Shown: positions 1 through 64,000 of the stretch, one piece after another
Numbering within the stretch: position 1 is the stretch's first letter
How the letters are laid out: every line of letters begins with the position of its first letter
Assembly (NCBI RefSeq): GCF_018327705.1
Contig: NZ_BNEM01000001.1
Span: forward strand, 1,612,001 to 1,676,000
Origin: Catellatospora sp. TT07R-123
Lineage (GTDB): Bacteria; Actinomycetota; Actinomycetes; Mycobacteriales; Micromonosporaceae
DNA: 64,000 nt
Direction of reading: 5' to 3'
Program-made: the position numbers and the translations under genes
The notes under the pieces: model-generated
What the model saw: the letters and a program-made list of their open reading frames with translations, nothing else
Databases searched by the model: none
Told to the model about the DNA's origin: nothing

Positions 1-366
1 GTTGCCGACCACCTCGACCTGACCCAGCTCGGCGTGCTGCTGCGGCAGCGCTACGACGAGACCGCCGCGCAGCTGCGCACCGAGACCGAGGCGGAGGCCG
101 CCTGGCTGCGGCACATCCACGACCAGGGCCCCGGCGACTCCGCCGACGCGGGCAACGCCGTCTCGGAGACCGCCGAGCACGGCCTGGTCACGGCCGCGCT
201 CCAGGAGCAGCTCAACCGCCTGGGCGACGCGCTGACCCGCCTGGGCGAGGGCACCCTCGGCACGTGCGACCGCTGCGGCGAGCCGGTGCCGCCCGGCCGT
301 CTGGAGGTCATGCCCTGGGCCACCCACTGCGTCCCCTGCCAGAGCCGCGTCGACCGCCGCCGCTGA
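1..366 (+). CDS. TraR/DksA-type C4 zinc-finger protein (5' end outside window)
   Basis: The frame is open from the first base, so the true start may lie upstream; a GTG at 34 would give 110 residues. The C-terminus carries a four-cysteine zinc knuckle, CDRCG followed 17 residues later by CVPC, as in DksA/TraR proteins. The N-terminal half is a charged, Glu/Arg/Leu-rich helix, as expected for the coiled coil that enters the RNA polymerase secondary channel in this family. The acidic tip residues of true DksA cannot be identified with confidence. Many short actinobacterial members are general stress or RNA polymerase-binding proteins of unknown role. The family call is firm; the function is inferred. 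Confidence 0.8.
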   Translation, partial: VADHLDLTQLGVLLRQRYDETAAQLRTETEAEAAWLRHIHDQGPGDSADAGNAVSETAEHGLVTAALQEQLNRLGDALTRLGEGTLGTCDRCGEPVPPGRLEVMPWATHCVPCQSRVDRRR

Positions 367-370
367 CTTC

Positions 371-409
371 GGGAAGGAAGGTCACCTCGCTCTGCGGGGT
401 GCCCTTCCC
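371..409 (+). terminator. Imperfect hairpin after the zinc-finger gene
   Basis: GAAGGTCACC and GGTGCCCTTCC face each other around a short loop with one mismatch and a two-base bulge. The stem resembles the perfect GAAGGGCACC stem at 30297-30340, so both may belong to one terminator or repeat family. Confidence 0.4.
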
Positions 410-480
410 CACCGCCGTCGGCGGAACCGGCGGTGCGGCGGGCGCGTCCCATCCCGCAGACACGGGGAAGGGACACGGGG

Positions 481-915
481 ATGCGTACCGCACGGATGCT
501 GGTCCTGCTCGGGCTGCTGCTGGCCGCGGGCTGCGCCGGCAGGGACACCACGACCGGCGCCACCGCGGTGGCGGGCCCGTCACCGTCCGGCCTCGCGGCC
601 GCGAGCTGCGGCGACATCCGTCTCGCCCAGTCCCAGGCGGCGCCCGAGCAGGCCCTGAAGTGCCTGATCGACGCGGCCACCGCCCACCGGGCCGCCGAGC
701 TCGTCATCACCGGCCCGACCACCGAGGGCGACCCGATCACCTGGCGGTACACGTCGACCACCGCGGGCACCGTCATCCTGGTGATCGACTCCCGCCAGGA
801 CCGCTGGGCCGGCACGTCCGCCAAGCTGACCACCCAGACCTGCACCGGCCCGGTGCTGCGCCCCGGCATGATCGACTTCGCGAGCTGCACCGACCCGGTC
901 CCGACCGCGCCCTGA
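481..915 (+). CDS. Small secreted lipoprotein, function unknown
   Basis: 144 residues. The ATG at 481 follows a purine-rich stretch (GGGAAGGGACACGGGG). The N-terminus is a classic type II signal: Arg at positions 2 and 5, a Leu-rich core, then the lipobox LAAGC, so Cys18 should be lipidated and the protein anchored on the outer face of the membrane. An earlier in-frame ATG at 433 would place 16 extra residues before the signal and is unlikely. The mature part has several cysteines that could form disulfides, and no domain I recognise. It stands alone, ending just before a convergent gene on the other strand. Confidence 0.75.
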   Translation: MRTARMLVLLGLLLAAGCAGRDTTTGATAVAGPSPSGLAAASCGDIRLAQSQAAPEQALKCLIDAATAHRAAELVITGPTTEGDPITWRYTSTTAGTVILVIDSRQDRWAGTSAKLTTQTCTGPVLRPGMIDFASCTDPVPTAP

Positions 916-927
916 TCGGCTCGGCCG

Positions 928-2445
928 TTAGGAGTTCAGGCGGGCCAGCACCGCGTCGAGGCGCTCGGTCTCCACGTGGGCGATGTCCCCGCCGGAGTCG
1001 AGGGCCGCGTTCAGCAGGAACGCCAGGGAGGTGCCGTACACCGGGACGGCTGCGGGGGCTTCGGCCATCCGCTCCAGGGGTGCCGGGGTGCCGTCGGGGT
1101 TCTGCTGCGCCACCGGGCGGACGGCGGCCCAGTACGTCGTCTCGGTCCTGCCGTCGACGAGATACCCCAGGACACGGCCGTCGGGCAGGTCGAACACCGC
1201 CATCAGGAAGTCGTACCGGTCGGCGGCACCGTAGTCGATCACACGCAGCAGCTCCGGCGGCACCAGCCGCCACGCCCCGCCGAACAGCGACACCGCGCCG
1301 AGGCGCCGGTACAGGGCCACGACCTCCCGCGTGCCGGTGTACCAGTCGTGGGTCAGCGGCTCGATGTCGTGCTCGGCCGCGATCCGGTCGAGCACGTCGT
1401 CGATGTCGACCGGTGCCGGAGCCAGGTGCCAGCCCGCGACCGGCCGCAGCGCCCCGTCGCCGTCCTGGACCACGCCGACCAGGCCGCCGTGCAGCGCCAC
1501 CGCCCGGTTGTCCCCGCCGACCCGGTCGTTGACCTCGACGACGGCGCGGGACAGGATCGCGGGCACCTCGCTCGTCCGCACCCCCGGCCCGTGGTAGCGG
1601 CCCTCGTCGGCGGCGATGTCGCGCGGCTCGTCCAGCGGCAGTTCCAGCAGCGGATTCGGATGGTCGAGCACCCCGAGCCGGTCCAGGTACGGGTAGAACC
1701 GCGCCGCCCAGCCGGTGGCCACCTCACCGCCGTACGCGTCGCCGGGGTTGTAGATCCGCCGCCAGAACGCCCGGTCGACGTCGCCGCCCGCGGCCCGGAC
1801 GAACTGGTCGGCGATCGGGGCCAGCGACCGGCACCACCCGTCGAGGTCGAACGCCGCCAGCCGGTCGACGCGGGCCCTGATCCGGCGCCAGTCCTCGACC
1901 GTGCCGGTCAGGGTGATCGACGGGATGCCGCACACGCACACCGCCCACTGCGAGAAGTAGGGCGAGTACGCGTCGAGCAGCACGATCCGCCCGGCCATCC
2001 GCTCCACGTCGGTGCTGGTGGAGAAGTCGCACTCGAACAGGTCGGCGTCGGTGACCTCGGCGGCGAGCAGTTTGCCGAACTGCTCGGCCAGGTGCTGCCA
2101 CGACGCGGCGTCGACGGGCAGCGGCCCGCCGACCGGCACGGTCAGCCGCTTGCGTCCGGGGTGGCCGACCAGCATCGGCCGCAGCCGTTCCGCGTGCAGC
2201 CGTACGTGCTGGGCCACCCCGCGGGCGATGGTGAGCCAGACCGCGTCCGGCGACAACACCAGCGGCCGGTGCTCGGCGAACGCCCTGGCCACGGCGGACA
2301 GCAGCGGGTCGACACCGTCTGGCTCCAGCAGCGCCCGGTCCGGATCGCCGCCGATCAGCAGCGCCTCCGGGTACAGGCCGGACAGCCGCACGGTGGGCAG
2401 CGCGCCGGTCACCGGCTCGACGTCGTCGACGCGGAAGGTCGCCAT
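928..2445 (-). CDS. DUF4419 domain protein
   Basis: 505 residues, ATG start. The N-terminal region, with its GVDPLLSAVARAFAEHRPLVL segment followed by SPDAVWLTIARGVAQHV, matches the conserved opening of DUF4419 proteins, large soluble proteins of unknown function found in bacteria and fungi. The central section contains the typical FECDFSTST and YFSQW stretches. There is no signal peptide or membrane segment. It lies 42 bp downstream of the gyrase-like gene at 2488-3780 on the same strand, so the two may be cotranscribed. The family call is good; no activity can be proposed. Confidence 0.8.
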   Translation of the reverse strand: MATFRVDDVEPVTGALPTVRLSGLYPEALLIGGDPDRALLEPDGVDPLLSAVARAFAEHRPLVLSPDAVWLTIARGVAQHVRLHAERLRPMLVGHPGRKRLTVPVGGPLPVDAASWQHLAEQFGKLLAAEVTDADLFECDFSTSTDVERMAGRIVLLDAYSPYFSQWAVCVCGIPSITLTGTVEDWRRIRARVDRLAAFDLDGWCRSLAPIADQFVRAAGGDVDRAFWRRIYNPGDAYGGEVATGWAARFYPYLDRLGVLDHPNPLLELPLDEPRDIAADEGRYHGPGVRTSEVPAILSRAVVEVNDRVGGDNRAVALHGGLVGVVQDGDGALRPVAGWHLAPAPVDIDDVLDRIAAEHDIEPLTHDWYTGTREVVALYRRLGAVSLFGGAWRLVPPELLRVIDYGAADRYDFLMAVFDLPDGRVLGYLVDGRTETTYWAAVRPVAQQNPDGTPAPLERMAEAPAAVPVYGTSLAFLLNAALDSGGDIAHVETERLDAVLARLNS

Positions 2446-2487
2446 GGCGCGACCCTAACCACACCGTCAACCGGAAAAGCGGCCGCC

Positions 2488-3780
2488 TCAGGCGCCGGGC
2501 AGGCGGCTGCCCGGCGGCAGCCAGTCCGGGTCCAGTTCGAACACGAACCGCACCCCGTCGGGACGGTCGACGCGCCCCAGCACCTCCGCCGGGCCCTGCG
2601 CAACACCCTCGACGAACTGCTGCCGGTACGCCACCCCGTCGATCCACTGGTGGATCGACATCCGGAGGCTGACAGCCGCGGCGAACAGCACGCCGAGGCT
2701 GCTCGCGTGCTTGATGCGCCACGTGATCGCGTGTCCGTCGTCGCTGAACGGCCTGCCGAGCCGCTCGGGTATCTCGGCCGTCAGCGTCAGCGGTTCCTCC
2801 ACCTGCACCGCCGCGCCGTTCTCGGTGAACTCCGCCAGCAACCTCGGCAGCAGTTCGGGGCTGGTGCGACCCGCCCCGAGGTACATGGACGGACGCCTTC
2901 GGATCGCCGCCGCACCCTCCAGCACGACGATCAACGCGGCGTCGTACGACGGCCTGCCCTGGGCGTCGACCGGCTCCGGAACCCGTACCGCCCGCCACTG
3001 CTCCCGGTCGGCGGGCAGGCCCGCCGCCGTGAACACCGCGGCAGCCTGCGGCCGGGTGCCGTCCCAGAGGTCGTCGCGGTCGGCCAGCAGCTGAGCGAAT
3101 GCGCTCTGCGGACCCGTCGCCTGCCGGTCGGGCGGCAGCCCATCCGGAAAGGCCACCGGCAGGTACGGCCCGAACGCCACGGACCCGTGCAGCTCCGCGG
3201 CGGCGCACGCAGCCGGGTACAGGCGCCCGAAGTCGCTCACCCGCTCGCAGACCGTGCGCAGCAGCACCTGGTGCGGCGGCTCCTCCCACGGTGCCGGTGG
3301 CCGGGAGCGGGGCGCGAACGGTTCGGAGAAACTCTCGTCGAGGGCCCGGGGCGTCTGGGCCGTCCTGACCAGCAGTTTCACCGCCGTCGGATCGTCGGCC
3401 AGCGCCGGGGCCAGGGCGGCGCAGACCCGCACCGCCAGGCGCGGGTCGTCCAGCCACTCGCGCGGCGCCTCACCCAGGTCACCCAGGCCGATGACGTAGG
3501 AGGCGCACTCCCAGCGGTCCGCCGCCGCGGCGGCGGCTTCGCGGTGGTATGCGACGATCTCGGCGCGGCGGTCGGCCAGGGCAGGATCGCGCACCAGCAC
3601 CACCAGCGCGGCCGCGGTCATGGCCCGGGTCCGGGCCGGCCACTCGGGCGGCACCGGCCAGAGCGCGCCGAACGCCGCGCCGGCGGCGACCCCGCACAGC
3701 GCCTCCAGCTGCGCGGGCATGTCGGACGCCACGCCGTACGGGTGGAGCAGCCGGTCCCAGCGGACCTCATCAATCGCCAC
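2488..3780 (-). CDS. Degenerate GyrB-like (GHKL-derived) protein with helical N-terminal region
   Basis: 430 residues, GTG start. Residues 1-270 are Ala-rich helices resembling HEAT-like repeats. From residue 284 it follows the gyrase B ATPase order: IRRRPSMYLG (293-302) corresponds to the VRKRPGMYIG of GyrB, and SLGVLFAAAVSLRMSIHQW..YRQQFVEGV with DGVRFVFELDPDWL (361-421) corresponds to the GyrB stretch running from GVSVVNALS to TVRFWPD. The parts of GyrB that bind ATP are missing: there is no VVDNxIDE helix and no DDGRGIP loop, and about 50 residues are absent. It is therefore probably a non-catalytic structural derivative. The function is unknown; it pairs with the DUF4419 gene downstream. 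Confidence 0.6.
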   Translation of the reverse strand: MAIDEVRWDRLLHPYGVASDMPAQLEALCGVAAGAAFGALWPVPPEWPARTRAMTAAALVVLVRDPALADRRAEIVAYHREAAAAAADRWECASYVIGLGDLGEAPREWLDDPRLAVRVCAALAPALADDPTAVKLLVRTAQTPRALDESFSEPFAPRSRPPAPWEEPPHQVLLRTVCERVSDFGRLYPAACAAAELHGSVAFGPYLPVAFPDGLPPDRQATGPQSAFAQLLADRDDLWDGTRPQAAAVFTAAGLPADREQWRAVRVPEPVDAQGRPSYDAALIVVLEGAAAIRRRPSMYLGAGRTSPELLPRLLAEFTENGAAVQVEEPLTLTAEIPERLGRPFSDDGHAITWRIKHASSLGVLFAAAVSLRMSIHQWIDGVAYRQQFVEGVAQGPAEVLGRVDRPDGVRFVFELDPDWLPPGSRLPGA

Positions 3781-3853
3781 GGCAGGACACTAGCCGCCCC
3801 GACCGGCTCGCCTGGGGGCGGCCGCTGTCGGTGGTACGCGGCATGATGCGGCC

Positions 3854-4651
3854 ATGCTGACCCTGCCGCTGCTGCGGCCGCTCATCGAGCAGGCGTGGGG
3901 GCCGGACACCTGCGATCCGGCCGACCTGGACCACTGGCGCGCCGACAATCCGGCCCACGGCCAGTGCGGTGTCACGGCCATGGTCCTGCACGACCTGCTC
4001 GGCGGCGACCTGCTGCTCGGCGAGGTGCACGAGGACGGTCGGCGGACCGGGTTCCACTACTGGAACCGGCTGCCCGACGGCGCCGAGGTCGATCTCACCC
4101 GGCAGCAGTTCGGCCCGGCCGAGACCGTCACCGACGGCGCGGTCGTGGTCCGGCCGCCCGACGCGCCCCGGCGCTGCCGGGGCCAGTATCAGCTGCTCCG
4201 GCACCGGGTCACCGCGCAGCTGACCGCACCGGCGCCGGTGCCGGGGCCGCCGGTGCGGATCGCGCTGGCCCTGCTGGTCGACCCCGCCGGTGCGGTGCTG
4301 CTGAATCTGCGCAGCCGCGACGCGCGGGCCGAACCCGGCCAGTGGAGCCTGCCCGGCGGGCACGTCGAGGCCGGGGAGACCCCGGCGCAGGCGGCCCGGC
4401 GCGAGCTGGCCGAGGAGACCGGGCTGGCCCCGGCCGGTCCGCTGCACCCGTTCTGGCACGACCTGCGGCCCGACCTCACCGGCGGTGCGAGCGCTGTCGA
4501 GCTGCACGTGTACCGGGGCGACGCGACAGCCGCGGCGGACGTGACCGTGGGCGAGGGCGAGGCGGCGCGGTTCGTGCCGTACGCCGAGGTGACCGAACTG
4601 GACCTGAGCCCCACCGCCGCTGCCGTGCTCTGGCGCCTGCGCCACCGGTGA
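3854..4651 (+). CDS. YunG-domain / NUDIX hydrolase fusion
   Basis: 265 residues, ATG start. Residues 1-120 resemble Yun[21 protein letters not shown], then [21 protein letters not shown] and EVDLTRQQF. YunG has a papain-like Cys/His arrangement (here GQC and FHYW), but its activity is not established. Residues 138-265 are a NUDIX domain with a complete box: GGHVEAGE, seven residues, then RELAEETGL, which binds metal and cleaves nucleoside diphosphate-linked substrates. The substrate cannot be read from the sequence. The protein is cytoplasmic. It is transcribed alone, convergent with the gene at 4697. Confidence 0.8.
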
Positions 4652-4655
4652 GCGG

Positions 4656-4689
4656 CCCGGTGGCCCGCGCGCACACGCGGGCCACCGGG
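4656..4689. terminator. Perfect 14-bp stem between convergent genes
   Basis: CCCGGTGGCCCGCG (4656-4669) pairs exactly with 4676-4689 across a six-base loop. It lies between the stop codons of the NUDIX gene and the TPR-like gene, so it can serve both strands. There is no U-tract, which is usual in actinobacteria. Confidence 0.7.
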
Positions 4690-4696
4690 TGGGCGG

Positions 4697-5152
4697 TCAG
4701 GCGGCCAGGCCGTAGTCGGTGATCCACTCGTCGACGGCGGGCAGCACGGCGTCGGCGTAGCAGTCGGTCACGCCGCAGGTGCGGCGCTGGTGCAGGCCGC
4801 GGCCGTACAGCGCGACGATGTCCTGGCGGGCGGCGAGCCCTTCGGCGGGGCGGCCGGCGGCGTACAGGTTGCGCTGGAGGGCGTCGAGGGCCCAGATCAG
4901 CAGCTCGGTGGCGGTGTGGTCCTGGACGGGATCGATCAGTCGAGCAGTCGCGACCGCTTCCTGCGACATCCGCAGCCGGTCCGCCGGGTCGGCGGTGACC
5001 CGCTCCAGGCGGATCAGCGCGTCGGCCAGGCGGCCCCGGTAGCCGGGGTTGCCCGCGGCCAGGGTGCGGTACGCCCACACCTCGGTCGCCTCGGGCAGCT
5101 TCGTCGACGACAGGACGATGGTGCGCGCGATGAGCTCAGCCTCGATCAACAT
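4697..5152 (-). CDS. Small TPR-like helical protein
   Basis: 151 residues from the ATG at 5152. GGAGG lies almost against this ATG, so the TTG one codon later is a possible alternative start. The frame is open further upstream, but that stretch is rich in Pro and Gly and lacks a ribosome site. The product is a soluble string of amphipathic helices with TPR-like spacing (AYRTLAAGNPGYRGRLADALIRL, then ELLIWALDALQRNLYAAGRPAEGL). A CGVTDCYAD segment near the end contains two cysteines. The function is unknown; it resembles the TPR tails of actinobacterial regulators without the DNA-binding part. Confidence 0.55.
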   Translation of the reverse strand: MLIEAELIARTIVLSSTKLPEATEVWAYRTLAAGNPGYRGRLADALIRLERVTADPADRLRMSQEAVATARLIDPVQDHTATELLIWALDALQRNLYAAGRPAEGLAARQDIVALYGRGLHQRRTCGVTDCYADAVLPAVDEWITDYGLAA

Positions 5153-5339
5153 GCCTCCGTTGCTCTGCGGACAGAAAGGACGCCCGCTGCCGGCGGCGGG
5201 CGTGAGCCGGCAGCTTATGCGGGTGAAACCGCAGGTCGCGAGGGGTTGAACAGCCGAGTGTGCCGTGCCCGGAACTGGTTTATCCTTTAGGTGGTCCAAC
5301 CTCGCGCCGCCCCCGGCGGCCGGACTAGCGTGTCCGGTC

Positions 5340-5978
5340 ATGACCGCCGACAGCTGGCTCGCCGAGACCCGGACCTCCTACGACACCGTCGCCGCCGACT
5401 ACGCCGAGCTGCTGCGCACGCTGCTGGACCAGACGCCGCACGAGCGCGAATACCTGGCCGCGTTCGCGGGCCTGGTCCGCGACGGCGGGCCGGTCGCCGA
5501 CGTCGGCTGCGGGTCGGGCCGGATCACGGCGCACCTGCACAGCCTTGGCCTGGACGCGTTCGGGGTGGACCTGTCGCCCGGCATGGTCGAGGTGGCCCGC
5601 CGCGACCACCCGGGCCTGCGGTTCGAGGTCGGCTCCATGACCGAACTGGACCTGCCCGACGCCTCGGTCGCCGGGCTGGTGGCCTGGTACAGCCTCATCC
5701 ACGTCCCGGACGACCAGGTCGGCCCGGTGCTGGCCCACTTCCGGCGGGTGCTGCGCCCCGGCGGCCCGCTGCTGCTCGGCTTCCACGTCGGCGACCAGAC
5801 GCAGCACAAGACCCAGGGCTACGGCGGCCATCCGATGAACGTGTACGTCCACCGCCGCCAGCCCGCCCGCGTGGCCGCCTGGCTCGACGACGCCGGGTTC
5901 ACCGTCGGCTCGCAGCTGACGCTGACCTCGGCCGAGAGCACGCTGGGCGCGATGCTGCTCGCCCACCGCCGCCCCTGA
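5340..5978 (+). CDS. Class I SAM-dependent methyltransferase
   Basis: 212 residues, ATG at 5340. Motif I is VADVGCGSGRI (about residues 51-61), followed by an acidic residue at the end of strand 2 (GVDLSPGM), motif II around the LPDAS/LVAWYSLIHV segment, and the motif III region LRPGGPLLLGFHV. This is the Methyltransf_11/25 type, the group that includes UbiE-like and many small-molecule methyltransferases. No substrate-defining region is evident. It is cytoplasmic and monocistronic, and a longer open frame upstream has no ribosome site. The fold assignment is secure; the substrate is unknown. Confidence 0.85.
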   Translation: MTADSWLAETRTSYDTVAADYAELLRTLLDQTPHEREYLAAFAGLVRDGGPVADVGCGSGRITAHLHSLGLDAFGVDLSPGMVEVARRDHPGLRFEVGSMTELDLPDASVAGLVAWYSLIHVPDDQVGPVLAHFRRVLRPGGPLLLGFHVGDQTQHKTQGYGGHPMNVYVHRRQPARVAAWLDDAGFTVGSQLTLTSAESTLGAMLLAHRRP

Positions 5979-6018
5979 CCGCCGGTTTCACCCGCCCCGC
6001 CCCGGGTATGCCCGCCTT

Positions 6019-6258
6019 ATGACTGACGTTGTGCAGACCCGCGGTGACGGCCATGACGAGATCCTGGCCCTGGACACCACCGGCAACGGCCAACCCGACC
6101 TGTGGGCGATCGACACCGACGGCGACGGCAAACCCGACCTGTTCCAGTCCGACACCGACGGCGACGGCAACCCCGACGTCACCATGGTCGACCTGACCCA
6201 GGACGGCACCATGGACGTCATCGTCGACGGCGACGGCGGCCACCCCCTGACCCCCTAG
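6019..6258 (+). CDS. 79-residue Asp/Gly repeat microprotein (EF-hand-like calcium loops)
   Basis: The product is built from a roughly 13-residue repeat: TTGNGQPDLWAID, TDGDGKPDLFQSD, TDGDGNPDVTMVD, LTQDGTMDVIVDG. Each has the DxDGDGxxD pattern of calcium-binding loops in dockerins and EF-hands, but without flanking helices. The repeats pack end to end as in thrombospondin type 3 or FG-GAP calcium loops. There is no signal peptide, so it seems cytoplasmic, which is unusual for such loops. It starts 40 bp after the methyltransferase stop and could share its transcript. Calcium binding is a strong inference; the role is unknown. Confidence 0.7.
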   Translation: MTDVVQTRGDGHDEILALDTTGNGQPDLWAIDTDGDGKPDLFQSDTDGDGNPDVTMVDLTQDGTMDVIVDGDGGHPLTP

Positions 6259-6381
6259 TCCGTCGATCATGAACCTGTGGCACGGTTCGGCGGTGTGTCG
6301 CGGGCACGGGTTCCTGATCGATTCACGACAGCGGCGGCAAGGCGGGCAACCATCGGGCGGGCGGGACGCGTCCTGGGGGGC

Positions 6382-8055
6382 ATGTCGGTATCGCCCGCTG
6401 CCCCGCTGCCCGCCGAGTTCGACGCGTTCGTCCGGGCCAGGACCGGCGCACTGCTGCGCGCGGCCTACTTCCTCACCGGTGACCGGCACCTGGCCGAGGA
6501 CCTGGTCCAGTCGGCGCTGGCCCGTACGCACCGCAGCTGGCCGAGCCTGCACGCGGCGGGCGCGGCCGACGCGTACACCCGCAAGACCATGTACCACCTG
6601 CAGGTGTCGTGGTGGCGGCGGCGCCGGGTCGCCGAGACGCTGACCGACGAGCTGCCCGCCCGCACCGGCGCCGTCGCCGACCCGGCCGACCAGACCGCGC
6701 TCCAGGTCACGCTGCGGTCGATGCTGCTGCGGCTGCCCGCCCGGCAGCGGGCCGTGCTGGTGCTGCGGTTCTTCGACGACCTGACCGAGGAGCAGACCGC
6801 GCAGGCGCTCGGGGTGACCGTCGGCACGGTCAAGAGCCAGACCGCCAAGGCGCTGGCCAAGCTGCGGGTGCTCGCCCCGCAGCTGCGCGACTTCTACGCC
6901 GGCTCCGCCGACGAGATCAGGCCGGTCGACCTGCGGGAGCGGGCGGTGGTCTCGTCGCGGCAGCTGGCGGCCCGGCGCACCGCCGCCGCCGCGTCGGCCG
7001 CGGCGGTGCTGGTCGTGGCCGTGGTCGCCTTCCTCGCGCTGCGCGGCGGCGGCGGGTCCGTGCCGCCCCTGAACCCGACGCCGTCGGCTGCCCCCTCCCC
7101 GACCGCCCTGCCCACGCCCGCGGCGGCCGCCCCCACCGACCTGGGCCCGTTCGCGTCGGCGACGCTGACGCTGCCGGAGTGGACCGGGCCGCGGGCGGCC
7201 GAGTGCGCCTCCGGGCGGATCACGCTCGACCGCGACGGCGTCGCCGACAGCGCCGCGCTGCCGGTATGGGTGGTCGAGCAGGTCGCATCCGACGTGGACG
7301 GCGACGGCACGAAGGAGTCCGTCGCGACGTTCATGTGCGGCGAGGGGCCGGAGTCGCCGGGCACGCAGGTGGTCGCGTTCCGCCGGGACGGGGCCGGGCG
7401 GCTGGCCACGGTCGGCCGGGTCGTCGCGACGGGCCCCACGCTGCTGATGATCCACCACATCGAGGCCGCCGACCCGGGGATCGCCGTCGAGCTGTCCAAG
7501 GACTACACCGACACCGGCCAGAGCAACGTGCCGTTCCAGCGGCGCACGTACCGGCTGGTGGACGGCGCGTTCCGGCAGGTGGCCGGGCCGACGTCGTGGC
7601 CGGCGCACCCCGAGCACGCCGCGCTGGCCCTCGACACCACCCACGTGGCGCTGCGACCGGCCGCGGGCGGCCGCTACGCCGGCCAGTTGTCGGTCGTCGT
7701 CGACAACAGCGGCACGCTCGGCGTGGACCGGCTGCGGCTCACGCTGCACCTGCAACCGTGGCTGCGCCCGGCGGGGCCGGGCTGGGACGGCTGCACCCGC
7801 GAGGACTTCGGCGCCGACGGGGTGAACGTGGTGTGCACCCTGCTCGGCCCCGAGGCGGGTGCGAAGGTCCGGGCCGAGTTCACCTTCGCCGTCGACCGGC
7901 TCCCGTCGGCTGTGCCCAGCCCCAGCCCCAGCCTCGCGGACGAGATCTCCCCGCTGTTCTCGGCGCGGATCGACCAGCTGCGGCCGTACACGTACGAGGA
8001 GCCGGTCTCGTGGGAGAAGTCGTTCGTGGTCGTCGTGGCCGGCTCAGCCGGGTGA
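6382..8055 (+). CDS. SigE-family RNA polymerase sigma factor fused to a membrane segment and extracytoplasmic domain
   Basis: 557 residues from the ATG at 6382. An open frame reaches back to 6277, but homologous sigma factors start with this FDAFVRARTGALLRAAYFLTG region. Sigma region 2 spans about residues 11-80 (DRHLAEDLVQSAL, then the WWRR end). Region 4 spans about 107-165 (LRLPARQRAVLVLRFFDDL, then the LGVTVGTVKSQTAKALAKL helix-turn-helix). A hydrophobic helix at 198-220 and a Pro/Ser/Ala-rich linker lead to a C-terminal domain of about 310 residues that should lie outside the cell. The architecture suggests a membrane-tethered sigma factor. The stop overlaps the convergent GNAT gene by 12 bp. 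Confidence 0.8.
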   Translation: MSVSPAAPLPAEFDAFVRARTGALLRAAYFLTGDRHLAEDLVQSALARTHRSWPSLHAAGAADAYTRKTMYHLQVSWWRRRRVAETLTDELPARTGAVADPADQTALQVTLRSMLLRLPARQRAVLVLRFFDDLTEEQTAQALGVTVGTVKSQTAKALAKLRVLAPQLRDFYAGSADEIRPVDLRERAVVSSRQLAARRTAAAASAAAVLVVAVVAFLALRGGGGSVPPLNPTPSAAPSPTALPTPAAAAPTDLGPFASATLTLPEWTGPRAAECASGRITLDRDGVADSAALPVWVVEQVASDVDGDGTKESVATFMCGEGPESPGTQVVAFRRDGAGRLATVGRVVATGPTLLMIHHIEAADPGIAVELSKDYTDTGQSNVPFQRRTYRLVDGAFRQVAGPTSWPAHPEHAALALDTTHVALRPAAGGRYAGQLSVVVDNSGTLGVDRLRLTLHLQPWLRPAGPGWDGCTREDFGADGVNVVCTLLGPEAGAKVRAEFTFAVDRLPSAVPSPSPSLADEISPLFSARIDQLRPYTYEEPVSWEKSFVVVVAGSAG

Positions 8056-8607
8056 CGCGGCCAGGCCGGTGACGTCGGTCCAGGTGAGGCGCAGTTTCGC
8101 CGGGGTTCCGTGCAGGCGCCCCGGCACCCCGCCGGGCGGGGCCACCGGCTCGCTGCCGGCGGCGATGCCGCCCCGGGCGCGGTAGAACGCCTGCGCGGCG
8201 TCGTTCTGCGCCAGCACCCACAGGTACAGCGACGGCGCCGCCGCGTCGGCGAGCACGGCTGCGGCGGCGCGGGCCAGCAGCGCGGTGCCGATGCCGCCGC
8301 GGTGGCGGTCGACGGTGACGTGCAGGTTGTCGACGAAGCTGCCCCAGCGCGGGTCGTGGTCGAGGATCACGTGCACGAACCCGGCCAGGGCGGGGCCGTC
8401 CTCGGCCAGGATGGTGGTGCTGCGGCCGGGTGCGGCCAGCCGCGCCGACCAGACCGCGTGCCGGTCGGCGACGACGTCGCCGTCGAGGAACGTGTCGGCG
8501 TAGGCGCCGCGGTAGAAGCGGCGCCAGCTGTCGGCGTGCAGGCGGGCCACGGCTTCGGCGTCGGCGGGGCCGGCGGTGCGCCATACCAGGGAGGTCGTCA
8601 GGGTCAC
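8044..8607 (-). CDS. GNAT-family N-acetyltransferase
   Basis: 187 residues, GTG start. The order of elements is that of GNAT enzymes: a first strand at VWRTAGPADAEAVARLHADSW, a central strand at LAGFVHVILDH, then the acetyl-CoA pyrophosphate loop DRHRGGIGTALLARA (the R/QxxGxG/A motif), and a last strand at LYLWVLAQNDAAQAFYRARG. The substrate is unknown; this type includes RimI-like and small-molecule acetyltransferases. The 3' end overlaps the sigma-fusion gene by 12 bp in convergent orientation, leaving no room for a terminator between them. Confidence 0.85.
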   Translation of the reverse strand: MTLTTSLVWRTAGPADAEAVARLHADSWRRFYRGAYADTFLDGDVVADRHAVWSARLAAPGRSTTILAEDGPALAGFVHVILDHDPRWGSFVDNLHVTVDRHRGGIGTALLARAAAAVLADAAAPSLYLWVLAQNDAAQAFYRARGGIAAGSEPVAPPGGVPGRLHGTPAKLRLTWTDVTGLAASPG

Positions 8608-8664
8608 GGGCCCGACGGTAGCCGCGGCGCCGCACCGGGGCGGGGCGGTTTCCCGCCTAGTGGA

Positions 8665-10095
8665 TCACGCGTCGGCGATGCCGCGCCGCTCGTCGTAGGG
8701 CACCTCGCCGGCCGCGGCGCGTTCGTGGCGCTGCTGCTCGCGCAGGTGCTCGGGGGCCAGCCAGCGGGCCAGGTGGTAGCCGACGACGGTGACGATGGTG
8801 CCCAGCGCGATGCCGCCGAGGGTGAACGTGGAGCTGAACACCAGCGACGTGTCGCCGATGGCGATGATGATGCCCGCGGCCAGCGGCACGAGGTTGATCG
8901 GGTTGCCGAAGTCGACGCCGTTCTCCTTCCAGATCTTGGCGCCGAGCAGGCCGATCATGCCGTACAGGACGACGGTGATGCCGCCCAGCACCCCGCCGGG
9001 GGTGGCCGACACGACCGCGCCGAACTTGGGCGAGAACCCGAACAGGACCGCCACCACGGCGGCGATGTAGTAGGCGGCCGTGGAGTAGATCCGGGTCGCG
9101 GCCATGACCCCGATGTTCTCCGCGTACGTGGTGGTCGGCGAGCCGCCGACGGCGCTGGCCAGCACCGTCGCGACGCCGTCGGCGCCGATGGCCCGGCCCA
9201 TGACCGGGTTCAGGTCGTGGCCGGTCATCTCGGCGACGGCTTTGACGTGCCCGGCGTTCTCGGCGATCAGCGCGACGACGGCGGGCAGCACCAGCAGGAT
9301 GAAACCGAACGAGAACTGCGGCAGGTGCCACCCGGCGACCTCGTTGCCGTTCGCGTCGACGCCGGTGTGCGGCGGGAACCCGAGCCACGGCGCGGCGGCC
9401 ACTCCGGACCAGTCGACCCGCTCGTGCGTGGTGGGCCCGGCCGCACCGGGCAGCACCGAGGTGATCGGACCGGCGATCCGGTCGAGCAGCCACGACAGCA
9501 GGTAGCCGAAGATCAGGCCGAGGAAGATCGCGATGCGGCCGACGAAGCCGCGGGCGGCGACCGCGACGACGATGACGAACAGCATCACGGCCAGGGCCAC
9601 CCACTGGTCCTGCGGCCAGTAGACCTTCGCCACCACCGGGGCGAGGTTGAACCCGATCAGCATGACGACCGCGCCGGTGACCACCGGCGGCAGCACCGCG
9701 TGCAGCACCCGGAACCCGAGCAGGTGGATCAGCAGGCCGACCAGGGCCAGCACGGCGCCGGCGACCAGGATCGCACCGGTGACCTGCGCGGAGTCGCCGC
9801 CCTGGGCCCGGATCGCGGCCACGGCGCTGACGAACGACGCCGAGGTGCCCAGGTAGCTGGGCACCCGGCCCTGCACGATGAGCAGGAAGCAGATCGTCGC
9901 CACGCCGCTGACCATGATCGCCAGTTGCGGGTTGAGTCCCATGACGACCGGGAACACGAACGTGGCCCCGAACATCGCCACCACGTGCTGGGCGCCCAGG
10001 CCCGCCATGCGCGGCCAGGACAGCCGCTCGTCGGGGGCCACGACCCGGCCCGGCGGCGGCGTCCTGCCGCCGTAGACCTCACGCCATCGCAACAC
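8665..10095 (-). CDS. NCS2-family uracil/xanthine permease
   Basis: 476 residues from GTG at 10095, which has GGAGG five bases upstream; a GTG at 10101 sits too close to that site. Fourteen hydrophobic segments are expected. The NCS2 signature regions are present: GLGAQHVVAMFGATFVFPV near the start (the H of the QH motif), and the GFILLVLPAVVALIAENAGH segment, with the conserved Glu and Asn of the substrate site, followed by GSPTTTYAENIGVMAATR. Proteins of this subfamily use proton symport to take up uracil, xanthine or uric acid; UraA is the model. The C-terminus is charged. It is the last gene in a minus-strand run and may serve salvage. Confidence 0.88.
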   Translation of the reverse strand: MLRWREVYGGRTPPPGRVVAPDERLSWPRMAGLGAQHVVAMFGATFVFPVVMGLNPQLAIMVSGVATICFLLIVQGRVPSYLGTSASFVSAVAAIRAQGGDSAQVTGAILVAGAVLALVGLLIHLLGFRVLHAVLPPVVTGAVVMLIGFNLAPVVAKVYWPQDQWVALAVMLFVIVVAVAARGFVGRIAIFLGLIFGYLLSWLLDRIAGPITSVLPGAAGPTTHERVDWSGVAAAPWLGFPPHTGVDANGNEVAGWHLPQFSFGFILLVLPAVVALIAENAGHVKAVAEMTGHDLNPVMGRAIGADGVATVLASAVGGSPTTTYAENIGVMAATRIYSTAAYYIAAVVAVLFGFSPKFGAVVSATPGGVLGGITVVLYGMIGLLGAKIWKENGVDFGNPINLVPLAAGIIIAIGDTSLVFSSTFTLGGIALGTIVTVVGYHLARWLAPEHLREQQRHERAAAGEVPYDERRGIADA

Positions 10096-10183
10096 CGGCA
10101 CCTCCGTCGCGCCCGGACCATCCCAGAATGCACCGTCCGGGGTGGTTTTCGCACCCGATCACACGGTCGCCGGCCGGGCGGGT

Positions 10184-12013
10184 TCACCGCCGGTCGAGCA
10201 GGCTGCGCAGGTTCGCCACGCCCAGCGCGACGGCGGCGGCCACGGCGAGCACTCCGAACGCGACCCGCAGGTTGGTCAGCAGCAGCCAGGTCACGTACCA
10301 GATCGCGGCGATGATGGCCAGGCTGAGCAGGAACACCGGCAGCCGGCCGCGCAGCACCGCCTCGACCGCCATCACGGCCAGCACCGCCACCAGGGTCACC
10401 CACAGCACCGGCCCCAGGTCCAGCAGCAGCCCGACGCCGAGCAGGAGCAGCAGGATCGACAGCGACGCCCCGGTCCAGAACCGCAGCAGCACCCCGGCCG
10501 AGGTGGTGACGTCGGGCACGGCCCGGTGCCGCAGGTGGGCGTGCGGGTCGGGCCGTACGCCCGCGTCGGCGACCTGCCGCAGCTGGTCGCGTTCGTTGAC
10601 CGCGACCCGGCGCCGGGCCCGCAGCCCCGCCACCGCCGCCTCCCGCTCGGCCAGTTGCGCCGCCGCGCCGTCGCCGCCGTGCCGGGTGCCGGTGACCGAC
10701 CGCGGCAGCGCCTCCACGCCCGCCCCGGCCCGCCGCAGCTCCTGCTGCCCGTCGGCGATCTCGCCGTCGAGGCCGTCGACGAGCCGGTCGAGTTCGGCCA
10801 CCCGCGCGGTGCGGGCCGCGTCCACCTGCGCGTCGGGCGGCACCCGGTCCAGCCCCGCCCAGCCGACCGGGTCGGCCCACGACTGGCGGATGGCGCCGCT
10901 GCGCTCGTAGCGGGGACCGGCCGGGGCCCGCTCCCCGCCGAACGGGTCGTCGGTGTCCAGCCCCCACAGACCCCGGTAGTCGCGCACCCACGGGGTCTGC
11001 GAGTCGATCAGGACCGGGGTCCACTCCCGGCCGGTGCCGGGCCCGACCTGCACCCCGTCGCCGCGCCGGTAGTCGACGTACGGGATGCCGACCCCGACCG
11101 ACGCCCGCCCCCGGGTCCACGGGAACAGCACCGAGCGCACCGCCACGTATCCGGCGATGAAGCGCGCCAGCGCGGGCGGCTGCACCCGGACCAGGTAGTC
11201 GCCGGGCAGGTAGGCCCCCGAGTGCGAGCCCGCGCCCGCGTTGCCGACCAGGTGGGTGCCGCCGACCCAGGTCAGGTCCGGGTCGTCGGGGCGGCGCCGC
11301 AGGTCGTCGCCGACCTCGTCGTGCGACGACATCGCCACCCACGCGAGCTCGTACCGCTGCTCGGACGGACCGTCACCGGTGTCGACCAGGTACAGCGTCA
11401 GCTGCTCCCAGTCGGCCTCGTGGTCGTTGACCCCGGCGAACGTGGACCGCCAGTCGTTCATCGCGTACAGGAACCAGTACTGGATCACGACGTAGCCGCC
11501 GTCGGTGCTGACGTGCGCGTGGTACGCCTCGCACGGCGGCCCGGTCTCGGCGTAGCGCTGCTGCCCGGCGGCGACCAGCCCGCCCGGCACCCGGCCGCGC
11601 AGGACCAGCGACAGCCGCATACCCGAGTCGATGAACCGGCCCAGCAGCCCGACCGCGGCCAGCCGCGACACCCCGTGGAACGCGGGCCGGTCCGGGCGGC
11701 GCCGCCACAGCCGCAGCTCGCGGCGGTCCAGCGACCGGGCCGCGTACCGCAGGAACAGCCGCTCGACCGGGTGCTGCCGGGCGGCGCGGGCCAGGGCGTC
11801 GGGGTCCAGGGCCCCGTGGTCGACCAGCAGCACGGCCGGGCCGCGGCCGCGCGCCGGGGCCAGCCACAGCGCCGCGCCGGACAGGTACTGCCCGACGGTC
11901 ATCGGGAAGAACAGCTCACCGGCGGTGAACCGCAGCACCGGTTCGAAGCGCCGCACCAGGGCCAGCAGGTCCACGTCGGCGGGCAGGTCCCGGGCATCGG
12001 CGCGGCCGCTCAC
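10184..12013 (-). CDS. VPS62-like protein with C-terminal membrane segments
   Basis: 609 residues from GTG at 12013; a TTG at 12031 is the alternative, and neither has a good ribosome site. The central region reads YWFLYAMNDWR, then NDHEADWEQLTLYL, SSHDE and GSHSGAYL, the pattern of VPS62/DUF946 proteins (a beta-rich fold found in fungi, plants and scattered bacteria). Residues from about 410 to 490 form an Arg/Glu/Ala-rich coiled coil (VAELDRLVDGLDGEIADGQQELRR, then AVAGLRARRRVAVNERDQLRQV). Four hydrophobic helices close the protein (about 515-600). It follows the TPR gene by about 50 bp and may be the membrane partner of the TIR/HET-like cluster. Confidence 0.6.
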   Translation of the reverse strand: MSGRADARDLPADVDLLALVRRFEPVLRFTAGELFFPMTVGQYLSGAALWLAPARGRGPAVLLVDHGALDPDALARAARQHPVERLFLRYAARSLDRRELRLWRRRPDRPAFHGVSRLAAVGLLGRFIDSGMRLSLVLRGRVPGGLVAAGQQRYAETGPPCEAYHAHVSTDGGYVVIQYWFLYAMNDWRSTFAGVNDHEADWEQLTLYLVDTGDGPSEQRYELAWVAMSSHDEVGDDLRRRPDDPDLTWVGGTHLVGNAGAGSHSGAYLPGDYLVRVQPPALARFIAGYVAVRSVLFPWTRGRASVGVGIPYVDYRRGDGVQVGPGTGREWTPVLIDSQTPWVRDYRGLWGLDTDDPFGGERAPAGPRYERSGAIRQSWADPVGWAGLDRVPPDAQVDAARTARVAELDRLVDGLDGEIADGQQELRRAGAGVEALPRSVTGTRHGGDGAAAQLAEREAAVAGLRARRRVAVNERDQLRQVADAGVRPDPHAHLRHRAVPDVTTSAGVLLRFWTGASLSILLLLLGVGLLLDLGPVLWVTLVAVLAVMAVEAVLRGRLPVFLLSLAIIAAIWYVTWLLLTNLRVAFGVLAVAAAVALGVANLRSLLDRR

Positions 12014-12064
12014 CTCTGCAAGTCTGCCCAAGGGCGGGGTGCGGCGGAGCCGGTTGCCGGTTTC

Positions 12065-12694
12065 CTACCCGATGACGGCCAGGTTCGCCGTGTAGATCCG
12101 GATGCCGTCGGCGTCGCCGGTGCGGCGGCACTGCGCCAGCGCGGCCTCGGTGTGGGTGCGGGCGGCGTCGAGCTGCCCGAGCCGGTACAGGTTGAGGCCG
12201 AGCAGCCCGTACACCTTGGCCAGGTGCCGCACCGTCTCCGGGGCGGCGTCGGCCAGCAGCCCGCGCAGCACGCCGTTGCTGGCGCTGTAGCGGCCGCCGT
12301 CGCTGAGGTCCTGCGCGTCGGCGACACGCCGCCGCACGTCGATGGCGCGCAGCGACGCCGGGTCGCCGCGCCCGGCGCCCTCGGCCAGCCGGGCCAGTTC
12401 CAGGTTGCCGGTGTAGATCGCGGCACCGGCGCTGTCGCCGGCGGTCTCGCACAGCCGCAGCGCCTGCTCGGTGTGGGTGACGGCGGCGGCGTACTGGCCC
12501 AGGTGCAGGGCGTTGGCCCCGGCCAGGCCGTGCACCGCCGCGGCCAGGCCGCCGGGCACGGCGTCGGCCCAGGACAGTTCGGTCAGCACCTCGCGCAGCA
12601 GCGTGCTGCTGGCGGCGTGGTCGGCGCCCGCGGCCAGCCGCTGCGCCTGCGCGAGCGCGTGCTGCCAGCGCTGGACCTGCTCGGGTGCGGTCAT
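12065..12694 (-). CDS. TPR-repeat protein, partner of the TIR/HET-like gene
   Basis: 209 residues. The start codon ATG at 12694 overlaps the stop of the upstream gene (ATGA), which indicates translational coupling. The protein is a set of TPR/TPR_12 helical hairpins: AAAVTHTEQALRLCETAGD, YTGNLELARLAEGAGR, and LGLNLYRLGQLDAARTHTEAALAQCRRTGD followed by IRIYTANLAVIG. There is no other domain, signal peptide or membrane segment. TPR proteins of this kind bind other proteins or peptides and often act as sensors or adaptors next to effector proteins. Coupling makes an interaction with the 682-residue neighbour likely, but this is inference. Confidence 0.7.
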   Translation of the reverse strand: MTAPEQVQRWQHALAQAQRLAAGADHAASSTLLREVLTELSWADAVPGGLAAAVHGLAGANALHLGQYAAAVTHTEQALRLCETAGDSAGAAIYTGNLELARLAEGAGRGDPASLRAIDVRRRVADAQDLSDGGRYSASNGVLRGLLADAAPETVRHLAKVYGLLGLNLYRLGQLDAARTHTEAALAQCRRTGDADGIRIYTANLAVIG

Positions 12695-14739
12695 CGGTCC
12701 CCTCCGGCCACCGCGAGGGTCAGCTGGGTCAGCCCGGCGCGGAACACCCCGCCGGGCACGTCGGCGTGGCGCACCTGCTCGGCCGGGACGCGCCGTACGC
12801 GCCGGTCGGCGGGGTCGCCGGGCGGCAGCAGGCTCAGGTTGCCGCCCCGCTGGTCCAAGGCGATGTGCAGCAGCGACAGTCCGGCCGCGGCCACGGCCGT
12901 GCGCACGGCGGCGGTGGTGACGCAGTGCCGCAGCCGGGCGCTGGTGGTCAGCAGCAGCCACCGGTCGGCGGCGACCGCGGCCGTGCGCAGGCTGGCCTGC
13001 GGCAGGTGACCGACGGGGGCGATGTCGCTGGCCAGCCAGCTCAGCGAGCCGACCGGGCCGCCCGCGGCGGCGGCGATCTCGTCCAGATGGGTGCGGACCC
13101 AGGCGGCGATCAGGACCGCCTCGGCCTCGCATCCGGCCACGACGACCGCGTGCGCGCCGCCGGCCCACTGCTGCCAGGGCGGCCGGTGCCCCGGGTCGGG
13201 GACGGGGCCGCCGAGCAGCCGCAGCGCCGCGGTCGCGTCGAGCCCGCCGACGCCCGGCGGCACCGGCCCGAGGCCGCGGCCGGTGTCGACGGGCACGACC
13301 ACGTCGGCCCCGGCCACGGGCAGTGCGAGCACGCCGGTGACGACCTCGGAGTCGTCGACGTGGACCCCGGGCGGGGCGCCGAGGGTGAGCAGGTGCCGGT
13401 ACACCAGCGGCAGGTCGCCGGGGCGGGTGGTGGTCAGCCCGAGCCGGGCCATGCAGGTGACCGGGTCCTGGAGTGCGAACACCTCGGTGTCCAGCAGCGC
13501 CCGCCACACCAGGTGGGGCCGGTCGGCCAGGGCTTCGCGCAGGAACCGCTCGGCCTGCTCGGCCGCCTCGGCGGGCTGCGGGCCGCCCGGCATCAGGTGC
13601 ATGCTGGTGTGGTTGGCGTCGGCGACCAGCGCCTCCAGGGTGCACCAGGCGCTGGCCAGGTGCGCGTCGACGTCGTCGAGCATGACGACGGTGCGCCCGA
13701 TCAGCTGGTAGGCGCCCAGTTCCCGCAGGCCCTGCTCGAACGCGTGCGCCTCCTGCGCGTCGGCGTGCGGGCGCTGGGGCAGGCAGGCGTAGTCGTACCA
13801 CAGCATGATCCGGTCCAGGACGGAGCGCAGCAGCTGCGAGGCGCCCAGCAGCTCGCGCAGCCGCGACAGGCCCGGGTCGGCCAGCGCGGCGGTCAGCCCG
13901 TGGTCGGCCGTCAGCGCGTCCAGGGCGCCGGCCTCGGCGTACAGCACCGCCAGCGCGTCGTCGTCGAGCAGCGGCCGCAGCACGTTGACGATGATCGCCT
14001 CGGCCAGTTCGCTGCCGGCCATCCCGATGGGCAGCCCGAGGATGGTGCTGCGCCGCCGCGGCTTGCGCAGCCCGCGCAGGTGCGCCACCCGCACCGCCTC
14101 GCACGCGGCCGCCAGCAGGTGCCAGGCCAGCACGCCCGCCTGGGTGCCGTCGGGGTCGGGTTCGTCGGGGGTCAGCCAACGATGCGACACGAACAGGTAC
14201 AGCCGTCCCGGATGGACGCCGCCGACGAGCTGGTCGCGCCAGTCCTGCATGCGCAGGATCCGGCCGGTGGCGGCCAGGGTCGGCAGCGGCAGCCAGCGCA
14301 CGCCGGGCAGGTCGATGCGGTGGGTCTGGTTCGGGCCGGCGGGCACGTCGTCGTCGGTGGCCTGCTCGCGCAGCAGCGTCGGCGGCGTGGTCAGCGGGAA
14401 CGACCAGAGCTGCGGCGGCTGCCCCTCGGGCTGCACGCTGAGGTGGATCACGTCGCCGCGGACCTGCCAGCCCATCCGGCCGGCGACCGTCGGCAGGTCG
14501 ATGGGCCGGTGCGCGAGCCGGTCGGCGTGGTCGAGCAGGCCCTGCAACCGGGCGGGCAGGCGGCTGCGCGTCCGGGCGTCCCGTTCGCGGCGCAGATCGG
14601 TGATGGTCCGCAGCGGCACCGCCCCGGTCTGCGGGGCGGCCGAGCGGAGCCGGGAGCCGATCTCGTCGTACGGGCGCGGTCCGCCCGCGTGCGCGTACGC
14701 CAGGGCCTCGGCCGCGCTCCACGGTGAACTCGTGATCAC
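12691..14739 (-). CDS. TIR/HET-like domain protein, putative effector
   Basis: 682 residues, GTG start. Residues 178-372 show a motif series typical of TIR-related and fungal HET-like folds: LYLFVSHRWLTPDEPDPDG (180-198), LWYDYACLPQ (313-322, compare W-D-x-x-C-x-x-Q in HET domains) and SAWCTLEAL (363-371). The last could supply the conserved Glu of NAD-cleaving TIR domains. Residues 500-670 form a second alpha/beta region with no clear family. There is no membrane segment. The fold assignment rests on motifs and needs structure prediction. The coupling with a TPR gene resembles two-gene defence or signalling modules. Enzyme activity is unproven. Confidence 0.5.
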   Translation of the reverse strand: MITSSPWSAAEALAYAHAGGPRPYDEIGSRLRSAAPQTGAVPLRTITDLRRERDARTRSRLPARLQGLLDHADRLAHRPIDLPTVAGRMGWQVRGDVIHLSVQPEGQPPQLWSFPLTTPPTLLREQATDDDVPAGPNQTHRIDLPGVRWLPLPTLAATGRILRMQDWRDQLVGGVHPGRLYLFVSHRWLTPDEPDPDGTQAGVLAWHLLAAACEAVRVAHLRGLRKPRRRSTILGLPIGMAGSELAEAIIVNVLRPLLDDDALAVLYAEAGALDALTADHGLTAALADPGLSRLRELLGASQLLRSVLDRIMLWYDYACLPQRPHADAQEAHAFEQGLRELGAYQLIGRTVVMLDDVDAHLASAWCTLEALVADANHTSMHLMPGGPQPAEAAEQAERFLREALADRPHLVWRALLDTEVFALQDPVTCMARLGLTTTRPGDLPLVYRHLLTLGAPPGVHVDDSEVVTGVLALPVAGADVVVPVDTGRGLGPVPPGVGGLDATAALRLLGGPVPDPGHRPPWQQWAGGAHAVVVAGCEAEAVLIAAWVRTHLDEIAAAAGGPVGSLSWLASDIAPVGHLPQASLRTAAVAADRWLLLTTSARLRHCVTTAAVRTAVAAAGLSLLHIALDQRGGNLSLLPPGDPADRRVRRVPAEQVRHADVPGGVFRAGLTQLTLAVAGGDR

Positions 14740-14779
14740 CCGCGACAGCGTAGACGGTGAATGCGAATAAGTGGATACC

Positions 14780-15724
14780 TTAATCCGCTGATGCGAGCAG
14801 GTTTCCGGCCCCCGTCGAGCGGGCCCAGGCGTGCACCACCGACGCCGCGGCCACGTCCAGGGCGGCGTGCCCGGTCGACTTGTACAGCGTCAAAGCGGCC
14901 CCGTCGCGCCCCGGATGCCGACCGTCCACAACGGACCCTAGCAGCACCACCCGGCCGGGGTCGACGCCCTGCAACTCGTACGCCCCCGCGGGCGGCGGCG
15001 CGGCGGCCGCTCCGGGCCACTCGGCGAACAGGGCCGCGTCGGCGACCGTGGCGGCGTCCACCTCGCAGCCGTGCGACCCGCCGACCGAGCTGACGTGCGC
15101 ACCTTCGGCCAGCCACGCCCTCGGGAACAGCGGCGCGACCGCGCCGGTGCAGCAGAACACCACGTCGGCGCCGCGCACCGCGTCCTCGATGCCGCCCGGC
15201 CGCGCGAACGGGTACGCCGCCGCCAGCGCCGCGACCCGCTCGGCGTCGCGGCCGCCGACGGTGACCGGCACGTCCAGGCCCAGCGCGGCGAGCAGGTCCA
15301 GCTGGGCGCGCGCCTGCACGCCCGCCCCGACGACCGCGATCCGGCGCGGATCCGGCGCCAGCGCCCGCATGCTCAGCGTCGCCGACGCGGCGGTGCGCAC
15401 CGCGGTCAGCGGCTCGGCGTCCATCAGCGCGACCGGGGTGCCGTCGTGCGCGTCGTAGAGCACCACGACGCCGCGGTGGCTGCTGCGGCCGGGCCGGGAC
15501 GGGTCGGCGAAGACCGACACCAGCTTCGCGGCCAGGCCCAGGCCCGGCACGTACGCGGGCATCGCGCCGAGCAGCCCGGCCGGCGCCTGCGCGGCGATGC
15601 GCGGCGGGGCCGACACCTCGCCGCGGCTGAGCGCGACCAGCGCGGCGGCGACCGCGTCCAGCACCCGCAGCGGGTCCAGCCCGGCCCGGGTCTGCTCGCG
15701 GTCGAGGATGCGCAGGCCGTTCAT
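14780..15724 (-). CDS. Ornithine cyclodeaminase / mu-crystallin family protein
   Basis: 314 residues. The ATG at 15724 overlaps the IclR stop (ATGA). Family features are the N-terminal substrate lobe with GAMPAYVPGLGLAAKLVSVF, the HRGVVVLYDAHDGTPVALMDAEPLTAVRTAA stretch, and a Rossmann domain with IAVVGAGVQARAQL, which binds NAD(P). Family members deaminate and cyclise ornithine, reduce ketimines or cyclic imino acids, or act as alanine dehydrogenases. The MDAxxLTxxRTAA motif is intact, so the protein should be active. It is coupled to an IclR regulator and lies divergent to two hydrolase genes, which suggests breakdown of an amino-acid derivative. Confidence 0.85.
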   Translation of the reverse strand: MNGLRILDREQTRAGLDPLRVLDAVAAALVALSRGEVSAPPRIAAQAPAGLLGAMPAYVPGLGLAAKLVSVFADPSRPGRSSHRGVVVLYDAHDGTPVALMDAEPLTAVRTAASATLSMRALAPDPRRIAVVGAGVQARAQLDLLAALGLDVPVTVGGRDAERVAALAAAYPFARPGGIEDAVRGADVVFCCTGAVAPLFPRAWLAEGAHVSSVGGSHGCEVDAATVADAALFAEWPGAAAAPPPAGAYELQGVDPGRVVLLGSVVDGRHPGRDGAALTLYKSTGHAALDVAAASVVHAWARSTGAGNLLASAD

Positions 15725-16485
15725 GAGGGGCTCCCGTCGCCGGTGCGGGTGGTCAGGATGGTGTACAGCTCCGCCGTCGCCTCGGCCAGCCGCTCGCGCA
15801 GCCGCGCCACCCGGGCGTCGTCGAACTCGGCGTCGGGGCCGACCACGGTCAGCGCGCACAGCGGCGCCCCCTGCGCCGACACCACCGCCCGGCTGATCGA
15901 GGCGATGAGCTTGTCGTTGCGGCCGCGTTCCAGGGCGTACCCGTCGGCGCGGGCCCGGTCGAGGTCGGCGAGCAGACCGTGCGGGCCGTCCAGCGGATAC
16001 CCGGCCTCGCGCGCCGCGGCCAGGTACGGCTCGCGCGCGGCCGCCTCCAGGCACGCCACCAGCGCCAGCGGCCCGGCGAACCGGTGCACCGGCAGCGCCT
16101 CGCCGAGCAGGTCGCTGATCATCTGCAACCGGGGCGGGCGCACCGCGCCGACGACCCGCGACCGGTCGGCCTCCAGCACCTGGAGGTTCACCATCATCGC
16201 GGTGGCCTCGGCCAGCCGGGCCAGCACCGGGTGCGCCAGCGCGGCCAGCGACCCCGCCGCCGCGGCCCGCGACACCCGCAGCGCGGCGCCGCCGGGCAGG
16301 TAGTGCTCGCCGACGCGCAGCACCCAGCCGCGCGCGACCAGGTCGAGCAGCACCCGGTAGGCGGTGGCGCGGTGCAGGCCCACGGCCTGGGCGAGCTCGC
16401 CCAGGCGCAGGGGGCGGGCGGCCAGGGCGACGGCCTCGATCAGGTCCAGCGCCTTGTCCACCGCGGAGCTGGCCGAGCGTGGCAT
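15721..16485 (-). CDS. IclR-family transcriptional regulator
   Basis: 254 residues from ATG at 16485, with AAAGGAG five bases upstream; a longer frame to 16551 lacks such a site. The N-terminal winged helix-turn-helix is clear (VDKALDLIEAVALAARPLRLGELAQAVGLHRATAYRVLLDLVARGWV). It is followed by the IclR effector domain (MVNLQVLEADRSRVVGAVR, then PVHRFAGPLALVACLEA and GYALERGRNDKLIASISRAVV). Such regulators bind as dimers to short palindromes and respond to small metabolites. The perfect palindrome at 16554-16570 in the divergent intergenic region is the obvious target. It would control both its own operon and the hydrolase genes. Confidence 0.9.
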   Translation of the reverse strand: MPRSASSAVDKALDLIEAVALAARPLRLGELAQAVGLHRATAYRVLLDLVARGWVLRVGEHYLPGGAALRVSRAAAAGSLAALAHPVLARLAEATAMMVNLQVLEADRSRVVGAVRPPRLQMISDLLGEALPVHRFAGPLALVACLEAAAREPYLAAAREAGYPLDGPHGLLADLDRARADGYALERGRNDKLIASISRAVVSAQGAPLCALTVVGPDAEFDDARVARLRERLAEATAELYTILTTRTGDGSPS

Positions 16486-16553
16486 CGCCGCTCCTTTCGC
16501 TTCGGGTCCGGCGGGGAGTACAGTACGCCGAGGTTTCAGCGAACGATACAAGT

Positions 16554-16570
16554 GTTACAACAGTTGTAAC
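16554..16570. promoter_or_regulatory. Perfect 17-bp palindrome, putative IclR operator
   Basis: GTTACAAC and GTTGTAAC are exact inverted copies separated by one A, in the 103-bp gap between the divergent IclR and amidohydrolase starts. It lies 18 bp upstream of the hydrolase ATG, so binding there should block the hydrolase promoter or ribosome access. It is an AT-rich island in a very GC-rich region. Confidence 0.65.
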
Positions 16571-16588
16571 AAGTCGGAGGTGGCGACG

Positions 16589-17899
16589 ATGGCACATGAG
16601 GACGAGGGCGCCCCCACGCCCTACGCCCCGGCACAACCCGGCACCGTGGTGGCCTACCGCGGCGCGACCCTCGTCGACGGCACCGGCGGCCCGGCCCGGC
16701 CCGGGACCACGATCGTGGTCGACGGGCCCGTCATCACCGCCGTCGGCCCCGACGCCGACACCCCCGTCCCCGACGGCGCCACCGAGATCGACCTCACCGG
16801 GCGATACGTCATCCCCGGTCTCATCGACTCCCACCAGCACCTGGCCACCCCGCCCAACCGGCCCGTGGCCGAGGCCGCGCTGCGCCGCCAGGTCTACGGC
16901 GGCGTCACCGCCATCCGCGACATGGCCGACGACCTGCGCCAGATCGCCGACCTCACCCGCGCCACCCGCGTCGGCGAGATCCCCGGCCCCGACATCCACT
17001 ACGCCGCGCTGATGGCCGGACCCGGCTTCTTCGACGACCCCCGCACCTGGCAGGTGTCCCAGGGCGAGACCCCCGGCCACGTCCCGTGGATGCAGGCCGT
17101 CGACGACCACACCGAACTGCCGCTCGCCGTCGCCATGGCCCGCGGCACCCACGCCGTCGCCGTCAAGGTCTACGCCGACCTGCCCGCCCGCACCGTCGCC
17201 GCCATCACCGCCGAAGCCCACCGCCAGGGCCTGGCCGTATGGGCCCACGCCGCCGTCTTCCCGGCCACCCCCGCCGAGGTCGTCGCCGCCGGCGTCGACG
17301 CCGTCTCCCACGTCACCCTGCTCGCCCAGCAGACCGCCGACGAATCGCTGACCAGCTACAAGACCAAGGCCCCGATCGACACCGCCGCCATCGTCCGCGA
17401 CGGCCACCCCCGCCTGGACGCCCTGTACGACCTCATGCTCGCCCACGGCACCGTCCTGGACGCCACCGCCGGCATGTGGACCTGGATGGCCGAGCAGGCC
17501 GACGACGACGCCGCCCGCCAGCGCGCCCTGGCCAACATCGACCTGTCGATCCGGCTCACCGCCGACGCCTACCGCGCCGGGATCCCGATCAGCACCGGCA
17601 CCGACTACGAGACCGACCCCGGCCAGCCGTACCCGTCGCTGCACGAGGAGCTGCTGTTCCTGTGGCGCCGCTGCGGCATCCCCGCCGAGCAGGTCATCCG
17701 CAGCGCCACCCTCGTCGGCGCGATGAGCATGGGCGCCGCCGACCGCATGGGCACCGTCGAGGCCGGCAAACTCGCCAACCTCGTCGTCCTGACCGCCGAC
17801 CCCCTCGCCGACCTCGAGAACATCCGCGCCATCGAGTACACCGTCAAGCGCGGCCACCGCTACGACCGCGCCGACTACGCGAAGGGGACGCCCGCCTGA
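16589..17899 (+). CDS. Amidohydrolase (imidazolonepropionase / prolidase-like subgroup)
   Basis: 436 residues from ATG at 16589, with CGGAGG eight bases upstream. The binuclear metal site is complete: SHQHL (His82, His84), Lys193 in AVAVKVYADL (the carboxylated bridging lysine), His220 in WAHAAV, His241 in VSHVTL and Asp339 in STGTDYE. The N-terminal beta-sandwich (RGATLVDGTGG, then GRYVIPGLIDSHQH) and the closing VEAGKLANLVVLTADPL complete the fold. Close families cleave Xaa-Pro or cyclic amides. The start of the M19 gene overlaps its stop (TGATG). Together with the cyclodeaminase homologue this suggests degradation of a peptide-like or cyclic amide compound. Confidence 0.88.
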   Translation: MAHEDEGAPTPYAPAQPGTVVAYRGATLVDGTGGPARPGTTIVVDGPVITAVGPDADTPVPDGATEIDLTGRYVIPGLIDSHQHLATPPNRPVAEAALRRQVYGGVTAIRDMADDLRQIADLTRATRVGEIPGPDIHYAALMAGPGFFDDPRTWQVSQGETPGHVPWMQAVDDHTELPLAVAMARGTHAVAVKVYADLPARTVAAITAEAHRQGLAVWAHAAVFPATPAEVVAAGVDAVSHVTLLAQQTADESLTSYKTKAPIDTAAIVRDGHPRLDALYDLMLAHGTVLDATAGMWTWMAEQADDDAARQRALANIDLSIRLTADAYRAGIPISTGTDYETDPGQPYPSLHEELLFLWRRCGIPAEQVIRSATLVGAMSMGAADRMGTVEAGKLANLVVLTADPLADLENIRAIEYTVKRGHRYDRADYAKGTPA

Positions 17900-18969
17900 T
17901 GAGCACCACCGACTACCTGATCATCAACGCGCTCGGCGCCCTCGACAACCCCAACGCGCCCCACTCGGCCGACGCCGCCGGCAAACTCATCCAGACCAGC
18001 GACGAACTCACCATCGACGCGCGCACCATCGCCGACGCCCACGCCTCCGGCCTCACCGCCGTCAACATCACTCTCGGCTACACCCTCGGCGACATGCCCC
18101 CGTACGAGCACACCCTGCACGAGCTCGACGTCTGGGACGCCATCATCGACTCCCACCCCGACGACCTGCTCAAGGTGCGCACCGCCGCCGACATCCGCAC
18201 CGCCCGCCGCGACGGGAAGGTCGGCGTCGTCTACGGCTTCCAGAACGCCGTCGCCGTCGGCGACGACCTCGACCGCGTCGCCGAGTTCGCCCGCCGCGGC
18301 GTACGCGTCATCCAGCTCACCTACAACCAGGCCAACCACCTCGGCGACGGCTCCATGGCCCCCGGCAACCGCGGCCTGACCCCGTTCGGCCGCGACACCG
18401 TCGCCGCCCTCGAACAGCACCGCATCATGGTCGACCTGTCCCACAGCGGCGAGAACACCTGCCTGGACACCATCCGCACCGCGACCCGGCCCGTGTCCAT
18501 CAACCACACCGGCTGCCGCGCCCTGGTCGACCTGCCCCGCAACAAGACCGACGAGGAACTGCGCCTCGTCGCCGAACAGGGCGGCTTCGTCGGCATCTAC
18601 TTCATGCCGTTCCTCAACGCCACCGGCCACGCCACCGCCGCCGACGTCGTCGAGCACATCGCCCACGCCGTCGACGTCTGCGGCGAGGACGCCGTCGGCA
18701 TCGGCACCGACGGCACCGTCACCGCCATCGACGACCTCGACGGCTACCGCGCCCAGCTCGCCGAGCACGTCGCCCAGCGCCAGGCCGCCGGAGTCGGCGC
18801 CGCCGGCGAACGCGCCGACACCTTCCCGTTCGTCGTCGACCTGCGCGGCGTGGACCAGTTCCGGCAGCTCATCGCCCTGCTCGAACAGCGCGGCTACCGC
18901 TCCGAGCGGATCGAGAAGATCATGGGCCGCAACTTCCTCGACTACGCCGAACGGATCTGGGGCGCCTGA
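17899..18969 (+). CDS. Peptidase family M19 (membrane dipeptidase) homologue lacking part of the metal site
   Basis: 356 residues, ATG overlapping the previous stop by one base. The body follows M19: the TYNQANHLGDG segment, VDLSHSGENT (His182), SINHTGCRAL (His203) and GIGTDGTVT (Asp271). The N-terminal HxD motif (DGHND in renal dipeptidase) is replaced by NALGALDN, and the bridging Glu of the usual EGG motif is Gln in YGFQNA. At least three metal ligands are therefore absent or moved, so activity may differ or be lost. There is no signal peptide, so it is cytoplasmic. It is coupled to the amidohydrolase and probably acts on the same pathway. Confidence 0.8.
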   Translation: MSTTDYLIINALGALDNPNAPHSADAAGKLIQTSDELTIDARTIADAHASGLTAVNITLGYTLGDMPPYEHTLHELDVWDAIIDSHPDDLLKVRTAADIRTARRDGKVGVVYGFQNAVAVGDDLDRVAEFARRGVRVIQLTYNQANHLGDGSMAPGNRGLTPFGRDTVAALEQHRIMVDLSHSGENTCLDTIRTATRPVSINHTGCRALVDLPRNKTDEELRLVAEQGGFVGIYFMPFLNATGHATAADVVEHIAHAVDVCGEDAVGIGTDGTVTAIDDLDGYRAQLAEHVAQRQAAGVGAAGERADTFPFVVDLRGVDQFRQLIALLEQRGYRSERIEKIMGRNFLDYAERIWGA

Positions 18970-18986
18970 GACGCACCGCCGAGACA

Positions 18987-19034
18987 CACCGCGCGCCACG
19001 GGCCGACCGCACCAGCGGACCGTGGCGCGCGGTG
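18987..19034. terminator. Perfect 15-bp stem between convergent genes
   Basis: CACCGCGCGCCACGG at 18987-19001 pairs exactly with 19020-19034. It sits between the M19 gene and the convergent maltokinase-cap gene, whose stop codon is just beyond it. Confidence 0.7.
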
Positions 19035-19036
19035 AT

Positions 19037-19660
19037 TCAGCGAACCCAGGCCAGCGAAAGCTCGGCGACCAGCCCCGGCAGCCGACCGTGCAGCGCCAGC
19101 CCCTCGTCCGGCGCGGCCGCCGGATCCAGCACCCGGGCCACCGCCAGCTCGACCGCACCGGCGTCGATCAGCGTCGGGTCCGCGTCGACCGTCGCGACCT
19201 CACCCACCACCGGGGCCGCGACCGCGACGCCGGTGCCCCGCACCGTCATCGCGGGCGTACGCGGCACCGCCCGGCCGTCCTCCTCGATGAACTCCGGCGC
19301 CTGCTCGCCGCCGGTGAAGACCGCGTGCGCCAGCGCCGCCACGTACACCGGGTCGCCGCAGCCGTCGTACACCCAGCGCTTTCCCAGCACCGAATGGTCG
19401 GTCGTGCCGACCAGCCACCGCTGCGCACCATCCAGCGGCGCACCCCGGTAGGTCAGCGGGACGTGCAGCAGCGGACCGTCCCCGGCCCGCACGATCATCG
19501 TCTCGATCCCGACCTCACCGGCCGGATCGTCGAACCGGCAGGCCGCCACCCGCTCCAGTACGGGCTCAGCCGGGCCCTCGTACCAGGTGCGGGTCGGCAG
19601 CCAGGCCGCCAGCAGTTCCAGCTTGGTCGGGTGGATCTCCGCATTGTGCAGCAGCGCCAT
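19037..19660 (-). CDS. Maltokinase N-terminal cap-like domain protein
   Basis: 207 residues from ATG at 19660, which has AGGA eight bases upstream; the ATG at 19669 is the alternative. The opening ALLHNAEIHPTKLELLAAWLPT, then FDDPAGEVGIETMIVRAGDG, LLHVPLTYRGAPLDGA and VGTTDHSVLGKRWVYDGC matches the cap domain that precedes the kinase domain in actinobacterial maltokinases. No kinase domain follows. Stand-alone copies are common in actinomycetes and their role is not known. It is soluble. The downstream HEAT gene is on the same strand but is transcribed towards it, so the two may form an operon with an 18-bp gap. Confidence 0.75.
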   Translation of the reverse strand: MALLHNAEIHPTKLELLAAWLPTRTWYEGPAEPVLERVAACRFDDPAGEVGIETMIVRAGDGPLLHVPLTYRGAPLDGAQRWLVGTTDHSVLGKRWVYDGCGDPVYVAALAHAVFTGGEQAPEFIEEDGRAVPRTPAMTVRGTGVAVAAPVVGEVATVDADPTLIDAGAVELAVARVLDPAAAPDEGLALHGRLPGLVAELSLAWVR

Positions 19661-19678
19661 GGCCCGCATCCTAAATGA

Positions 19679-20752
19679 TCAACCAGCGGTGCCCCGCTCG
19701 CAGGCCTCGATCGCGCTGCCGGCCCCGCTGAACTCCCGCAGCAGCGGCACCAGCGACGGATCGGCCAGCTCCGCCGCCGCGTCGAACACAGCCACCCCGA
19801 CCGTCTCCAGCTCCAGCAACCGCGCCAACAGCGGCAGCACCCGCCGGTCACCGCGCCGGGCCAGGCCCCGCACCGCCTCCTCCCGCACGTCCTGATACGG
19901 ATCATCGGTCCGCTCCCACAACGCCCGGCGGATCAGCGGCCCGTCATCGTCCAGCTGCGCCCCCAGCCCGAACGTCGCCCAGTCCCGCACGTCCTGGTCC
20001 ACATCCCCCATCAACACGATCAACTCCGCCACCCCCGGCCGCAACTCCCCCGCCTCCAGATCGGCGTTCGCGATCAGAAGCTCAGCGTTCGCGGCCGGGT
20101 AGGCCGGAAGATCGGCGTTTACGGTCAGAAGCTCAGCGTTCGCGGCCGGGTAGGCCGGAAGATCGACGTTTACGGTCAGAAGCTGAGCTGGACGGGCGTC
20201 TTCTGACCGAGAAGGCCGATCATCGGCAGAAGATCGCGGGTTGCGGTCCGAGAGTGGGCCCGGCTCGGCCGCGGAGTCGGCGGGCACGGCCGCTGCGGCA
20301 ACGATTTCGGACATCTCCGGCGCGGCTCCGATCACCGACGAGAGCGCGGAAGCGACACTGAAGCGCACCGCCGAGTCAGGATGGGCAGCCAGCGCGATCA
20401 GCACCGACAGCCCAAACCTTGTTCCGGCCCCGGCGAACTCGAACGTCCGCACCAGCCCGACGAGCACGTCCGGATCGTCCTCCCCCGGATACAGCTCCGC
20501 CGCCAGCCCGGCGGCCCGGTGCCGCACCTGCGCGTCGCCGACATCGGCCACCCGGAACAGCAGCCACGCCGCGACCGCGCGCACATCGGCGTCCGGCGAC
20601 CCGGCCCGCACCCTGACCAGCTCCAACGCGCCCGCCGGATCCGCCCGCGCCAGCGGTATCAGCACCTCGTCGAGGGCCTGCCCATCAGTCGGATCGGCCA
20701 GCCACGCCGACACCGCCCGCTCGAACCCCACCCTGGTCTGGCTGTCATCCAT
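19679..20752 (-). CDS. HEAT-repeat protein with internal 17-residue tandem repeat
   Basis: 357 residues from ATG at 20752. Both ends are HEAT-like helices: DADVRAVAAWLLFRVADVGDAQVRHRAA and SAVRFSVASALSSVIG in the N-terminal half; QDVRDWATFGLGAQL, YQDVREEAVRGLARRGDRRVLPLL in the C-terminal half. Between them lies a low-complexity linker with two and a half copies of LLTVNADLPAYPAANAE, coded by a 51-bp DNA repeat at 20058-20188. HEAT repeats are protein-binding scaffolds. The linker interrupts the helical stack and looks like an in-frame insertion of repeat DNA. It is soluble; the partner is unknown. Confidence 0.7.
   Translation of the reverse strand: MDDSQTRVGFERAVSAWLADPTDGQALDEVLIPLARADPAGALELVRVRAGSPDADVRAVAAWLLFRVADVGDAQVRHRAAGLAAELYPGEDDPDVLVGLVRTFEFAGAGTRFGLSVLIALAAHPDSAVRFSVASALSSVIGAAPEMSEIVAAAAVPADSAAEPGPLSDRNPRSSADDRPSRSEDARPAQLLTVNVDLPAYPAANAELLTVNADLPAYPAANAELLIANADLEAGELRPGVAELIVLMGDVDQDVRDWATFGLGAQLDDDGPLIRRALWERTDDPYQDVREEAVRGLARRGDRRVLPLLARLLELETVGVAVFDAAAELADPSLVPLLREFSGAGSAIEACERGTAG
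20058..20188. repeat. 51-bp tandem repeat inside the HEAT gene
   Basis: Units begin at 20058, 20109 and 20160 (the last partial). Each opens AGATCGGCGTT and contains GGTCAGAAGCTCAGCG. The segment GATCGGCGTTTACGGTCAG is very close to GATCGCCGTTTTCGGTCAG at 47408 in a non-coding region, so this is a dispersed repeat that has become coding. Confidence 0.75.
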
Positions 20753-21067
20753 CAGCGGCACACCCGGACGATACGGTCGACGAGACGACCCGCCCAACCC
20801 GGTTCTGCGCAGACGGCTCGGGTGGCACAACCTGGCGCGCCCAGCGTGAGGACGAGTCGGCAGCTCCAGCCGCCAGACGCGAGGGTGAGAGCACGTCTCC
20901 ACTGGCGAGGTCACCTGCGGGACCCGCCACGGCGGCACCAACGGGCACCCGGGCGGTCCGACCGGCGATCCCATCACCGCGATCGGCGCCGTTGACCGAT
21001 CACATTGGATCTGTCATCCAGTTGCCGCAGGTCGATAGCCTCATGACTGGCGAGCAGGAGGAACGCG
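20753..21067. other. Divergent intergenic region, 315 bp
   Basis: This holds the promoters of the HEAT gene (minus) and the membrane protein at 21068 (plus). A GGAGG ribosome site lies six bases before 21068. A TTGACC hexamer at 20992 could be a -35 box, but no convincing -10 follows at normal spacing. No further gene is supported. Confidence 0.5.
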
Positions 21068-21673
21068 ATGCCGGACAATGACCGACAGGAATCTCCGCGC
21101 ACCTGGCTGACCAAGCAGGTGGTCGGCACGGCCTTCGTGGTCATCGGCGGCGTGATCACGGCCGTGGTCATCGCCGCATTGAAGCTGTCCGACCCCGCGC
21201 CGCCACGCCCCACTCCCACCCTCGCGCCGTCGCATGCGACGACCGAGACCGAACCCGCCAGCGCCGCACCCGTGCCTGATCACAGCATCATCCGCACCGG
21301 TCGCCTCACTCTGGCCGACGGCATCGGGTGGAACCTCGACGTCGAACCGGGCGCCAACGCGTGGGACCAGTCCAACTGGCTCAGTGGCACCGATCTCGGC
21401 TTCACCAGTTGGGACAAGACCATCGACGAGGATGCCATCCTCACCCACGACAACAAGACCCACGCCGCGGCACTGCCGGTCGGCGCCAAGGGGACCTATG
21501 AGGAGTGCGCCGCCGCCAAGTACGGCAACTTCGCCGTCGGCAAGGCGATCCTGCCCAAGCGTCTGGTCTGCATCGAGACGACCGACGGCCACCTGGCTCT
21601 GCTGCGCGTGCTGGCCAAGGACACCCGCGAGGGGCACTGGTCGGTCACCGTCGAGGCGACCGTCTGGAACTGA
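21068..21673 (+). CDS. Single-pass membrane protein, function unknown
   Basis: 201 residues. The ATG follows GGAGG by six bases. One transmembrane helix at about residues 18-39 (VVGTAFVVIGGVITAVVIAAL) follows a charged cytoplasmic tail. A Pro/Thr/Ala-rich linker (residues 42-70) leads to an outside domain of about 130 residues (LTLADGIGWNLDVEPGANAWD, then YEECAAAKYGNFAVGKAI and RLVCIETTDGHLALLRV), with two cysteines that could pair. The domain looks like the all-beta outside domains found behind linkers in actinobacterial membrane proteins. The gene ends three bases from the convergent SLC13 stop. Confidence 0.65.
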   Translation: MPDNDRQESPRTWLTKQVVGTAFVVIGGVITAVVIAALKLSDPAPPRPTPTLAPSHATTETEPASAAPVPDHSIIRTGRLTLADGIGWNLDVEPGANAWDQSNWLSGTDLGFTSWDKTIDEDAILTHDNKTHAAALPVGAKGTYEECAAAKYGNFAVGKAILPKRLVCIETTDGHLALLRVLAKDTREGHWSVTVEATVWN

Positions 21674-21676
21674 CGG

Positions 21677-23476
21677 TCAGAAGTGCCAGAACAGTGGCAC
21701 CACCAGCACCGACACGACGCCGAACCAGGCCAGCATGACCAGCCCGAGCCGCCAGTAGTCGCCGAACCGGTAGCCGCCCGGCCCCAGCACCATCATGTTG
21801 GCCGGGGTGGCCACCGGCGTCAGGAACGCCGCCGCCGCGGCCACCGTCACGCACATCAGCACCGGCCGCGCCGACACCCCCAGCTCCGCGGCGGCCGACA
21901 GCGCGATCGGGATGACGATCAGCGCCGTCGCCGTATTGCTGATCATCTGCCCCAGCACCGCGGTGAGCAGGAACAACCCCAGCAGCAGCGCGTACGGGCC
22001 ACCGCCGCCGACCGCCCCGACCAGCACCCGCGCCACCTGCTCGGCCGCGCCCGACTGCTGGATCGCCACCGACAGCGGGATCATCGCCCCGATGATGACC
22101 ACGGTCGTCCACGAGATCGCCCGGTACGCCTGCGCCATCGTCACCACCCGCAGCACCACCATCGCCCCCGCCGCCAGCAGCCCCGCGACCGCGGGCGGCA
22201 CCACCCCGCTCGCCAGCAGCACCACCATCGCGGCCAGCACCGCGAGCGCGCGCCCGGCTCCCGGCCCCAGCGGCACCGCCTGGCGGCGCACCAGCGCGGG
22301 CGCGTGCACCACCAGCACGTCCGGGTCACGGTCGACGTTGCGTTCCAGCGCGGCCCAGTCGCCCTGCACCAGCAGCGTGTCACCGGCGGCCAGCTCGGTG
22401 CGGCCCGGACCCTGGGTGTGGCCCCGGCGCTGCACCGCGAGCACGACCAGGTCGCCGCTGTCGGTGACCATGCCCGGGAACGCGGGCGCCCCGACCAGGG
22501 CGGAGCGCGGGCTGACGACGACCTCGGCGACGCCGTACTCCCGGTTGAGCAGCGCGCCCACGACGTGGTCGGCGGTGGCGCCGGGCAGCACCGGCAGGCC
22601 CCGGTCGGCGGCGTACCGGGCCGCCGACGCCGCGTCGCCGCTGAGGACCAGCACGTCGCCGGGCCCGACGGCGCCGGTGCCGCGCGGCAGCCCGTCGGCG
22701 GTCTGCACCCCGACCAGCACCAGTCCCGGGTGGGCGGCCGGGTCCGGCGGCTCGACCGGCCCGCCGCCGGGCGGCACCTCCAGCCGGTACGCGTCGCGGT
22801 CCAGCCGGTACTGCTTGGCCAGGGTGCGAGCGTGGCGGCTGAGGTCCTGCGGCATCGTCTCGGCGGTGCGCCGGGGCAGCAGCCGGTGCCCGGCCAGCAC
22901 CGCGATCGCGACCGTGCCGACCAGCAGCGGCACGCCGACCAGCGTGAACTCGAAGAAGCCGAAGCCGTGCCCGGTGGCGGTCTGGGCGGCCTCGGACGCG
23001 ATGACGTTGATCGGGGTGCCGGTCAGCGCCAGCATCGACCCGGCGTGGGCGCCGAACGCCAGCGGCATCGCCAATGCCGAGGGCGGCAGCCCGGTGCGTA
23101 CGGCGAGCAGGACGACCATCGGCAGCAGCGCCGCCACCGCCCCGTTGACCGTGATCAGGGCGGTGAGCCCGGCGACCAGCAGCATGACCAGCACCAGCAG
23201 CCGGGCGCGGCCGGTCCCGGCGCACGCCGTCAGCGCCTGCCCGGCCCACGTGGTGACCCCGGTGGCGTCCAGCCCCTCGCTGACCACGAACAGCGCGGCC
23301 ACGAACAGGACCACCGGGTCGCCGAACCCGGCGAAGACCTGCTCGGGGCCGAGCAGGCCGGTGAAGTACAGGCTGAGCGCCGCCCCGAGCGCCACGACCT
23401 CGACGGGCAGCCGGTTCCAGACGAACAGCACCACCACCGCGCCCAGGATCGCGAACGCGACCGCCGCCTGGCTCAC
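21677..23476 (-). CDS. SLC13-family anion permease with two RCK-C domains
   Basis: 599 residues, GTG start. Multiple hydrophobic helices lie at the N-terminus (residues 1-205). The SLC13/DASS signature region includes ITVNGAVAALLPMVVLLAVRTGLPPSALAMPLAFGAHAGSML followed by LTGTPINVI. A cytoplasmic middle (about 215-400) contains two TrkA-C/RCK-C type domains (LVLVGVQTADGL..DVLVLSGD and LVVLAVQRRGHT..DTLLVQGDWAAL). A second membrane half ends at PLFWHF. Such proteins carry sulfate, citrate or dicarboxylates with sodium or protons. The AbgT gene lies nine bases upstream on the same strand, so the two probably form an operon. Confidence 0.85.
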   Translation of the reverse strand: MSQAAVAFAILGAVVVLFVWNRLPVEVVALGAALSLYFTGLLGPEQVFAGFGDPVVLFVAALFVVSEGLDATGVTTWAGQALTACAGTGRARLLVLVMLLVAGLTALITVNGAVAALLPMVVLLAVRTGLPPSALAMPLAFGAHAGSMLALTGTPINVIASEAAQTATGHGFGFFEFTLVGVPLLVGTVAIAVLAGHRLLPRRTAETMPQDLSRHARTLAKQYRLDRDAYRLEVPPGGGPVEPPDPAAHPGLVLVGVQTADGLPRGTGAVGPGDVLVLSGDAASAARYAADRGLPVLPGATADHVVGALLNREYGVAEVVVSPRSALVGAPAFPGMVTDSGDLVVLAVQRRGHTQGPGRTELAAGDTLLVQGDWAALERNVDRDPDVLVVHAPALVRRQAVPLGPGAGRALAVLAAMVVLLASGVVPPAVAGLLAAGAMVVLRVVTMAQAYRAISWTTVVIIGAMIPLSVAIQQSGAAEQVARVLVGAVGGGGPYALLLGLFLLTAVLGQMISNTATALIVIPIALSAAAELGVSARPVLMCVTVAAAAAFLTPVATPANMMVLGPGGYRFGDYWRLGLVMLAWFGVVSVLVVPLFWHF

Positions 23477-23485
23477 GGCGGGCCG

Positions 23486-25165
23486 CTACGGCGCGAGGTG
23501 GACCGGCGCACCCGGGCCGAGCGGGATGCCCAGCAGGTACCAGGCCACGAAGAACAGCGTCCACGCCACCGCGATGATGATCGTGTAAGGGATCATCAGC
23601 GAGATCACCGTCCCGACGCCGGCGTCCTTCCTGTACTTCTGCGCCAGCAGCACGATGAACGGCAGGTACACCATCAGCGGGGTGACCACGTTCATCGGCG
23701 AGTCGGCGACCCGGTACGCGGCCAGCACCGTCTGCGGCGCCACGCCCAGCCGCAGGAACAGCGGCACGAAGATCGGCGCGAAGATCGCCCACTTCGGGAT
23801 GACGCCCGGGATGATGATGTCCAGGAGCAGCACCACCACGATGAATCCGATGAGCAGCCACAGCGGGCCGATGCTGGCCCGTTCCAGCGCGTCGGCCATC
23901 TTCACCGCGGCGACGGTGGCCATGTTGGTGTAGTTGAAGTACGCGATGAACTGGGCGATGACCAGCAGCATGAAGATCAGGCCGCCCAGCCCGGCGAACG
24001 TCTTGGTGATCGCGCTCATCGCCGCCGCGCTGCCCTTGAGCGTCCCGGCCCCCTTGCCGTAGCACAGGCCGCAGACCAGGAACACCAGCATGATGATGAA
24101 GATCAGGCTGTCCATCAGCGGCGAGTCCTCGACCAGGCTGCCGGTGACGGGGTTGCGCAGGATGCCCCACGGCCGGGGCGGCACCGACAGCAGCAGGAGC
24201 ACGGCCAGGACCGCGAGCAGCCCCCACTTGGCATACCGCAGCCCGCGCGCCTGCGCGGCCGCGTCGGCGTGGCCCTCGGCCGGGGCGGCGTCGGGCACGT
24301 CGGTGGGCTCGTTCGACACGGTGCCGGTGAACTTGCCCAGCCGCGGCTCGATGATCTTCTCGGTGACGAACGTGATGAGGAACGCCAGGAAGATGGTCGA
24401 CGCGATCGCGAACAGCATGTTCGCGGTCAGCCCGATCTTCTTGGTCGGGTCGGCCAGCGCCACCGCCTCGTTGGTGATCTCGGTGATGATGCCGTCGGTC
24501 GGCGTGATCAGCACGTTCACCATGAACGTGCCGCCGACGGCCCCGAAGGCCGCCGCGAGTCCGGCCAGCGGATGCCGCCCGACGCTCATGAACGCGGCCG
24601 CGCCCAGCGGGATCAGCACCAGGTAGCCGGCGTCGGAGGCGATCGAGCTCAGGATGCCGACCAGCACGATGATGAACGTCAGCGACCACGGCGGGGCGAC
24701 CGACACCAGCCTGCGGATCAGCGCGCCGATCAGCCCGGCCTGCTCGGCCAGGCCGACGCCGACCATGGCGACGAGGATGACGCCGACGACGCCGAAGTTG
24801 GTGAAGTTGCTGACCGCCGAGGTGAAGATGAACCGGATGCCGTCCGCGGTGAGCAGGCTCTTGATCTCGGTGGTCTCGGTGTGGACCTTGACGTCGGGGT
24901 GGTACAGCTCCTCCGGCGGAGTCTCCAGCGAGGGCTCCAGCGTGCCCCCGGGGTAGGTCTCCCCGGCCGCGATCGGCGCCGGGGCGGCCGTCTCGTATGT
25001 CACCTTGACGCCGAACGCCGCGAAGACCGCCGACAGGATGATGATCAGCAGGATCAGATAGAGGAAGATCATGACGGGGTGCGGGACCTTGTTGCCGACC
25101 CGCTCGACCCCGTCCAGCATCCGCTGGGTGAACGTCCTCTTTCCGGCGCCCACCGCCGCGGTCAT
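23486..25165 (-). CDS. AbgT-family transporter
   Basis: 559 residues from ATG at 25165; a GTG at 25174 is the alternative. The conserved start is complete (RMLDGVERVGNKVPHPVMIFLYLILLIIILSAVF). Family regions follow, including TSAVSNFTNFGVVGVILVAMVGVGLAEQAGL, SDAGYLVLIPLGAAAFMSVGRHPLAGLAAAFG and DSPMNVVTPLMVYLPFIVLLAQKY near the end. About ten transmembrane segments are expected. The type member exchanges p-aminobenzoyl-glutamate; some members export sulfonamides as antimetabolite pumps. It is probably cotranscribed with the SLC13 gene. The family is certain; the substrate is not. Confidence 0.9.
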   Translation of the reverse strand: MTAAVGAGKRTFTQRMLDGVERVGNKVPHPVMIFLYLILLIIILSAVFAAFGVKVTYETAAPAPIAAGETYPGGTLEPSLETPPEELYHPDVKVHTETTEIKSLLTADGIRFIFTSAVSNFTNFGVVGVILVAMVGVGLAEQAGLIGALIRRLVSVAPPWSLTFIIVLVGILSSIASDAGYLVLIPLGAAAFMSVGRHPLAGLAAAFGAVGGTFMVNVLITPTDGIITEITNEAVALADPTKKIGLTANMLFAIASTIFLAFLITFVTEKIIEPRLGKFTGTVSNEPTDVPDAAPAEGHADAAAQARGLRYAKWGLLAVLAVLLLLSVPPRPWGILRNPVTGSLVEDSPLMDSLIFIIMLVFLVCGLCYGKGAGTLKGSAAAMSAITKTFAGLGGLIFMLLVIAQFIAYFNYTNMATVAAVKMADALERASIGPLWLLIGFIVVVLLLDIIIPGVIPKWAIFAPIFVPLFLRLGVAPQTVLAAYRVADSPMNVVTPLMVYLPFIVLLAQKYRKDAGVGTVISLMIPYTIIIAVAWTLFFVAWYLLGIPLGPGAPVHLAP

Positions 25166-25363
25166 CCCCACCACTCCCCCGCATACGCCTGCTGATCTGC
25201 TGCTCTGAAGCCCAGCATGATGCGATCAGGACGCTTTGGTGGGTCTTTCGCCGTGATCAAGGAATTTCATCCGGTACGACCGGAGTCACGTCGCCTACGG
25301 CGTCCTAGGAGACTGGCCCGGCGTCCTTCCCGGATCTCCCGATGTGGTGCTTACGCTCGCAGC

Positions 25364-26545
25364 ATGCTCAACGTGCTCGCCGTCGAGGGTTACCGCTCGC
25401 TGCGCAAGGTCGTCCTGCCGCTGCGCGGCCTCAACGTCGTGACCGGCGCCAACGGCAGCGGCAAGTCCAGCCTGTACCGCGCGCTGCGCCTGCTGGCCGA
25501 CTCCGCCCGCAACGGCGCCGTCGCCGCGCTGGCCCGCGAGGGCGGGCTCCAGTCGACCATGTGGGCCGGACCGGCCGTGCTCGGCAAGGCCGTGCGCGCG
25601 GGCCGCCACCCGGTGCAGGGGACGGCCCCGACCGGCCCGGCGAGCCTGAAGCTCGGCTTCGGCGGCGACGACTTCGGGTACGCCATGGACCTGGGCCTGC
25701 CCGTCTCGAACGGCCCGGTGGCCGCGTCCGCGTTCGCCCTCGACCCCGAGATCAAGGTGGAGGCGGTGTGGGCCGGGCCGGTGCTGCGGCCCTCGGGCGT
25801 GGTCGCGCAGCGCAACGGCAGCACCGTGACGCTGCGCGACGCCGACGGCGGCCGGCACCGCCTGACCGAGGTGCTGCGCCCGTTCGACAGCATGCTCGGC
25901 GAACTCGCCGACCCGCGCCACGCCCCGGAGCTGATGCAGCTGCGCGAGCGCGTACGCTCCTGGCGCTTCTACGACCACCTGCGCACCGACGCCGCCGCAC
26001 CCGCCCGCGTCCCGCGCGTCGGCACCCGCACCGTGGTGCTGGCCCACGACGGCGCCGACCTGGCCGCCGCGTTGCAGACCATCCGCGAGATCGGCGACGG
26101 CGACGTGCTGGACGCCGCCGTCGACCTGGCCTTCCCCGGCAGCCGGTGGGAGATCGCCGCCGAAGGCGGCCGGTTCGAGCTGCGCCTGCGCCAGCCCGGG
26201 ATGCTGCGCCCGCTCACCGCCGCCGAGCTGTCCGACGGCACCCTGCGCTATCTGCTGTGGACCGCCGCGCTGCTCACCCCGCGGCCGCCGGAACTGGTGG
26301 TGCTCAACGAACCCGAGACCAGCCTGCACCCCGACCTGCTGCCCGCCCTGGCCCAACTGGTGGTGGGCGCGGCGCGGCGCTCGCAGGTGATCCTGGTGTC
26401 GCATTCGCGGGCCCTGATCGCGGCGCTGGACCGGGCCCAGGCCGACGTCAACACGATCGAGCTGGTCAAGGAGCTGGGGCAGACGACCGTCGACGGTCAG
26501 GGCATGCTCGACGAGCCGCTGTGGCACTGGCCCGCCCGGTCCTGA
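25364..26545 (+). CDS. AAA-family ATPase with ABC-like (SMC/RecF-type) head
   Basis: 393 residues from ATG at 25364; the frame is open upstream to 25217 without a ribosome site. Walker A is GANGSGKSS (28-36), preceded by the FxSL-type start EGYRSLRKVVLPLRGLNVVTG. The signature-like LSDGTLRYLLWTAALL is followed by Walker B in LVVLNEPETSLHPDLLPAL, and the H-loop is ILVSHSRALI. These are the features of COG4637/DUF3696-like single-chain ATPases related to RecF and OLD, with no toprim nuclease attached. The role is unknown; relatives are linked to DNA or phage defence, but no nuclease neighbour exists here. Confidence 0.8.
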   Translation: MLNVLAVEGYRSLRKVVLPLRGLNVVTGANGSGKSSLYRALRLLADSARNGAVAALAREGGLQSTMWAGPAVLGKAVRAGRHPVQGTAPTGPASLKLGFGGDDFGYAMDLGLPVSNGPVAASAFALDPEIKVEAVWAGPVLRPSGVVAQRNGSTVTLRDADGGRHRLTEVLRPFDSMLGELADPRHAPELMQLRERVRSWRFYDHLRTDAAAPARVPRVGTRTVVLAHDGADLAAALQTIREIGDGDVLDAAVDLAFPGSRWEIAAEGGRFELRLRQPGMLRPLTAAELSDGTLRYLLWTAALLTPRPPELVVLNEPETSLHPDLLPALAQLVVGAARRSQVILVSHSRALIAALDRAQADVNTIELVKELGQTTVDGQGMLDEPLWHWPARS

Positions 26546-26647
26546 CCGGACGGAACGGCTCTGGAAATCCCGGCGCCGGCGGTAAACAGTTCGGCACCGC
26601 AGAGTCCTCGTACCGGGCAGATCCCCAGGGCGAGAACGAGGAGCACC

Positions 26648-28105
26648 GTGCAGACTGAGTTCGAGGAGTACGTCAGCACCCGGTCGGGGGCGCTGGTGCG
26701 GTTCGCCCACCTGCTGTGCGGGGACCGCCACCTCGCCGAGGACCTGGTGCAGGAGGTGCTCGCGAAGGCCTACCCGCGCTGGCGCCGCGTCCGGGAATAC
26801 GACCCCGACCTCTACCTGCGCCGCAGCCTGATCTGGGCGAACTCGGCGTGGTGGCGGCGCCGGTCCAGCCGCGAGGCGGCGTCAGCCCAGCTGCCGGACG
26901 CGCCCACCGGGACCGACTTCGCCGGCCGCCTGGCCGACCGGGCCGAGATGTGGCAGCTGCTGGCGGCCCTGCCCCGCCGCCAGCGCACCGTCCTGGTGCT
27001 GCGCTTCTTCGAGGACCTCGACGACGACCGCATCGCGCAGCTGCTGGAGTGCTCGCCGGTCACCGTGCGCGTGCACGCCCACCGCGGCCTCGACCGGTTG
27101 CGGACGCTGCTGCACGTGCCGTCCCCGGCGGAGCTGCCCGCACCGCCGGCCGTGCCGCTGGACGGCGTCCGGCGCCGGGCCGACCGCAACCGGCGACGCC
27201 GCATCGCGACCGGGGTGGTCGCCGCGCTGGTCGGCATCCTGCTGCTGGCGGTGCCGCTGCTGGCGCGCGTGTCGCCGCCCCCGGTCATCAGCCCGACGCC
27301 GACCCCGGCGCCGTCGGCCCAGCCGACCGCTTCGGACGGCCCGGTCACCCTGACCCCGTCCACCCTCCAGCCGACGCCCTTCCCGTATGAGCCCGGCGTC
27401 TCACCGCAGCTGCCCGACGGCCTGAGGCGGGAGGTCAGCCTGCGCTACCTACTGCCTACGCTGTCCTATTGGGATCCGGCCCGGCCGAGCCGCAACCTGC
27501 AGCTCCAGGCGGGTGTCGACGGCCCGGGCCGGGAGGGTGGCGAGCAGGTCACGGTCGGCGGCGCCACCGGCTTCCGCTGGACCGACACCGGCGAGTACGG
27601 CAGCCGGATCCTGTACCTGTCCTGGCAGCGCGACGGCAGGTGGCTGAGACTGACCGTGAGCGAGGTGCTCACCGAGACCGAGGCGATCGCGTTCGCCGCC
27701 AACCTGCGTCCGGCGGCGCTCGGGTCGACCTCCCGGCTCGGGATCGGGCTGGCCCCGGCCGGCTGGGACCTGCTCACCTACGGCGAGAACGAGGTCACCG
27801 TCCACGGCCGGGCGGTGGACACCGGCGGCGGATACCACCAGTACCCGCAGCTGACCGTGCAGTACGGCTACGGCGGGCGAGCCGAGGGGATGCCCGACCT
27901 GACCGTCGCCGGACACCCCGCGCAGTACGTCACCACCGGCTACTCCGCGGGCGTGGCCGTCTACCTCGACGACCGCCACGTCGTCACGGTCTACTGCCTG
28001 ACCGACGTGCTGCGCCTGCCGCGGGAGATCCTGATCCGCGTGGCCGAGAGCGTGTCGCTCGACGGCGTACCCCTGAGCAGGGTGACCGCGCCCGCCGAAC
28101 CGTGA
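26648..28105 (+). CDS. Second SigE-family sigma factor fused to a membrane segment and outside domain
   Basis: 485 residues, GTG with GAGGAG four bases upstream. Sigma region 2 is at residues 1-75 (GDRHLAEDLVQEVLAKAYPRW, then ANSAWWRRR). Region 4 is at 100-155 (LLAALPRRQRTVLVLRFFEDL, then LLECSPVTVRVHAHRGLDRL). A transmembrane helix at 187-207 (TGVVAALVGILLLAVPLLA) follows the Arg-rich patch RRADRNRRRR, which by the positive-inside rule puts the sigma part in the cytoplasm. After a Pro/Thr linker the outside domain has about 265 residues. Its layout copies the gene at 6382, but the outside domains differ. Confidence 0.8.
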   Translation: MQTEFEEYVSTRSGALVRFAHLLCGDRHLAEDLVQEVLAKAYPRWRRVREYDPDLYLRRSLIWANSAWWRRRSSREAASAQLPDAPTGTDFAGRLADRAEMWQLLAALPRRQRTVLVLRFFEDLDDDRIAQLLECSPVTVRVHAHRGLDRLRTLLHVPSPAELPAPPAVPLDGVRRRADRNRRRRIATGVVAALVGILLLAVPLLARVSPPPVISPTPTPAPSAQPTASDGPVTLTPSTLQPTPFPYEPGVSPQLPDGLRREVSLRYLLPTLSYWDPARPSRNLQLQAGVDGPGREGGEQVTVGGATGFRWTDTGEYGSRILYLSWQRDGRWLRLTVSEVLTETEAIAFAANLRPAALGSTSRLGIGLAPAGWDLLTYGENEVTVHGRAVDTGGGYHQYPQLTVQYGYGGRAEGMPDLTVAGHPAQYVTTGYSAGVAVYLDDRHVVTVYCLTDVLRLPREILIRVAESVSLDGVPLSRVTAPAEP

Positions 28106-28113
28106 CCGGCCCC

Positions 28114-28152
28114 GGGATGGCCGCCGCCCGCGACCGGCACGGCGGCCATCCC
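28114..28152 (+). terminator. Perfect 13-bp stem after the second sigma fusion
   Basis: GGGATGGCCGCCG at 28114-28126 pairs exactly with 28140-28152, nine bases beyond the stop codon. Confidence 0.7.
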
Positions 28153-28244
28153 ATATGTACGGCCGGAATCATCGGCTGAACCGACGCTGCCGCGCGCCCG
28201 CCGCCCGGGTTAGATTCTCGCCGACCGCGGCTGGGAGGCCTTTG

Positions 28245-30287
28245 ATGCGAACGTCCACAAAGTACCTACGTGCGACCCTGGTGGGGCTGCTCGTCGCAGC
28301 CACCCTCACCTCGGGGCCCGGCGCGCAGGCCGAGGTGGTCACCTATACGGCGTACACGTGGGGCGGCAACGGGTTCGGGCAGCTCGGCAACGGCACCACC
28401 ACGGCCCGGCCCACCCCCGGCGCGGTGCCGGGCCTGACCGGCATCGTGCAGATCGCGGGCGGCCGCGAGCACGTGATCGCCCTCGACGCCGCCGGCCACG
28501 TCTGGACCTGGGGCAGCAGCGAGCAGGGCCAGCTGGGCCTGGGCAACCTCACCAACCGGTCCACCCCGCAGCAGGTGCCGGGCCTGAGCAACGTCGTCGA
28601 GGTCGCCGCCGGGCACAACCACTCGATGGCCCGCACCGCCTCCGGCAGCGTCTACACCTGGGGTCTGAACACGACCGGGCAGCTCGGCGACGGCTCGACC
28701 GCCACCCGCACCTCGCCCGTGCTGGTCACCGGCCTGACCGACGCGGTGTCGATCGCCGCCGGACGCGACATGAGCTACGCCGTACGCGCCAACGGCTGGA
28801 CGGTCGCCTGGGGCCTCAACGACAACGGCGAGCTCGGTGACGGCACCCGCACCACCCGCACCAGCCCGGTCCGGGTCGGCACCCTCAGCGGCGTCACCTC
28901 GATCGCGGGCGGCCGCGACCACGGCGTCGCCCGGCTGACCGACGGCTCGGTGTGGGCGTGGGGCTGGAACGTCTACGGCCAGGTCGGCGACGGCACCACC
29001 ACCGACCGGCTCACCCCGGTGCGGGTCATCGCCTCGGGGGTCACCGCGGTCACCGCGGGGGCGCACCACTCGTACGCGCTGCGCGCCGACGGCCAGGTGC
29101 TGTCGTGGGGCCGCAACTACCGCGACGAGCTCGGCGACGGCACCACCGTCAACCGCACCAGCCCGGTGCCGGTGCTCGGGGTGACCTCGGCGGTGTCGAT
29201 CGCCTCCGGCCGCGACCACGGTATCGCCGCGATGGCCGACGGCAGCGTCATGACCTGGGGCTACAACGCCAACGGCCAGCTCGGCGACGGCACCACGACC
29301 AGCCGCACCCGCGGCGTCACCGTCCCCGGCCTGACGGGCGTGACCGTCGCCGGAGGCGGCGGCGAGCAGTACTCCGTCATCCTGAAGCCCGACGGCACCA
29401 CCCCGCCCGCCAACCAGGACCCGACGGCCGCGTTCACCTCGTCGTGCACGCAGCTGGCCTGCACCTTCGACGCGTCCGGCGCGGCCGACCCGGACGGCGC
29501 CATCGCCTCGTACGCGTGGACGTTCGGTGACGGCGGCACCGCGACCGGCACCGCCCCGGCGCACACGTACGCCGCCGCGGGCAGCTTCCCGGTGACGCTG
29601 ACGGTCACCGACGACGACGGCGCCACCGGCACCGTCACGCACACCGTCACGGTCAGCGCGCAGCCGCCGGGCGCGGTCACGTTCCGGGCCTCGGCCGGCG
29701 TCGACGCCAACACGCAGACCCCGTCGGTGACCGTGCCGGCCTCGGTGCAGGTCGGCGACCGGCTGGTGCTGTTCCTGTCCGGCAACCGGGGCGCGACCAC
29801 CACCACCCCGACCGGCTGGACGCTGGTCGGCACCAAGTCCGACGGCACCGACCTGGTCTCCTGGGTCTTCACCCGGACGGCGGTGACCGGCACCGCGGGC
29901 TCGACCGTGGCGGTGACGCTCGACGCGATCACGAAGTCCAGCATGGTGCTGGTGGCGTACTCGGGCGCCGGGGCGGTGTCGGCCAGTGGCGCGTTCGAGG
30001 ACACCGCCACCAAGACGACCCACCCGACCGCCGCAGTCACGGTCGCCACCGGCGGCTCGACCGTCGTCAGCTACTGGGTGCAGAAGCTCAGCAGCACCGC
30101 CGTCTGGACCGTCCCCGGCACGGTCACCAGCCGCCGCACCACCACCGGCACCGGCGGCGGCCTGCTGGCCGCGGTCGCGGGCGACACCTCCGCCGTGGCG
30201 GCGGGCCCGTGGGCGGCGGTCACGGCGACCAGCACCGTCGCCTCGGCGCGTGCCATCGGCTGGACCGTCGTCCTGCCGCCCGCCTAG
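28245..30287 (+). CDS. Secreted RCC1-repeat beta-propeller with PKD domain
   Basis: 680 residues from ATG at 28245. A Sec signal ends near GAQA (residues 1-29). Seven RCC1-type repeats follow, each with a WGxNxxGQLGDGTTTxRTSPV core, enough for a complete seven-bladed propeller. A PKD domain comes next (about residues 390-475: PTAAFTSSCTQLACTFDASGA, then YAWTFGDGG). The C-terminal 200 residues form a beta-rich domain (VTFRASAGVDANTQTPSVTVPASVQVGDRLVLF) seen in other secreted actinobacterial proteins. It should act outside the cell, as an adhesin or by binding a surface ligand. It stands alone. Confidence 0.82.
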   Translation: MRTSTKYLRATLVGLLVAATLTSGPGAQAEVVTYTAYTWGGNGFGQLGNGTTTARPTPGAVPGLTGIVQIAGGREHVIALDAAGHVWTWGSSEQGQLGLGNLTNRSTPQQVPGLSNVVEVAAGHNHSMARTASGSVYTWGLNTTGQLGDGSTATRTSPVLVTGLTDAVSIAAGRDMSYAVRANGWTVAWGLNDNGELGDGTRTTRTSPVRVGTLSGVTSIAGGRDHGVARLTDGSVWAWGWNVYGQVGDGTTTDRLTPVRVIASGVTAVTAGAHHSYALRADGQVLSWGRNYRDELGDGTTVNRTSPVPVLGVTSAVSIASGRDHGIAAMADGSVMTWGYNANGQLGDGTTTSRTRGVTVPGLTGVTVAGGGGEQYSVILKPDGTTPPANQDPTAAFTSSCTQLACTFDASGAADPDGAIASYAWTFGDGGTATGTAPAHTYAAAGSFPVTLTVTDDDGATGTVTHTVTVSAQPPGAVTFRASAGVDANTQTPSVTVPASVQVGDRLVLFLSGNRGATTTTPTGWTLVGTKSDGTDLVSWVFTRTAVTGTAGSTVAVTLDAITKSSMVLVAYSGAGAVSASGAFEDTATKTTHPTAAVTVATGGSTVVSYWVQKLSSTAVWTVPGTVTSRRTTTGTGGGLLAAVAGDTSAVAAGPWAAVTATSTVASARAIGWTVVLPPA

Positions 30288-30296
30288 AACCGAACG

Positions 30297-30340
30297 GAAG
30301 GGCACCTTCTCATCGCCATACGCGGTGGAAGGTGCCCTTC
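30297..30340. terminator. Perfect 13-bp stem between convergent genes
   Basis: GAAGGGCACCTTC at 30297-30309 is the exact inverse of 30328-30340. It lies nine bases after the RCC1 gene stop and 14 bases before the convergent protease stop. The arm is itself partly palindromic, so a cruciform is possible. Confidence 0.75.
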
Positions 30341-30353
30341 TCAACGCGCCTGG

Positions 30354-31910
30354 TCAGCTGAGCGAGCCGCACAGGGTGGCGCCGGGGACGTTGACCGCGG
30401 CCCAGGCCGCGTTGACGGTCTTGTACTCGATCGAGCACATGCCGTAGAGGTCGGCCGCGGCCGCCAGCGTGTCCGCGCGCATGGTGTTACCGGAGCCGAC
30501 GTATTTCACCGAGGACGTGGCGTACACCTTCAGCGCCCGGTACCAGATCTTCTCGGCCTTGGCCCGGCCGATGCCGGTCACCGCCGCCGCCGAACCGCAG
30601 ACCGGGCTGAAGCCCCACTTGGTGGCGCCGGTGCCCTCGGCCAGGTCGAAGAAGAAGTGCTTGCCCACGCCCGACGACACGTGCGGGTCCGCGGGCGGGG
30701 TCAGCGTCGACCAGCAGCTGTGCGACGAGCCGTCCAGCGCCGGGTCGTACAGGTTGCTCAGCGGCGCACCGGTGCCGTAGATGTCGATCTCCTCGCCGAT
30801 GGTGTAGTCGGCGGGGTCGCCGGGCGCGTTGGCGTAGAACTCGACCATGGTGGCCCAGATGTCGCTGCTGGCCTCGTCGATGCCGCCGGACTCGCCGCTG
30901 TACAGCAGCGGGACCAGCGCGTCGGTGTACCCGTGGCCCAGCTCGTGCCCGACGACGTCGATCGCGGTCAGCGGGTGGGCGTCGCCGCTGCCGTCGCCGA
31001 AGGTGAGCTGGGCGCCGTCGAAGTACGCGTTGACGTAGCTGTGGCCGTAGTGCACCCGCGACGTGATCCCGGCACCGCTGCCGGTGCGCCCGGCCTGCCC
31101 GTGCACGAACTTGAAGTAGTCGTAGGTCTTCGCCGAGGCGAAGTGGACGTCGGCGGCGGTGCTGGCCCGGTTGGTGAGGGCGAAGTTGCCCCAGATGTTG
31201 TCGGCGTCGGTGAAGTTCACGCACGGCCCGCTCGTGGTGTTGAGCATGTCGCAGGTGCGGTTGGCGCCGTGCGACGGATCCGTCAGCGTGTACGACGTGC
31301 CCGTGAAGGTCGTGTCGATCTGAACCGACCCGGAGTAGATCGCCTGCCCGACCCCGAGCACCGTCTCGATCTCGTCGTAGGACCCGTACACCGCTCCGGT
31401 GCGCGCGTCGGTCAGCAGGTGCCGCCGGGACGGGGTCTGCCCGTCGGGCGCCCAGCCGCGCACCACGGTCTCCCAGGCCAGCCTGCCCGCGTCGGCGTCG
31501 ACGACGAGTTCGGGCGCGCCGACGGAGGTGACCCGGCCGGGGAAGGCGCGTACGGCGGCGGCCGACGCCGCGGCCGCGGTGACGCGGGCGGTGGTGTCCA
31601 GCGCGAGCGGCGCGCCCAGCCCGTCGCCCACGCCGGTGGTGGCACCGGTGCGGTCGAGGTGGACGACGACGTCGCCGCCGTGGACGCGCAGCCCCTGGTA
31701 GGTGCGCTGGAAGCGGACGTGGGCGGCGCCGTCGGGGTCGGTCACGGTCCGGACGGCCGTGAACGCCTCGGCGACCGTCCGATGTGCGGCGAGCACCGCG
31801 AGCGCGGCGGTGGCCGCGTCGGGCCGCGGGCGCGGCGCGCCGGACGCGGCGGTGCCCGCGGCGGCCGTGACCAGCAGCGCGGCGACGGCCGCGGTGAGGG
31901 TACGTCTCAT
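30354..31910 (-). CDS. Secreted M4-family (thermolysin-type) metalloprotease
   Basis: 518 residues from ATG at 31910, with GGAGAG four bases upstream. A signal peptide (residues 1-24) is followed by an FTP propeptide (about 60-105) and a PepSY-like region (110-180). The zinc site is HELGH (322-326), with the third ligand Glu in GGIDEASSD (342-350). The usual HExTH Thr is Gly here. The later SGVGKHFFFDLAEGTG and GIGRAKAEKIWYRAL segments supply the family's C-terminal alpha domain. The propeptide should inhibit the enzyme until it is cleaved outside the cell. It probably works in nutrient scavenging along with the chitinase and subtilase. Confidence 0.88.
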   Translation of the reverse strand: MRRTLTAAVAALLVTAAAGTAASGAPRPRPDAATAALAVLAAHRTVAEAFTAVRTVTDPDGAAHVRFQRTYQGLRVHGGDVVVHLDRTGATTGVGDGLGAPLALDTTARVTAAAASAAAVRAFPGRVTSVGAPELVVDADAGRLAWETVVRGWAPDGQTPSRRHLLTDARTGAVYGSYDEIETVLGVGQAIYSGSVQIDTTFTGTSYTLTDPSHGANRTCDMLNTTSGPCVNFTDADNIWGNFALTNRASTAADVHFASAKTYDYFKFVHGQAGRTGSGAGITSRVHYGHSYVNAYFDGAQLTFGDGSGDAHPLTAIDVVGHELGHGYTDALVPLLYSGESGGIDEASSDIWATMVEFYANAPGDPADYTIGEEIDIYGTGAPLSNLYDPALDGSSHSCWSTLTPPADPHVSSGVGKHFFFDLAEGTGATKWGFSPVCGSAAAVTGIGRAKAEKIWYRALKVYATSSVKYVGSGNTMRADTLAAAADLYGMCSIEYKTVNAAWAAVNVPGATLCGSLS

Positions 31911-32299
31911 GGATCTCTCCCCAGGTGGCGGTGGCGTGCGGGTGACGCACTGATGTCCTTGTATACAACAAGCCCATCGAGGTCGATAGATAGTCAGGCG
32001 ACGATTTGCTGACCCCGGCGTTGCGCCGTACCGGCGGCGCGTGGCAGACTCGGCAGCACTTCGCCACAAGTCACGGTTAGGAACGAAGTCCATGGACTCG
32101 GCAGCCCCCAGCGGCCGCCGTCGGCACTGATCCACTGCCATCTCGGCAGGGCGGTGCCCAGCCCCATCCTCACGGCGGCCCGACAGCCCGGTGCCTCAGC
32201 GCACCCTCCGGCTCGGCCGGATCCGGCATCCCCGCGCGACCATGACACCTGTCCCGGCGCGCACCACCGTGTCTCTACCGTGAGGATCAACCCACCACC
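31911..32299. other. Divergent intergenic region, 389 bp
   Basis: This separates the M4 protease (minus) from the GNAT gene (plus). It includes a short AT-richer section around 31960-31995. No convincing gene, hairpin or clear promoter pair was found, and open frames here have no ribosome site. Confidence 0.45.
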
Positions 32300-33049
32300 A
32301 TGGACACCATCGTCCAGCAGTACGCCGCAGCCAACCTCCGCCGCCGCCCCCTGGTCGTCGAGACCCCCGGCTTCGTCTGCGGTTTCGACCCCGACACGAC
32401 CAGCCCGTTCCTGAACTACGCCACCCCCCTGCCCGGCGCCGACCCGACCGCCGACGACGTGTGGGCCCTGGTGGCCGCGTTCCGCGAGCGCGGGCTGACG
32501 CCCCGGCTGGAGTTCGCGCCCGAGGCCGCCCCGGCGGTCGCGCCCGCGCTGTACGCGGCCGGGTTCACCATCGAGCAGACGAACGAGTACCTGCTCTGCG
32601 TCCCGGACACGTTCACGCCGCCGGCCGGCGGCCCCGCCGTCGAGGTCCCGGTCACCGACGAGGACTACCTGGCGATCGACGGCGCGCTGTCCGAGGCGTT
32701 CTCGGGCGAGTTCGCCGCCTCGGCGTCGGGCGCGGCCCGGCTGCGCCGCCTCCAGGAGGGCGGCGGGGCGGTGCGGTTCGTCCGGGCGCCGGACGGGACC
32801 TGCGCGGGCGCGGCCACCTGCGCGGCGGAGGCCGTCGGCACGGCCGAGCTGGCCGGGGTCGGCACGCGGATGGCGCACCGGGGCCGCGGCGTCGCCGCCG
32901 CGGTGACGGCGGCCGTGGCCGGGGCGATGTTCGCCCAGGGCACCCCGTCGGTGTGGCTGGAGTACTCCGGCGACGGCTCCCGCCGCGTCTACGAGCGCAT
33001 CGGCTTCCGCCCCGCCGGCACCCGCCTGTACGTCCACCTGCTCGGCTGA
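32300..33049 (+). CDS. GNAT-family N-acetyltransferase, two-part
   Basis: 249 residues, ATG start. The N-terminal half (LRRRPLVVETPGFVCGFDPDTTSPFLNYATPLP, then LTPRLEFAPEAAPAVAPALYAAGF) resembles a degenerate GNAT-like lobe. The C-terminal half has the active elements: AELAGVGTRMAHRGRGVAAAVTAAVAGAMFA, with RGRGVAAA as the acetyl-CoA loop, and WLEYSGDGSRRVYERIGFRPAGTRLYV. A double-lobe layout of this type is common in actinobacterial acetyltransferases. The substrate is unknown. It is followed by a clear terminator and is monocistronic. Confidence 0.8.
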   Translation: MDTIVQQYAAANLRRRPLVVETPGFVCGFDPDTTSPFLNYATPLPGADPTADDVWALVAAFRERGLTPRLEFAPEAAPAVAPALYAAGFTIEQTNEYLLCVPDTFTPPAGGPAVEVPVTDEDYLAIDGALSEAFSGEFAASASGAARLRRLQEGGGAVRFVRAPDGTCAGAATCAAEAVGTAELAGVGTRMAHRGRGVAAAVTAAVAGAMFAQGTPSVWLEYSGDGSRRVYERIGFRPAGTRLYVHLLG

Positions 33050-33059
33050 CCCGCCCTCG

Positions 33060-33098
33060 CTGGGGCGTGACGGGCTATACAAAATCGTCACGCCCCAG
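33060..33098 (+). terminator. Perfect 13-bp stem between GNAT gene and ABC operon
   Basis: CTGGGGCGTGACG at 33060-33072 pairs exactly with 33086-33098 across an AT-rich loop. It ends the GNAT transcript before the ABC operon promoter. Confidence 0.65.
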
Positions 33099-33138
33099 AA
33101 CCTTCACGAAGTTATGAAAGAAGCGTACGTTCAGGGTC

Positions 33139-34047
33139 ATGACTCACGCGATCTCCGCGACCGGTCTGACCAAGGCGTTCGGCCGTAGCCGAGCGCTCGA
33201 CGGCCTGGACCTGACGGTCGCCACCGGCGAGGTGCACGGCCTGCTCGGCCCGAACGGCGCCGGCAAGTCCACCACCATCCGCGTCCTGCTCGGCCTGCTG
33301 CGCGCCGACTCCGGGCAGGTCCAGGTGCTCGGCGGCGACCCCTGGCGCGACGCCGTCGCGCTGCACAAGCGCCTGGCGTACGTGCCCGGCGACGTGAACC
33401 TGTGGCCCAACCTCACCGGCGGCGAGGCGATCGACCTGTTCGGCGACCTGCGCGGCGGCCTGGACAAGGCGCGGCGCAGCGAGCTGGAGGAGCGGTTCCA
33501 GCTCGACCCGACCAAGCGCTGCCGCACCTACTCCAAGGGCAACCGGCAGAAGGTCGCGCTGGTGGCGGCGTTCTCCTCCGACGTCGAGCTGTTCATCCTC
33601 GACGAGCCCACCTCCGGCCTGGACCCGCTGATGGAGGCGGCGTTCCAGCAGACCGTCCGCGAGGTCACCGCGCGCGGCGCCACCGTGCTGCTGAGCAGCC
33701 ACATCTTCTCCGAGGTGGAGGCGCTCTGCTCGAAGGTGAGCATCATCCGGGAGGGCGTGACCGTGGAGACGGGCACGCTGGCGGAGCTGCGGCACCTGAC
33801 CCGTACCACGATCACGGTGGAGACCGGGCGGCCGCTGGACGGGCTGGCGCAGCTGGCGGGCGTGCACGACGTGGAGGCCGATACCACCCGGGCCCGGTTC
33901 GACGTCGACGCGGCGGCGCTGCCCGGCGTGCTGGCACACCTGGCCTCGCTCGACGTCAAGGCGCTGACCAGCCAGCCGCCGACGCTGGAGGAACTGTTCA
34001 TGCGTCACTACGGCCAGCAGCCCGCGCAGGCGGAGGCGGCTCGGTGA
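33139..34047 (+). CDS. ABC transporter ATP-binding protein
   Basis: 302 residues, ATG start. Walker A is GPNGAGKST (about 37-45), the Q-loop region is [16 protein letters not shown], the signature motif is the variant [11 protein letters not shown] in place of LSGGQ, Walker B is [13 protein letters not shown] and the H-switch is [13 protein letters not shown]. The C-terminal extension of about 80 residues matches CcmA/DrrA-type exporter ATPases. It drives the permease coded next, with a four-base GTGA overlap. Substrate is unknown; family relatives export drugs, lipids or peptides. Confidence 0.9.
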
Positions 34048-35669
34048 ACGCGTACGCGGGCACCGGCCGCCTGGTCCGGCTCGCGATCCGCCGCGACCGC
34101 GTCCAGCTGCCGGTATGGATCATCGCCGCGGCGGCCCTGTCCTCGGCCGGGGCGAGCGCGGTCGCCAGTGAGTTCGCCACCGAGGAGTCCCGGGTCACCG
34201 CGCTCAAGGGCGCGGGCAGCAGCGCGGCGATCCTGGTGATGCGCGGCGTGCCGGTCGGCACCGACCTCGGCGCGCTGGTCAACTTCCGCAACCTGGCCAC
34301 CATGCTCGTGGTGGTGGCCCTGATGAGCACCTTCGCCGTGGTCCGGCACACGCGCCAGAACGAGGAGAACGGCCGGGCCGAGCTGATCGGCGCGGGCGCG
34401 GTCGGCCGCCACGCCCCGCTGACCGCCGCGCTGGTCACCATCGGCCTGGCCAACGTGCTGCTCGGCCTGGTCGTCACCGCGACCCTGGTCGGCGCCAAGC
34501 TCGGCGCGGAGGGCGCGCTGGCGTTCGGGGCCGCGTGCGCGGTCACCGGCATCGCCTTCGCCGCGATCGCCGCCATCGCCGCCCAGCTGTTCCAGGGCGC
34601 GCGGGCGGCCAACGGCACCGCCGCGTCCGTGGTCGGCGTCGCTTACCTGGTGCGCGGCATCGGCGACGCGCTGGGCGAGCGGGCCGCCGACGGCATCCGG
34701 GTGGAACCGGGCTGGCTGACCTGGGTGTCGCCGCTGGGCTGGGGTGAGCTGGCCCGGCCGTACGGGCAGGAGCGCTGGTGGGTGCTGGCCGTGCCGGTCG
34801 CGGTCGCGGCGGTCTGCGTCGCGGTCGCGTACGCGCTGGTCGACCGGCGCGACGTCGGTGCGGGACTGGTCCCCGACCGGCCCGGCCCGGCCACCGCCGC
34901 GCGCGGCCTGCGCAGCCCGCTCGGCCTCGCCTGGCGGCTCAACCGGGGCTCCACGCTGGGCTGGGTGATCGGCGGCGCCGTGTTCGGGCTGGGCATCGGC
35001 TCGCTCGGCAAGGCCGTCAAGGACGCGCTCGGCACCAACCAGGGCGTGGTCGAGATGATGAACGGGCTCGCCGGTGGCGGCGGCCCCAGCCTGGTCGACG
35101 TCTTCTTCGGCGCCATGATGAACGTGTACGGCGTGCTCGCCGCCGGTTTCGTGGTGCAGGCGCTGCTGCGGCTGCGCGCCGAGGAGTCGGGCGGCACCGC
35201 CGAGGCGCTGCTGGCCACGGCTGTCGGCCGCATCCGGTGGGTCGGCGCGCACCTGGCGGTCGCCGTCTTCGGCGCCACCGCGCTGCTGGTGCTGGCCGGG
35301 GTGTTCACCGGGCTGGCCGACGCGGCGGCCGGCGGCGAGGTCGGCGTGCTGACGCTGGCCGGGGCGGGTCTGGCGCAGCTGCCGGGCGCGCTGGTGGTGG
35401 CCGGGTTCGTGCTGCTGGTCTTCGGCGCGCTGCCCCGCTACACGGTCGGGCTGGCCTGGGCGGCGCTGGTGGTGAGCATCACCTGCGGGCTGTTCGGCGA
35501 CCTGTTCGGACTGCCGCAGGCCGTACGCGACCTGTCCCCGTTCACGCACGTGCCGGCCGTCCCGGCGGTGGACCCGACCGCCGGGCCGATCCTGGCCCTG
35601 CTCGGGGTCGCGATCGCACTGGCGGCGGCCGGAATGGCGCTGTTCCGGCGGCGCGACCTGTCCACCTGA
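34044..35669 (+). CDS. ABC transporter permease (ABC-2 type, double length)
   Basis: 541 residues. The GTG start at 34044 overlaps the ATPase stop (GTGA). About twelve hydrophobic segments are present, in two similar halves of six, each opening with a short amphipathic helix ([24 protein letters not shown] and [24 protein letters not shown]). It corresponds to fused ABC-2 permeases, of which some actinobacterial members are annotated as polyketide-antibiotic exporters. With the ATPase it should form a dimeric exporter. The regulator gene that follows probably controls the operon. Confidence 0.85.
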
Positions 35670-35704
35670 GCAGTACGGACCGACCGGTGATGGAGGATGT
35701 GCGG

Positions 35705-36178
35705 ATGGCCGAACGTGACGAGGAAGCCGTACGGCGTTTCGTCGAGCAGCTCGCGATGACGCTGTCCGACCTCGGCTTCCCCCGCATGCCCGCACGGGTG
35801 CTCGGGGCCCTGACCTGCGCCGAGGACGGGGTGATGACCGCCGCGCAGCTCGGCGAGTGGCTCGGGGTCAGCCCCGCCGCCGCCTCCGACGCCGTCCGCT
35901 ATCTGGTCCAGGTCGGTCTGGTGCTGCGGGAGCCGGTTCCCGGTTCCCGCAGCACCCGCTACCGGTCGGTCAGCAACTCCTGGTACGTGGCCAGCGTCGC
36001 CAAGGGCGGCGTGTACAAAGTGGTCGCCGACGTGATGGCCGAGGGGGTGTCCGCCGTCGGCGCCGACTCCGCCGCGGGCGCCCGGCTCACCGAGATGACC
36101 GAGTTCTTCGTGTTCCTCCAGGACGAGATCGCGGCCCTGGTCGCGAAGTGGCAGGCCACCCGGGCGAACCGGCCCTGA
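35705..36178 (+). CDS. GbsR/MarR-type winged helix-turn-helix regulator
   Basis: 157 residues from ATG at 35705, with GGAGG eight bases upstream; the ATG at 35690 has no such site. The winged helix is at about residues 25-85 (MPARVLGALTCAEDGVMTAAQLGEWLGVSPAAASDAVRYLVQVGLV, then the wing EPVPGSRSTRYRS). A C-terminal helix (LTEMTEFFVFLQDEIAALVAKW) should form the dimer interface. It follows the ABC genes by 35 bp in the same direction and is likely part of that operon as its repressor. No ligand can be predicted. Confidence 0.85.
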   Translation: MAERDEEAVRRFVEQLAMTLSDLGFPRMPARVLGALTCAEDGVMTAAQLGEWLGVSPAAASDAVRYLVQVGLVLREPVPGSRSTRYRSVSNSWYVASVAKGGVYKVVADVMAEGVSAVGADSAAGARLTEMTEFFVFLQDEIAALVAKWQATRANRP

Positions 36179-36188
36179 CCTGCCGGTC

Positions 36189-36707
36189 TCAGCAGGTCGG
36201 TGCCACGACCGCCGCGGCCGCCTGGCACGCGTGCTCGCCGTTGACCCGGTGGTGGTGCGCCACCCGCTGCAGCAGCGCGCGCAGCGTCTCGCGCTCGTCC
36301 TCCTCCAGCGCGGCGAGGATCTCCCGTTCCGCCCGCTCCAGCTCCCCGCGCACCCGCGCCAGCACCGCCCGGCCCTGCGCCGTGGGGACGAGGCGGCGCG
36401 CCCGCCGGTCGGCGGGGTCGGGCTGGCGCTCGATCACGCCGCCGCGCTCCATGTCGTCGACCAGGTACGTCATCACGGTGCGGTCGATGCCCAGCTGCTT
36501 GGCCAGCGCGAGCTGGCTGGCGCACACCCCGGCCGCCGACATCGCGAGCACCTGGTAGCCGCGCCCGCCGCCGGGCACGTCGCGGGCCGCGTCGGCGGCC
36601 GCCTTGAGGTACTGCCGGAACACCGCGCCCAGGGCCAGGCCGAAGTCGGTGTCGAAGCCCGGCTCGCGGCACACGTGCTCGTCGGCGGAGGCGGGTGTGG
36701 CGGTCAC
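36189..36707 (-). CDS. MarR-family transcriptional regulator
   Basis: 172 residues. The MarR fold is clear: the winged helix with QLALAKQLGIDRTVMTYLVDDMERGGVIERQPDPADRRARRLVPTAQGRAVL includes the DxRxRxxxLT-type wing. A long dimerisation helix follows (RVRGELERAEREILAALEEDERETLRALLQRV). Three or four cysteines lie near the ends (HVCREPG, EHACQ, APTC), which could sense oxidants or quinones as in OhrR and YodB. It is divergent to the azoreductase gene and faces a perfect palindrome, so it should repress both genes. Confidence 0.88.
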   Translation of the reverse strand: MTATPASADEHVCREPGFDTDFGLALGAVFRQYLKAAADAARDVPGGGRGYQVLAMSAAGVCASQLALAKQLGIDRTVMTYLVDDMERGGVIERQPDPADRRARRLVPTAQGRAVLARVRGELERAEREILAALEEDERETLRALLQRVAHHHRVNGEHACQAAAAVVAPTC

Positions 36708-36757
36708 GGACCCGATGGTACGCGAGTGGCGACCCGGGTCGAGGTGTGCTAAGAACT

Positions 36758-36782
36758 AGATGTTCTGTTTCACAGAACATCT
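36758..36782. promoter_or_regulatory. Perfect 10-bp inverted repeat, putative MarR operator
   Basis: AGATGTTCTG (36758-36767) and CAGAACATCT (36773-36782) are exact inverse copies with a five-base spacer, in the gap between divergent MarR and azoreductase genes. It lies 33 bp before the azoreductase start, where it would cover a promoter. Confidence 0.7.
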
Positions 36783-36815
36783 GAACGTAAGCTTTTCTCG
36801 GGAAGGCACGATGCC

Positions 36816-37475
36816 ATGAACCTGTTCCGCCTCGACGCCAGCATCCGTATCGACGGATCGGTCAGCCGCGGGGTCGCCGATTCCGTCGAAGCGGCCTGGC
36901 GGGGGGACCAGCCGCACCCGGCCGTGCTGCGCCGCGACCTCGGCGCCGCGCCGCTGCCCGCGGGCGCCTGGGCCGACGCGGTCACGGGCGGCCACCTGCC
37001 CGCCGAGCAGCGCACCGCCCCGCAGACCGAGGCGCTGGCCCTGGCCGCCGAACTCGCCGACGAGGTCCTGGCCGCCGACGCCTACCTGCTCGCCGTCCCG
37101 CTGTACAACTTCGGGGTCCCGCAGCACGTCAAGACCTGGGTGGACCTGCTCATGACCGACCCCCGCCTGCGGCCCGGGTCGGGCCAGCCGCTGGCCGGAC
37201 GCCCGGCCGCGCTCGTCGTGGTGCGCGGCGGCGGCTACGGGCCGGGCACCCCGCGCGAGGGCTGGGACCACGGCACGCCGTGGCTGCGGCGCATCTTCGG
37301 CGACGTGTTCGGGCTGGACCTGCACGAGGTCGAGGCGGAGCTGACCCTGGCCGAGGTCAACCCGGCGATGGAGGCGCTGCGCGGGCAGGCCGCCCAGTCG
37401 CTGCGCGACGCGCACAGCACCGCCCAGGACCACGGCCGCACCCTGGCCGACCGCGTCCGCACCCCGGTCGGCTGA
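36816..37475 (+). CDS. FMN-dependent NADH azoreductase / quinone reductase (AzoR-like)
   Basis: 219 residues, ATG start. It has a flavodoxin-like fold: the FMN phosphate loop lies near SIRIDGSVSRGVAD at the N-terminus. The second flavin region AYLLAVPLYNFGVPQHVKTWVDLLM is the PMYNFxxPxxLKxxxD motif of AzoR, and AALVVVRGGGYGPGT forms the third. AzoR enzymes reduce quinones and azo compounds by two electrons, which relieves electrophile stress. The divergent MarR regulator and its palindrome suggest induction by such compounds. Confidence 0.85.
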   Translation: MNLFRLDASIRIDGSVSRGVADSVEAAWRGDQPHPAVLRRDLGAAPLPAGAWADAVTGGHLPAEQRTAPQTEALALAAELADEVLAADAYLLAVPLYNFGVPQHVKTWVDLLMTDPRLRPGSGQPLAGRPAALVVVRGGGYGPGTPREGWDHGTPWLRRIFGDVFGLDLHEVEAELTLAEVNPAMEALRGQAAQSLRDAHSTAQDHGRTLADRVRTPVG

Positions 37476-37539
37476 GCAAGATCCGATACCGTGGACGCCA
37501 GGTGCTGCCAGAGCAACATCCAGCGTCCACGGTCTCAGA

Positions 37540-38109
37540 TCATGATGCGAGCGGGTACGGCCGCTCGACCGGCAGCCGGGCCGCCGCGCCCGCCAGGTCG
37601 CCCGCCGCGACCAGGGCGCGGATCTCGCGGCAGCGCGCCGTGACGTCCTCGATCCCCAGCGTCCACTCGTCGACGTAGCGCCGCACCGCCTCGCCCGACA
37701 GCCCGATCTGGACCGCCCGGTGCGCCAGCGGCCGCAGGTGCAGGTCGCGTTCGGGGTCCCACTGCACCCGCACCGGGGCCCGCAGCGACTGCCGCCACTG
37801 CTCGCGATCGGCGTGCACGTCGGGCTCGTAGCTGCTCAGCGCGCTGTTGGCCAGCGCCCAGGCGAAGCCCTCGCGCCGGATCCGGATCGCCAGCACGTGC
37901 TCCTGGCCGGGCTTGGCCGCCCAGCCGCAGCGGTACATCATCCACAGGAACGACGGCTTGATCCAGGTCATCCGGTCCCGCTTGAACCCGTCCGCGAACC
38001 GCCCCGCCGCCACCGCCGGCACCGCGATCACCGGCGAATACGCCTGGTACACGGTGATCGAGTCCTCGTCGTAGCACGCCCTGATCTGGCGCGTCGGTGT
38101 CACGCTCAC
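37540..38109 (-). CDS. DUF4291 family protein
   Basis: 189 residues, GTG start. The conserved core is complete: RQIRACYDEDSITVYQAYSP, then RMTWIKPSFLWMMYRCGWAAKPGQEHVLAIRIRREGF and VRVQWDPERDLHLRPLAHRAVQIGL. This family is widespread and soluble, and its function has not been established. The invariant MTWIKPSFxWMMYRxGW block suggests an enzyme or nucleic acid binding site. It is monocistronic, with no informative neighbour. Confidence 0.85.
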   Translation of the reverse strand: MSVTPTRQIRACYDEDSITVYQAYSPVIAVPAVAAGRFADGFKRDRMTWIKPSFLWMMYRCGWAAKPGQEHVLAIRIRREGFAWALANSALSSYEPDVHADREQWRQSLRAPVRVQWDPERDLHLRPLAHRAVQIGLSGEAVRRYVDEWTLGIEDVTARCREIRALVAAGDLAGAAARLPVERPYPLAS

Positions 38110-38164
38110 AGCCCACGACGCTAGCGCCGGCCCACCGGCCCTGTCCCGCGATATTCCGCCCGCG

Positions 38165-38494
38165 TCACCGCCGGCCGGTCACCTGCCCGACGGGCTCGAT
38201 CTCCCGCGCGAAGACCGCCATCGCCAGCAGCAGAACCGGAAATATCGGCGTGGCGGCGGCCGCCACCGACAGCGGCGCCTCCAAGAGGATCCACTTGAAC
38301 GGCGCACCGGGCCCGGCCGCCAGACCGGCCACGACCTTGTGGCACGCACCCAGACCGGCGCTGACCAGCAGGGCGATGCTCGCGGCCACCGTGAGGAAGG
38401 AGGCCGTCCCGCCGATCAACCGCCGCTTCGCGTATGCCATGGCGCCGATAAGCAGCGCCAACACCAGCAGCGCGATGTCGCCCCACACGTCCAC
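38165..38494 (-). CDS. Small multi-pass membrane protein
   Basis: 109 residues from GTG at 38494, with GAAGGAG five bases upstream. Three or four hydrophobic helices are seen: DIALLVLALLIGAMAYA, TASFLTVAASIALLVSAGLGA, and ATPIFPVLLLAMAVFA after a weaker segment. It ends with a short charged tail (EIEPVGQVTGRR). The longer open frame upstream is Ala/Arg-rich and lacks a ribosome site. No family is recognised. It may use the same transcript as the DUF4291 gene downstream. Confidence 0.6.
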   Translation of the reverse strand: MDVWGDIALLVLALLIGAMAYAKRRLIGGTASFLTVAASIALLVSAGLGACHKVVAGLAAGPGAPFKWILLEAPLSVAAAATPIFPVLLLAMAVFAREIEPVGQVTGRR

Positions 38495-38639
38495 GTCGTC
38501 TCCTTCTCGGATGTCCGGCGGCACACCGTAGCCGACGTGATCAACAGAGGGAAGACCGTGGCTGAACGGGCGGTGACGGCGGTCGCACTCTGCGGGACGC
38601 GGTCGCGGCCGGGGCCGGGCACTGGCAGGATCGACCGCC

Positions 38640-39383
38640 GTGGCAGCCCGCAAGCGCGTAGCGCTCATCACCGGCAGTTCCCGCGGCCTGGGCCGCGCCA
38701 TCGCCAAGCGGCTGGCCCGCGACGGCATGGCGGTGGCGGTCAACAGCCGCCGCTGCGGCGGCCCGCTGGCGCAGCTGGTGGACGAGATCCAGGCCGAGGG
38801 CGGCACCGCGGCCGCGTTCGCCGCCGACGTCACCGACGAGTCGGCCGTCGCCGAGCTGGCCGCCTCCGTCGAGCGCTACCTGGGGAAGATCGACGTGCTG
38901 GTGCTCAACGCCACCGGCCCGCAGCCCGAGGCGCCGATCGCCGAGGCGGACTGGCGGGCACACCTGGACCAGCTCGCCTTCTTCGTGCAGAGCCCGGTGC
39001 TGCTCGGCCGCGCCCTGTCCCCCGGCATGGCCGACCGCGGCTGGGGCCGCATCATCCACATCGACTCCGAGATCGCCGACCGGCCGCCGGTGGGCTGGTC
39101 GGCGTACGCCACGGCCAAGAGCGGGCAGATCGGCCTGGCCCGCGCCTGGGCGCACGAGCTGGCGCCGCGCGGGGTGACGGTGAACACGGTCGCGCCGGGC
39201 TGGATCCCGGTCGAGCGGCACGAGGGCGACGAGACCGACGGCTACCTGGCCACGGTCCCGTCCGGCCGCATGGGCAGGCCCGAGGACGTCGCGCACGTGG
39301 TGAGCTTCCTCGCCTCCGACGGCGCCGGGTTCGTCACCGGCCAGCGCATCGTCGTCGACGGCGGCCGCAGCCTGCACGTCTGA
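38640..39383 (+). CDS. Short-chain dehydrogenase/reductase (SDR)
   Basis: 247 residues, GTG start. The cofactor motif is TGSSRGLG (11-18), and the Ser and Arg after it favour NADP(H). The NAG-like motif is NATG (90-93). The active site has Ser143 and Tyr156/Lys160 in YATAK. The C-terminal FLASDGAGFVTGQRIVVDGG is typical of classical SDRs such as FabG. The substrate is unknown. It is a single gene, ended by the long hairpin at 39409. Confidence 0.88.
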   Translation: MAARKRVALITGSSRGLGRAIAKRLARDGMAVAVNSRRCGGPLAQLVDEIQAEGGTAAAFAADVTDESAVAELAASVERYLGKIDVLVLNATGPQPEAPIAEADWRAHLDQLAFFVQSPVLLGRALSPGMADRGWGRIIHIDSEIADRPPVGWSAYATAKSGQIGLARAWAHELAPRGVTVNTVAPGWIPVERHEGDETDGYLATVPSGRMGRPEDVAHVVSFLASDGAGFVTGQRIVVDGGRSLHV

Positions 39384-39408
39384 GCCCGCCGGGCAGACAT
39401 GGCGTAGT

Positions 39409-39455
39409 GGCTCACACCTCCATGTGGTGTACGGACACCACATGAGGTGTGAGCC
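39409..39455. terminator. Long near-perfect hairpin between convergent genes
   Basis: GGCTCACACCT with CATGTGGTGT (39409-39430) pairs with ACACCACATG and GGTGTGAGCC (39435-39455). Two short mismatches and a four-base loop are all that break a 22-bp stem. It lies between the SDR stop and the glycine-rich gene stop. Confidence 0.7.
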
Positions 39456-39461
39456 GTGGCG

Positions 39462-40535
39462 TCACCAGGTCAGGCGGACGTGGCCGTCAGCGCCGGCCAG
39501 GCCGGTGGCACCGGCCGAGGAGCTGCTGCCGGCCGCGCCGCCCAGGGCCGCCAGGCTGCTGTCGTACGCCCCGTTGCCGCCCGCGCCGCCCTTGCCGCCC
39601 TTGCCGCCCGCGCCCCCGGCACCGCCGACGCCGTGCGCGACACCGCTGGTGACCGCGCCGCCCGCACCACCGGAGCCGACCGTCGACGCGCCCGCGCCAC
39701 CGGCGCCGCCGTTGCCGTTGGTCGCGCCGTCGGCACCCGAGGCGCCACCGGTGCCGTCGGTGCCGTTACCGCCCTGGTTGCCGTCGGCACCGTCGGCGGC
39801 CGAACACAGGCGCGGCGAGAGCACCGTCCCGTGTCCGCCCGTGCCGCCCGCACCGGGCGTGGTGCTGCCGAGGCCGCCGGGCCGGGTCTGGCCGGGGCGG
39901 CTGGCGGTGGCGTCCTGACCACCGGGTCCGCTGTCGGAGAACGCCGGGCCGCCCGTGCCGCCCCCGCCGCCTGCGGCGGCGGTCAGGGTCAGCGGGGTGC
40001 CGTTGAGCAGCACGCTGATCTCGGTGGACGCGCCGTCGGCGCCGTCGGAACCGGCGGCGGTCGCCTGGCCCGCGTTGCCGTTGCCGCCGGGGGCGCTGGG
40101 CGCGCCGCCGGCCACGCCACCGGCGCCGCGCCCGCCGCTGCCGCCGCGTCCGATCACGACGGCGAGCTGGGCGGGCGGGAAGTCGGCGGGCAGGACGCAC
40201 TTGACGTACTGGCCCGCGCCGCCCGATCCGGCACCCGCCCCGCCGCCGCCGGAGCTGCCGCCCGCGCCGCCGCCTCCGCCTCGGCCGAGCAGCGCCTTGC
40301 CGCCACCGCCGCCACCGCCGCCCCCGCCACCGGCGGTGCCGCCGCCCCCGCCACCGCCCGCGCCCCACAGTTCGAGGGTCACGGCGACACCCTGGGGCAG
40401 GTCGAAGGTGTACGTCCCGGCGTCGTCGTAAGCCTGCTCACCGGCTGCGACGGCGCTCCACGAGGGTGCGGCGCCGCCCAGCACGGCGGCTAGCAGAGCG
40501 GCACCGACGAGTGCAGCCCGATCGATCTTTCGCAT
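39462..40535 (-). CDS. Secreted glycine-rich repeat protein
   Basis: 357 residues, ATG with AAAGGTG upstream. A signal peptide (1-28) precedes a short beta-rich section (TYTFDLPQGVAVTLELWGAGGGG), which is the usual start of glycine-rich domains in actinobacterial cell-surface proteins. The rest is about 40 % Gly with GGxGG and GxGGxGG repeats (GGAGGSSGGGGAGAGSGGAG and similar). It superficially resembles mycobacterial PE_PGRS tails but has no PE domain. Such sequences probably form polyglycine helices at the cell surface. The coding strand is C-rich in the reported orientation. Function is unknown. Confidence 0.75.
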   Translation of the reverse strand: MRKIDRAALVGAALLAAVLGGAAPSWSAVAAGEQAYDDAGTYTFDLPQGVAVTLELWGAGGGGGGGTAGGGGGGGGGGGKALLGRGGGGGAGGSSGGGGAGAGSGGAGQYVKCVLPADFPPAQLAVVIGRGGSGGRGAGGVAGGAPSAPGGNGNAGQATAAGSDGADGASTEISVLLNGTPLTLTAAAGGGGGTGGPAFSDSGPGGQDATASRPGQTRPGGLGSTTPGAGGTGGHGTVLSPRLCSAADGADGNQGGNGTDGTGGASGADGATNGNGGAGGAGASTVGSGGAGGAVTSGVAHGVGGAGGAGGKGGKGGAGGNGAYDSSLAALGGAAGSSSSAGATGLAGADGHVRLTW

Positions 40536-40631
40536 TGGTCACCTTTCACAACGATTGGCCAGATCGTACGGAGCACGCCCCGCCGCGATCCGCCATCGCC
40601 ACGCCAGTGACCTGCGGAAACTTACCGAAAG

Positions 40632-40665
40632 CGCGGGCCGGACGGGATGACCCGTCCGGCCCGCG
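40632..40665 (-). terminator. Perfect 15-bp stem after the ThuA gene
   Basis: CGCGGGCCGGACGGG at 40632-40646 pairs exactly with 40651-40665 across ATGA, six bases beyond the stop of the minus-strand ThuA gene. Confidence 0.75.
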
Positions 40666-40671
40666 ATCACA

Positions 40672-42768
40672 TCAGGGCAGGGTCCACTTCTGGTTGCCCG
40701 CACCCGCGACACAGGTCCACAGCTGCACGACCGTGCTGTCGGCCGAGTTGTTGCCCGACACGTCCAGGCACTTGCCCGACTGCGGGTTGCGCAGGGTCTG
40801 GTCCGACGACTGGTAGGTCCAGTTCTGGGCGCCGGAGCCGTTGCAGGTCCACAGCTGGATCTTCGTGCCGTCGGCGCTGCCGCCGCCGGAGACGTCCAGG
40901 CACTTGCCCAGCGCCCGCAGCGTCTGCCCGCTGACCGTCCAGTTCTGCGCGCCCGATCCGTTGCAGGTGTAGAGCTGGATCTGGGTGCCGTCGGCGGTGC
41001 CGGAGCCCCGCACGTCCAGGCACTTGCCCGCCAGGCCCTTCACCGGGCCGGTGCCCGGCGTCCCCGTCTTGACCAGCGTGAAGTCGTCGACGTCGAACAG
41101 GCCGGTGCCGGTGCCGGTGAACGTGAGGAACAGCGTCTGGTTGCCGGTGGGCACGCCGGTCAGCGGGGCGCTGACATCGGCGTACGTGCTCCAGCTGCCG
41201 GTGTTGGGGACGGCGACCGTGCCCAGGATCGGGCCGGTGGTCGAGCCGGTGCGCACCTGGATGCTGCCGCCCGGACCGCCGGACACGACGCGGGTGCGGA
41301 AGCTGGTCGCCCCACCGGTGTTGACGTTGGCGTACGAGGCCCAGTCGCCCGGGTCGACGTAGCCGAGCGTCTGCCCGTTGTTGGCGCCCGCCTTGGTGTA
41401 CGCCTGCACGCCGCTGGCGGTGGTGAACGACTCCGCCTGCACCGTCACGTCGGTCGGGGCGCTGCCCAGCTCCTTGATCCGGACGTTGCGGAACGAGGCG
41501 GTGTCACCGGTGCCGTGGTTCTGGATGCCGATGTGCCCGGCCAGGCTCCGGACCGGATCGGTGTTGGTGAAATCGTTGATCTTCACGCCGTTGAGGAAGA
41601 TCTGCAGCCGCTCGCCCTCGACCAGCAGCTCGTACGTGTTCCACTCGCCGGGCGGGTTGAGCGCGGCGTCGCGGGCGGCGAGGTCGGCCGACTTGAACGT
41701 GTACACCGAGCCGGTGGTCCGGTCGGCCGCGTCGGTGGCGTCGATCTGCACCTCGTAGCCGTTGTTCACCGCCGACCAGGGGTCGGTCGACGGCGGGAAC
41801 CCGATGAACACCCCGGAGTTCGAGTCGCCGGTGAGCTTCCAGTCCAGCTTCAGCGAGTACGAGGTGAACTGCTTGGCGCTGTACCAGAACAGGCCCATGC
41901 CGCCGACCGTGGTCAGCGTCGCGTCGCTGTTGGTGAGGCTGCCCGGCCCGGCCTGCGACCAGCCCGTGGTCGAGCCGTTGTAGAGGGCGGTGTAGCCGTT
42001 CTCGGGGCGGCAGTCGGCCTTGGTCCGCCCCGCGGCGTACCGGATGCCGCCGAGCAGGTGCGCCCGGAACGCGGGGTCGGCGTACGACTCCTGGGTGTGC
42101 CCGGCGCCGGTGTAGAACGACCGGCCGCTGTCGATGGTCTTGCACCACGCGTGCGGGTGGTCGGCGCCCATGCCGCCGCCGGTGTACGACGACTCGTCCA
42201 GCGTGGCCAGCACCTTCGCGGTGGACCGGACGTTGGTCTGGTAGTTGTACCACTCGTCGGTGCGGGTCCAGGTCTGCGGCAGGTGCGCGGTCGCCGCCTT
42301 GCCCCGGTCCTCGATCTTCACGTTGGCCTGCTGGATCGCCGGGTGCGAGGCGAACCACGCCCCGACCAGGTTGCCGTAGAACGGCCAGGAGTACTCGGTG
42401 TCGGCGGCGGCGTGCACGCCGACGTACCCGCCGCCGCCGCGGATGTAGCTCTCGAAGGCGGTCTGCTGGGTGTCGTTGAGCACGTCGCCGGTGGTGTTGA
42501 GGAAGACGACCGCCTCGTACTGCGCCAGGTTGGCGGTGGTGAAGGCGGCGGCGTCCTCGGTGGCGGTCACGGTGAAGCTGTTGGCGGCACCCAGGTCGCG
42601 GATGGCCTGGGTGCCCACCGCGATCGAGTCGTGCCGGAAGCCGGCCGTCTTGGAGAAGACCAGCACGTCGTACGGGGCGTCGGCGGCCGCCGCCGGGCAG
42701 GCGGTGGCCGCGAGCACGGTCAGCGCGGCCGCGGCCGTGCCGAGCGCGGTTCGCAGGATGCTGCGCAC
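40672..42768 (-). CDS. Secreted ThuA / DUF1080 / CBM6 / ricin-B lectin protein
   Basis: 698 residues from GTG at 42768, with AGGAG seven bases upstream. A signal peptide (1-29) is followed by a ThuA domain (about 32-245: YDVLVFSKTAGFRHDSI, then GGGGYVGVHAAADTEYSWPFYG). A DUF1080 domain comes next (about 250-430: FTSYSLKLDWKLTGDSNSGVF), the fold of 3-keto-disaccharide hydrolases. A CBM6-like domain (about 440-560) and a ricin-type beta-trefoil (about 565-698, with QxW repeats such as GAQNWT) close it. It should bind and process sugars outside the cell. Its neighbour upstream is a PQQ-type sugar dehydrogenase with the same binding tail, so the two probably work together on oxidised sugars. Confidence 0.85.
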   Translation of the reverse strand: MRSILRTALGTAAAALTVLAATACPAAAADAPYDVLVFSKTAGFRHDSIAVGTQAIRDLGAANSFTVTATEDAAAFTTANLAQYEAVVFLNTTGDVLNDTQQTAFESYIRGGGGYVGVHAAADTEYSWPFYGNLVGAWFASHPAIQQANVKIEDRGKAATAHLPQTWTRTDEWYNYQTNVRSTAKVLATLDESSYTGGGMGADHPHAWCKTIDSGRSFYTGAGHTQESYADPAFRAHLLGGIRYAAGRTKADCRPENGYTALYNGSTTGWSQAGPGSLTNSDATLTTVGGMGLFWYSAKQFTSYSLKLDWKLTGDSNSGVFIGFPPSTDPWSAVNNGYEVQIDATDAADRTTGSVYTFKSADLAARDAALNPPGEWNTYELLVEGERLQIFLNGVKINDFTNTDPVRSLAGHIGIQNHGTGDTASFRNVRIKELGSAPTDVTVQAESFTTASGVQAYTKAGANNGQTLGYVDPGDWASYANVNTGGATSFRTRVVSGGPGGSIQVRTGSTTGPILGTVAVPNTGSWSTYADVSAPLTGVPTGNQTLFLTFTGTGTGLFDVDDFTLVKTGTPGTGPVKGLAGKCLDVRGSGTADGTQIQLYTCNGSGAQNWTVSGQTLRALGKCLDVSGGGSADGTKIQLWTCNGSGAQNWTYQSSDQTLRNPQSGKCLDVSGNNSADSTVVQLWTCVAGAGNQKWTLP

Positions 42769-42792
42769 AGTTTTGCTCCTTTCACGAGGGGG

Positions 42793-42824
42793 GCGGGCCG
42801 GGCAGGGGGTGCTGCCCGGCCCGC
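42793..42824 (-). terminator. Perfect 13-bp stem after the sugar dehydrogenase gene
   Basis: GCGGGCCGGGCAG at 42793-42805 pairs exactly with 42812-42824, just past the stop of the gene at 42831. It sits only 25 bases upstream of the ThuA start, so it may limit read-through between two genes of shared function. Confidence 0.7.
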
Positions 42825-42830
42825 GGCTGG

Positions 42831-45665
42831 TCAGGACGGCAGGGACCACTTCTGGTTGGCCGCCCCGGCGGTGCAGGTCCACAGGTTCACGACCGTGCTG
42901 TCGGCCGAGTTGTTGCCCGCCACGTCCAGGCACTTGCCCGACTGCGGGTTGCGCAGGGTCTGGTCCGAGGACTGGTAGACCCAGTTCTGCGCCCCCGTAC
43001 CGTTGCAGGTGTAGATCTGGATCTTGGCTCCGTCGGCGGTGCCGCCGCCGGAGATGTCCAGGCACTTGCCCATCGACCGCAGCGTCTGCCCGGTCACGGC
43101 CCAGGTCTGCGCCCCGGTCCCGTTGCAGGTGTAGATCTGCACCTGGGTCCCGTCCGCGTTGGACCCGCTGCGCACGTCCAGGCACTTGCCGGCCAGGCCC
43201 TTGATCGGCCCGACGCCCGCCGCCGTGGTGAACGTGAACGAGTCCAGGTCGAACAGCGCGCCCGTGCCGCCCGCGAAGGTCAGGAACAGCTGCGTGGTGC
43301 CGTTGGGCGGGCTGGTGATGGTGCCGCTGACGTTCGTGAACGTCTCCCAGCCGCCCGTCACCGGCACGGTCGCCGACCCGAGCACGGTGCCCGTGGCCGA
43401 CCCGGCCCGCACCTGGAGCGTGCCGCCGACGCCGCCCGAGGACACCCGGGCGGTGAACCCGGTCGCGTTGCTCAGCCGGTACGGCGTGAACGAGATCCAG
43501 TCCCCGTTGTGGATGTCGCCGACGGTCTTGCCGCCCTCGGCCGTGGTCTTGGTGAACGTGTTGATCCCGAGCGAGGAGCCGAAGTGCTCGGCCTGCCGGT
43601 GCCGGGGCTGGAGGATGACCTGCGCGTGCGTGGTCAGGCCGCCGCCGTCGGTGTACTCCGCGTCGAAGATCGCGAAGATGTTCGCCGCGTCGTCGTGCTC
43701 GCCGTCGACCGGGATGGTCATCGTGCCCGAGCAGCCGTTCTTCGAGGTGATCTGGTGCCCGTGCTGGTCGTGGCCGAGCACGTAGGTCAGCTTGACCTTG
43801 GCGCAGTCGATCGCGCCGTCCTGCGTGTCGCTGACCGCGATCGAGTAGCTCACCGTGTCACCGAAGCTGAACAGCTGACCGTCGCCGGGCACGTTGAGCG
43901 ACACGCTCGGGGCGGTGTTGCCGACCGTGACGATCACGCTGTCGCCGCCCGCGGCGCCCTGCGGGTCGCGTACGGTCAGCGTCGCCGTGTACGTCCCGTT
44001 GACCGTGTACGTGTGGCTCGGGTTGGCCGCCGTCGAGCTGGTCCCGTCGCCGAAGTCCCACGAGTAGGTCAGCGCCCCGCCCTCGGGGTCACTCGACCCG
44101 GCCGAGGAGAACGCGACCGCCAGCGGCGCCGAACCCGAGGTCGGGGTGCCGGTGGCGTTGGCGCTGGGGGCCCGGTTGCCGGTGCCGACGTACTCGAAGC
44201 GGTACAGCGCCGAGTTGGCGTCGCCGTTGAAGTAGCCGGTGCCGTAGTCGAGCACGTACAGCGCGCCGTCCGGGCCGAACGCCGAGTCCATGACCTGCTT
44301 GCCGGTCCACGGGAAGGCGTCGATGGTGCCGCGGCTGCCGTCGGCGTTGACGTGGATCGGCTTGATCCAGCCCCGGCCGAACTCGGTGGCGAAGAACAGC
44401 CCGTCCATGTCCTGCGGGAACTTGACCGTCGAGGTGGAGGAGGCGTTGTAGCGGTACACCTGCCCGGCCATCGGCGACTCCGAGCCGCCGCCGAACTCGC
44501 TCGGCGTGCCGCTGTCCCCGCCGTACTTGATCCACGCCGGGCGGGCGGGCGGCAGCGTGGTCAGACCGGTGTTGCGGAACGAGTTGTTGGTCGGCCCGCC
44601 CGCGCAGTTGAACTTCGGCCCGGTGGTCCCGGTGTTGAAGTCCCACTCGTTGTACGTCTCGGTGCTGGTGTTGGCCCCGGTGCAGTACGGCCAGCCGTAG
44701 TTGCCCGCCGAGGTGATCCGGTTGAACTCCACCTGCCCGCTCGGACCCCGGTTGGCGTCCGTCGTGCCCGCGTCCGGGCCGTAGTCGCCGACGTAGACCA
44801 CACCCGTGGCCTTGTCGACGCTCATCCGGAACGGGTTGCGGAAGCCCATCGCGTAGATCTCGGACCGGGTCTTGGCCGTGCCCGGCGCGAACAGGTTCCC
44901 CGACGGGATCGTGTACGTCCCGTCGGCCGCGACCTTGATCCGCAGGATCTTGCCGCGCAGGTCGTTGGTGTTGCCCGCCGAGCGCTGCGCGTCGTAGCCC
45001 GGGTTGCGGTTGGTCCGCTCGTCGATCGGCGCGTACCCGGCCGAGTCGAACGGATTGCTGTCGTCACCCGTCGACAGGTAGAGGTTGCCCGCCGCGTCGA
45101 AGTCGATGTCGCCGCCGACGTGGCAGCACAGCCCCCGGTTCGCGGGCACGTCCAGCACGGTGACCTGGCTGGACATGTTCACCGTGAAGTCGGCGTTGAG
45201 AGTGAACCGGGCCAGCCGGTTGACGCCCGTCCAGGCCGTCCAGTCGGTCCCGGTGGCGGGCGCGTCACCGGCCGGGGTGGACAGCGGCGGAGCGAAGTAG
45301 AGGTAGATGTAGCGGTTGGTGGCGAAGCCGGGGTCGATGCCGACGCCCTGCAGGCCCTCCTCGTCGTGGGAGTAGACGGGGATGGTGCCGACCACCGAGG
45401 TGACCCCGGCGGCGTCGGTGCGCCGCAGCGTGCCGTTGCGCGCGGTGTGCAGCACGGACCGGTCAGGCAGCACCGCCAGCGACATCGGCTCGCCCATCTC
45501 GGCGACGCCCCGGGCCAGCTCGATCTGCTGGTATCCGGCCGGGTCGATGGTGTGCGCCGCCGCGGGGGCGGCGGTGGTGGCCACGGCCGCCAGGGCCGGG
45601 CCGGTGAGTAGCAGCGCGGCCGCTGCCGCGTGCTGGAGGGTACGTCTTAACGCGTGTCTGGACAT
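42831..45665 (-). CDS. Secreted PQQ-type sugar dehydrogenase with PKD, CBM6 and ricin-B domains
   Basis: 944 residues, ATG start with a signal peptide (1-37). The first 460 residues are a glucose/sorbosone dehydrogenase-like six-bladed propeller: GEPMSLAVLPDRSVLHTARNG, EEGLQGVGIDPGFATNRYIYLYF, CCHVGGDIDFDAAGNLYLSTGDD and GFRNPFRMSVDKATG. A PKD domain (about 505-590, YSWDFGDGTSS) and a second beta domain follow. A CBM6-like domain (about 690-810) and a ricin-type trefoil (815-944) end it. Enzymes of this type oxidise the C1 of sugars with PQQ, though PQQ dependence is not proven here. It is upstream of the ThuA gene and nearly identical to it in the last 130 residues. Confidence 0.88.
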   Translation of the reverse strand: MSRHALRRTLQHAAAAALLLTGPALAAVATTAAPAAAHTIDPAGYQQIELARGVAEMGEPMSLAVLPDRSVLHTARNGTLRRTDAAGVTSVVGTIPVYSHDEEGLQGVGIDPGFATNRYIYLYFAPPLSTPAGDAPATGTDWTAWTGVNRLARFTLNADFTVNMSSQVTVLDVPANRGLCCHVGGDIDFDAAGNLYLSTGDDSNPFDSAGYAPIDERTNRNPGYDAQRSAGNTNDLRGKILRIKVAADGTYTIPSGNLFAPGTAKTRSEIYAMGFRNPFRMSVDKATGVVYVGDYGPDAGTTDANRGPSGQVEFNRITSAGNYGWPYCTGANTSTETYNEWDFNTGTTGPKFNCAGGPTNNSFRNTGLTTLPPARPAWIKYGGDSGTPSEFGGGSESPMAGQVYRYNASSTSTVKFPQDMDGLFFATEFGRGWIKPIHVNADGSRGTIDAFPWTGKQVMDSAFGPDGALYVLDYGTGYFNGDANSALYRFEYVGTGNRAPSANATGTPTSGSAPLAVAFSSAGSSDPEGGALTYSWDFGDGTSSTAANPSHTYTVNGTYTATLTVRDPQGAAGGDSVIVTVGNTAPSVSLNVPGDGQLFSFGDTVSYSIAVSDTQDGAIDCAKVKLTYVLGHDQHGHQITSKNGCSGTMTIPVDGEHDDAANIFAIFDAEYTDGGGLTTHAQVILQPRHRQAEHFGSSLGINTFTKTTAEGGKTVGDIHNGDWISFTPYRLSNATGFTARVSSGGVGGTLQVRAGSATGTVLGSATVPVTGGWETFTNVSGTITSPPNGTTQLFLTFAGGTGALFDLDSFTFTTAAGVGPIKGLAGKCLDVRSGSNADGTQVQIYTCNGTGAQTWAVTGQTLRSMGKCLDISGGGTADGAKIQIYTCNGTGAQNWVYQSSDQTLRNPQSGKCLDVAGNNSADSTVVNLWTCTAGAANQKWSLPS

Positions 45666-46003
45666 GGGTGTCCGACCCTTCCTGACTGGGGGAGGCCAGG
45701 CAGGGCGCGCGCCGCCGCGCCGGATGCCGGGTGGGCTAGGGGTAACCGCGCCGCCGGTTACACGGACGAAACATTGATGACGGCCACCTTAGAGCACTTT
45801 TCATCGACGTGTCCAGACTTTCAGATGTGTCAACAAGAACTTCTGTCGATCTCACCGAAAGTCCTGTTCTGGCAGCGAAACGCCAGGTCCGACGTAAGGC
45901 CGAAAACGTCACATCCAAAGCATTGATTGACGTAACACTGTCTATGTAATCTCCCGGCCAGATGCCGTCCATCCAGGACGTCCACCGGTATGTGGAGGAA
46001 GAC
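45666..46003. promoter_or_regulatory. AT-rich divergent promoter region, 338 bp
   Basis: The region between sugar dehydrogenase and subtilase is much less GC-rich than its surroundings. TTGATT at 45923 and TAATCT at 45947 have an 18-bp gap and could form the subtilase promoter. An in-frame ATG at 45962 precedes the preferred GTG start. No gene is supported inside. Confidence 0.4.
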
Positions 46004-47212
46004 GTGTCACCCACACGGACCTGGCGCCACCGCCTGCTCGCCCTCGCCACCCTCACCGCCACCACCGCGGTCACCCTCGTGGCCCTGCCATCGGCCGCCA
46101 CCGCGGCCGGAGCGCCGTACCGCGCCGTGCCCGTACGGATCACGGCACCGGCCGCCGATGCCGACACCGCCGTCATCCCGGGCGCCTACCTGGTGACGTT
46201 CCGCTCCGGCGCCGACCGGGGCACCGCCCTGCGCGCCCTGAAGGCCACCGCCCGCACCGACTTCGGCAAGGCGCTCAACGGCTTCGCCGCGGCCCTGACC
46301 GAAGCGCAGGTCACCGAGCTGTCGCACAGCGCCGACGTGGTCGCCATCGAGCGCGACGCCTGGCACCACCACGTCCTCGACACCACCCAGGCCAACCCGC
46401 CCGCCTGGGGCATCGACCGCATCGACCAGACCAACCTGCCGCTGTCGGCCAGCTACAGCTACACCGCGACCGGCGCGGGCGTGCACGCGTACATCATCGA
46501 CTCCGGCGTCGACGCCGCCCACCCGAACTTCGGCGGCCGGGCGCAGTTCAACTACAACGCCGTGGACAGCAACAACACCGACTGCAACGGCCACGGCACC
46601 CACGTCGCGGGCACCATCGGCTCCACCTCGTACGGCGTGGCCAAGGCCGCCTCGCTGCACGGCGTCAAGTGGCTCAACTGCGCGGGCAGCGGCACCACCT
46701 CGGGCGCGGTCGCCGCGGTCAACTGGGTGACGGCGAACCACGTCAAGCCGGCCGTCGCCAACACCTCGTGGAACATCACGTACAGCGCGACACTGGCCAC
46801 CGCGCTGACCAACATGATGAACGCGGGCGTCTTCCTGGCCACCTCGGCGGGCAACACCGGCAGCAACTCCTGCGACCGGCTGCCCCGCAACCTGACCGCC
46901 GCCCTGGTCGTCGCGGCCACCACCTCGACCGACGCCCGCGCCAGCTACTCCTCCACCGGCAGCTGCGTCGACATCTACGGCCCCGGCTCGGCGATCGTGT
47001 CGACCCTGCCCGGCAACACCACGGGCAGCTACAACGGCACCTCGATGTCGACCCCGCACGCCGCGGGCATCGCGGTGCTGTACAAGGCGACGTATGGCGA
47101 CGCCAGCCAGGCCACCGTGCACGCCTGGATCGTCGACAACGCGACCACGGGCGTCGTCACCGGCACCCTCTCGGGCACCCCCAACCGCCTCCTCAACAAA
47201 CGCACCCTCTGA
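46004..47212 (+). CDS. Secreted subtilisin-family (S8, proteinase K-like) protease
   Basis: 402 residues from GTG at 46004, with GGAGGA four bases upstream; this start gives a clean signal peptide (1-35). An inhibitor I9 propeptide spans about 60-122 (AYLVTFRSGADRGTALRAL, then VVAIERDA). The catalytic triad is Asp166 (IIDSGVD), His197 (NGHGTHVAG) and Ser347 (NGTSMSTPHAAG), and Asn284 (SAGN) forms the oxyanion hole. The paired cysteines Cys194, Cys226, Cys290 and Cys321 fit proteinase K-type disulfides. It is made as a zymogen and should work outside the cell in protein breakdown. Confidence 0.92.
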   Translation: MSPTRTWRHRLLALATLTATTAVTLVALPSAATAAGAPYRAVPVRITAPAADADTAVIPGAYLVTFRSGADRGTALRALKATARTDFGKALNGFAAALTEAQVTELSHSADVVAIERDAWHHHVLDTTQANPPAWGIDRIDQTNLPLSASYSYTATGAGVHAYIIDSGVDAAHPNFGGRAQFNYNAVDSNNTDCNGHGTHVAGTIGSTSYGVAKAASLHGVKWLNCAGSGTTSGAVAAVNWVTANHVKPAVANTSWNITYSATLATALTNMMNAGVFLATSAGNTGSNSCDRLPRNLTAALVVAATTSTDARASYSSTGSCVDIYGPGSAIVSTLPGNTTGSYNGTSMSTPHAAGIAVLYKATYGDASQATVHAWIVDNATTGVVTGTLSGTPNRLLNKRTL

Positions 47213-47229
47213 CCCCCACCTCACCCCAA

Positions 47230-47284
47230 GTTGCCGGGCAATCGGGCCATCAGCGCGCCAAGATACCCCCGATTGCCCGGCAAC
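47230..47284. repeat. 17-bp perfect palindromic element, copy 1
   Basis: GTTGCCGGGCAATCGGG (47230-47246) is the exact inverse of 47268-47284. It follows the subtilase stop by 17 bases and could end its transcript. A second copy lies at 48504-48568, which makes this a repeat family. Confidence 0.75.
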
Positions 47285-47376
47285 TCAGCCGCCCCCGGCC
47301 CCACTCCGGCCCCAGCTCCCGCCCCGGCCCCGGCACCCGCCCCGCCCCGGCCCCGGCACCGGCTCCCGCCCTGGCC

Positions 47377-47407
<31 letters not shown>

Positions 47408-47641
47408 GATGATCGCCGTTTTCGGTCAGAAGGTGCTTGTCCAGCACAGGTTTCGACCGCCACCGGCGATCATCACGGCGATCGCAGACCTTGATCGGCG
47501 ATTGTGGTCGGAATCCGTTCATCGCGTTCCGGCAGGTGGGACCCAGGCGGCATGCGTCGCGGCCCCGATCGCCGCCCGCGTCGAAATGGCAACCATGCCG
47601 CTCAGCAAAGGGGGACGAAAGCGACTTCGAGCGTCGACATT

Positions 47642-47708
47642 CATAGACGTTGGCCTATTACATCGAGGGTGATCTTCTGCCAGTCGATGTAATAGGCCAA
47701 CGTCTATG
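47642..47708. repeat. Perfect 25-bp inverted repeat
   Basis: The arms run 47642-47666 and 47684-47708, with no mismatch and a 17-base spacer. They open CATAGACGTTGGCCTATTAC. The arm is about 48 % GC, very low for this chromosome. No transposase is adjacent, so it may be a miniature element or a structured RNA or DNA site. Confidence 0.8.
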
Positions 47709-47741
47709 GAAAACGGGCGGCGGCGGGGCGGGGCCGACCGG

Positions 47742-47798
47742 CGGGGCGCCCGGCCGACCTCGGGGCGCCCGGCCGACCTCGGGGCGCCTGGCCGACCG
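47742..47798. repeat. 19-bp tandem repeat, three copies
   Basis: CGGGGCGCCCGGCCGACCT is repeated at 47742 and 47761 without change, and at 47780 with one change and a truncated end. Confidence 0.75.
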
Positions 47799-47911
47799 GC
47801 AGGGCACGTCGGGTGCCGGGAGGCGTGACCCGGAGTAGATGACGCGTGACCGGAGTGGGGACCAGGTCCGAGCTGCGGATTCGTCGCTTCGTCGCGGTCT
47901 TGGCTCAGCCG

Positions 47912-47968
47912 TGGCGCCATAGTGAGCCAGAGTGGGTTGCGTGTGGTGCCATTTTGGTGCCATAGTGA
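47912..47968 (+). promoter_or_regulatory. Three TGGYGCCAT direct repeats before the RHH gene
   Basis: TGGCGCCATAGTGA (47912), TGGTGCCATTT (47944) and TGGTGCCATAGTGA (47955) lie directly upstream of the ATG at 47973. Each core is itself nearly palindromic (TGGCGCCA). The last two are spaced 11 bp apart, about one DNA turn, as expected for binding by ribbon-helix-helix dimers such as the gene's own product. Confidence 0.6.
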
Positions 47969-47972
47969 CGTC

Positions 47973-48500
47973 ATGGATTTGACGCCGTACGTCGAGACGC
48001 TGCGCCGCGAACTCGCCACCGCCGCCGAGGCCGGTGGCGACGACGCCCGCGCGCTCGCCGACCGCCTCACCGCGCCGCTGGAGTCGGCGGTGCGGCTGAC
48101 GCTGCTCGAAGCGCTGTCGGCCGCCGCCGACGAGATCACCCGCGACATGGCGCCCGGCTCGGTCGAGCTGCGCCTGCGCGGCCGCGACCCCGGCTTCGTG
48201 GTGACCGTCCGCGACGGCGAGATCCCTCGGCCGCAGGAGCCCGCCGCGGCACCGGCCCCGGTGGCACCGGCCTCCGCACCGGCCGACGACGCCGAGCGCG
48301 GCCCGATGACCCGGATCAACCTGCGCCTGCCCGACGACCTGAAGACCCGGATCGAGGAGGCGGCCGCCCGCGAGCGGATGTCGGTCAACACCTGGCTGGT
48401 CCGCGCCGCGGCCGCGATGGTCGGCGCCGACGCCGCCCCGCGCCCGACCGCCGCCCAGATCACCGACAGCGGCCAGCGCTACACCGGCTGGGTCCGCTGA
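47973..48500 (+). CDS. Ribbon-helix-helix (CopG/HicB-type) regulator
   Basis: 175 residues from ATG at 47973. Residues 1-100 are an Ala-rich helical region (LESAVRLTLLEALSAAADEITRDM) with a short beta section (VELRLRGRDPGFVVTV). After a Pro/Ala linker, residues 110-150 form a ribbon-helix-helix motif (TRINLRLPDDLKTRIEEAAARERMSVNTWLVRAAAAMV), as in HicB and Arc-type antitoxins. No toxin gene follows. Instead a DUF4097 gene and an ABC exporter lie downstream, so it is more likely a local transcription regulator that acts on the TGGTGCCAT repeats in front of it. Confidence 0.8.
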   Translation: MDLTPYVETLRRELATAAEAGGDDARALADRLTAPLESAVRLTLLEALSAAADEITRDMAPGSVELRLRGRDPGFVVTVRDGEIPRPQEPAAAPAPVAPASAPADDAERGPMTRINLRLPDDLKTRIEEAAARERMSVNTWLVRAAAAMVGADAAPRPTAAQITDSGQRYTGWVR

Positions 48501-48503
48501 CCC

Positions 48504-48568
48504 GCCGAGTCGCCGGGCAGTCGGGCACTCCGACCGTCGTGGGAAGCCCGATTGCCCGGCAACTCGGC
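48504..48568. repeat. Palindromic element, copy 2
   Basis: GCCGAGTCGCCGGGCAGTCG (from 48504) faces CGATTGCCCGGCAACTCGGC (to 48568), 23-bp arms with a few mismatches. It matches the element at 47230-47284 and starts four bases after the RHH stop codon. Confidence 0.7.
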
Positions 48569-48620
48569 GAATGAACTGACCAGGACTTTCTTTCCACCTA
48601 CCCGCTGCGAGGGGACCACC

Positions 48621-49454
48621 ATGCCCACTTTCGACACACCTGAAGCGATAACCGTCGATCTGCACCTGGCCGTCGGCGAGGTGCGCGTGCACGCCGCCGA
48701 TCGGGCCGACACGGTCGTGACCGTGCGGCCCAGCAACAACAACGCGAAGTCGGTCAAGCTCGCCGAGCAGACCCGGGTCGAGTTCACGGCCGGGCGCCTG
48801 CTGGTCCGTACGCCGAAGACGAGCTCGCTGTTCGGCAAGCCCGGCTCGATCGACGTCGAGGTGCACGTGCCGGCCGGGTCCGCCCTGGAGGGCACGTGCT
48901 CGCTCGGGTCGGTGCGGGCGACGGGGCGGCTGGGCGAGTGCCGGTTCCGGACCGGATACGGCGATCTGAGCCTGCAGCAGACCGGCCCGCTGCGGGTGGG
49001 CACGGGCGCCGGGGACGTGTCGGTCGACCACGTCGACGGCGACGCCGAGGCCAGCACGGGCACCGGCCGGCTGCGGATCGGCCACGTCACCGGCGCCGCC
49101 GTCCTCAAGAGCTCCAACGGCGACACCTGGCTGGGGCGGGCCGACGGCCAGGCCCGCGTCAACGCCGCCAACGGCGCCATCACCGTCGGCCGTGCGGGCG
49201 GCGGGCTGACCGCCAAGACCGCGCACGGCGCCATCCGCGTCGAGAGCGCGGTGCGCGGCTCGGTCGTGCTCCAGACCGCGGCCGGGCAGCTGGAGATCGG
49301 CATCCCCGAGGGCACCGCCGCCTGGCTCGACCTCAACGCGTCCGGCACCGTACGCAACCAGCTGAACAGCGCCGAGGGGCCGCAGGAGACCGACGAGCGG
49401 GTCGAGATCCACGCGCGTACCCACTGGGGCGACATCGTCATCCACCGTTCCTGA
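48621..49454 (+). CDS. DUF4097 beta-helix-like protein
   Basis: 277 residues, ATG at 48621. Strand-turn repeats of about 20 residues fill the protein: GRLGECRFRTGYGDLSLQQT, GPLRVGTGAGDVSVDHVDG, DAEASTGTGRLRIGHVTG, AAVLKSSNGDTWLGRADG and so on, typical of the DUF4097/YvlB family, predicted to form a beta-solenoid. There is no signal peptide or membrane helix, so it is cytoplasmic. It lies between an RHH regulator and a DrrAB-like exporter (11-bp gap to the ATPase). This gene order is common in actinobacteria; the role is not known. Confidence 0.82.
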   Translation: MPTFDTPEAITVDLHLAVGEVRVHAADRADTVVTVRPSNNNAKSVKLAEQTRVEFTAGRLLVRTPKTSSLFGKPGSIDVEVHVPAGSALEGTCSLGSVRATGRLGECRFRTGYGDLSLQQTGPLRVGTGAGDVSVDHVDGDAEASTGTGRLRIGHVTGAAVLKSSNGDTWLGRADGQARVNAANGAITVGRAGGGLTAKTAHGAIRVESAVRGSVVLQTAAGQLEIGIPEGTAAWLDLNASGTVRNQLNSAEGPQETDERVEIHARTHWGDIVIHRS

Positions 49455-49465
49455 AGGAGATCAGC

Positions 49466-50428
49466 ATGACCACCCCCCGACCGGCGATCGCGGTCACCGG
49501 CCTGCGCAAGTCGTACGGCAAGTCCCCCGTCCTGCAGGGCCTGGACCTGCACGTGCCCGCGGGCACCGTCTTCGCCCTGCTCGGCCCGAACGGGGCCGGC
49601 AAGACCACCACCGTCAACATCCTGTCCACGCTGATCCGGGCCGACGGCGGCCAGGCGGTCGTGGCCGGGCACGACGTGGCCGCCGACCCCGACGGCGCCC
49701 GTGCCGCGATCGGCGTCACCGGCCAGTTCTCGGCCGTGGACAACCTGCTCACCGGCACCGAGAACCTGACGCTGATGGCCGACCTGAACCACCTGTCCAG
49801 GGCGGAGGGCCGCCGCCGGGTGGCCGACCTGCTGGCCCGGTTCGACCTGGCCGACGCGGCCGCCAAGCCCGCGGTCACCTACTCGGGTGGCATGCGCCGC
49901 CGCCTCGACCTGGCGATGACGCTCGTCGGCGACCCGAAGGTGATCTTCCTGGACGAGCCGACCACGGGGCTGGACCCGCGCAGCCGCCGGACCATGTGGG
50001 ACGTCATCCGCGGCCTGGTGGCGGGCGGGGTGACCATCTTCCTCACCACGCAGTACCTGGAGGAGGCCGACCAGCTCGCCGACCGGGTGGCCCTGCTCGA
50101 CCACGGCCGGATCATCGCCGAGGGCACTCCGGCCGAGCTCAAGCGGCTCATCCCCGGCGGGCACATCCGGCTGCGCTTCGCCGGGCCGGGCGAACTGGAG
50201 GCGGCCGCCCGCGCGCTCGGGTCGAACACCCGCGACGACGACGCGCTGACCCTGCAGGTGCCCAGCGACGGCGGGGTCCGCTCGCTGCGCGAGGTGCTCG
50301 ACCGGCTCGACCGCGCCGACGTCGAGGTCGCCGAGCTGACCGTGCACACCCCCGACCTCGACGACGTGTTCCTCGCCCTCACCGGCAACCCCGACACCGC
50401 CACCACCCTCGAAGGAGCCACCCGATGA
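49466..50428 (+). CDS. DrrA-like ABC exporter ATP-binding protein
   Basis: 320 residues, ATG with AAGGAG upstream. Walker A is GPNGAGKTT (about 38-46), the signature is YSGGMRRRLDLAMTL and Walker B is VIFLDEPTTGLDPRSR; the H-switch has Gln (LTTQYLEEADQL), as in DrrA. The C-terminal DrrA-type extension (LREVLDRLDRADVEVAELTVHTPDLDDVFLALTG) is complete. It couples to the next gene by an ATGA overlap. DrrA proteins power export of anthracyclines and other hydrophobic drugs. The substrate here is unknown. Confidence 0.9.
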   Translation: MTTPRPAIAVTGLRKSYGKSPVLQGLDLHVPAGTVFALLGPNGAGKTTTVNILSTLIRADGGQAVVAGHDVAADPDGARAAIGVTGQFSAVDNLLTGTENLTLMADLNHLSRAEGRRRVADLLARFDLADAAAKPAVTYSGGMRRRLDLAMTLVGDPKVIFLDEPTTGLDPRSRRTMWDVIRGLVAGGVTIFLTTQYLEEADQLADRVALLDHGRIIAEGTPAELKRLIPGGHIRLRFAGPGELEAAARALGSNTRDDDALTLQVPSDGGVRSLREVLDRLDRADVEVAELTVHTPDLDDVFLALTGNPDTATTLEGATR

Positions 50429-51210
50429 GCACCGCCACGTACGCGCTGCGCGACTCGACCACGATGCTGCGGCGGTACCTGCTGCGCGCGCGGCGATACC
50501 CGATGATCATGTATTTGATCGGCGTGCCGGTCGTGATGCTGCTGCTGTTCGTGTACGTCTTCGGCGGCACCCTGGGCGACGGCATCGCCGCCGGCGGCGG
50601 CCGCGAGGTGTACGCCAACTACGTCACCCCCGGCATCCTGCTGCTGGCCGTGGCGGGTGTCGCGCAGGGCACCGCGATCGGGGTGGCGCAGGACATGAGC
50701 GAGGGCATCATCGCCCGGTTCCGCACCATGGCGATCTTCCGGCCGTCCGTGCTGACCGGCCACGTGCTGGGCAACCTGGTGCAGATGCTGCTCGCCCTGG
50801 CCGTGGTGATCGGGGTCGCGGTCGCGGTCGGCTTCCGCCCGACCGCCGGGGTGGCCGAGTGGTTCGCCGCCGCCGGGCTGCTGACCCTGATCTCGCTGGC
50901 GATCACCTGGTTCGGGGTGGCCTGCGGCCTGGTCGCCAAGAGCATCGAGTCGGCCAGCAACCTGCCGATGCCGCTGATCCTGCTGCCGTTCATGGGCAGC
51001 GGCTTCGTGCCGACCGACTCGATGCCGGGCCCGATCGCCTGGTTCGCGCAGTACCAGCCGTTCACGCCGATGATGGAGACGCTGCGCGGGCTGCTGCTGG
51101 GCGGGCCGATCGGCGGCGACGCCGTGGGCGCCGTCGCCTGGGGCGCCGGTATCACCGTGGTCTGCTACCTGTGGGCCAAGCGGCTGTACCGCCGCGATCC
51201 GGTTCGCTGA
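50425..51210 (+). CDS. DrrB-like ABC-2 exporter permease
   Basis: 261 residues, ATG overlapping the ATPase stop. Six hydrophobic helices are seen, starting at YPMIMYLIGVPVVMLLLFVYVFGG. The ABC-2 motif region (MSEGIIARFRTMAIFRPSVLTGHVLGNLVQMLLALAVVIGVAVAVGF) includes the conserved GxxxRxRxMPI/AIxR-type loop, and LPLILLPFMGSGFVPTDSMP precedes the last helices. It matches DrrB permeases of daunorubicin-type exporters in length and layout. It should form a 2+2 complex with the DrrA-like protein and may confer resistance to a self-made or foreign compound. Confidence 0.88.
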   Translation: MSTATYALRDSTTMLRRYLLRARRYPMIMYLIGVPVVMLLLFVYVFGGTLGDGIAAGGGREVYANYVTPGILLLAVAGVAQGTAIGVAQDMSEGIIARFRTMAIFRPSVLTGHVLGNLVQMLLALAVVIGVAVAVGFRPTAGVAEWFAAAGLLTLISLAITWFGVACGLVAKSIESASNLPMPLILLPFMGSGFVPTDSMPGPIAWFAQYQPFTPMMETLRGLLLGGPIGGDAVGAVAWGAGITVVCYLWAKRLYRRDPVR

Positions 51211-51417
51211 TCGCCGCTGGTACAGCATGCGCTCCCCGGCCTGGCCGCGGGGGCGCTTCGCGCTGTCGCGGCCGACGCGCCGCAGCCGCGCTGCCTGCGG
51301 ACACTTTGCCCAAATCGCCGCCGATCCCGCCAATGCGCCGTATATTCTGCGCAAACAACAATCAATGGGTTGGACTCCGGCGCATCGTCGCCGGGGCCGC
51401 GGCGATGGGACGGCGCC

Positions 51418-52677
51418 ATGAATCCTCATCTGTACAGCTCGACGCCGTCGCGACGCACCGTGCTGCGGGCGATCGCGGCCGGGTCGCTCGCCGCCATCCC
51501 CGGTCTGGCCGGGTGCGGCGGACCGGAGAAGCCGAAGGCGGTGCTGCCGCCGGCCACGCTCAACACGTTCGGCAACGCGCCGGCCGACTACCAGCGGCTG
51601 TCACTCAAGGCCGACGAGTACCAGCCCTGGGAGGGCGGGTTCCGCACCGCCGCCGCCAACAGCGACCCCAAGGTGTACGAGCGCTGGCACTGCGAGTTCA
51701 TGACCGACGACGGCACGGTGGTGACCTTCACGCTGCGCACCCGCCCCGGCGACGCGCTCACCCTGAACCCGACCGAGCAGAACCGGCTGCCCGCCGCGAG
51801 CCTGATCATGTCGTTCCCGTGGGGCTCCAACTTCGACGTGGTGAAGACGTACAGCTGGAACCAGTTCTCCAGTGCGACCGACCGCTGCGACGTGAAGGTC
51901 GGCCCGTTCAGCCTCACCGGCGACACGAAGACCTTCCGGCTGACCGGCCGCGACGGCGACATCGGCCTCGACCTGACGCTGACCAACCAGGCCGCGCCGT
52001 TCCGGCCCGGCACCGGCGTGATCTTCCTCGGCAGCACCGACACGTACTACGGCTGGACCGCACCCGTGCCGACGGGCCGCGCCACCGGCACCCTGAAGAT
52101 CTACGACGAGGTGCGGGAGTTCGACGGGCACGGCTTCCACGAGCACAGCTGGGGCAACATCCCGCTGCCCAGCGTGATCGAGCGCTGGAAGGCCGGCCGG
52201 GGCGTCGTGGGCGACTTCGCCATCCTGGGCATCGACGCGCAGCTGCGGCCGCAGTGGGGCTCGACCTACCTGCCGATGCTGGTCGTCGACGACGCCAAGA
52301 ACCACAAGCGGCTCGTCGGCGCGTTCGGCGACGACGCGCTGAACGCGACCGAGTTCGAGCGGACCGGCGACGGCGAGAACGAGTCCTCGCAGGTCGAGTG
52401 GGTGTACACCGGGGAGAACGCGGCCACGGTCACCATGACCTCGACCAACACCGCGCTGGCGACCAAGCCGTACGTCATCAACGCCGCCACCGCCCAGCCG
52501 CCCAAGGGCGCGGCGAACTGGTACACCCGCTACGAGGCCAACATCTCGCTGACCACCGACGCCGCCTCGCCCGGGTACGCGGTGACCGGCAAGGGCACGC
52601 TCGACACCGCCCGGTACGGCCTGCTCGGCCCGGCCGCGCCCCAGCAGGCGGCCACGCCGCAGCCCACCGCCTCCTGA
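51418..52677 (+). CDS. Tat-exported lipoprotein with CrtC/AttH-like lipocalin fold
   Basis: 419 residues, ATG at 51418. SRRTVLRAIAAGSLAAIPGLAGC holds a twin-arginine motif and then the lipobox LAGC, so it should be folded in the cytoplasm, exported and lipidated. The body resembles CrtC (carotenoid 1,2-hydratase) and AttH-like proteins: DLTLTNQAAPFRPGTG, then TGTLKIYDEVREFDGHGFHEHSWGNIPL, where GHGFHEHSWG matches the GxxYHDHNWG signature of that fold. Tat export suggests a bound cofactor or a need for folding inside. A TATATT hexamer at 51341 may be its -10 box. It may bind or modify a lipophilic molecule. Confidence 0.7.
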   Translation: MNPHLYSSTPSRRTVLRAIAAGSLAAIPGLAGCGGPEKPKAVLPPATLNTFGNAPADYQRLSLKADEYQPWEGGFRTAAANSDPKVYERWHCEFMTDDGTVVTFTLRTRPGDALTLNPTEQNRLPAASLIMSFPWGSNFDVVKTYSWNQFSSATDRCDVKVGPFSLTGDTKTFRLTGRDGDIGLDLTLTNQAAPFRPGTGVIFLGSTDTYYGWTAPVPTGRATGTLKIYDEVREFDGHGFHEHSWGNIPLPSVIERWKAGRGVVGDFAILGIDAQLRPQWGSTYLPMLVVDDAKNHKRLVGAFGDDALNATEFERTGDGENESSQVEWVYTGENAATVTMTSTNTALATKPYVINAATAQPPKGAANWYTRYEANISLTTDAASPGYAVTGKGTLDTARYGLLGPAAPQQAATPQPTAS

Positions 52678-52698
52678 GACTGCGCAGTCTGCGCCAGA

Positions 52699-52739
52699 AC
52701 GGCGAACGGCGGCCCGCAGGTCGGGCCGCCGTTCGCCGT
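52699..52739. terminator. Perfect 18-bp stem between convergent genes
   Basis: ACGGCGAACGGCGGCCCG at 52699-52716 pairs exactly with 52722-52739. It lies between the lipocalin-like gene and the convergent chitinase gene. It is the strongest hairpin of the window. Confidence 0.85.
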
Positions 52740-52748
52740 GTCACCGGG

Positions 52749-54668
52749 TCAGGGCATGCCGACCAGGTGGCCGTGCACCGAGTTCGCGAACGCGTACCCG
52801 TTGCTGGCGTCCCAGTTGATCGACCAGGTCATGGCGCCGCGGATGCTCGGCCAGGCCGTCGGCGGCACGAAGCTGCCGCAGTTGGTCCGGGCCGCCAGGC
52901 AGTCCAGGGCGCTGTTGACCACGCTCGGGCTGACGTAGCCGCCGCCGGCCGCCTGGGTGGTGGCGGGCAGGCCCAGGGCGACCTGGTCGGGCCGCAGCGC
53001 GCTCTGGAGCTGGATGCAGGCCAGCGCGGTCATGAAGTTGATCGTGCCCTGGGAGTACGCGAACTGCTGGTCGCAGCCCAGCATGCTGCCCGAGTTGTAG
53101 AACTGGGTGTGCACGATCGTCAGGATGTCCTTGATCGCCAGGGCGAGGGCGAAGTAGCTCGACCCGGTCGACTGCATGTCGATCGTCTGCGGCGCCATCG
53201 TGATGATCAGGTTCGTGCCGACCCGCGAGCGCAGGTTGCGCAGCGCCTGCTCCATGTAGGTCGCGTTGAGCCCGTTCTCCAGGTCGATGTCGACCCCGTC
53301 GAACCCGAACGTCGTGATCAGGCTGTACAGGCTGTTGGCGAAGTTGGTCGCCGCCGTCGAGCTGGCCACCGACACGGTGCCCTTCTCGCCGCCGACCGAC
53401 AGGATCACCTTCTGGTTGCGCGAGTGCAGGGTGGAGATGTCGGCGGTGAACTGGGCGTTGGTGTAGCCGCCCAGCGCCGAGGACAGTCCGGAGTCGACGT
53501 TGAACGTCACCGCGCCCTGGGTGCTCGCGTTCGCCTCCGCGAAGGCGACGGCCACGATGTCGTACGTGGTCGGCACCGACGACAGGCGCAGCGGCGTCGC
53601 CCCGTTGGTGAAGTTCTGCCAGTACCCGGTCAGCACGTGCTTGGGCAGGGTGCCGGTGGTGCAGCCGGTGGTCGTGCCGGTCACCGAGACGGCGGTCGAC
53701 TCGCCCGTGCCGTTGTAGGCCTTGACCGTGTAGGTGTGGCTGGAGCAGGTGCCCAGGCCCGACAGGGTCGCCGCCAGGGCGGTGACGGTGGCGCGCAGCG
53801 TGCTGCCCTCGTACACCCGGTAGCCGGTGATCGTGCCGGTGCCCGCGTTCCAGGCGATGGACAGCGAGGTGTCGGTCGCGCCGGTGACCCGCAGGTTGCT
53901 GACCGGGCCGGGCACGCCGGTGGTGCAGCCCGTCGTGGTGACGGTGACGCTGCCCGAGCGCGCGGACTCGCCGGTGCTGTTGTACGCCGCCACCGAGTAC
54001 GTGTGCGTGCTGCACGCGGCCAGGCCGCTGATGGTGGCCGAGGTGCCGGTCGGCGAGGAGACGACCGTGCTGCCCTCGTACACCCGGTAGCCGCTGACGG
54101 TGCCGGAGGAGGCACCCCACGACAGCGCGATCGAGGTGTTCGTGATCGTGCCCGCGACCGGGTTGCCCGGGACGCCGGGGACGGAGGTGCCGCCCTGGCC
54201 CTGCACGGACACGTCGTCGGCGTAGTAGGAGCCCTGCGCGTACCAGCCGTGCAGGTAGACCTGGGTGGAGGAGCTGCTGGCGGTGAAGGTCACCGTCAGC
54301 TGGGTCCAGTTGGCGGCGCTCGGCGTCCAGGTCGAGGCGCCGCCGGTGACACCGAGGTAGACGTAGTTGCCGCGCACCCACGCGGTCAGCGTGTACGAGG
54401 TGCCCGACACGGTCGCCACGGTCTGGTTGCACTGGGCGCTGTCGCTGCTGGACGCGGCGCCCTGCAGCGCCTTGGTGCCGGTGCGGACCGGGGTGGACAC
54501 GACGCTGCCGGTGCTGCCGGAGCAGGTCCACGGGGACAGGCTGCCGGACTCGAAACCACCGTTGCTGATCAGTTCGGCGGCGCCGGCCGGGGCGGCCAGG
54601 GTGGTCACCGCGAGGGTGGCGACGAGAGCGGTCATCGTAGCTGCGAGGGACATTCGCAGTCTGTTCAT
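52749..54668 (-). CDS. Secreted GH18 chitinase with carbohydrate-binding and two FnIII domains
   Basis: 639 residues, ATG at 54668 with GAAGGAAG upstream. A signal peptide (1-31) is followed by a CBM4/16-type binding domain (ELISNGGFESGSLSPWTC, to about 157). Two fibronectin III domains (165-247 and 254-335) share the repeat SGYRVYEGST. The GH18 barrel (345-639) has the catalytic DGVDIDLE (457-464, acid Glu464) and the SVGGEKG strand (424-430). It should cut chitin outside the cell to release chitobiose. An IS element sits 20 bp upstream of the start codon, so its native promoter may have been displaced. Confidence 0.92.
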   Translation of the reverse strand: MNRLRMSLAATMTALVATLAVTTLAAPAGAAELISNGGFESGSLSPWTCSGSTGSVVSTPVRTGTKALQGAASSSDSAQCNQTVATVSGTSYTLTAWVRGNYVYLGVTGGASTWTPSAANWTQLTVTFTASSSSTQVYLHGWYAQGSYYADDVSVQGQGGTSVPGVPGNPVAGTITNTSIALSWGASSGTVSGYRVYEGSTVVSSPTGTSATISGLAACSTHTYSVAAYNSTGESARSGSVTVTTTGCTTGVPGPVSNLRVTGATDTSLSIAWNAGTGTITGYRVYEGSTLRATVTALAATLSGLGTCSSHTYTVKAYNGTGESTAVSVTGTTTGCTTGTLPKHVLTGYWQNFTNGATPLRLSSVPTTYDIVAVAFAEANASTQGAVTFNVDSGLSSALGGYTNAQFTADISTLHSRNQKVILSVGGEKGTVSVASSTAATNFANSLYSLITTFGFDGVDIDLENGLNATYMEQALRNLRSRVGTNLIITMAPQTIDMQSTGSSYFALALAIKDILTIVHTQFYNSGSMLGCDQQFAYSQGTINFMTALACIQLQSALRPDQVALGLPATTQAAGGGYVSPSVVNSALDCLAARTNCGSFVPPTAWPSIRGAMTWSINWDASNGYAFANSVHGHLVGMP

Positions 54669-54818
54669 CGGACTTCCTTCGTGGGTACCCCCGCCTTCGG
54701 GCGGGGGAGGAAACGAAGCTCCTGCACAGCAGCGCAGGAGCAGCCGATTCGCCGCTGAGGCGAACCGGGGTCTAACCACCGCGGTGGGAATGTCACCGGG
54801 TGTTGCTAGCTTTCCGGC

Positions 54819-55988
54819 GTGACCGCACCGGTGAAACGGGCTTTCCGGTACCGCTTCTACCCGACCGACGTGCAGGCAGCGCTGCTGTCGCGCACGTTCG
54901 GGTGTGTGCGCAAGGTCTACAACCTGGCCCTGGCGGCACGGACCGAAGCATGGACTCAGCGACAGGAGCGGGTCGGGTACGGGGCGACGTCGGCGATGCT
55001 GACCGCGTGGAAGGCCACCGAGGAACTGGCTTACCTCAACGAGGTCTCCTCGGTGCCGCTGCAGCAGACCCTGCGGCATCTGCAGACCGCGTTCGCGAAC
55101 TACTTCGCCAAGCGGGCCCGCTACCCGCGGTTCAAGTCCAAACGCAGATCCCGGCGCAGCGCCGAGTACACCGCCAGCGCGTTCCGCTACCGCGACGGGC
55201 AGCTGACCCTGGCCAAGACGACCGAGCCGCTGAACATCGTCTGGTCGCGGCCCCTGCCCGAAGGTGCACGGCCTTCGACGGTGACCGTCAGCCAGGACTC
55301 GGCGGGACGCTGGTGGGTATCGCTGCTGTGCGACGACCCCACCGTCCGGCCACTGCCCGCGACCGACCGGGCGGTGGGTATCGACGTCGGGATCGGGCAT
55401 CTGCTCGTCCTGTCGACCGGCGAGAAGATCATCAACCCCAGGCATGAGCAACGCGACCGTAAGCGGCTCGCCCGCGCCCAGCGCAACCTGTCCCGCAAAG
55501 CCAAGGGCGACGGGACCAACCGAGCCAAGGCAAGGGTCAAGGCCGCCCGCGCGCATGCCCGCATCAGCGACCGGCGCCGTGACCACCTGCACCAACTGAC
55601 CACTCGACTCGTGCGCGAAAACCAAGTGCTCGTGATCGAGGATCTTTCGGTGTGCAACATGGTCAAGAACCGGAGCCTGGCGCGGGCGATCTCCGACGCG
55701 GCCTGGCGGCAGCTGCGCACCATGCTCGAATACAAGACGGCGTGGTACGGCCGGCAGCTGATCGTGGTCGACCGCTGGTTTCCCAGTACGAGACTGTGCT
55801 CGGCCTGCGGCACCCTCGCCGACCGGATGCCCCTGCAGGTGCGCAGCTGGACATGCCGGTGCGGCACGACCCATGATCGCGACATCAACGCCGCGAAGAA
55901 CATCCTGGCCGCCGGACTGGCGGTGTCGGCCTGCGGAGCCGGTGTAAGACCTCAACGGGACCCCTCCCGCACGGGCGATCGGCAGTGA
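54819..55988 (+). CDS. tnpB: TnpB RNA-guided nuclease (IS200/IS605 family)
   Basis: 389 residues, GTG start. The N-terminal region (VKRAFRYRFYPTDVQAALLSRTFGCVRKVYNLAL) is the usual OrfB helix-turn-helix. The RuvC-type active site is complete: Asp189 (GIDVGIGHL), Glu274 (VIEDLSV) and Asp355 (HDRDINAA). The zinc ribbon is CSAC (327-330) with CRC (346-348). TnpB enzymes are guided by a right-end RNA and cut DNA at the excised site, which helps the element persist; they are the ancestors of Cas12. All key residues are present, so it is probably active. Confidence 0.9.
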   Translation: MTAPVKRAFRYRFYPTDVQAALLSRTFGCVRKVYNLALAARTEAWTQRQERVGYGATSAMLTAWKATEELAYLNEVSSVPLQQTLRHLQTAFANYFAKRARYPRFKSKRRSRRSAEYTASAFRYRDGQLTLAKTTEPLNIVWSRPLPEGARPSTVTVSQDSAGRWWVSLLCDDPTVRPLPATDRAVGIDVGIGHLLVLSTGEKIINPRHEQRDRKRLARAQRNLSRKAKGDGTNRAKARVKAARAHARISDRRRDHLHQLTTRLVRENQVLVIEDLSVCNMVKNRSLARAISDAAWRQLRTMLEYKTAWYGRQLIVVDRWFPSTRLCSACGTLADRMPLQVRSWTCRCGTTHDRDINAAKNILAAGLAVSACGAGVRPQRDPSRTGDRQ

Positions 55989-56045
55989 AACAGGAAACCC
56001 GAGGGCGACCAACGGAATCTCCCGCCTTCAGGCGGGAGACGAAGT
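55890..56045 (+). ncRNA. Putative omega RNA (TnpB guide RNA)
   Basis: In TnpB elements the guide RNA scaffold overlaps the 3' end of tnpB and runs to the right end, with the guide just outside. Here the last 100 bases of tnpB, the following 29 bases and the 9-bp hairpin (56018-56039) fit this layout. The limits are estimates; the RNA itself is inferred. Confidence 0.4.
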
Positions 56046-56222
56046 CAACGCTGCTCCGTTCTGACGGGGGAAGCGCGTCTCTGGGACGAGAGCGGTCTTC
56101 AGATCGTCCCCAGTCGATGATTAACAGTCAAGAATACTTACTATTAAATCCCACATTTCGAGAACAGCGGTCCCACCTGGACGGGGATCGGCGGCCGCTC
56201 GGCCCGGTTTAAGGTAGACGCC

Positions 56223-56756
56223 ATGCCCGAGCTGATCACCCCGGACACCGCGCTGCACCAGCGCTGGCTCGACTGCCGCGACGACTGGGGCCGCGACGTC
56301 GTCCAGAACGGCAGCGGGCTGCGCGAGGGCCTCGACGTCGACGACCCGGTCGTGTTCGCACAGTTCGTCGCGCGGCTGCACTGCTCGGCCGACGTCACGG
56401 TCGCACCGCCCGAGGGCATGGTGCACGCGACGTACTGGTGGGTGGTCGACCGGGGCGAGATCGTCGGCTCGATCTCGCTGCGGCACGAGCTCAACGACTT
56501 CCTGCTGCACGCGGGCGGCCACATCGGCTACGGCATCCGCCCGGCGGCCCGCGGGCGCGGCCTGGCCGGCTGGGCCCTGGCCGAGGTGCTGGGGCACGCC
56601 CGCGCGCTCGGCCTCGACCGGGTGCTGGTGACCTGCAAGGACGACAACACCGCGTCGGCGCGCACGATCGAGCGCAACGGCGGCGTGCTGGAGGACGTCC
56701 GCGACACCGAACTCGGCCGGACCAGGCGATACTGGATCGACCTGACCGCAGCCTGA
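56223..56756 (+). CDS. GNAT-family N-acetyltransferase
   Basis: 177 residues, ATG start. The elements run in GNAT order: TYWWVVDRGEIVGSISLRHELNDFLLHAGGHIGYGIRPAARGRGLAGWAL, with RGRGLA as the acetyl-CoA loop, then DRVLVTCKDDNTASARTIERNGGVL, where the Asn-Ala-Ser-Arg helix closes the fold. It resembles small actinobacterial acetyltransferases near RimJ/RimL. The substrate is unknown. It lies 32 bp upstream of a methyltransferase gene in the same direction, so they probably share a transcript. Confidence 0.85.
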   Translation: MPELITPDTALHQRWLDCRDDWGRDVVQNGSGLREGLDVDDPVVFAQFVARLHCSADVTVAPPEGMVHATYWWVVDRGEIVGSISLRHELNDFLLHAGGHIGYGIRPAARGRGLAGWALAEVLGHARALGLDRVLVTCKDDNTASARTIERNGGVLEDVRDTELGRTRRYWIDLTAA

Positions 56757-56788
56757 CGCGGCGGGTGCGGGTACGACAGGAGCGCGCC

Positions 56789-57436
56789 ATGTCCCACGAC
56801 CACGCCGACGCCCACCAGACCGACGAGCAGCTCTGGGAGGACCGCTACCGCGGCAGCGAGCAGGTGTGGAGCGGAAAACCCAACGCGGCGCTGGTCCGCG
56901 AGGCGGCCGGGCTGACGCCGGGGACGGCGCTGGACCTGGGCTGCGGCGAGGGCGCCGACGCGATCTGGCTGGCCGCGCACGGCTGGCGGGTCACCGCGGT
57001 CGACGTCTCCCCCACCGCGCTGCGGCGCGGCGCCTCCCACGCGGCCGTGGCCGGGCTGGGCGACCACATCGACTGGCAGCGCCACGACCTCGCCGCGTCC
57101 TTCCCCGACGGGAAATACGACCTGGTCAGCGCATTCTTCCTGCACTCGCGCGGCCCGCTGCCGTGGCGCGACGTCCTCCGGTCGGCGGCCGCGGCGGTGG
57201 TCCCGGGCGGGGTCCTGCTGGTCGTCGGGCATTGCGCGTTCCCGTCCTGGCACACCGGGCACCACGACGACGTCGAGTTCCCCGGCCCCGACGACGTGCT
57301 CGGCGCGCTGGCGCTGCCCGATCACGAGTGGGAGGTGCTGGTCCGGGAGGCGTACGAGTTCGACGCCACCGGCCCGGACGGCCAGCCCGGCACCCGCAGC
57401 GACAGCACCGTCAAGGTCCGCCGCCTGGCCGACTGA
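56789..57436 (+). CDS. Class I SAM-dependent methyltransferase (tellurite-resistance TehB-like)
   Basis: 215 residues, ATG at 56789, with ACAGGAG upstream. The opening WEDRYRGSEQVWSGKPNAALVREAAGL with motif I ALDLGCGEGADAIWLAAHGW is characteristic of TehB/thiopurine-type methyltransferases. The acidic loop VTAVDVSPTAL and DLVSAFFLHSRGPLPW follow, then the motif VVPGGVLLVVGH. Family members methylate thiopurines, tellurite or small molecules. Substrate is unknown. It is likely cotranscribed with the GNAT gene before it. Confidence 0.85.
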   Translation: MSHDHADAHQTDEQLWEDRYRGSEQVWSGKPNAALVREAAGLTPGTALDLGCGEGADAIWLAAHGWRVTAVDVSPTALRRGASHAAVAGLGDHIDWQRHDLAASFPDGKYDLVSAFFLHSRGPLPWRDVLRSAAAAVVPGGVLLVVGHCAFPSWHTGHHDDVEFPGPDDVLGALALPDHEWEVLVREAYEFDATGPDGQPGTRSDSTVKVRRLAD

Positions 57437-57494
57437 TCAGCCGGATGGAAATCTGCGACTGACAGCCGGGGCGCGATGGGTTAGGCTGCGCGCG

Positions 57495-57548
57495 ATGAAT
57501 ACCTCTTTCGGCAGAACGGGGGTTCCGTTCGCAATAGGTGAGTGCTGA
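57495..57548 (+). CDS. Possible 17-residue leader peptide
   Basis: ATG at 57495 opens a frame of 17 codons (MNTSFGRTGVPFAIGEC) that ends TGA at 57546-57548, and the last A is the first base of the next gene's ATG (TGATG). Its codons are less GC-rich than the surroundings, and it carries a small hairpin (GAACGG...CCGTTC). It has no strong ribosome site. It could act by translational coupling to the MoxR-vWA cassette, or be an accident. Confidence 0.3.
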   Translation: MNTSFGRTGVPFAIGEC

Positions 57549-58906
57549 TGCGCTCCCTGCTTGCGTACGGAGACACCCGTCTCCCCTTCTGGCAGCACGT
57601 ACGCGAATACGCCGTGCCGCCGACGATGATCGAAACCGCGACCGCCCGCCGTGCCGCGGGCGACTGGGCCGGGGCGTGCGCCGCCGCCCGCGTCGACGTC
57701 GACCTGGACCCGAGGGCCGCGGCCCGCGCGTACGGGCGGCGATTCGCCACCGGTCTGCACGACGACCTGCGCCACCTCGCCCCGGACCTGCTGCGCTGGC
57801 ACCTGCCGCGCACCGCCCCGGACGGCCTGCTGCGCCCCGGTCTGACCGTCTCGCTGGCCCGCTACCACCCGGCCGGGCCCACCCGGGCCGTGCACCTGGT
57901 GGTCCGCACCCCACCGTCGTGGGCGGACTCCGGCCAGCGGATCAGCCTCGCCCTGTGGGACGAGCATCCCGCCGGACGGGCGGCCGACGTGCATCCGCAT
58001 CCGCATCCCGACCGGCGGTTCCGGCTCGACCTGCACCGCCACCTGTGGGACGCCCGGCGCGCCGGTGAACTGCGGCAGCGGTCCGGCGCGGACCGCCCGC
58101 CCGGCCTGGACCCGCCGCCGCCCGGCCCGGTGCCGCCGGACGCGGGCTGCGCCGCCGACCGCTGGGCGGCCGAGGCGGCGCTGCTGCTGCGTGCCGACGG
58201 CCACCGCGGCGGCCCGGTGACGGTACGGCTGCACGGCCGCCACCGGCTGCGCCTGGACCCGTCCGACGGCGGCACCCGCCTGTCGGCACTGCCGCCCGCC
58301 AGGCGGGACGACCCGGCGAGCCCGCTGCTGCCGTACGCGGCGACGTGGGTGCCGCCCGACCTGGAGCTGCTGCGCGCCGGGGCGGTCGCAGCGGAGCGGC
58401 TGCACCCGCTGGTCGCCGCCGCCCTGGCGCCGGACCTGCCGTCCACCCCGGACCGGACCGACGACACCGCGCCCGGCGTGCGCGTCGTCGAGTGCGGCGG
58501 GGTGCGGCACCGGATCGGCGTCGTGGACGGGGTCCTCGTCCCGCTGGACCACGGCCCGGCCGAGCTGCACCGCGAGGCGCTGCTGGTCGCGCTGGGCGGC
58601 AGCCCGCTGCCGTGCCTGCGCGCGATCGACCAGGCCCACCGCAGCCCGGAGTGCCTCGTCGACGTCCGGGCCCGCCTGGACCACGGCGACACCGACGGGG
58701 CGCTGGCCGCCGTCGAGACGCTGCTCGGACCGGACGTGCTGCTCCGCGGCGGCGCGCTGCGCGACGAGCTCGAATTCGCGGTGCAGCAGCAGGTCACGCA
58801 CGGGCTGTACCGGTCCGGGCTCGCCGGGCCCGGTCCGGTCCGGGCGCCGAACGACGGCCGCCGCCTCACCCACCGGCCCCGGCCACGCCGGGCCACCCGG
58901 CGCTGA
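57548..58906 (+). CDS. Conserved hypothetical protein, first gene of MoxR-vWA cassette
   Basis: 452 residues from ATG at 57548, with AGGTGA six bases upstream; a GTG at 57542 is an alternative. No known domain is recognised. The N-terminus (LLAYGDTRLPFWQHVREYAVPPTMIETATARRAAGDWAGACAAARVDVDLD) is helical, the middle holds Pro-rich segments and many His residues, and the last part has a helical bundle (LDHGDTDGALAAVETLLGPDVL). The C-terminus is Arg-rich (RPRPRRATRR). Its position just before the MoxR ATPase suggests it is the third member of a MoxR-vWA ternary system, possibly the target or effector. Confidence 0.6.
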   Translation: MRSLLAYGDTRLPFWQHVREYAVPPTMIETATARRAAGDWAGACAAARVDVDLDPRAAARAYGRRFATGLHDDLRHLAPDLLRWHLPRTAPDGLLRPGLTVSLARYHPAGPTRAVHLVVRTPPSWADSGQRISLALWDEHPAGRAADVHPHPHPDRRFRLDLHRHLWDARRAGELRQRSGADRPPGLDPPPPGPVPPDAGCAADRWAAEAALLLRADGHRGGPVTVRLHGRHRLRLDPSDGGTRLSALPPARRDDPASPLLPYAATWVPPDLELLRAGAVAAERLHPLVAAALAPDLPSTPDRTDDTAPGVRVVECGGVRHRIGVVDGVLVPLDHGPAELHREALLVALGGSPLPCLRAIDQAHRSPECLVDVRARLDHGDTDGALAAVETLLGPDVLLRGGALRDELEFAVQQQVTHGLYRSGLAGPGPVRAPNDGRRLTHRPRPRRATRR

Positions 58907-58972
58907 CCCGCGCCCGCACCGACCTCCACCCTTCGCCGCATCCGGCGCCCGACTCTCCCATGGTGATGACAC

Positions 58973-60199
58973 ATGCCTGCTTCCGTTCTGCCCACCGCCG
59001 TCCCGACCCGGCTCGACGTCGCCGCCGAGCTGCTCGCCCTGCTGAACGACACCGGCACCGAACCCCGCGCCGACAACCAGTTGGAGGCGCTGACGCTCGC
59101 GGTCGCGGCCGACCTGCCGGTGCTCCTGTGGGGTGAGCCCGGCATCGGCAAGACCGCCGCCCTCAACCAGCTCGCCGAGTCGCTGGACCTGCCGCTGACC
59201 ACGGTGATCGCCAGCGTGCACGAGCCCACCGACTTCTCCGGCCTGCCGATCGTCGGTGACGACCCGGCGGTGCAGGGCGTCCCGATGGCGCCGCCGGACT
59301 GGGCCGTACGCCTGGTGCGGGCCGGGCGCGGGCTGCTGTTCCTCGACGAGCTGTCCACGGCGCCGCCCGCGGTGCAGGCGGCCCTGCTGCGGCTGGTACT
59401 CGAACGCCGGGTCGGGGCGCTGTCCCTGCCGCCGGGCGTACGCATCGTCGCGGCCGCCAACCCCCGGTCCTCGGCCGCCGACGGCTGGGAGCTGAGCGCG
59501 CCGCTGGCCAACCGGTTCGTGCACCTCCAGTGGGCCCACGACCACGACGTGGTGGTGCGCGGCCTCGGCGGCACCTGGCCCCGCGCGTCACTGCCCCGGC
59601 TCGACCCGGCCCGGCTGCCCGAGTCCGTCGCGTACGCCCGGCGCGCCGTCTGCACCCTGCTGGCGGCCCGGCCCGCACTGGTCCACAAGCTGCCCACCGG
59701 CGAGTCCCGGCGGGGCGGCCCGTGGCCGTCGCCGCGCAGCTGGGACATGGCGCTGCGGCTGATCGCGTTCGGCACCGCCGCGGGCACCGGCCGTGAGGTG
59801 CTGTCGATGCTGGTGCGCGGCACCGTCGGCGACGGGCCGGGGCTGGAGCTGCTGGCGAGCCTGGACCGGCTGGACCTGCCCGACCCCGAGACGCTGCTGG
59901 CCGACCCGGGCAGCGCCGTGCTGCCCGAGCGGGGCGACCTGCGCCAGGCGGTGCTCGACGGCGTGGTCGAGGCGGTGCGGCGCCGACCGGACCGGTCCCG
60001 CTGGGACGCGGCCTGGTCGCTGCTGGTCCTGGCCCTGGAGACCGGCGCCCCCGACCTGGTGGTCGTGCCCGCCGCGACGCTGGCGTCGCTGCGCCAGGAC
60101 GGCTGGGAGGTGCCGACCGCGATCGAGCGGCTGGCCGGGGCCGTCGCGCTCGCCCAGCGCGCGGACAGGGCCGTCGAGCGGGTGGGTGCGCGCCGGTGA
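58973..60199 (+). CDS. MoxR-family AAA+ ATPase
   Basis: 408 residues, ATG start. Walker A is GEPGIGKT (54-61), Walker B is LLFLDE (121-126) and sensor 1 is AANP (161-164); LANRF (178-182) may include the arginine finger. The lid domain follows from about residue 250 (PSPRSWDMALRLIAFG). MoxR proteins are chaperone-like ATPases that act with von Willebrand factor A (vWA) proteins to assemble or activate enzyme complexes. The vWA protein is coded next with a four-base GTGA overlap. Confidence 0.88.
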   Translation: MPASVLPTAVPTRLDVAAELLALLNDTGTEPRADNQLEALTLAVAADLPVLLWGEPGIGKTAALNQLAESLDLPLTTVIASVHEPTDFSGLPIVGDDPAVQGVPMAPPDWAVRLVRAGRGLLFLDELSTAPPAVQAALLRLVLERRVGALSLPPGVRIVAAANPRSSAADGWELSAPLANRFVHLQWAHDHDVVVRGLGGTWPRASLPRLDPARLPESVAYARRAVCTLLAARPALVHKLPTGESRRGGPWPSPRSWDMALRLIAFGTAAGTGREVLSMLVRGTVGDGPGLELLASLDRLDLPDPETLLADPGSAVLPERGDLRQAVLDGVVEAVRRRPDRSRWDAAWSLLVLALETGAPDLVVVPAATLASLRQDGWEVPTAIERLAGAVALAQRADRAVERVGARR

Positions 60200-61404
60200 C
60201 GATGGACTTCGACAAGCTGTACGCCGCCCGGCTGTACGCGGCCCGGGTGCGGCCGTACCTGGCGACGGCGCTGTTCGCGCTGCACCCGGTGGAGTCGCCG
60301 CGGGTGCCGACGATGGCCGTGGACCGGCACTGGCGCTGCTACGCCTCGCCCGCGTTCGTGGCCGCCACCCCGCTGGCGGACCTGGCCGGGGTATGGGTGC
60401 ACGAGGTGTCGCACCTGCTGCGCGACCACCACGCCCGCGGCGACCGGTACGCCGCCGCGCACGGGCTGACCGGCCCGGCCGAGCGGCTGCGGATGAACAT
60501 CGCCGCCGACTGCGAGATCAACGACGACATCTACGGCGACGGCCTGCCGTGGCCCCGCGACTGCGTCCAGCCCCGGCACCTGCGGCTGGACCCGGGCCAG
60601 CTGATGGAGGACTACCTGGGGCAGTTCCGGTTGGGGCCGTACACGCAGGGTCTGGCGTGGCTGGACTGCGGCAGCGGCGCCGACGGGCGCGAACGCGACT
60701 GGGACCTGGGGCCGGACGGGGCGCACGGGCTGGGCGACCAGGAACGCGACCTGGTCCGGTTCCGGGTGGCGGAGGGCATGAAGGGCCGCGGCGCGGTGCC
60801 GGCGGGCTGGCAGCGCTGGGCCGACGAGGCGTTCCACCCGCCGCAGCCGTGGCGGGCCCTGCTCGGCGCGGCCGTCCGCGCGGCGGCGTCGTCCGGCAGC
60901 GGCGACGACTACAACTGGGGCCGGCCGTCGCGGCGGGGCGCCAGCCTGCCCGAGGTGGTGCTGCCGGGCCTGCGCCGTACGCCGCCGCGCGTCTGCGTCA
61001 TCGTCGACACCTCCGGGTCGGTCAGCGACGCCGAGCTGGGCAGCGCGCTGCTGGAGGTCACCGCGATCGGGCGGGCCGTCGGCGGCCGCCGCGACAACGT
61101 CACCGTGATGTCGTGCGACGCCGCCGCGCGCATCGCGCACCCGCTGTGCCAGGCCGAGGGGATCACCCTGACCGGCGGCGGGGGCACCGACCTGCGGGCC
61201 GGCTTCAGCCGGGCGGCGCGGACCAGCCCCCGGCCGGACGTGGTGGTGGTGCTGACCGACGGGCAGACGCCGTGGCCGAGCGCGCCGCCGCCGTTCCGCA
61301 CCGTGGTGGGGCTGTTCAAGCGCACCCACCAGCACGACTGCGACCACGAGGGGTGCGACTCGGAGCCGCCGCCGCGCTGGGCCCGGGTGGTGCGGATCGG
61401 CTGA
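60196..61404 (+). CDS. vWA protein with HExxH metallopeptidase-like domain (DUF2201 type)
   Basis: 402 residues. GTG at 60196 overlaps the MoxR stop (GTGA). The N-terminal part has HEVSH (69-73) in VWVHEVSHLLRDHHARGD, a zinc motif, with ADCEIND (104-110) as possible third-ligand helix. The C-terminal part is a vWA domain with a complete metal site (MIDAS): DTSGS (271-275), Thr331 in GGGTDL and Asp355 in LTDG. This joint layout is found in MoxR-associated proteins of the DUF2201 group. It may be a protease-like regulator or effector controlled by the MoxR ATPase. Confidence 0.82.
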   Translation: MTMDFDKLYAARLYAARVRPYLATALFALHPVESPRVPTMAVDRHWRCYASPAFVAATPLADLAGVWVHEVSHLLRDHHARGDRYAAAHGLTGPAERLRMNIAADCEINDDIYGDGLPWPRDCVQPRHLRLDPGQLMEDYLGQFRLGPYTQGLAWLDCGSGADGRERDWDLGPDGAHGLGDQERDLVRFRVAEGMKGRGAVPAGWQRWADEAFHPPQPWRALLGAAVRAAASSGSGDDYNWGRPSRRGASLPEVVLPGLRRTPPRVCVIVDTSGSVSDAELGSALLEVTAIGRAVGGRRDNVTVMSCDAAARIAHPLCQAEGITLTGGGGTDLRAGFSRAARTSPRPDVVVVLTDGQTPWPSAPPPFRTVVGLFKRTHQHDCDHEGCDSEPPPRWARVVRIG

Positions 61405-61413
61405 CATGTGAAC

Positions 61414-61440
61414 GGGCCGTACGCCGCGCGCGTACGGCCC
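61414..61440 (+). terminator. Perfect 11-bp stem after the MoxR-vWA cassette
   Basis: GGGCCGTACGC at 61414-61424 pairs exactly with 61430-61440, nine bases past the stop codon, closing the cassette. Confidence 0.7.
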
Positions 61441-61486
61441 GGCCGCCTCTGCGATCGTTGGAGGCGACTCATCATGGAGGTCTGCC

Positions 61487-62506
61487 GTGCCACTGCCCTC
61501 GCAGCCGCTGCGCAAGCTGGGTTTCCTCACCATCGGGCTGTTCGACGGGGCCGACCCGCGCCGCGGGCACGAATCCACGTTGGAGATCATCGAGCTGGGC
61601 GAGCGCCTCGGCTTCGACAGTGCCTGGCTGCGGCACCGGCACCTCCAGTACGGCATCTCCTCGCCGGTCGCCGTGCTCGCCGCCGCCACCCAGCGCACCA
61701 GCCGGATCGAGCTCGGCACCGCCGTCACCCCGCTGGGCTGGGAGAACCCGCTGCGCCTGGCCGAGGACCTGGCCACGGTCGACATCCTGTCCGGCGGCCG
61801 GCTCAACCCCGGCGTCAGCGTCGGCCCGCCGACCCACTTCGACGACGTGAAGCATTCGCTGTATCCGGACACCGCTGACGCGGAGGACTTCGGCTACGAG
61901 CGGGTCCGGCGGCTGCTCGACCTGGTACGCGGCGAGCCCGCCGCCACGTTCCAGGGGGTCCAGGGCATCGAGGTGTTCTCCGACCGGGTCCAGCCCCACT
62001 CCCCCGGCCTGGCCGAGCGCATCTGGTACGGCGGCGGCAGCCTGCGCTCGTGCCGGTGGGCGGGCGAGCACGGCATGAACCTGCTGACCAGCAGCGTGGT
62101 CAAGGCCGAGGAGGTCGAGGACTTCGAGCAGGCGCAGCTGTCCCACATCCGGGCGTTCCGGCAGGCGCATCCGGCCGGGCAGGCCGCCCGGGTCTCCCAG
62201 GGCCTCGTCGTCATCCCGACCGACTCGGCCACCCCCGACCAGCGCGCGAAGTACACCGAGTACGCGGCCAAGCGGCTGCCGCGTACGGCGTCGCCGCAGG
62301 GCCCGGCCCGGCTGATGTTCGCGCCGGACCTGGTCGGCACCTCGGACGAGATCGCCGGGAAGCTGTACGCCCACGCCGCGTTCCGCGAGGTCGACGAGGT
62401 CGCGTTCGCGCTGCCGTTCACCTTCGACCACGACGACTACGTCCAGATCCTCACCGACCTGGCCACCGGCCTGGGCCCGGCTCTCGGCTGGCGCAAGCGG
62501 ACATAG
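61487..62506 (+). CDS. LLM-class flavin-dependent oxidoreductase
   Basis: 339 residues, GTG with GGAGG six bases upstream. It has the luciferase-like TIM-barrel regions: KLGFLTIGLFDGADPRRGHESTLEIIELGERLGFDSAWLRHRHLQYGISSPVAVLAAATQRTSRIELGTAVTPLGWENPLRLAEDLATVDILSGGRLNPGV, then an insertion and GIEVFSDRVQPHSPGLAERIWYGGGSLRSC. Such enzymes use FMN or F420. A role in oxidation of a small organic compound is likely. It is a single gene after the terminator of the MoxR cassette. Confidence 0.88.
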   Translation: MPLPSQPLRKLGFLTIGLFDGADPRRGHESTLEIIELGERLGFDSAWLRHRHLQYGISSPVAVLAAATQRTSRIELGTAVTPLGWENPLRLAEDLATVDILSGGRLNPGVSVGPPTHFDDVKHSLYPDTADAEDFGYERVRRLLDLVRGEPAATFQGVQGIEVFSDRVQPHSPGLAERIWYGGGSLRSCRWAGEHGMNLLTSSVVKAEEVEDFEQAQLSHIRAFRQAHPAGQAARVSQGLVVIPTDSATPDQRAKYTEYAAKRLPRTASPQGPARLMFAPDLVGTSDEIAGKLYAHAAFREVDEVAFALPFTFDHDDYVQILTDLATGLGPALGWRKRT

Positions 62507-62601
62507 CCAGCTTTCCTGCAGTTTAGGTTCGGCGTGAGGGCGGGTTATCGCATATCGGCGACAGCGTGAACCCGTCGCCGTTGTCTTCACCCCGCGTTAC
62601 A

Positions 62602-63630
62602 TCAATCGCCGGTGCCCACCCTGACGTACTGGGCACCACCTACCCGTGTACAAAACCTCCTCGGCGGCGCTGTCGTTCCGTCGCCGAGCAGGAGCACAGA
62701 CAGGGCTTCCTCTAAACCTTGCGGTGGAGCACCCGCAATATGGTCCTCGGTGTCCTGCGCGCCCACCGGCGATCTGTCCCGTTGATAGGTCAGTACGTCG
62801 CCTGCGCGCATCACTGCAACCTCGAACGGCTCAGCCTCAGTGATCTCCGTCGCGACCTTACCAACTGGAACGCCACCAGCCAAGATCACAATACTGCCGA
62901 CCGGAAAGTTCGAGCTGTCATGAACGCCGTTGATGCGGTCCAACACCACCTGCCCGCGCGGGGTGATGCCCCAGGACAGCCCTGTGGCGCCGCGCGATGC
63001 GAACACCAGCCCCTGTCTCCTGAGCATCGAGCCCAACCTACTTAGCTGCGCCTCGCCAATGCGCTTAACACCATGGCCGTCCCCCTCATCAGCCGTCGCT
63101 CGATCCTCTTCCAGCATCCTTGAGCGTATCCGGCGGCTGTTTAGCCCCGGACATTCGGCGACCGCCCGCAGAAACTGGCTCGAGCGCCGCCCGATGGAGG
63201 TCGCGAGCGCGGCTGGGGCAACCCTTTCAGCGCCAGAGCGGACGAACTCCAGAGCCAGACGTATCCAACTTTCCCAGATCTTCAACTCGGCCTGTCGTCC
63301 GGAAGCAACAGCCGGCTCGTGTTGTGCGAGCACAACCTCACGGTGAAGCGAGCGCAGCAAGGCATCCAATCGGTCAAGCGCGGTATGGTCCCGGGTCATG
63401 ACAGAGTCGACGAACGTTAACGAAGCCTGAGCAAACCATTCCAGGTCCAGGCGGACCTGCTTCGTGACCTGGCTCTCCGCCGATCCCAGGGCATATTCCG
63501 CGAGGGTATCGACCTCTTCTTCCAGTGGTGTCAGAGTCGGCGACGGGCCCGGAATGGGCTTGAGGGCGCTCAACGCCGCCGCAAGCGCTTCTTCATCCAC
63601 CTTAACACCAAATGTCGCATTCTCCATCAT
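62602..63630 (-). CDS. Hypothetical protein with winged-helix-like middle, lower GC
   Basis: 342 residues, ATG start. GC content is clearly lower than the rest of the window. Residues 1-130 are helical (LDLEWFAQASLTFVDSVMTRDHTALDRLDALLRSLHREVVLAQHEP). The middle resembles a winged helix (SSQFLRAVAECPGLNSRRIRSRMLEE, then IGEAQLSRLGSMLRRQGLVFASRGATGLSWGITPRGQVVLDRI). The C-terminal 90 residues have a beta-rich section (VGSIVILAGGVPVGKVATEI). It could be a DNA-binding regulator. It is divergent to the gene at 63802, and between them lie palindromes it may bind. Confidence 0.6.
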   Translation of the reverse strand: MMENATFGVKVDEEALAAALSALKPIPGPSPTLTPLEEEVDTLAEYALGSAESQVTKQVRLDLEWFAQASLTFVDSVMTRDHTALDRLDALLRSLHREVVLAQHEPAVASGRQAELKIWESWIRLALEFVRSGAERVAPAALATSIGRRSSQFLRAVAECPGLNSRRIRSRMLEEDRATADEGDGHGVKRIGEAQLSRLGSMLRRQGLVFASRGATGLSWGITPRGQVVLDRINGVHDSSNFPVGSIVILAGGVPVGKVATEITEAEPFEVAVMRAGDVLTYQRDRSPVGAQDTEDHIAGAPPQGLEEALSVLLLGDGTTAPPRRFCTRVGGAQYVRVGTGD

Positions 63631-63661
63631 TGACTTCCTTTGCCTCGAAGCATGTAGGCTA

Positions 63662-63734
63662 GACCTAGGTCAAGTTGTTGTCAACTTGCCCTGCGGCCAG
63701 GGCGACATGCCACGAATATCCGTGATATGTCGCC
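63662..63734. promoter_or_regulatory. Palindrome cluster between divergent low-GC genes
   Basis: Three inverted repeats: GACCTAGGTC (63662-63671), CAAGTTG/CAACTTG (63671-63677 and 63682-63688) and GGCGACAT/ATGTCGCC (63701-63708 and 63727-63734) with inner CACG/CGTG arms. They are likely operators or promoter elements for the genes at 62602 and 63802. Confidence 0.5.
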
Positions 63735-63801
63735 ATCGCAGGCGTAAGATCCTTTTGACGCACTGGGTGTCAACCATGGACGCGCGCATCAAGGAGTGGC
63801 C

Positions 63802-64000
63802 ATGCATTACGACGCCGCAGATTGTTTTGCGTACCTCCTTGCCAGATTGGAAAGCCATAAACCGAGGCGTGTCGACCTGCAAAGATGGCGCGAAGGATCC
63901 GGCGTGGCAGTTTCGATCCTGGAGCACGAAATTATCAGCACGGGAACCGTATCTGAGGAAGTACTCGCAAAGGCGATTAGCGCCCCCCAGAATCAGTTCC
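63802..64000 (+). CDS. Unknown protein, 3' end outside window
   Basis: The ATG at 63802 follows AAGGAG by five bases, and 66 codons stay open to the window edge. The visible part is MHYDAADCFAYLLARLESH, then RVDLQRWREGSGVAVSILEHEIIS and VSEEVLAKAISAPQN, which is helical and charged. Codon use is much less GC-biased than elsewhere in the window, like its divergent neighbour, so both may belong to a recently acquired island. No family recognised. Confidence 0.6.
   Translation, partial: MHYDAADCFAYLLARLESHKPRRVDLQRWREGSGVAVSILEHEIISTGTVSEEVLAKAISAPQNQF

Follow-up and report, generated by a model that had tools for sequence, protein, structure and literature searches.

A GyrB-derived domain without the ATP site, joined to HEAT-type repeats in Catellatospora, and its actinobacterial relatives

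What use might a cell make of a gyrase B ATPase domain that has parted with the residues needed for ATP? The question is raised by a gene within a 64,000-nucleotide stretch of the Catellatospora sp. TT07R-123 genome (here called the window). The gene occupies 2488..3780 on the minus strand, a point on which the original prediction was silent, starts with GTG, and encodes a protein of 430 aa, with known homologues, that consists of HEAT-type repeats and a pseudo-GyrB domain. The host genome (G000) measures 9.17 Mb in two contigs, and three other genomes of its genus (G001, G004, and G010) carry four homologous genes, with 52–62% identity.

A Pfam scan of the window protein, with the HATPase_c model included, returned nothing at E ≤ 10, and the NCBIfam gyrB/parE models matched it weakly, the best one at 4e-6 with 25.6 bits, where the cut-off stands at 740. 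Searched with phmmer, the PDB sequences gave 45 matches at E ≤ 10, all of them GyrB or ParE (the B subunit of topoisomerase IV), the best at E 1.7e-4. A tblastn search of 7.3 Gb of plasmid DNA with the C-terminal 150 aa matched four records. The top match covers 91% of the query at E 4e-8 and is unannotated; the remaining three, annotated as gyrB, cover 93–98% of it at E 1e-4 to 6e-3. A viral origin was rejected, as 27 pattern matches from a viral_contigs scan included 0 relatives. When six HEAT-fused domains were compared as a profile with 15 GyrBs, hhalign gave a Prob of 98.8 and an E of 1e-16. An AlphaFold2 (AF2) model of the whole window protein, made with 24 sequences, reached a pLDDT of 84 and a pTM of 0.83; with this model Foldseek ranked GyrB first (E 9.7e-7), and VIA aligned it to GyrB/ParE structures with Z scores of 12.2–13.2 over 133–155 residues among the 50 matches listed. 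In one such alignment, residues 275–427 of the model lie on residues 4–185 of GyrB, and the protein stops at about GyrB residue 185, with no transducer, TOPRIM, or C-terminal domains. The model of a stand-alone member of the family (pLDDT 83) matched the GyrB 24-kDa subdomain with Z scores of 16.0–17.2 among the 50 matches listed, the best covering 175 residues.

Together, hhalign, Foldseek, and VIA place the pseudo-GyrB ATPase-like domain at residues 278–421 (2518..2949, minus strand), and both hhalign and the predicted model indicate a GHKL (Bergerat) fold with GyrB-type topology. A profile search with no GHKL match had been named in advance as the outcome that would speak against the original prediction; hhalign and structure comparison both match GyrB, and the structure prediction proposed at the same time yielded a model that resembles GyrB at Z 12–13. 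Chance similarity to GyrB was considered and ruled out, as profile, structure, and tblastn results are concordant. That the C-terminal domain descends from GyrB, namely from its N-terminal ATPase subdomain, is well supported on these comparisons. With that 24-kDa subdomain (TIGR01059, PF02518) pseudo-GyrB has in common the fold and the order of its elements, as well as the RxRPxMYxG motif, the ALS helix end, and the DG...Q hairpin. It differs from GyrB in lacking Asn46, DxGRGIP, Lys103, and GGLHGVG, and the window domain further differs in its fusion to HEAT repeats, in the missing transducer, TOPRIM, and tail, and in an NCBIfam score (25.6 bits) that falls far below the cut-off of 740.

The extent of the loss was assessed by aligning 34 GyrBs with 48 relatives of the domain, three of which, L077 included, are intermediates; five fragments or duplicates (L171, L183, L186, L187, and L189) and four copies from Streptomyces that are split or incomplete (L108, L109, L113, and L114) were left out of both the residue table and the tree. 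Residue numbers follow what we take to be E. coli GyrB numbering. Four residues present in 34/34 GyrBs are retained to very different degrees in the relatives: Asn46 in 1/48, Glu42 in 8/48, Asp73 in 26/48, and Lys103 in 0/48. The GGLHGVG columns are gaps in 46–47 of the 48. In the window protein itself Arg and Glu are aligned at the Glu42 and Asn46 sites, DxGxG is absent from its expected site, and the stretch SDDGHAI is not aligned with the DDGRGIP loop. The alignment bears out the claim that the Asn helix and the DDGRGIP loop have been lost, and to these must be added the lid with Lys103 and GGLHGVG, which the original prediction did not mention. Over the 45 rows that remain when the three intermediates are set aside, 35 of the 59 GyrB-invariant columns are lost and 16 kept, a column being called lost if the residue persists in <20% of the rows (gaps counted as loss) and kept if it does so in ≥70%. 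Most of the lost columns belong to the elements that make up the nucleotide pocket of the GyrB structure: the lid, the DxGxG loop, and the Asn helix, whose catalytic Asn activates water.

Retained in the relatives are Arg20 (46/48), Pro23 (45/48), Met25 (40/48), and Tyr26 (41/48), along with the ALS helix end and the DG...Q hairpin. The IRRRPSMYLG motif that had been noticed in the C-terminal part is sited at residues 293–302 of the window protein, with RRRPSMYLG (residues 294–302; 2875..2901, minus strand) being a GyrB scaffold motif kept across relatives, and the later GyrB stretch, SLGVLFAAAVSLRMSIHQW...DGVRFVFELDPDW, is likewise found in the sequence. That a GyrB/GHKL fold has been re-used without its catalytic elements agrees with the profile and structure matches and with the disappearance of the ATP residues, and the domain is very probably a pseudo-ATPase. 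The relatives have also gained residues. A Trp near GyrB position 135 (Trp379 of the window protein; 2644..2646, minus strand) occurs in 45/45 pseudo-GyrBs versus 0/34 GyrBs, and a Pro that opens the Asn helix and a Phe before the DxGxG loop each occur in 41/45 versus 0/34. Since these newly conserved residues are common to the stand-alone and the HEAT-fused forms described below, they suggest repurposing of the domain and not mere decay.

Residues 1–270 (2971..3780, minus strand) had been described as helices unrelated to GyrB. Helical they are in the AF2 model, but the description was incomplete: the region is a HEAT-type repeat domain, which stands alone in relatives. It is 37–39% identical to the HEAT proteins of two relatives and 32% to that of a third, and one such protein, L037, matches Pfam HEAT at 3e-5 (24.2 bits, cut-off 23.5). 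Pfam gave no match for the window protein itself or for the longer relative scanned; it is homology to L037 and the helical model that point to tandem helical hairpins of the HEAT type. A HEAT profile of the region, built from eight sequences with the window's included, matches the window protein at 1–37 and then at 152–402 only. About 114 HEAT-profile positions are thus absent, at an internal deletion placed by profile and alignment at approximately 3664..3675 (minus strand), which makes the window copy a shortened member. L070, L072, and L074 match the profile over all or nearly all of its length, and only ~30 positions are missing from L071 and L073. The order of a HEAT domain followed by a GyrB-like domain is found in ten members that form one clade (see below), six of which contributed to the profile and four of which are independent, with HEAT matches at E 1e-36 to 7e-112. 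L165 has most of the HEAT profile and L160 and L166 its second half only, all three in the same ORF as the GyrB-like part, and in L164 the HEAT part lies in another frame than the GyrB-like part. The actinobacterial HEAT proteins that stand alone are homologous to the window N-terminal domain (32–39% identity) and differ from the window protein in that two of them, L037 and L038, lack a pseudo-GyrB domain and the window copy lacks the ~114 positions. On Streptomyces plasmids, six of the eight matching records annotate the gene as ‘HEAT repeat domain-containing protein’.

By sequence comparison, then, the family is one of actinobacterial pseudo-GyrBs in two forms, stand-alone and HEAT-fused. 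The stand-alone form, of ~200 aa, has matches in 18/295 Streptomyces genomes, a few of them partial or split, and occurs elsewhere in Rugosimonospora africana, Streptomyces sp. MUM 203J, a Kitasatospora plasmid, and Micromonosporaceae. Catellatospora has five genes of the HEAT-fused form, the window's included, and the form also occurs in Hamadaea tsunoensis and four other Micromonosporaceae genomes. Both forms together account for the 32/354 Micromonosporaceae genomes with a match >70 bits, the next match there being an ORF of GyrB length at 53.9 bits. In a tree of 55 rows, the HEAT-fused members make up a clade of 10 (support 99/95) and the stand-alone members one of 35 (100/99). Grouping of the fused clade with GyrB, which would speak against a single origin, has support of 88/75, at a place where long branches meet. 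By hhalign the fused and stand-alone domains match each other (99.3, E 4e-20) more strongly than the fused domains match GyrB (98.8, 1e-16). We tentatively favor descent of both from one degenerate ancestor because of the shared Trp, Pro, and Phe and this stronger mutual score.

Some loci lie between GyrB and the pseudo-GyrBs. L161 (4383-5849) and L188 (5172-5915) are intermediates that have kept a DNGxG loop and lost Asn46. A Streptomyces ORF of 286 aa, L077 (8324-9184, plus strand), keeps DDGRG, has His at position 46 and a longer tail, and falls inside the GyrB group in the tree, apart from the pseudo-GyrB family. HEAT-type ORFs near L108 (weak, E 0.004) and near L188 (where the HEAT gene looks partial) are hints that linkage to HEAT genes may have preceded the fusion. 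Some relatives are broken or split, namely L139 (an in-frame stop), L164 (frame), and L109. A short GyrB-like ORF of Hamadaea, L137 (1123-2013, plus strand), judged by eye, keeps both the Asn box and DDGRG, and its product is a further small GyrB-derived protein that may still bind ATP.

Most of the pairs tested appear to be under purifying selection, a conclusion supported by dN/dS values that are rough, as dS is high in several pairs. Among stand-alone members, with 10 of 78 possible pairs tested, dN/dS was 0.24–0.40 in nine and 0.89 in one closely similar pair. For the GyrB-like part of the fused members (15 pairs) it ranged from 0.17 to 0.75, the lowest values (0.17–0.32) being those among L071, L073, and L074 of Catellatospora and the highest, 0.75, that of the window copy with L070, its nearest relative, which is near weak constraint. 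With its shortened HEAT domain and this weaker constraint, the window copy may be on its way to loss.

The gene has a close neighbor. On the same strand, 42 bp downstream, lies the gene for a DUF4419 protein of 505 aa (928..2445, minus strand; Pfam PF14388, E 1e-64), and the original prediction regarded the two as a pair. The neighbor is real but the pairing is not conserved, as a survey of homologues found a DUF4419 homologue near only one of 56 family loci, that of the window itself. DUF4419 homologues are present in 11/14 genomes searched (the window's included) and in relatives are sited elsewhere, and DUF4419 is ruled out on these grounds as a partner; co-transcription of the two genes is possible in this genome alone.

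Nor was any conserved operon partner or recurrent toxin found when 646 neighboring ORFs, taken from heuristic gene calls, were clustered: no neighbor family occurs at more than 8/56 loci. Pfam scans of neighbors, which covered 180 of the 190 ORFs of one set (six large ones being scanned later and four small ones omitted) plus one ORF of another set and excluded part of the Micromonosporaceae loci, were tallied twice, and neither Imm nor SUKH was among the 25 commonest of the 114 and 106 families. Ten small neighboring ORFs picked by eye as possible immunity genes matched no Pfam immunity family. The copy on the Kitasatospora plasmid (L139, 3343-8630), a stand-alone one, does lie amid SMI1/KNR4, Imm7, hypothetical, and DUF6210 genes, and is broken by one in-frame stop. 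Large conflict-type genes were seen within 5 kb of 4/18 Streptomyces loci, a raw count without control loci: caspase-domain genes near stand-alone copies at L100 (10825-13545) and L103 (3548-5731), a CHAT-domain gene 0.2 kb from the copy at L114 (8003-10957), and an RHS-repeat gene 3.1 kb from the copy at L113 (1-4683). The pseudo-GyrB copies of L113 and L114 match the query in part only. Two EACC1 matches also occur among the neighbors and, with the caspase, CHAT, and RHS genes, hint, short of proof, at conflict systems. Three stand-alone HEAT genes on Streptomyces plasmids have no neighbor annotated as an immunity protein, and a zeta-toxin family gene sits at the margin of one of the three neighborhoods. 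Few neighbors recur close to the gene. They include, judged by eye, a DinB-like ORF, separated from it by 17–20 bp at three Catellatospora loci that are close relatives, and a small monooxygenase-like ORF, at a distance of 31–33 bp from the stand-alone gene at L076 of Streptomyces (7609-7935) and at L180 (4981-5301) and L181 (5862-6182) of near-identical Micromonosporaceae, with a different orientation in L076.

Three further observations concern the window and its genome. Divergent from the pseudo-GyrB gene and 73 bp from it is an ORF (3854-4648, plus strand) that, judged by eye, resembles a NUDIX hydrolase carrying an additional domain at its N terminus; four other loci have ORFs of this sort within 5 kb. 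A 79-aa ORF at 6019-6255 (plus strand) consists mostly of DxDGDGxxD-like repeats, calcium-binding in appearance. G000 has two diverged full-length gyrB genes, at C1:4564260-4566188 (L131) and C2:2607954-2609876 (L136), both above the NCBIfam cut-off and 74% identical in their N-terminal parts, and G001, G004, and G010 have one gyrB each. A second gyrB can signal resistance to a gyrase-directed antibiotic.

What might such a protein do? For its function we put forward, with the odds about evenly poised, a HEAT protein whose GyrB-derived pseudo-ATPase acts as an ATP-independent decoy or immunity-type binder. As we picture it, a GyrB ATPase subdomain has become a pseudo-ATPase that lacks the Asn, the DxGxG loop, and the lid but keeps the fold, the N-terminal segment, and RxRPxMY; the new conserved Trp, Pro, and Phe suggest a new use; and the HEAT scaffold would hold out a module that, we infer, binds without ATP. 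The module would bind an agent, probably a toxin, aimed at the ATPase domain of GyrB, and gyrase would be spared. That the partner is an agent of this kind is a tentative guess.

Several observations lead us to an immunity-type reading. The distribution of the genes is sporadic and accessory (18/295 Streptomyces genomes), the plasmid copy adjoins SMI1/KNR4, Imm7, and DUF6210 genes, and the RHS, CHAT, and caspase genes near 4/18 Streptomyces loci lend a leaning only, given the lack of a control. HEAT repeats, moreover, are listed among immunity proteins, actinobacterial ones included (PMC3482391); in the text searched of that paper ‘GyrB’ and ‘gyrase’ have 0 occurrences. A precedent is offered by the immunity protein Cpi1, which is reported to vie with the ATPase domain of ParE/GyrB for binding to the toxin Cpe1 and to have no significant structural homologues (PMC12136450); it provides the logic for a decoy, a protein that occupies the GyrB-binding face of a toxin. 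Like the immunity proteins of polymorphic toxins, pseudo-GyrBs are sporadic accessory genes, with one copy in an immunity-gene cluster; by way of difference, the survey of 56 loci brought up no recurrent toxin neighbor that could be cognate. The decoy reading is weakened by that want of a conserved toxin or immunity partner over 56 loci, and equally because the sole immunity-rich neighborhood carries a broken copy, the copies next to RHS and CHAT genes (L113 and L114) match the query only partly, the plasmid HEAT genes have no annotated immunity neighbors, and the GyrB-like part of the window copy has a dN/dS of 0.75.

The main rival is a modulator of gyrase, which would use the retained N-terminal arm to pair with true GyrB and would cap or poison the ATP gate, with the HEAT repeats in a regulatory role. 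The arm is better kept than the pocket, Tyr5 being Y in 30/48 and F in 6/48 relatives and Ile10 being I or L in 42/48, compared with 1/48 for Asn46 (gaps at Tyr5 in six rows and at Ile10 in four stem partly from cropping there), and a full-length GyrB for it to pair with was present in 5/5 genomes checked. The domain, however, ends short of the transducer, and the 24-kDa fragment of GyrB is not known to dimerise alone; the lid, which in GyrB is part of the dimer contact, is missing, and the arm may have been retained for structural reasons only. We consider such pairing unlikely.

We would give no greater weight to the view that what was captured behind a HEAT gene is an old piece of gyrB, decaying and now functionless in this genome. 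The internal HEAT deletion of the window copy, its dN/dS of 0.75 with L070 in the GyrB-like part, and the broken or split relatives L139, L164, and L109 are what such decay would leave behind, yet the window ORF is open, newly conserved residues extend across the family, and dN/dS is 0.17–0.32 among L071, L073, and L074 and 0.24–0.40 in nine of ten stand-alone pairs. Very unlikely, in our estimate, is a rebuilt pocket that still binds nucleotide or another small ligand, such as an aminocoumarin-like drug. The fold is retained, Asp73 and Thr165 are kept in 26/48 and 35/48 relatives, and the conserved Trp adjoins position 136, presumably part of the aminocoumarin site of GyrB; but the lid is missing, and in the HEAT-fused clade Asp73 is kept in 0/10 and Thr165 has been replaced by Tyr in 7/10, Val in 2/10, and Phe in 1/10.

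We regard these proteins as a pseudoenzyme family. Comparison lends good support to their descent from GyrB and to the loss of the ATP site, and their function is what we infer. Among the open-access literature matches listed, judged by titles and the starts of abstracts, no paper describes a pseudo-GyrB family, and we know of few descriptions of degenerate GHKL-fold members from bacteria. Here the GyrB scaffold has been kept, the ATP site dropped, and new conserved residues acquired across two clades in at least two actinobacterial families, Micromonosporaceae and Streptomycetaceae, and in annotation such pseudo-GyrBs could be mistaken for fragments of gyrase B. If the protein modulates gyrase, it would represent a new kind of topology control. 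It is conceivable, though doubtful, that the actinobacterial pseudo-GyrBs, with one branch mounted on HEAT repeats, are decoys that absorb protein or small-molecule weapons directed against gyrase. Were that so, they would mark gyrase as the target of unknown weapons, and the family would point the way to toxins or antibiotics of soil actinomycetes that are directed at gyrase and still await discovery.
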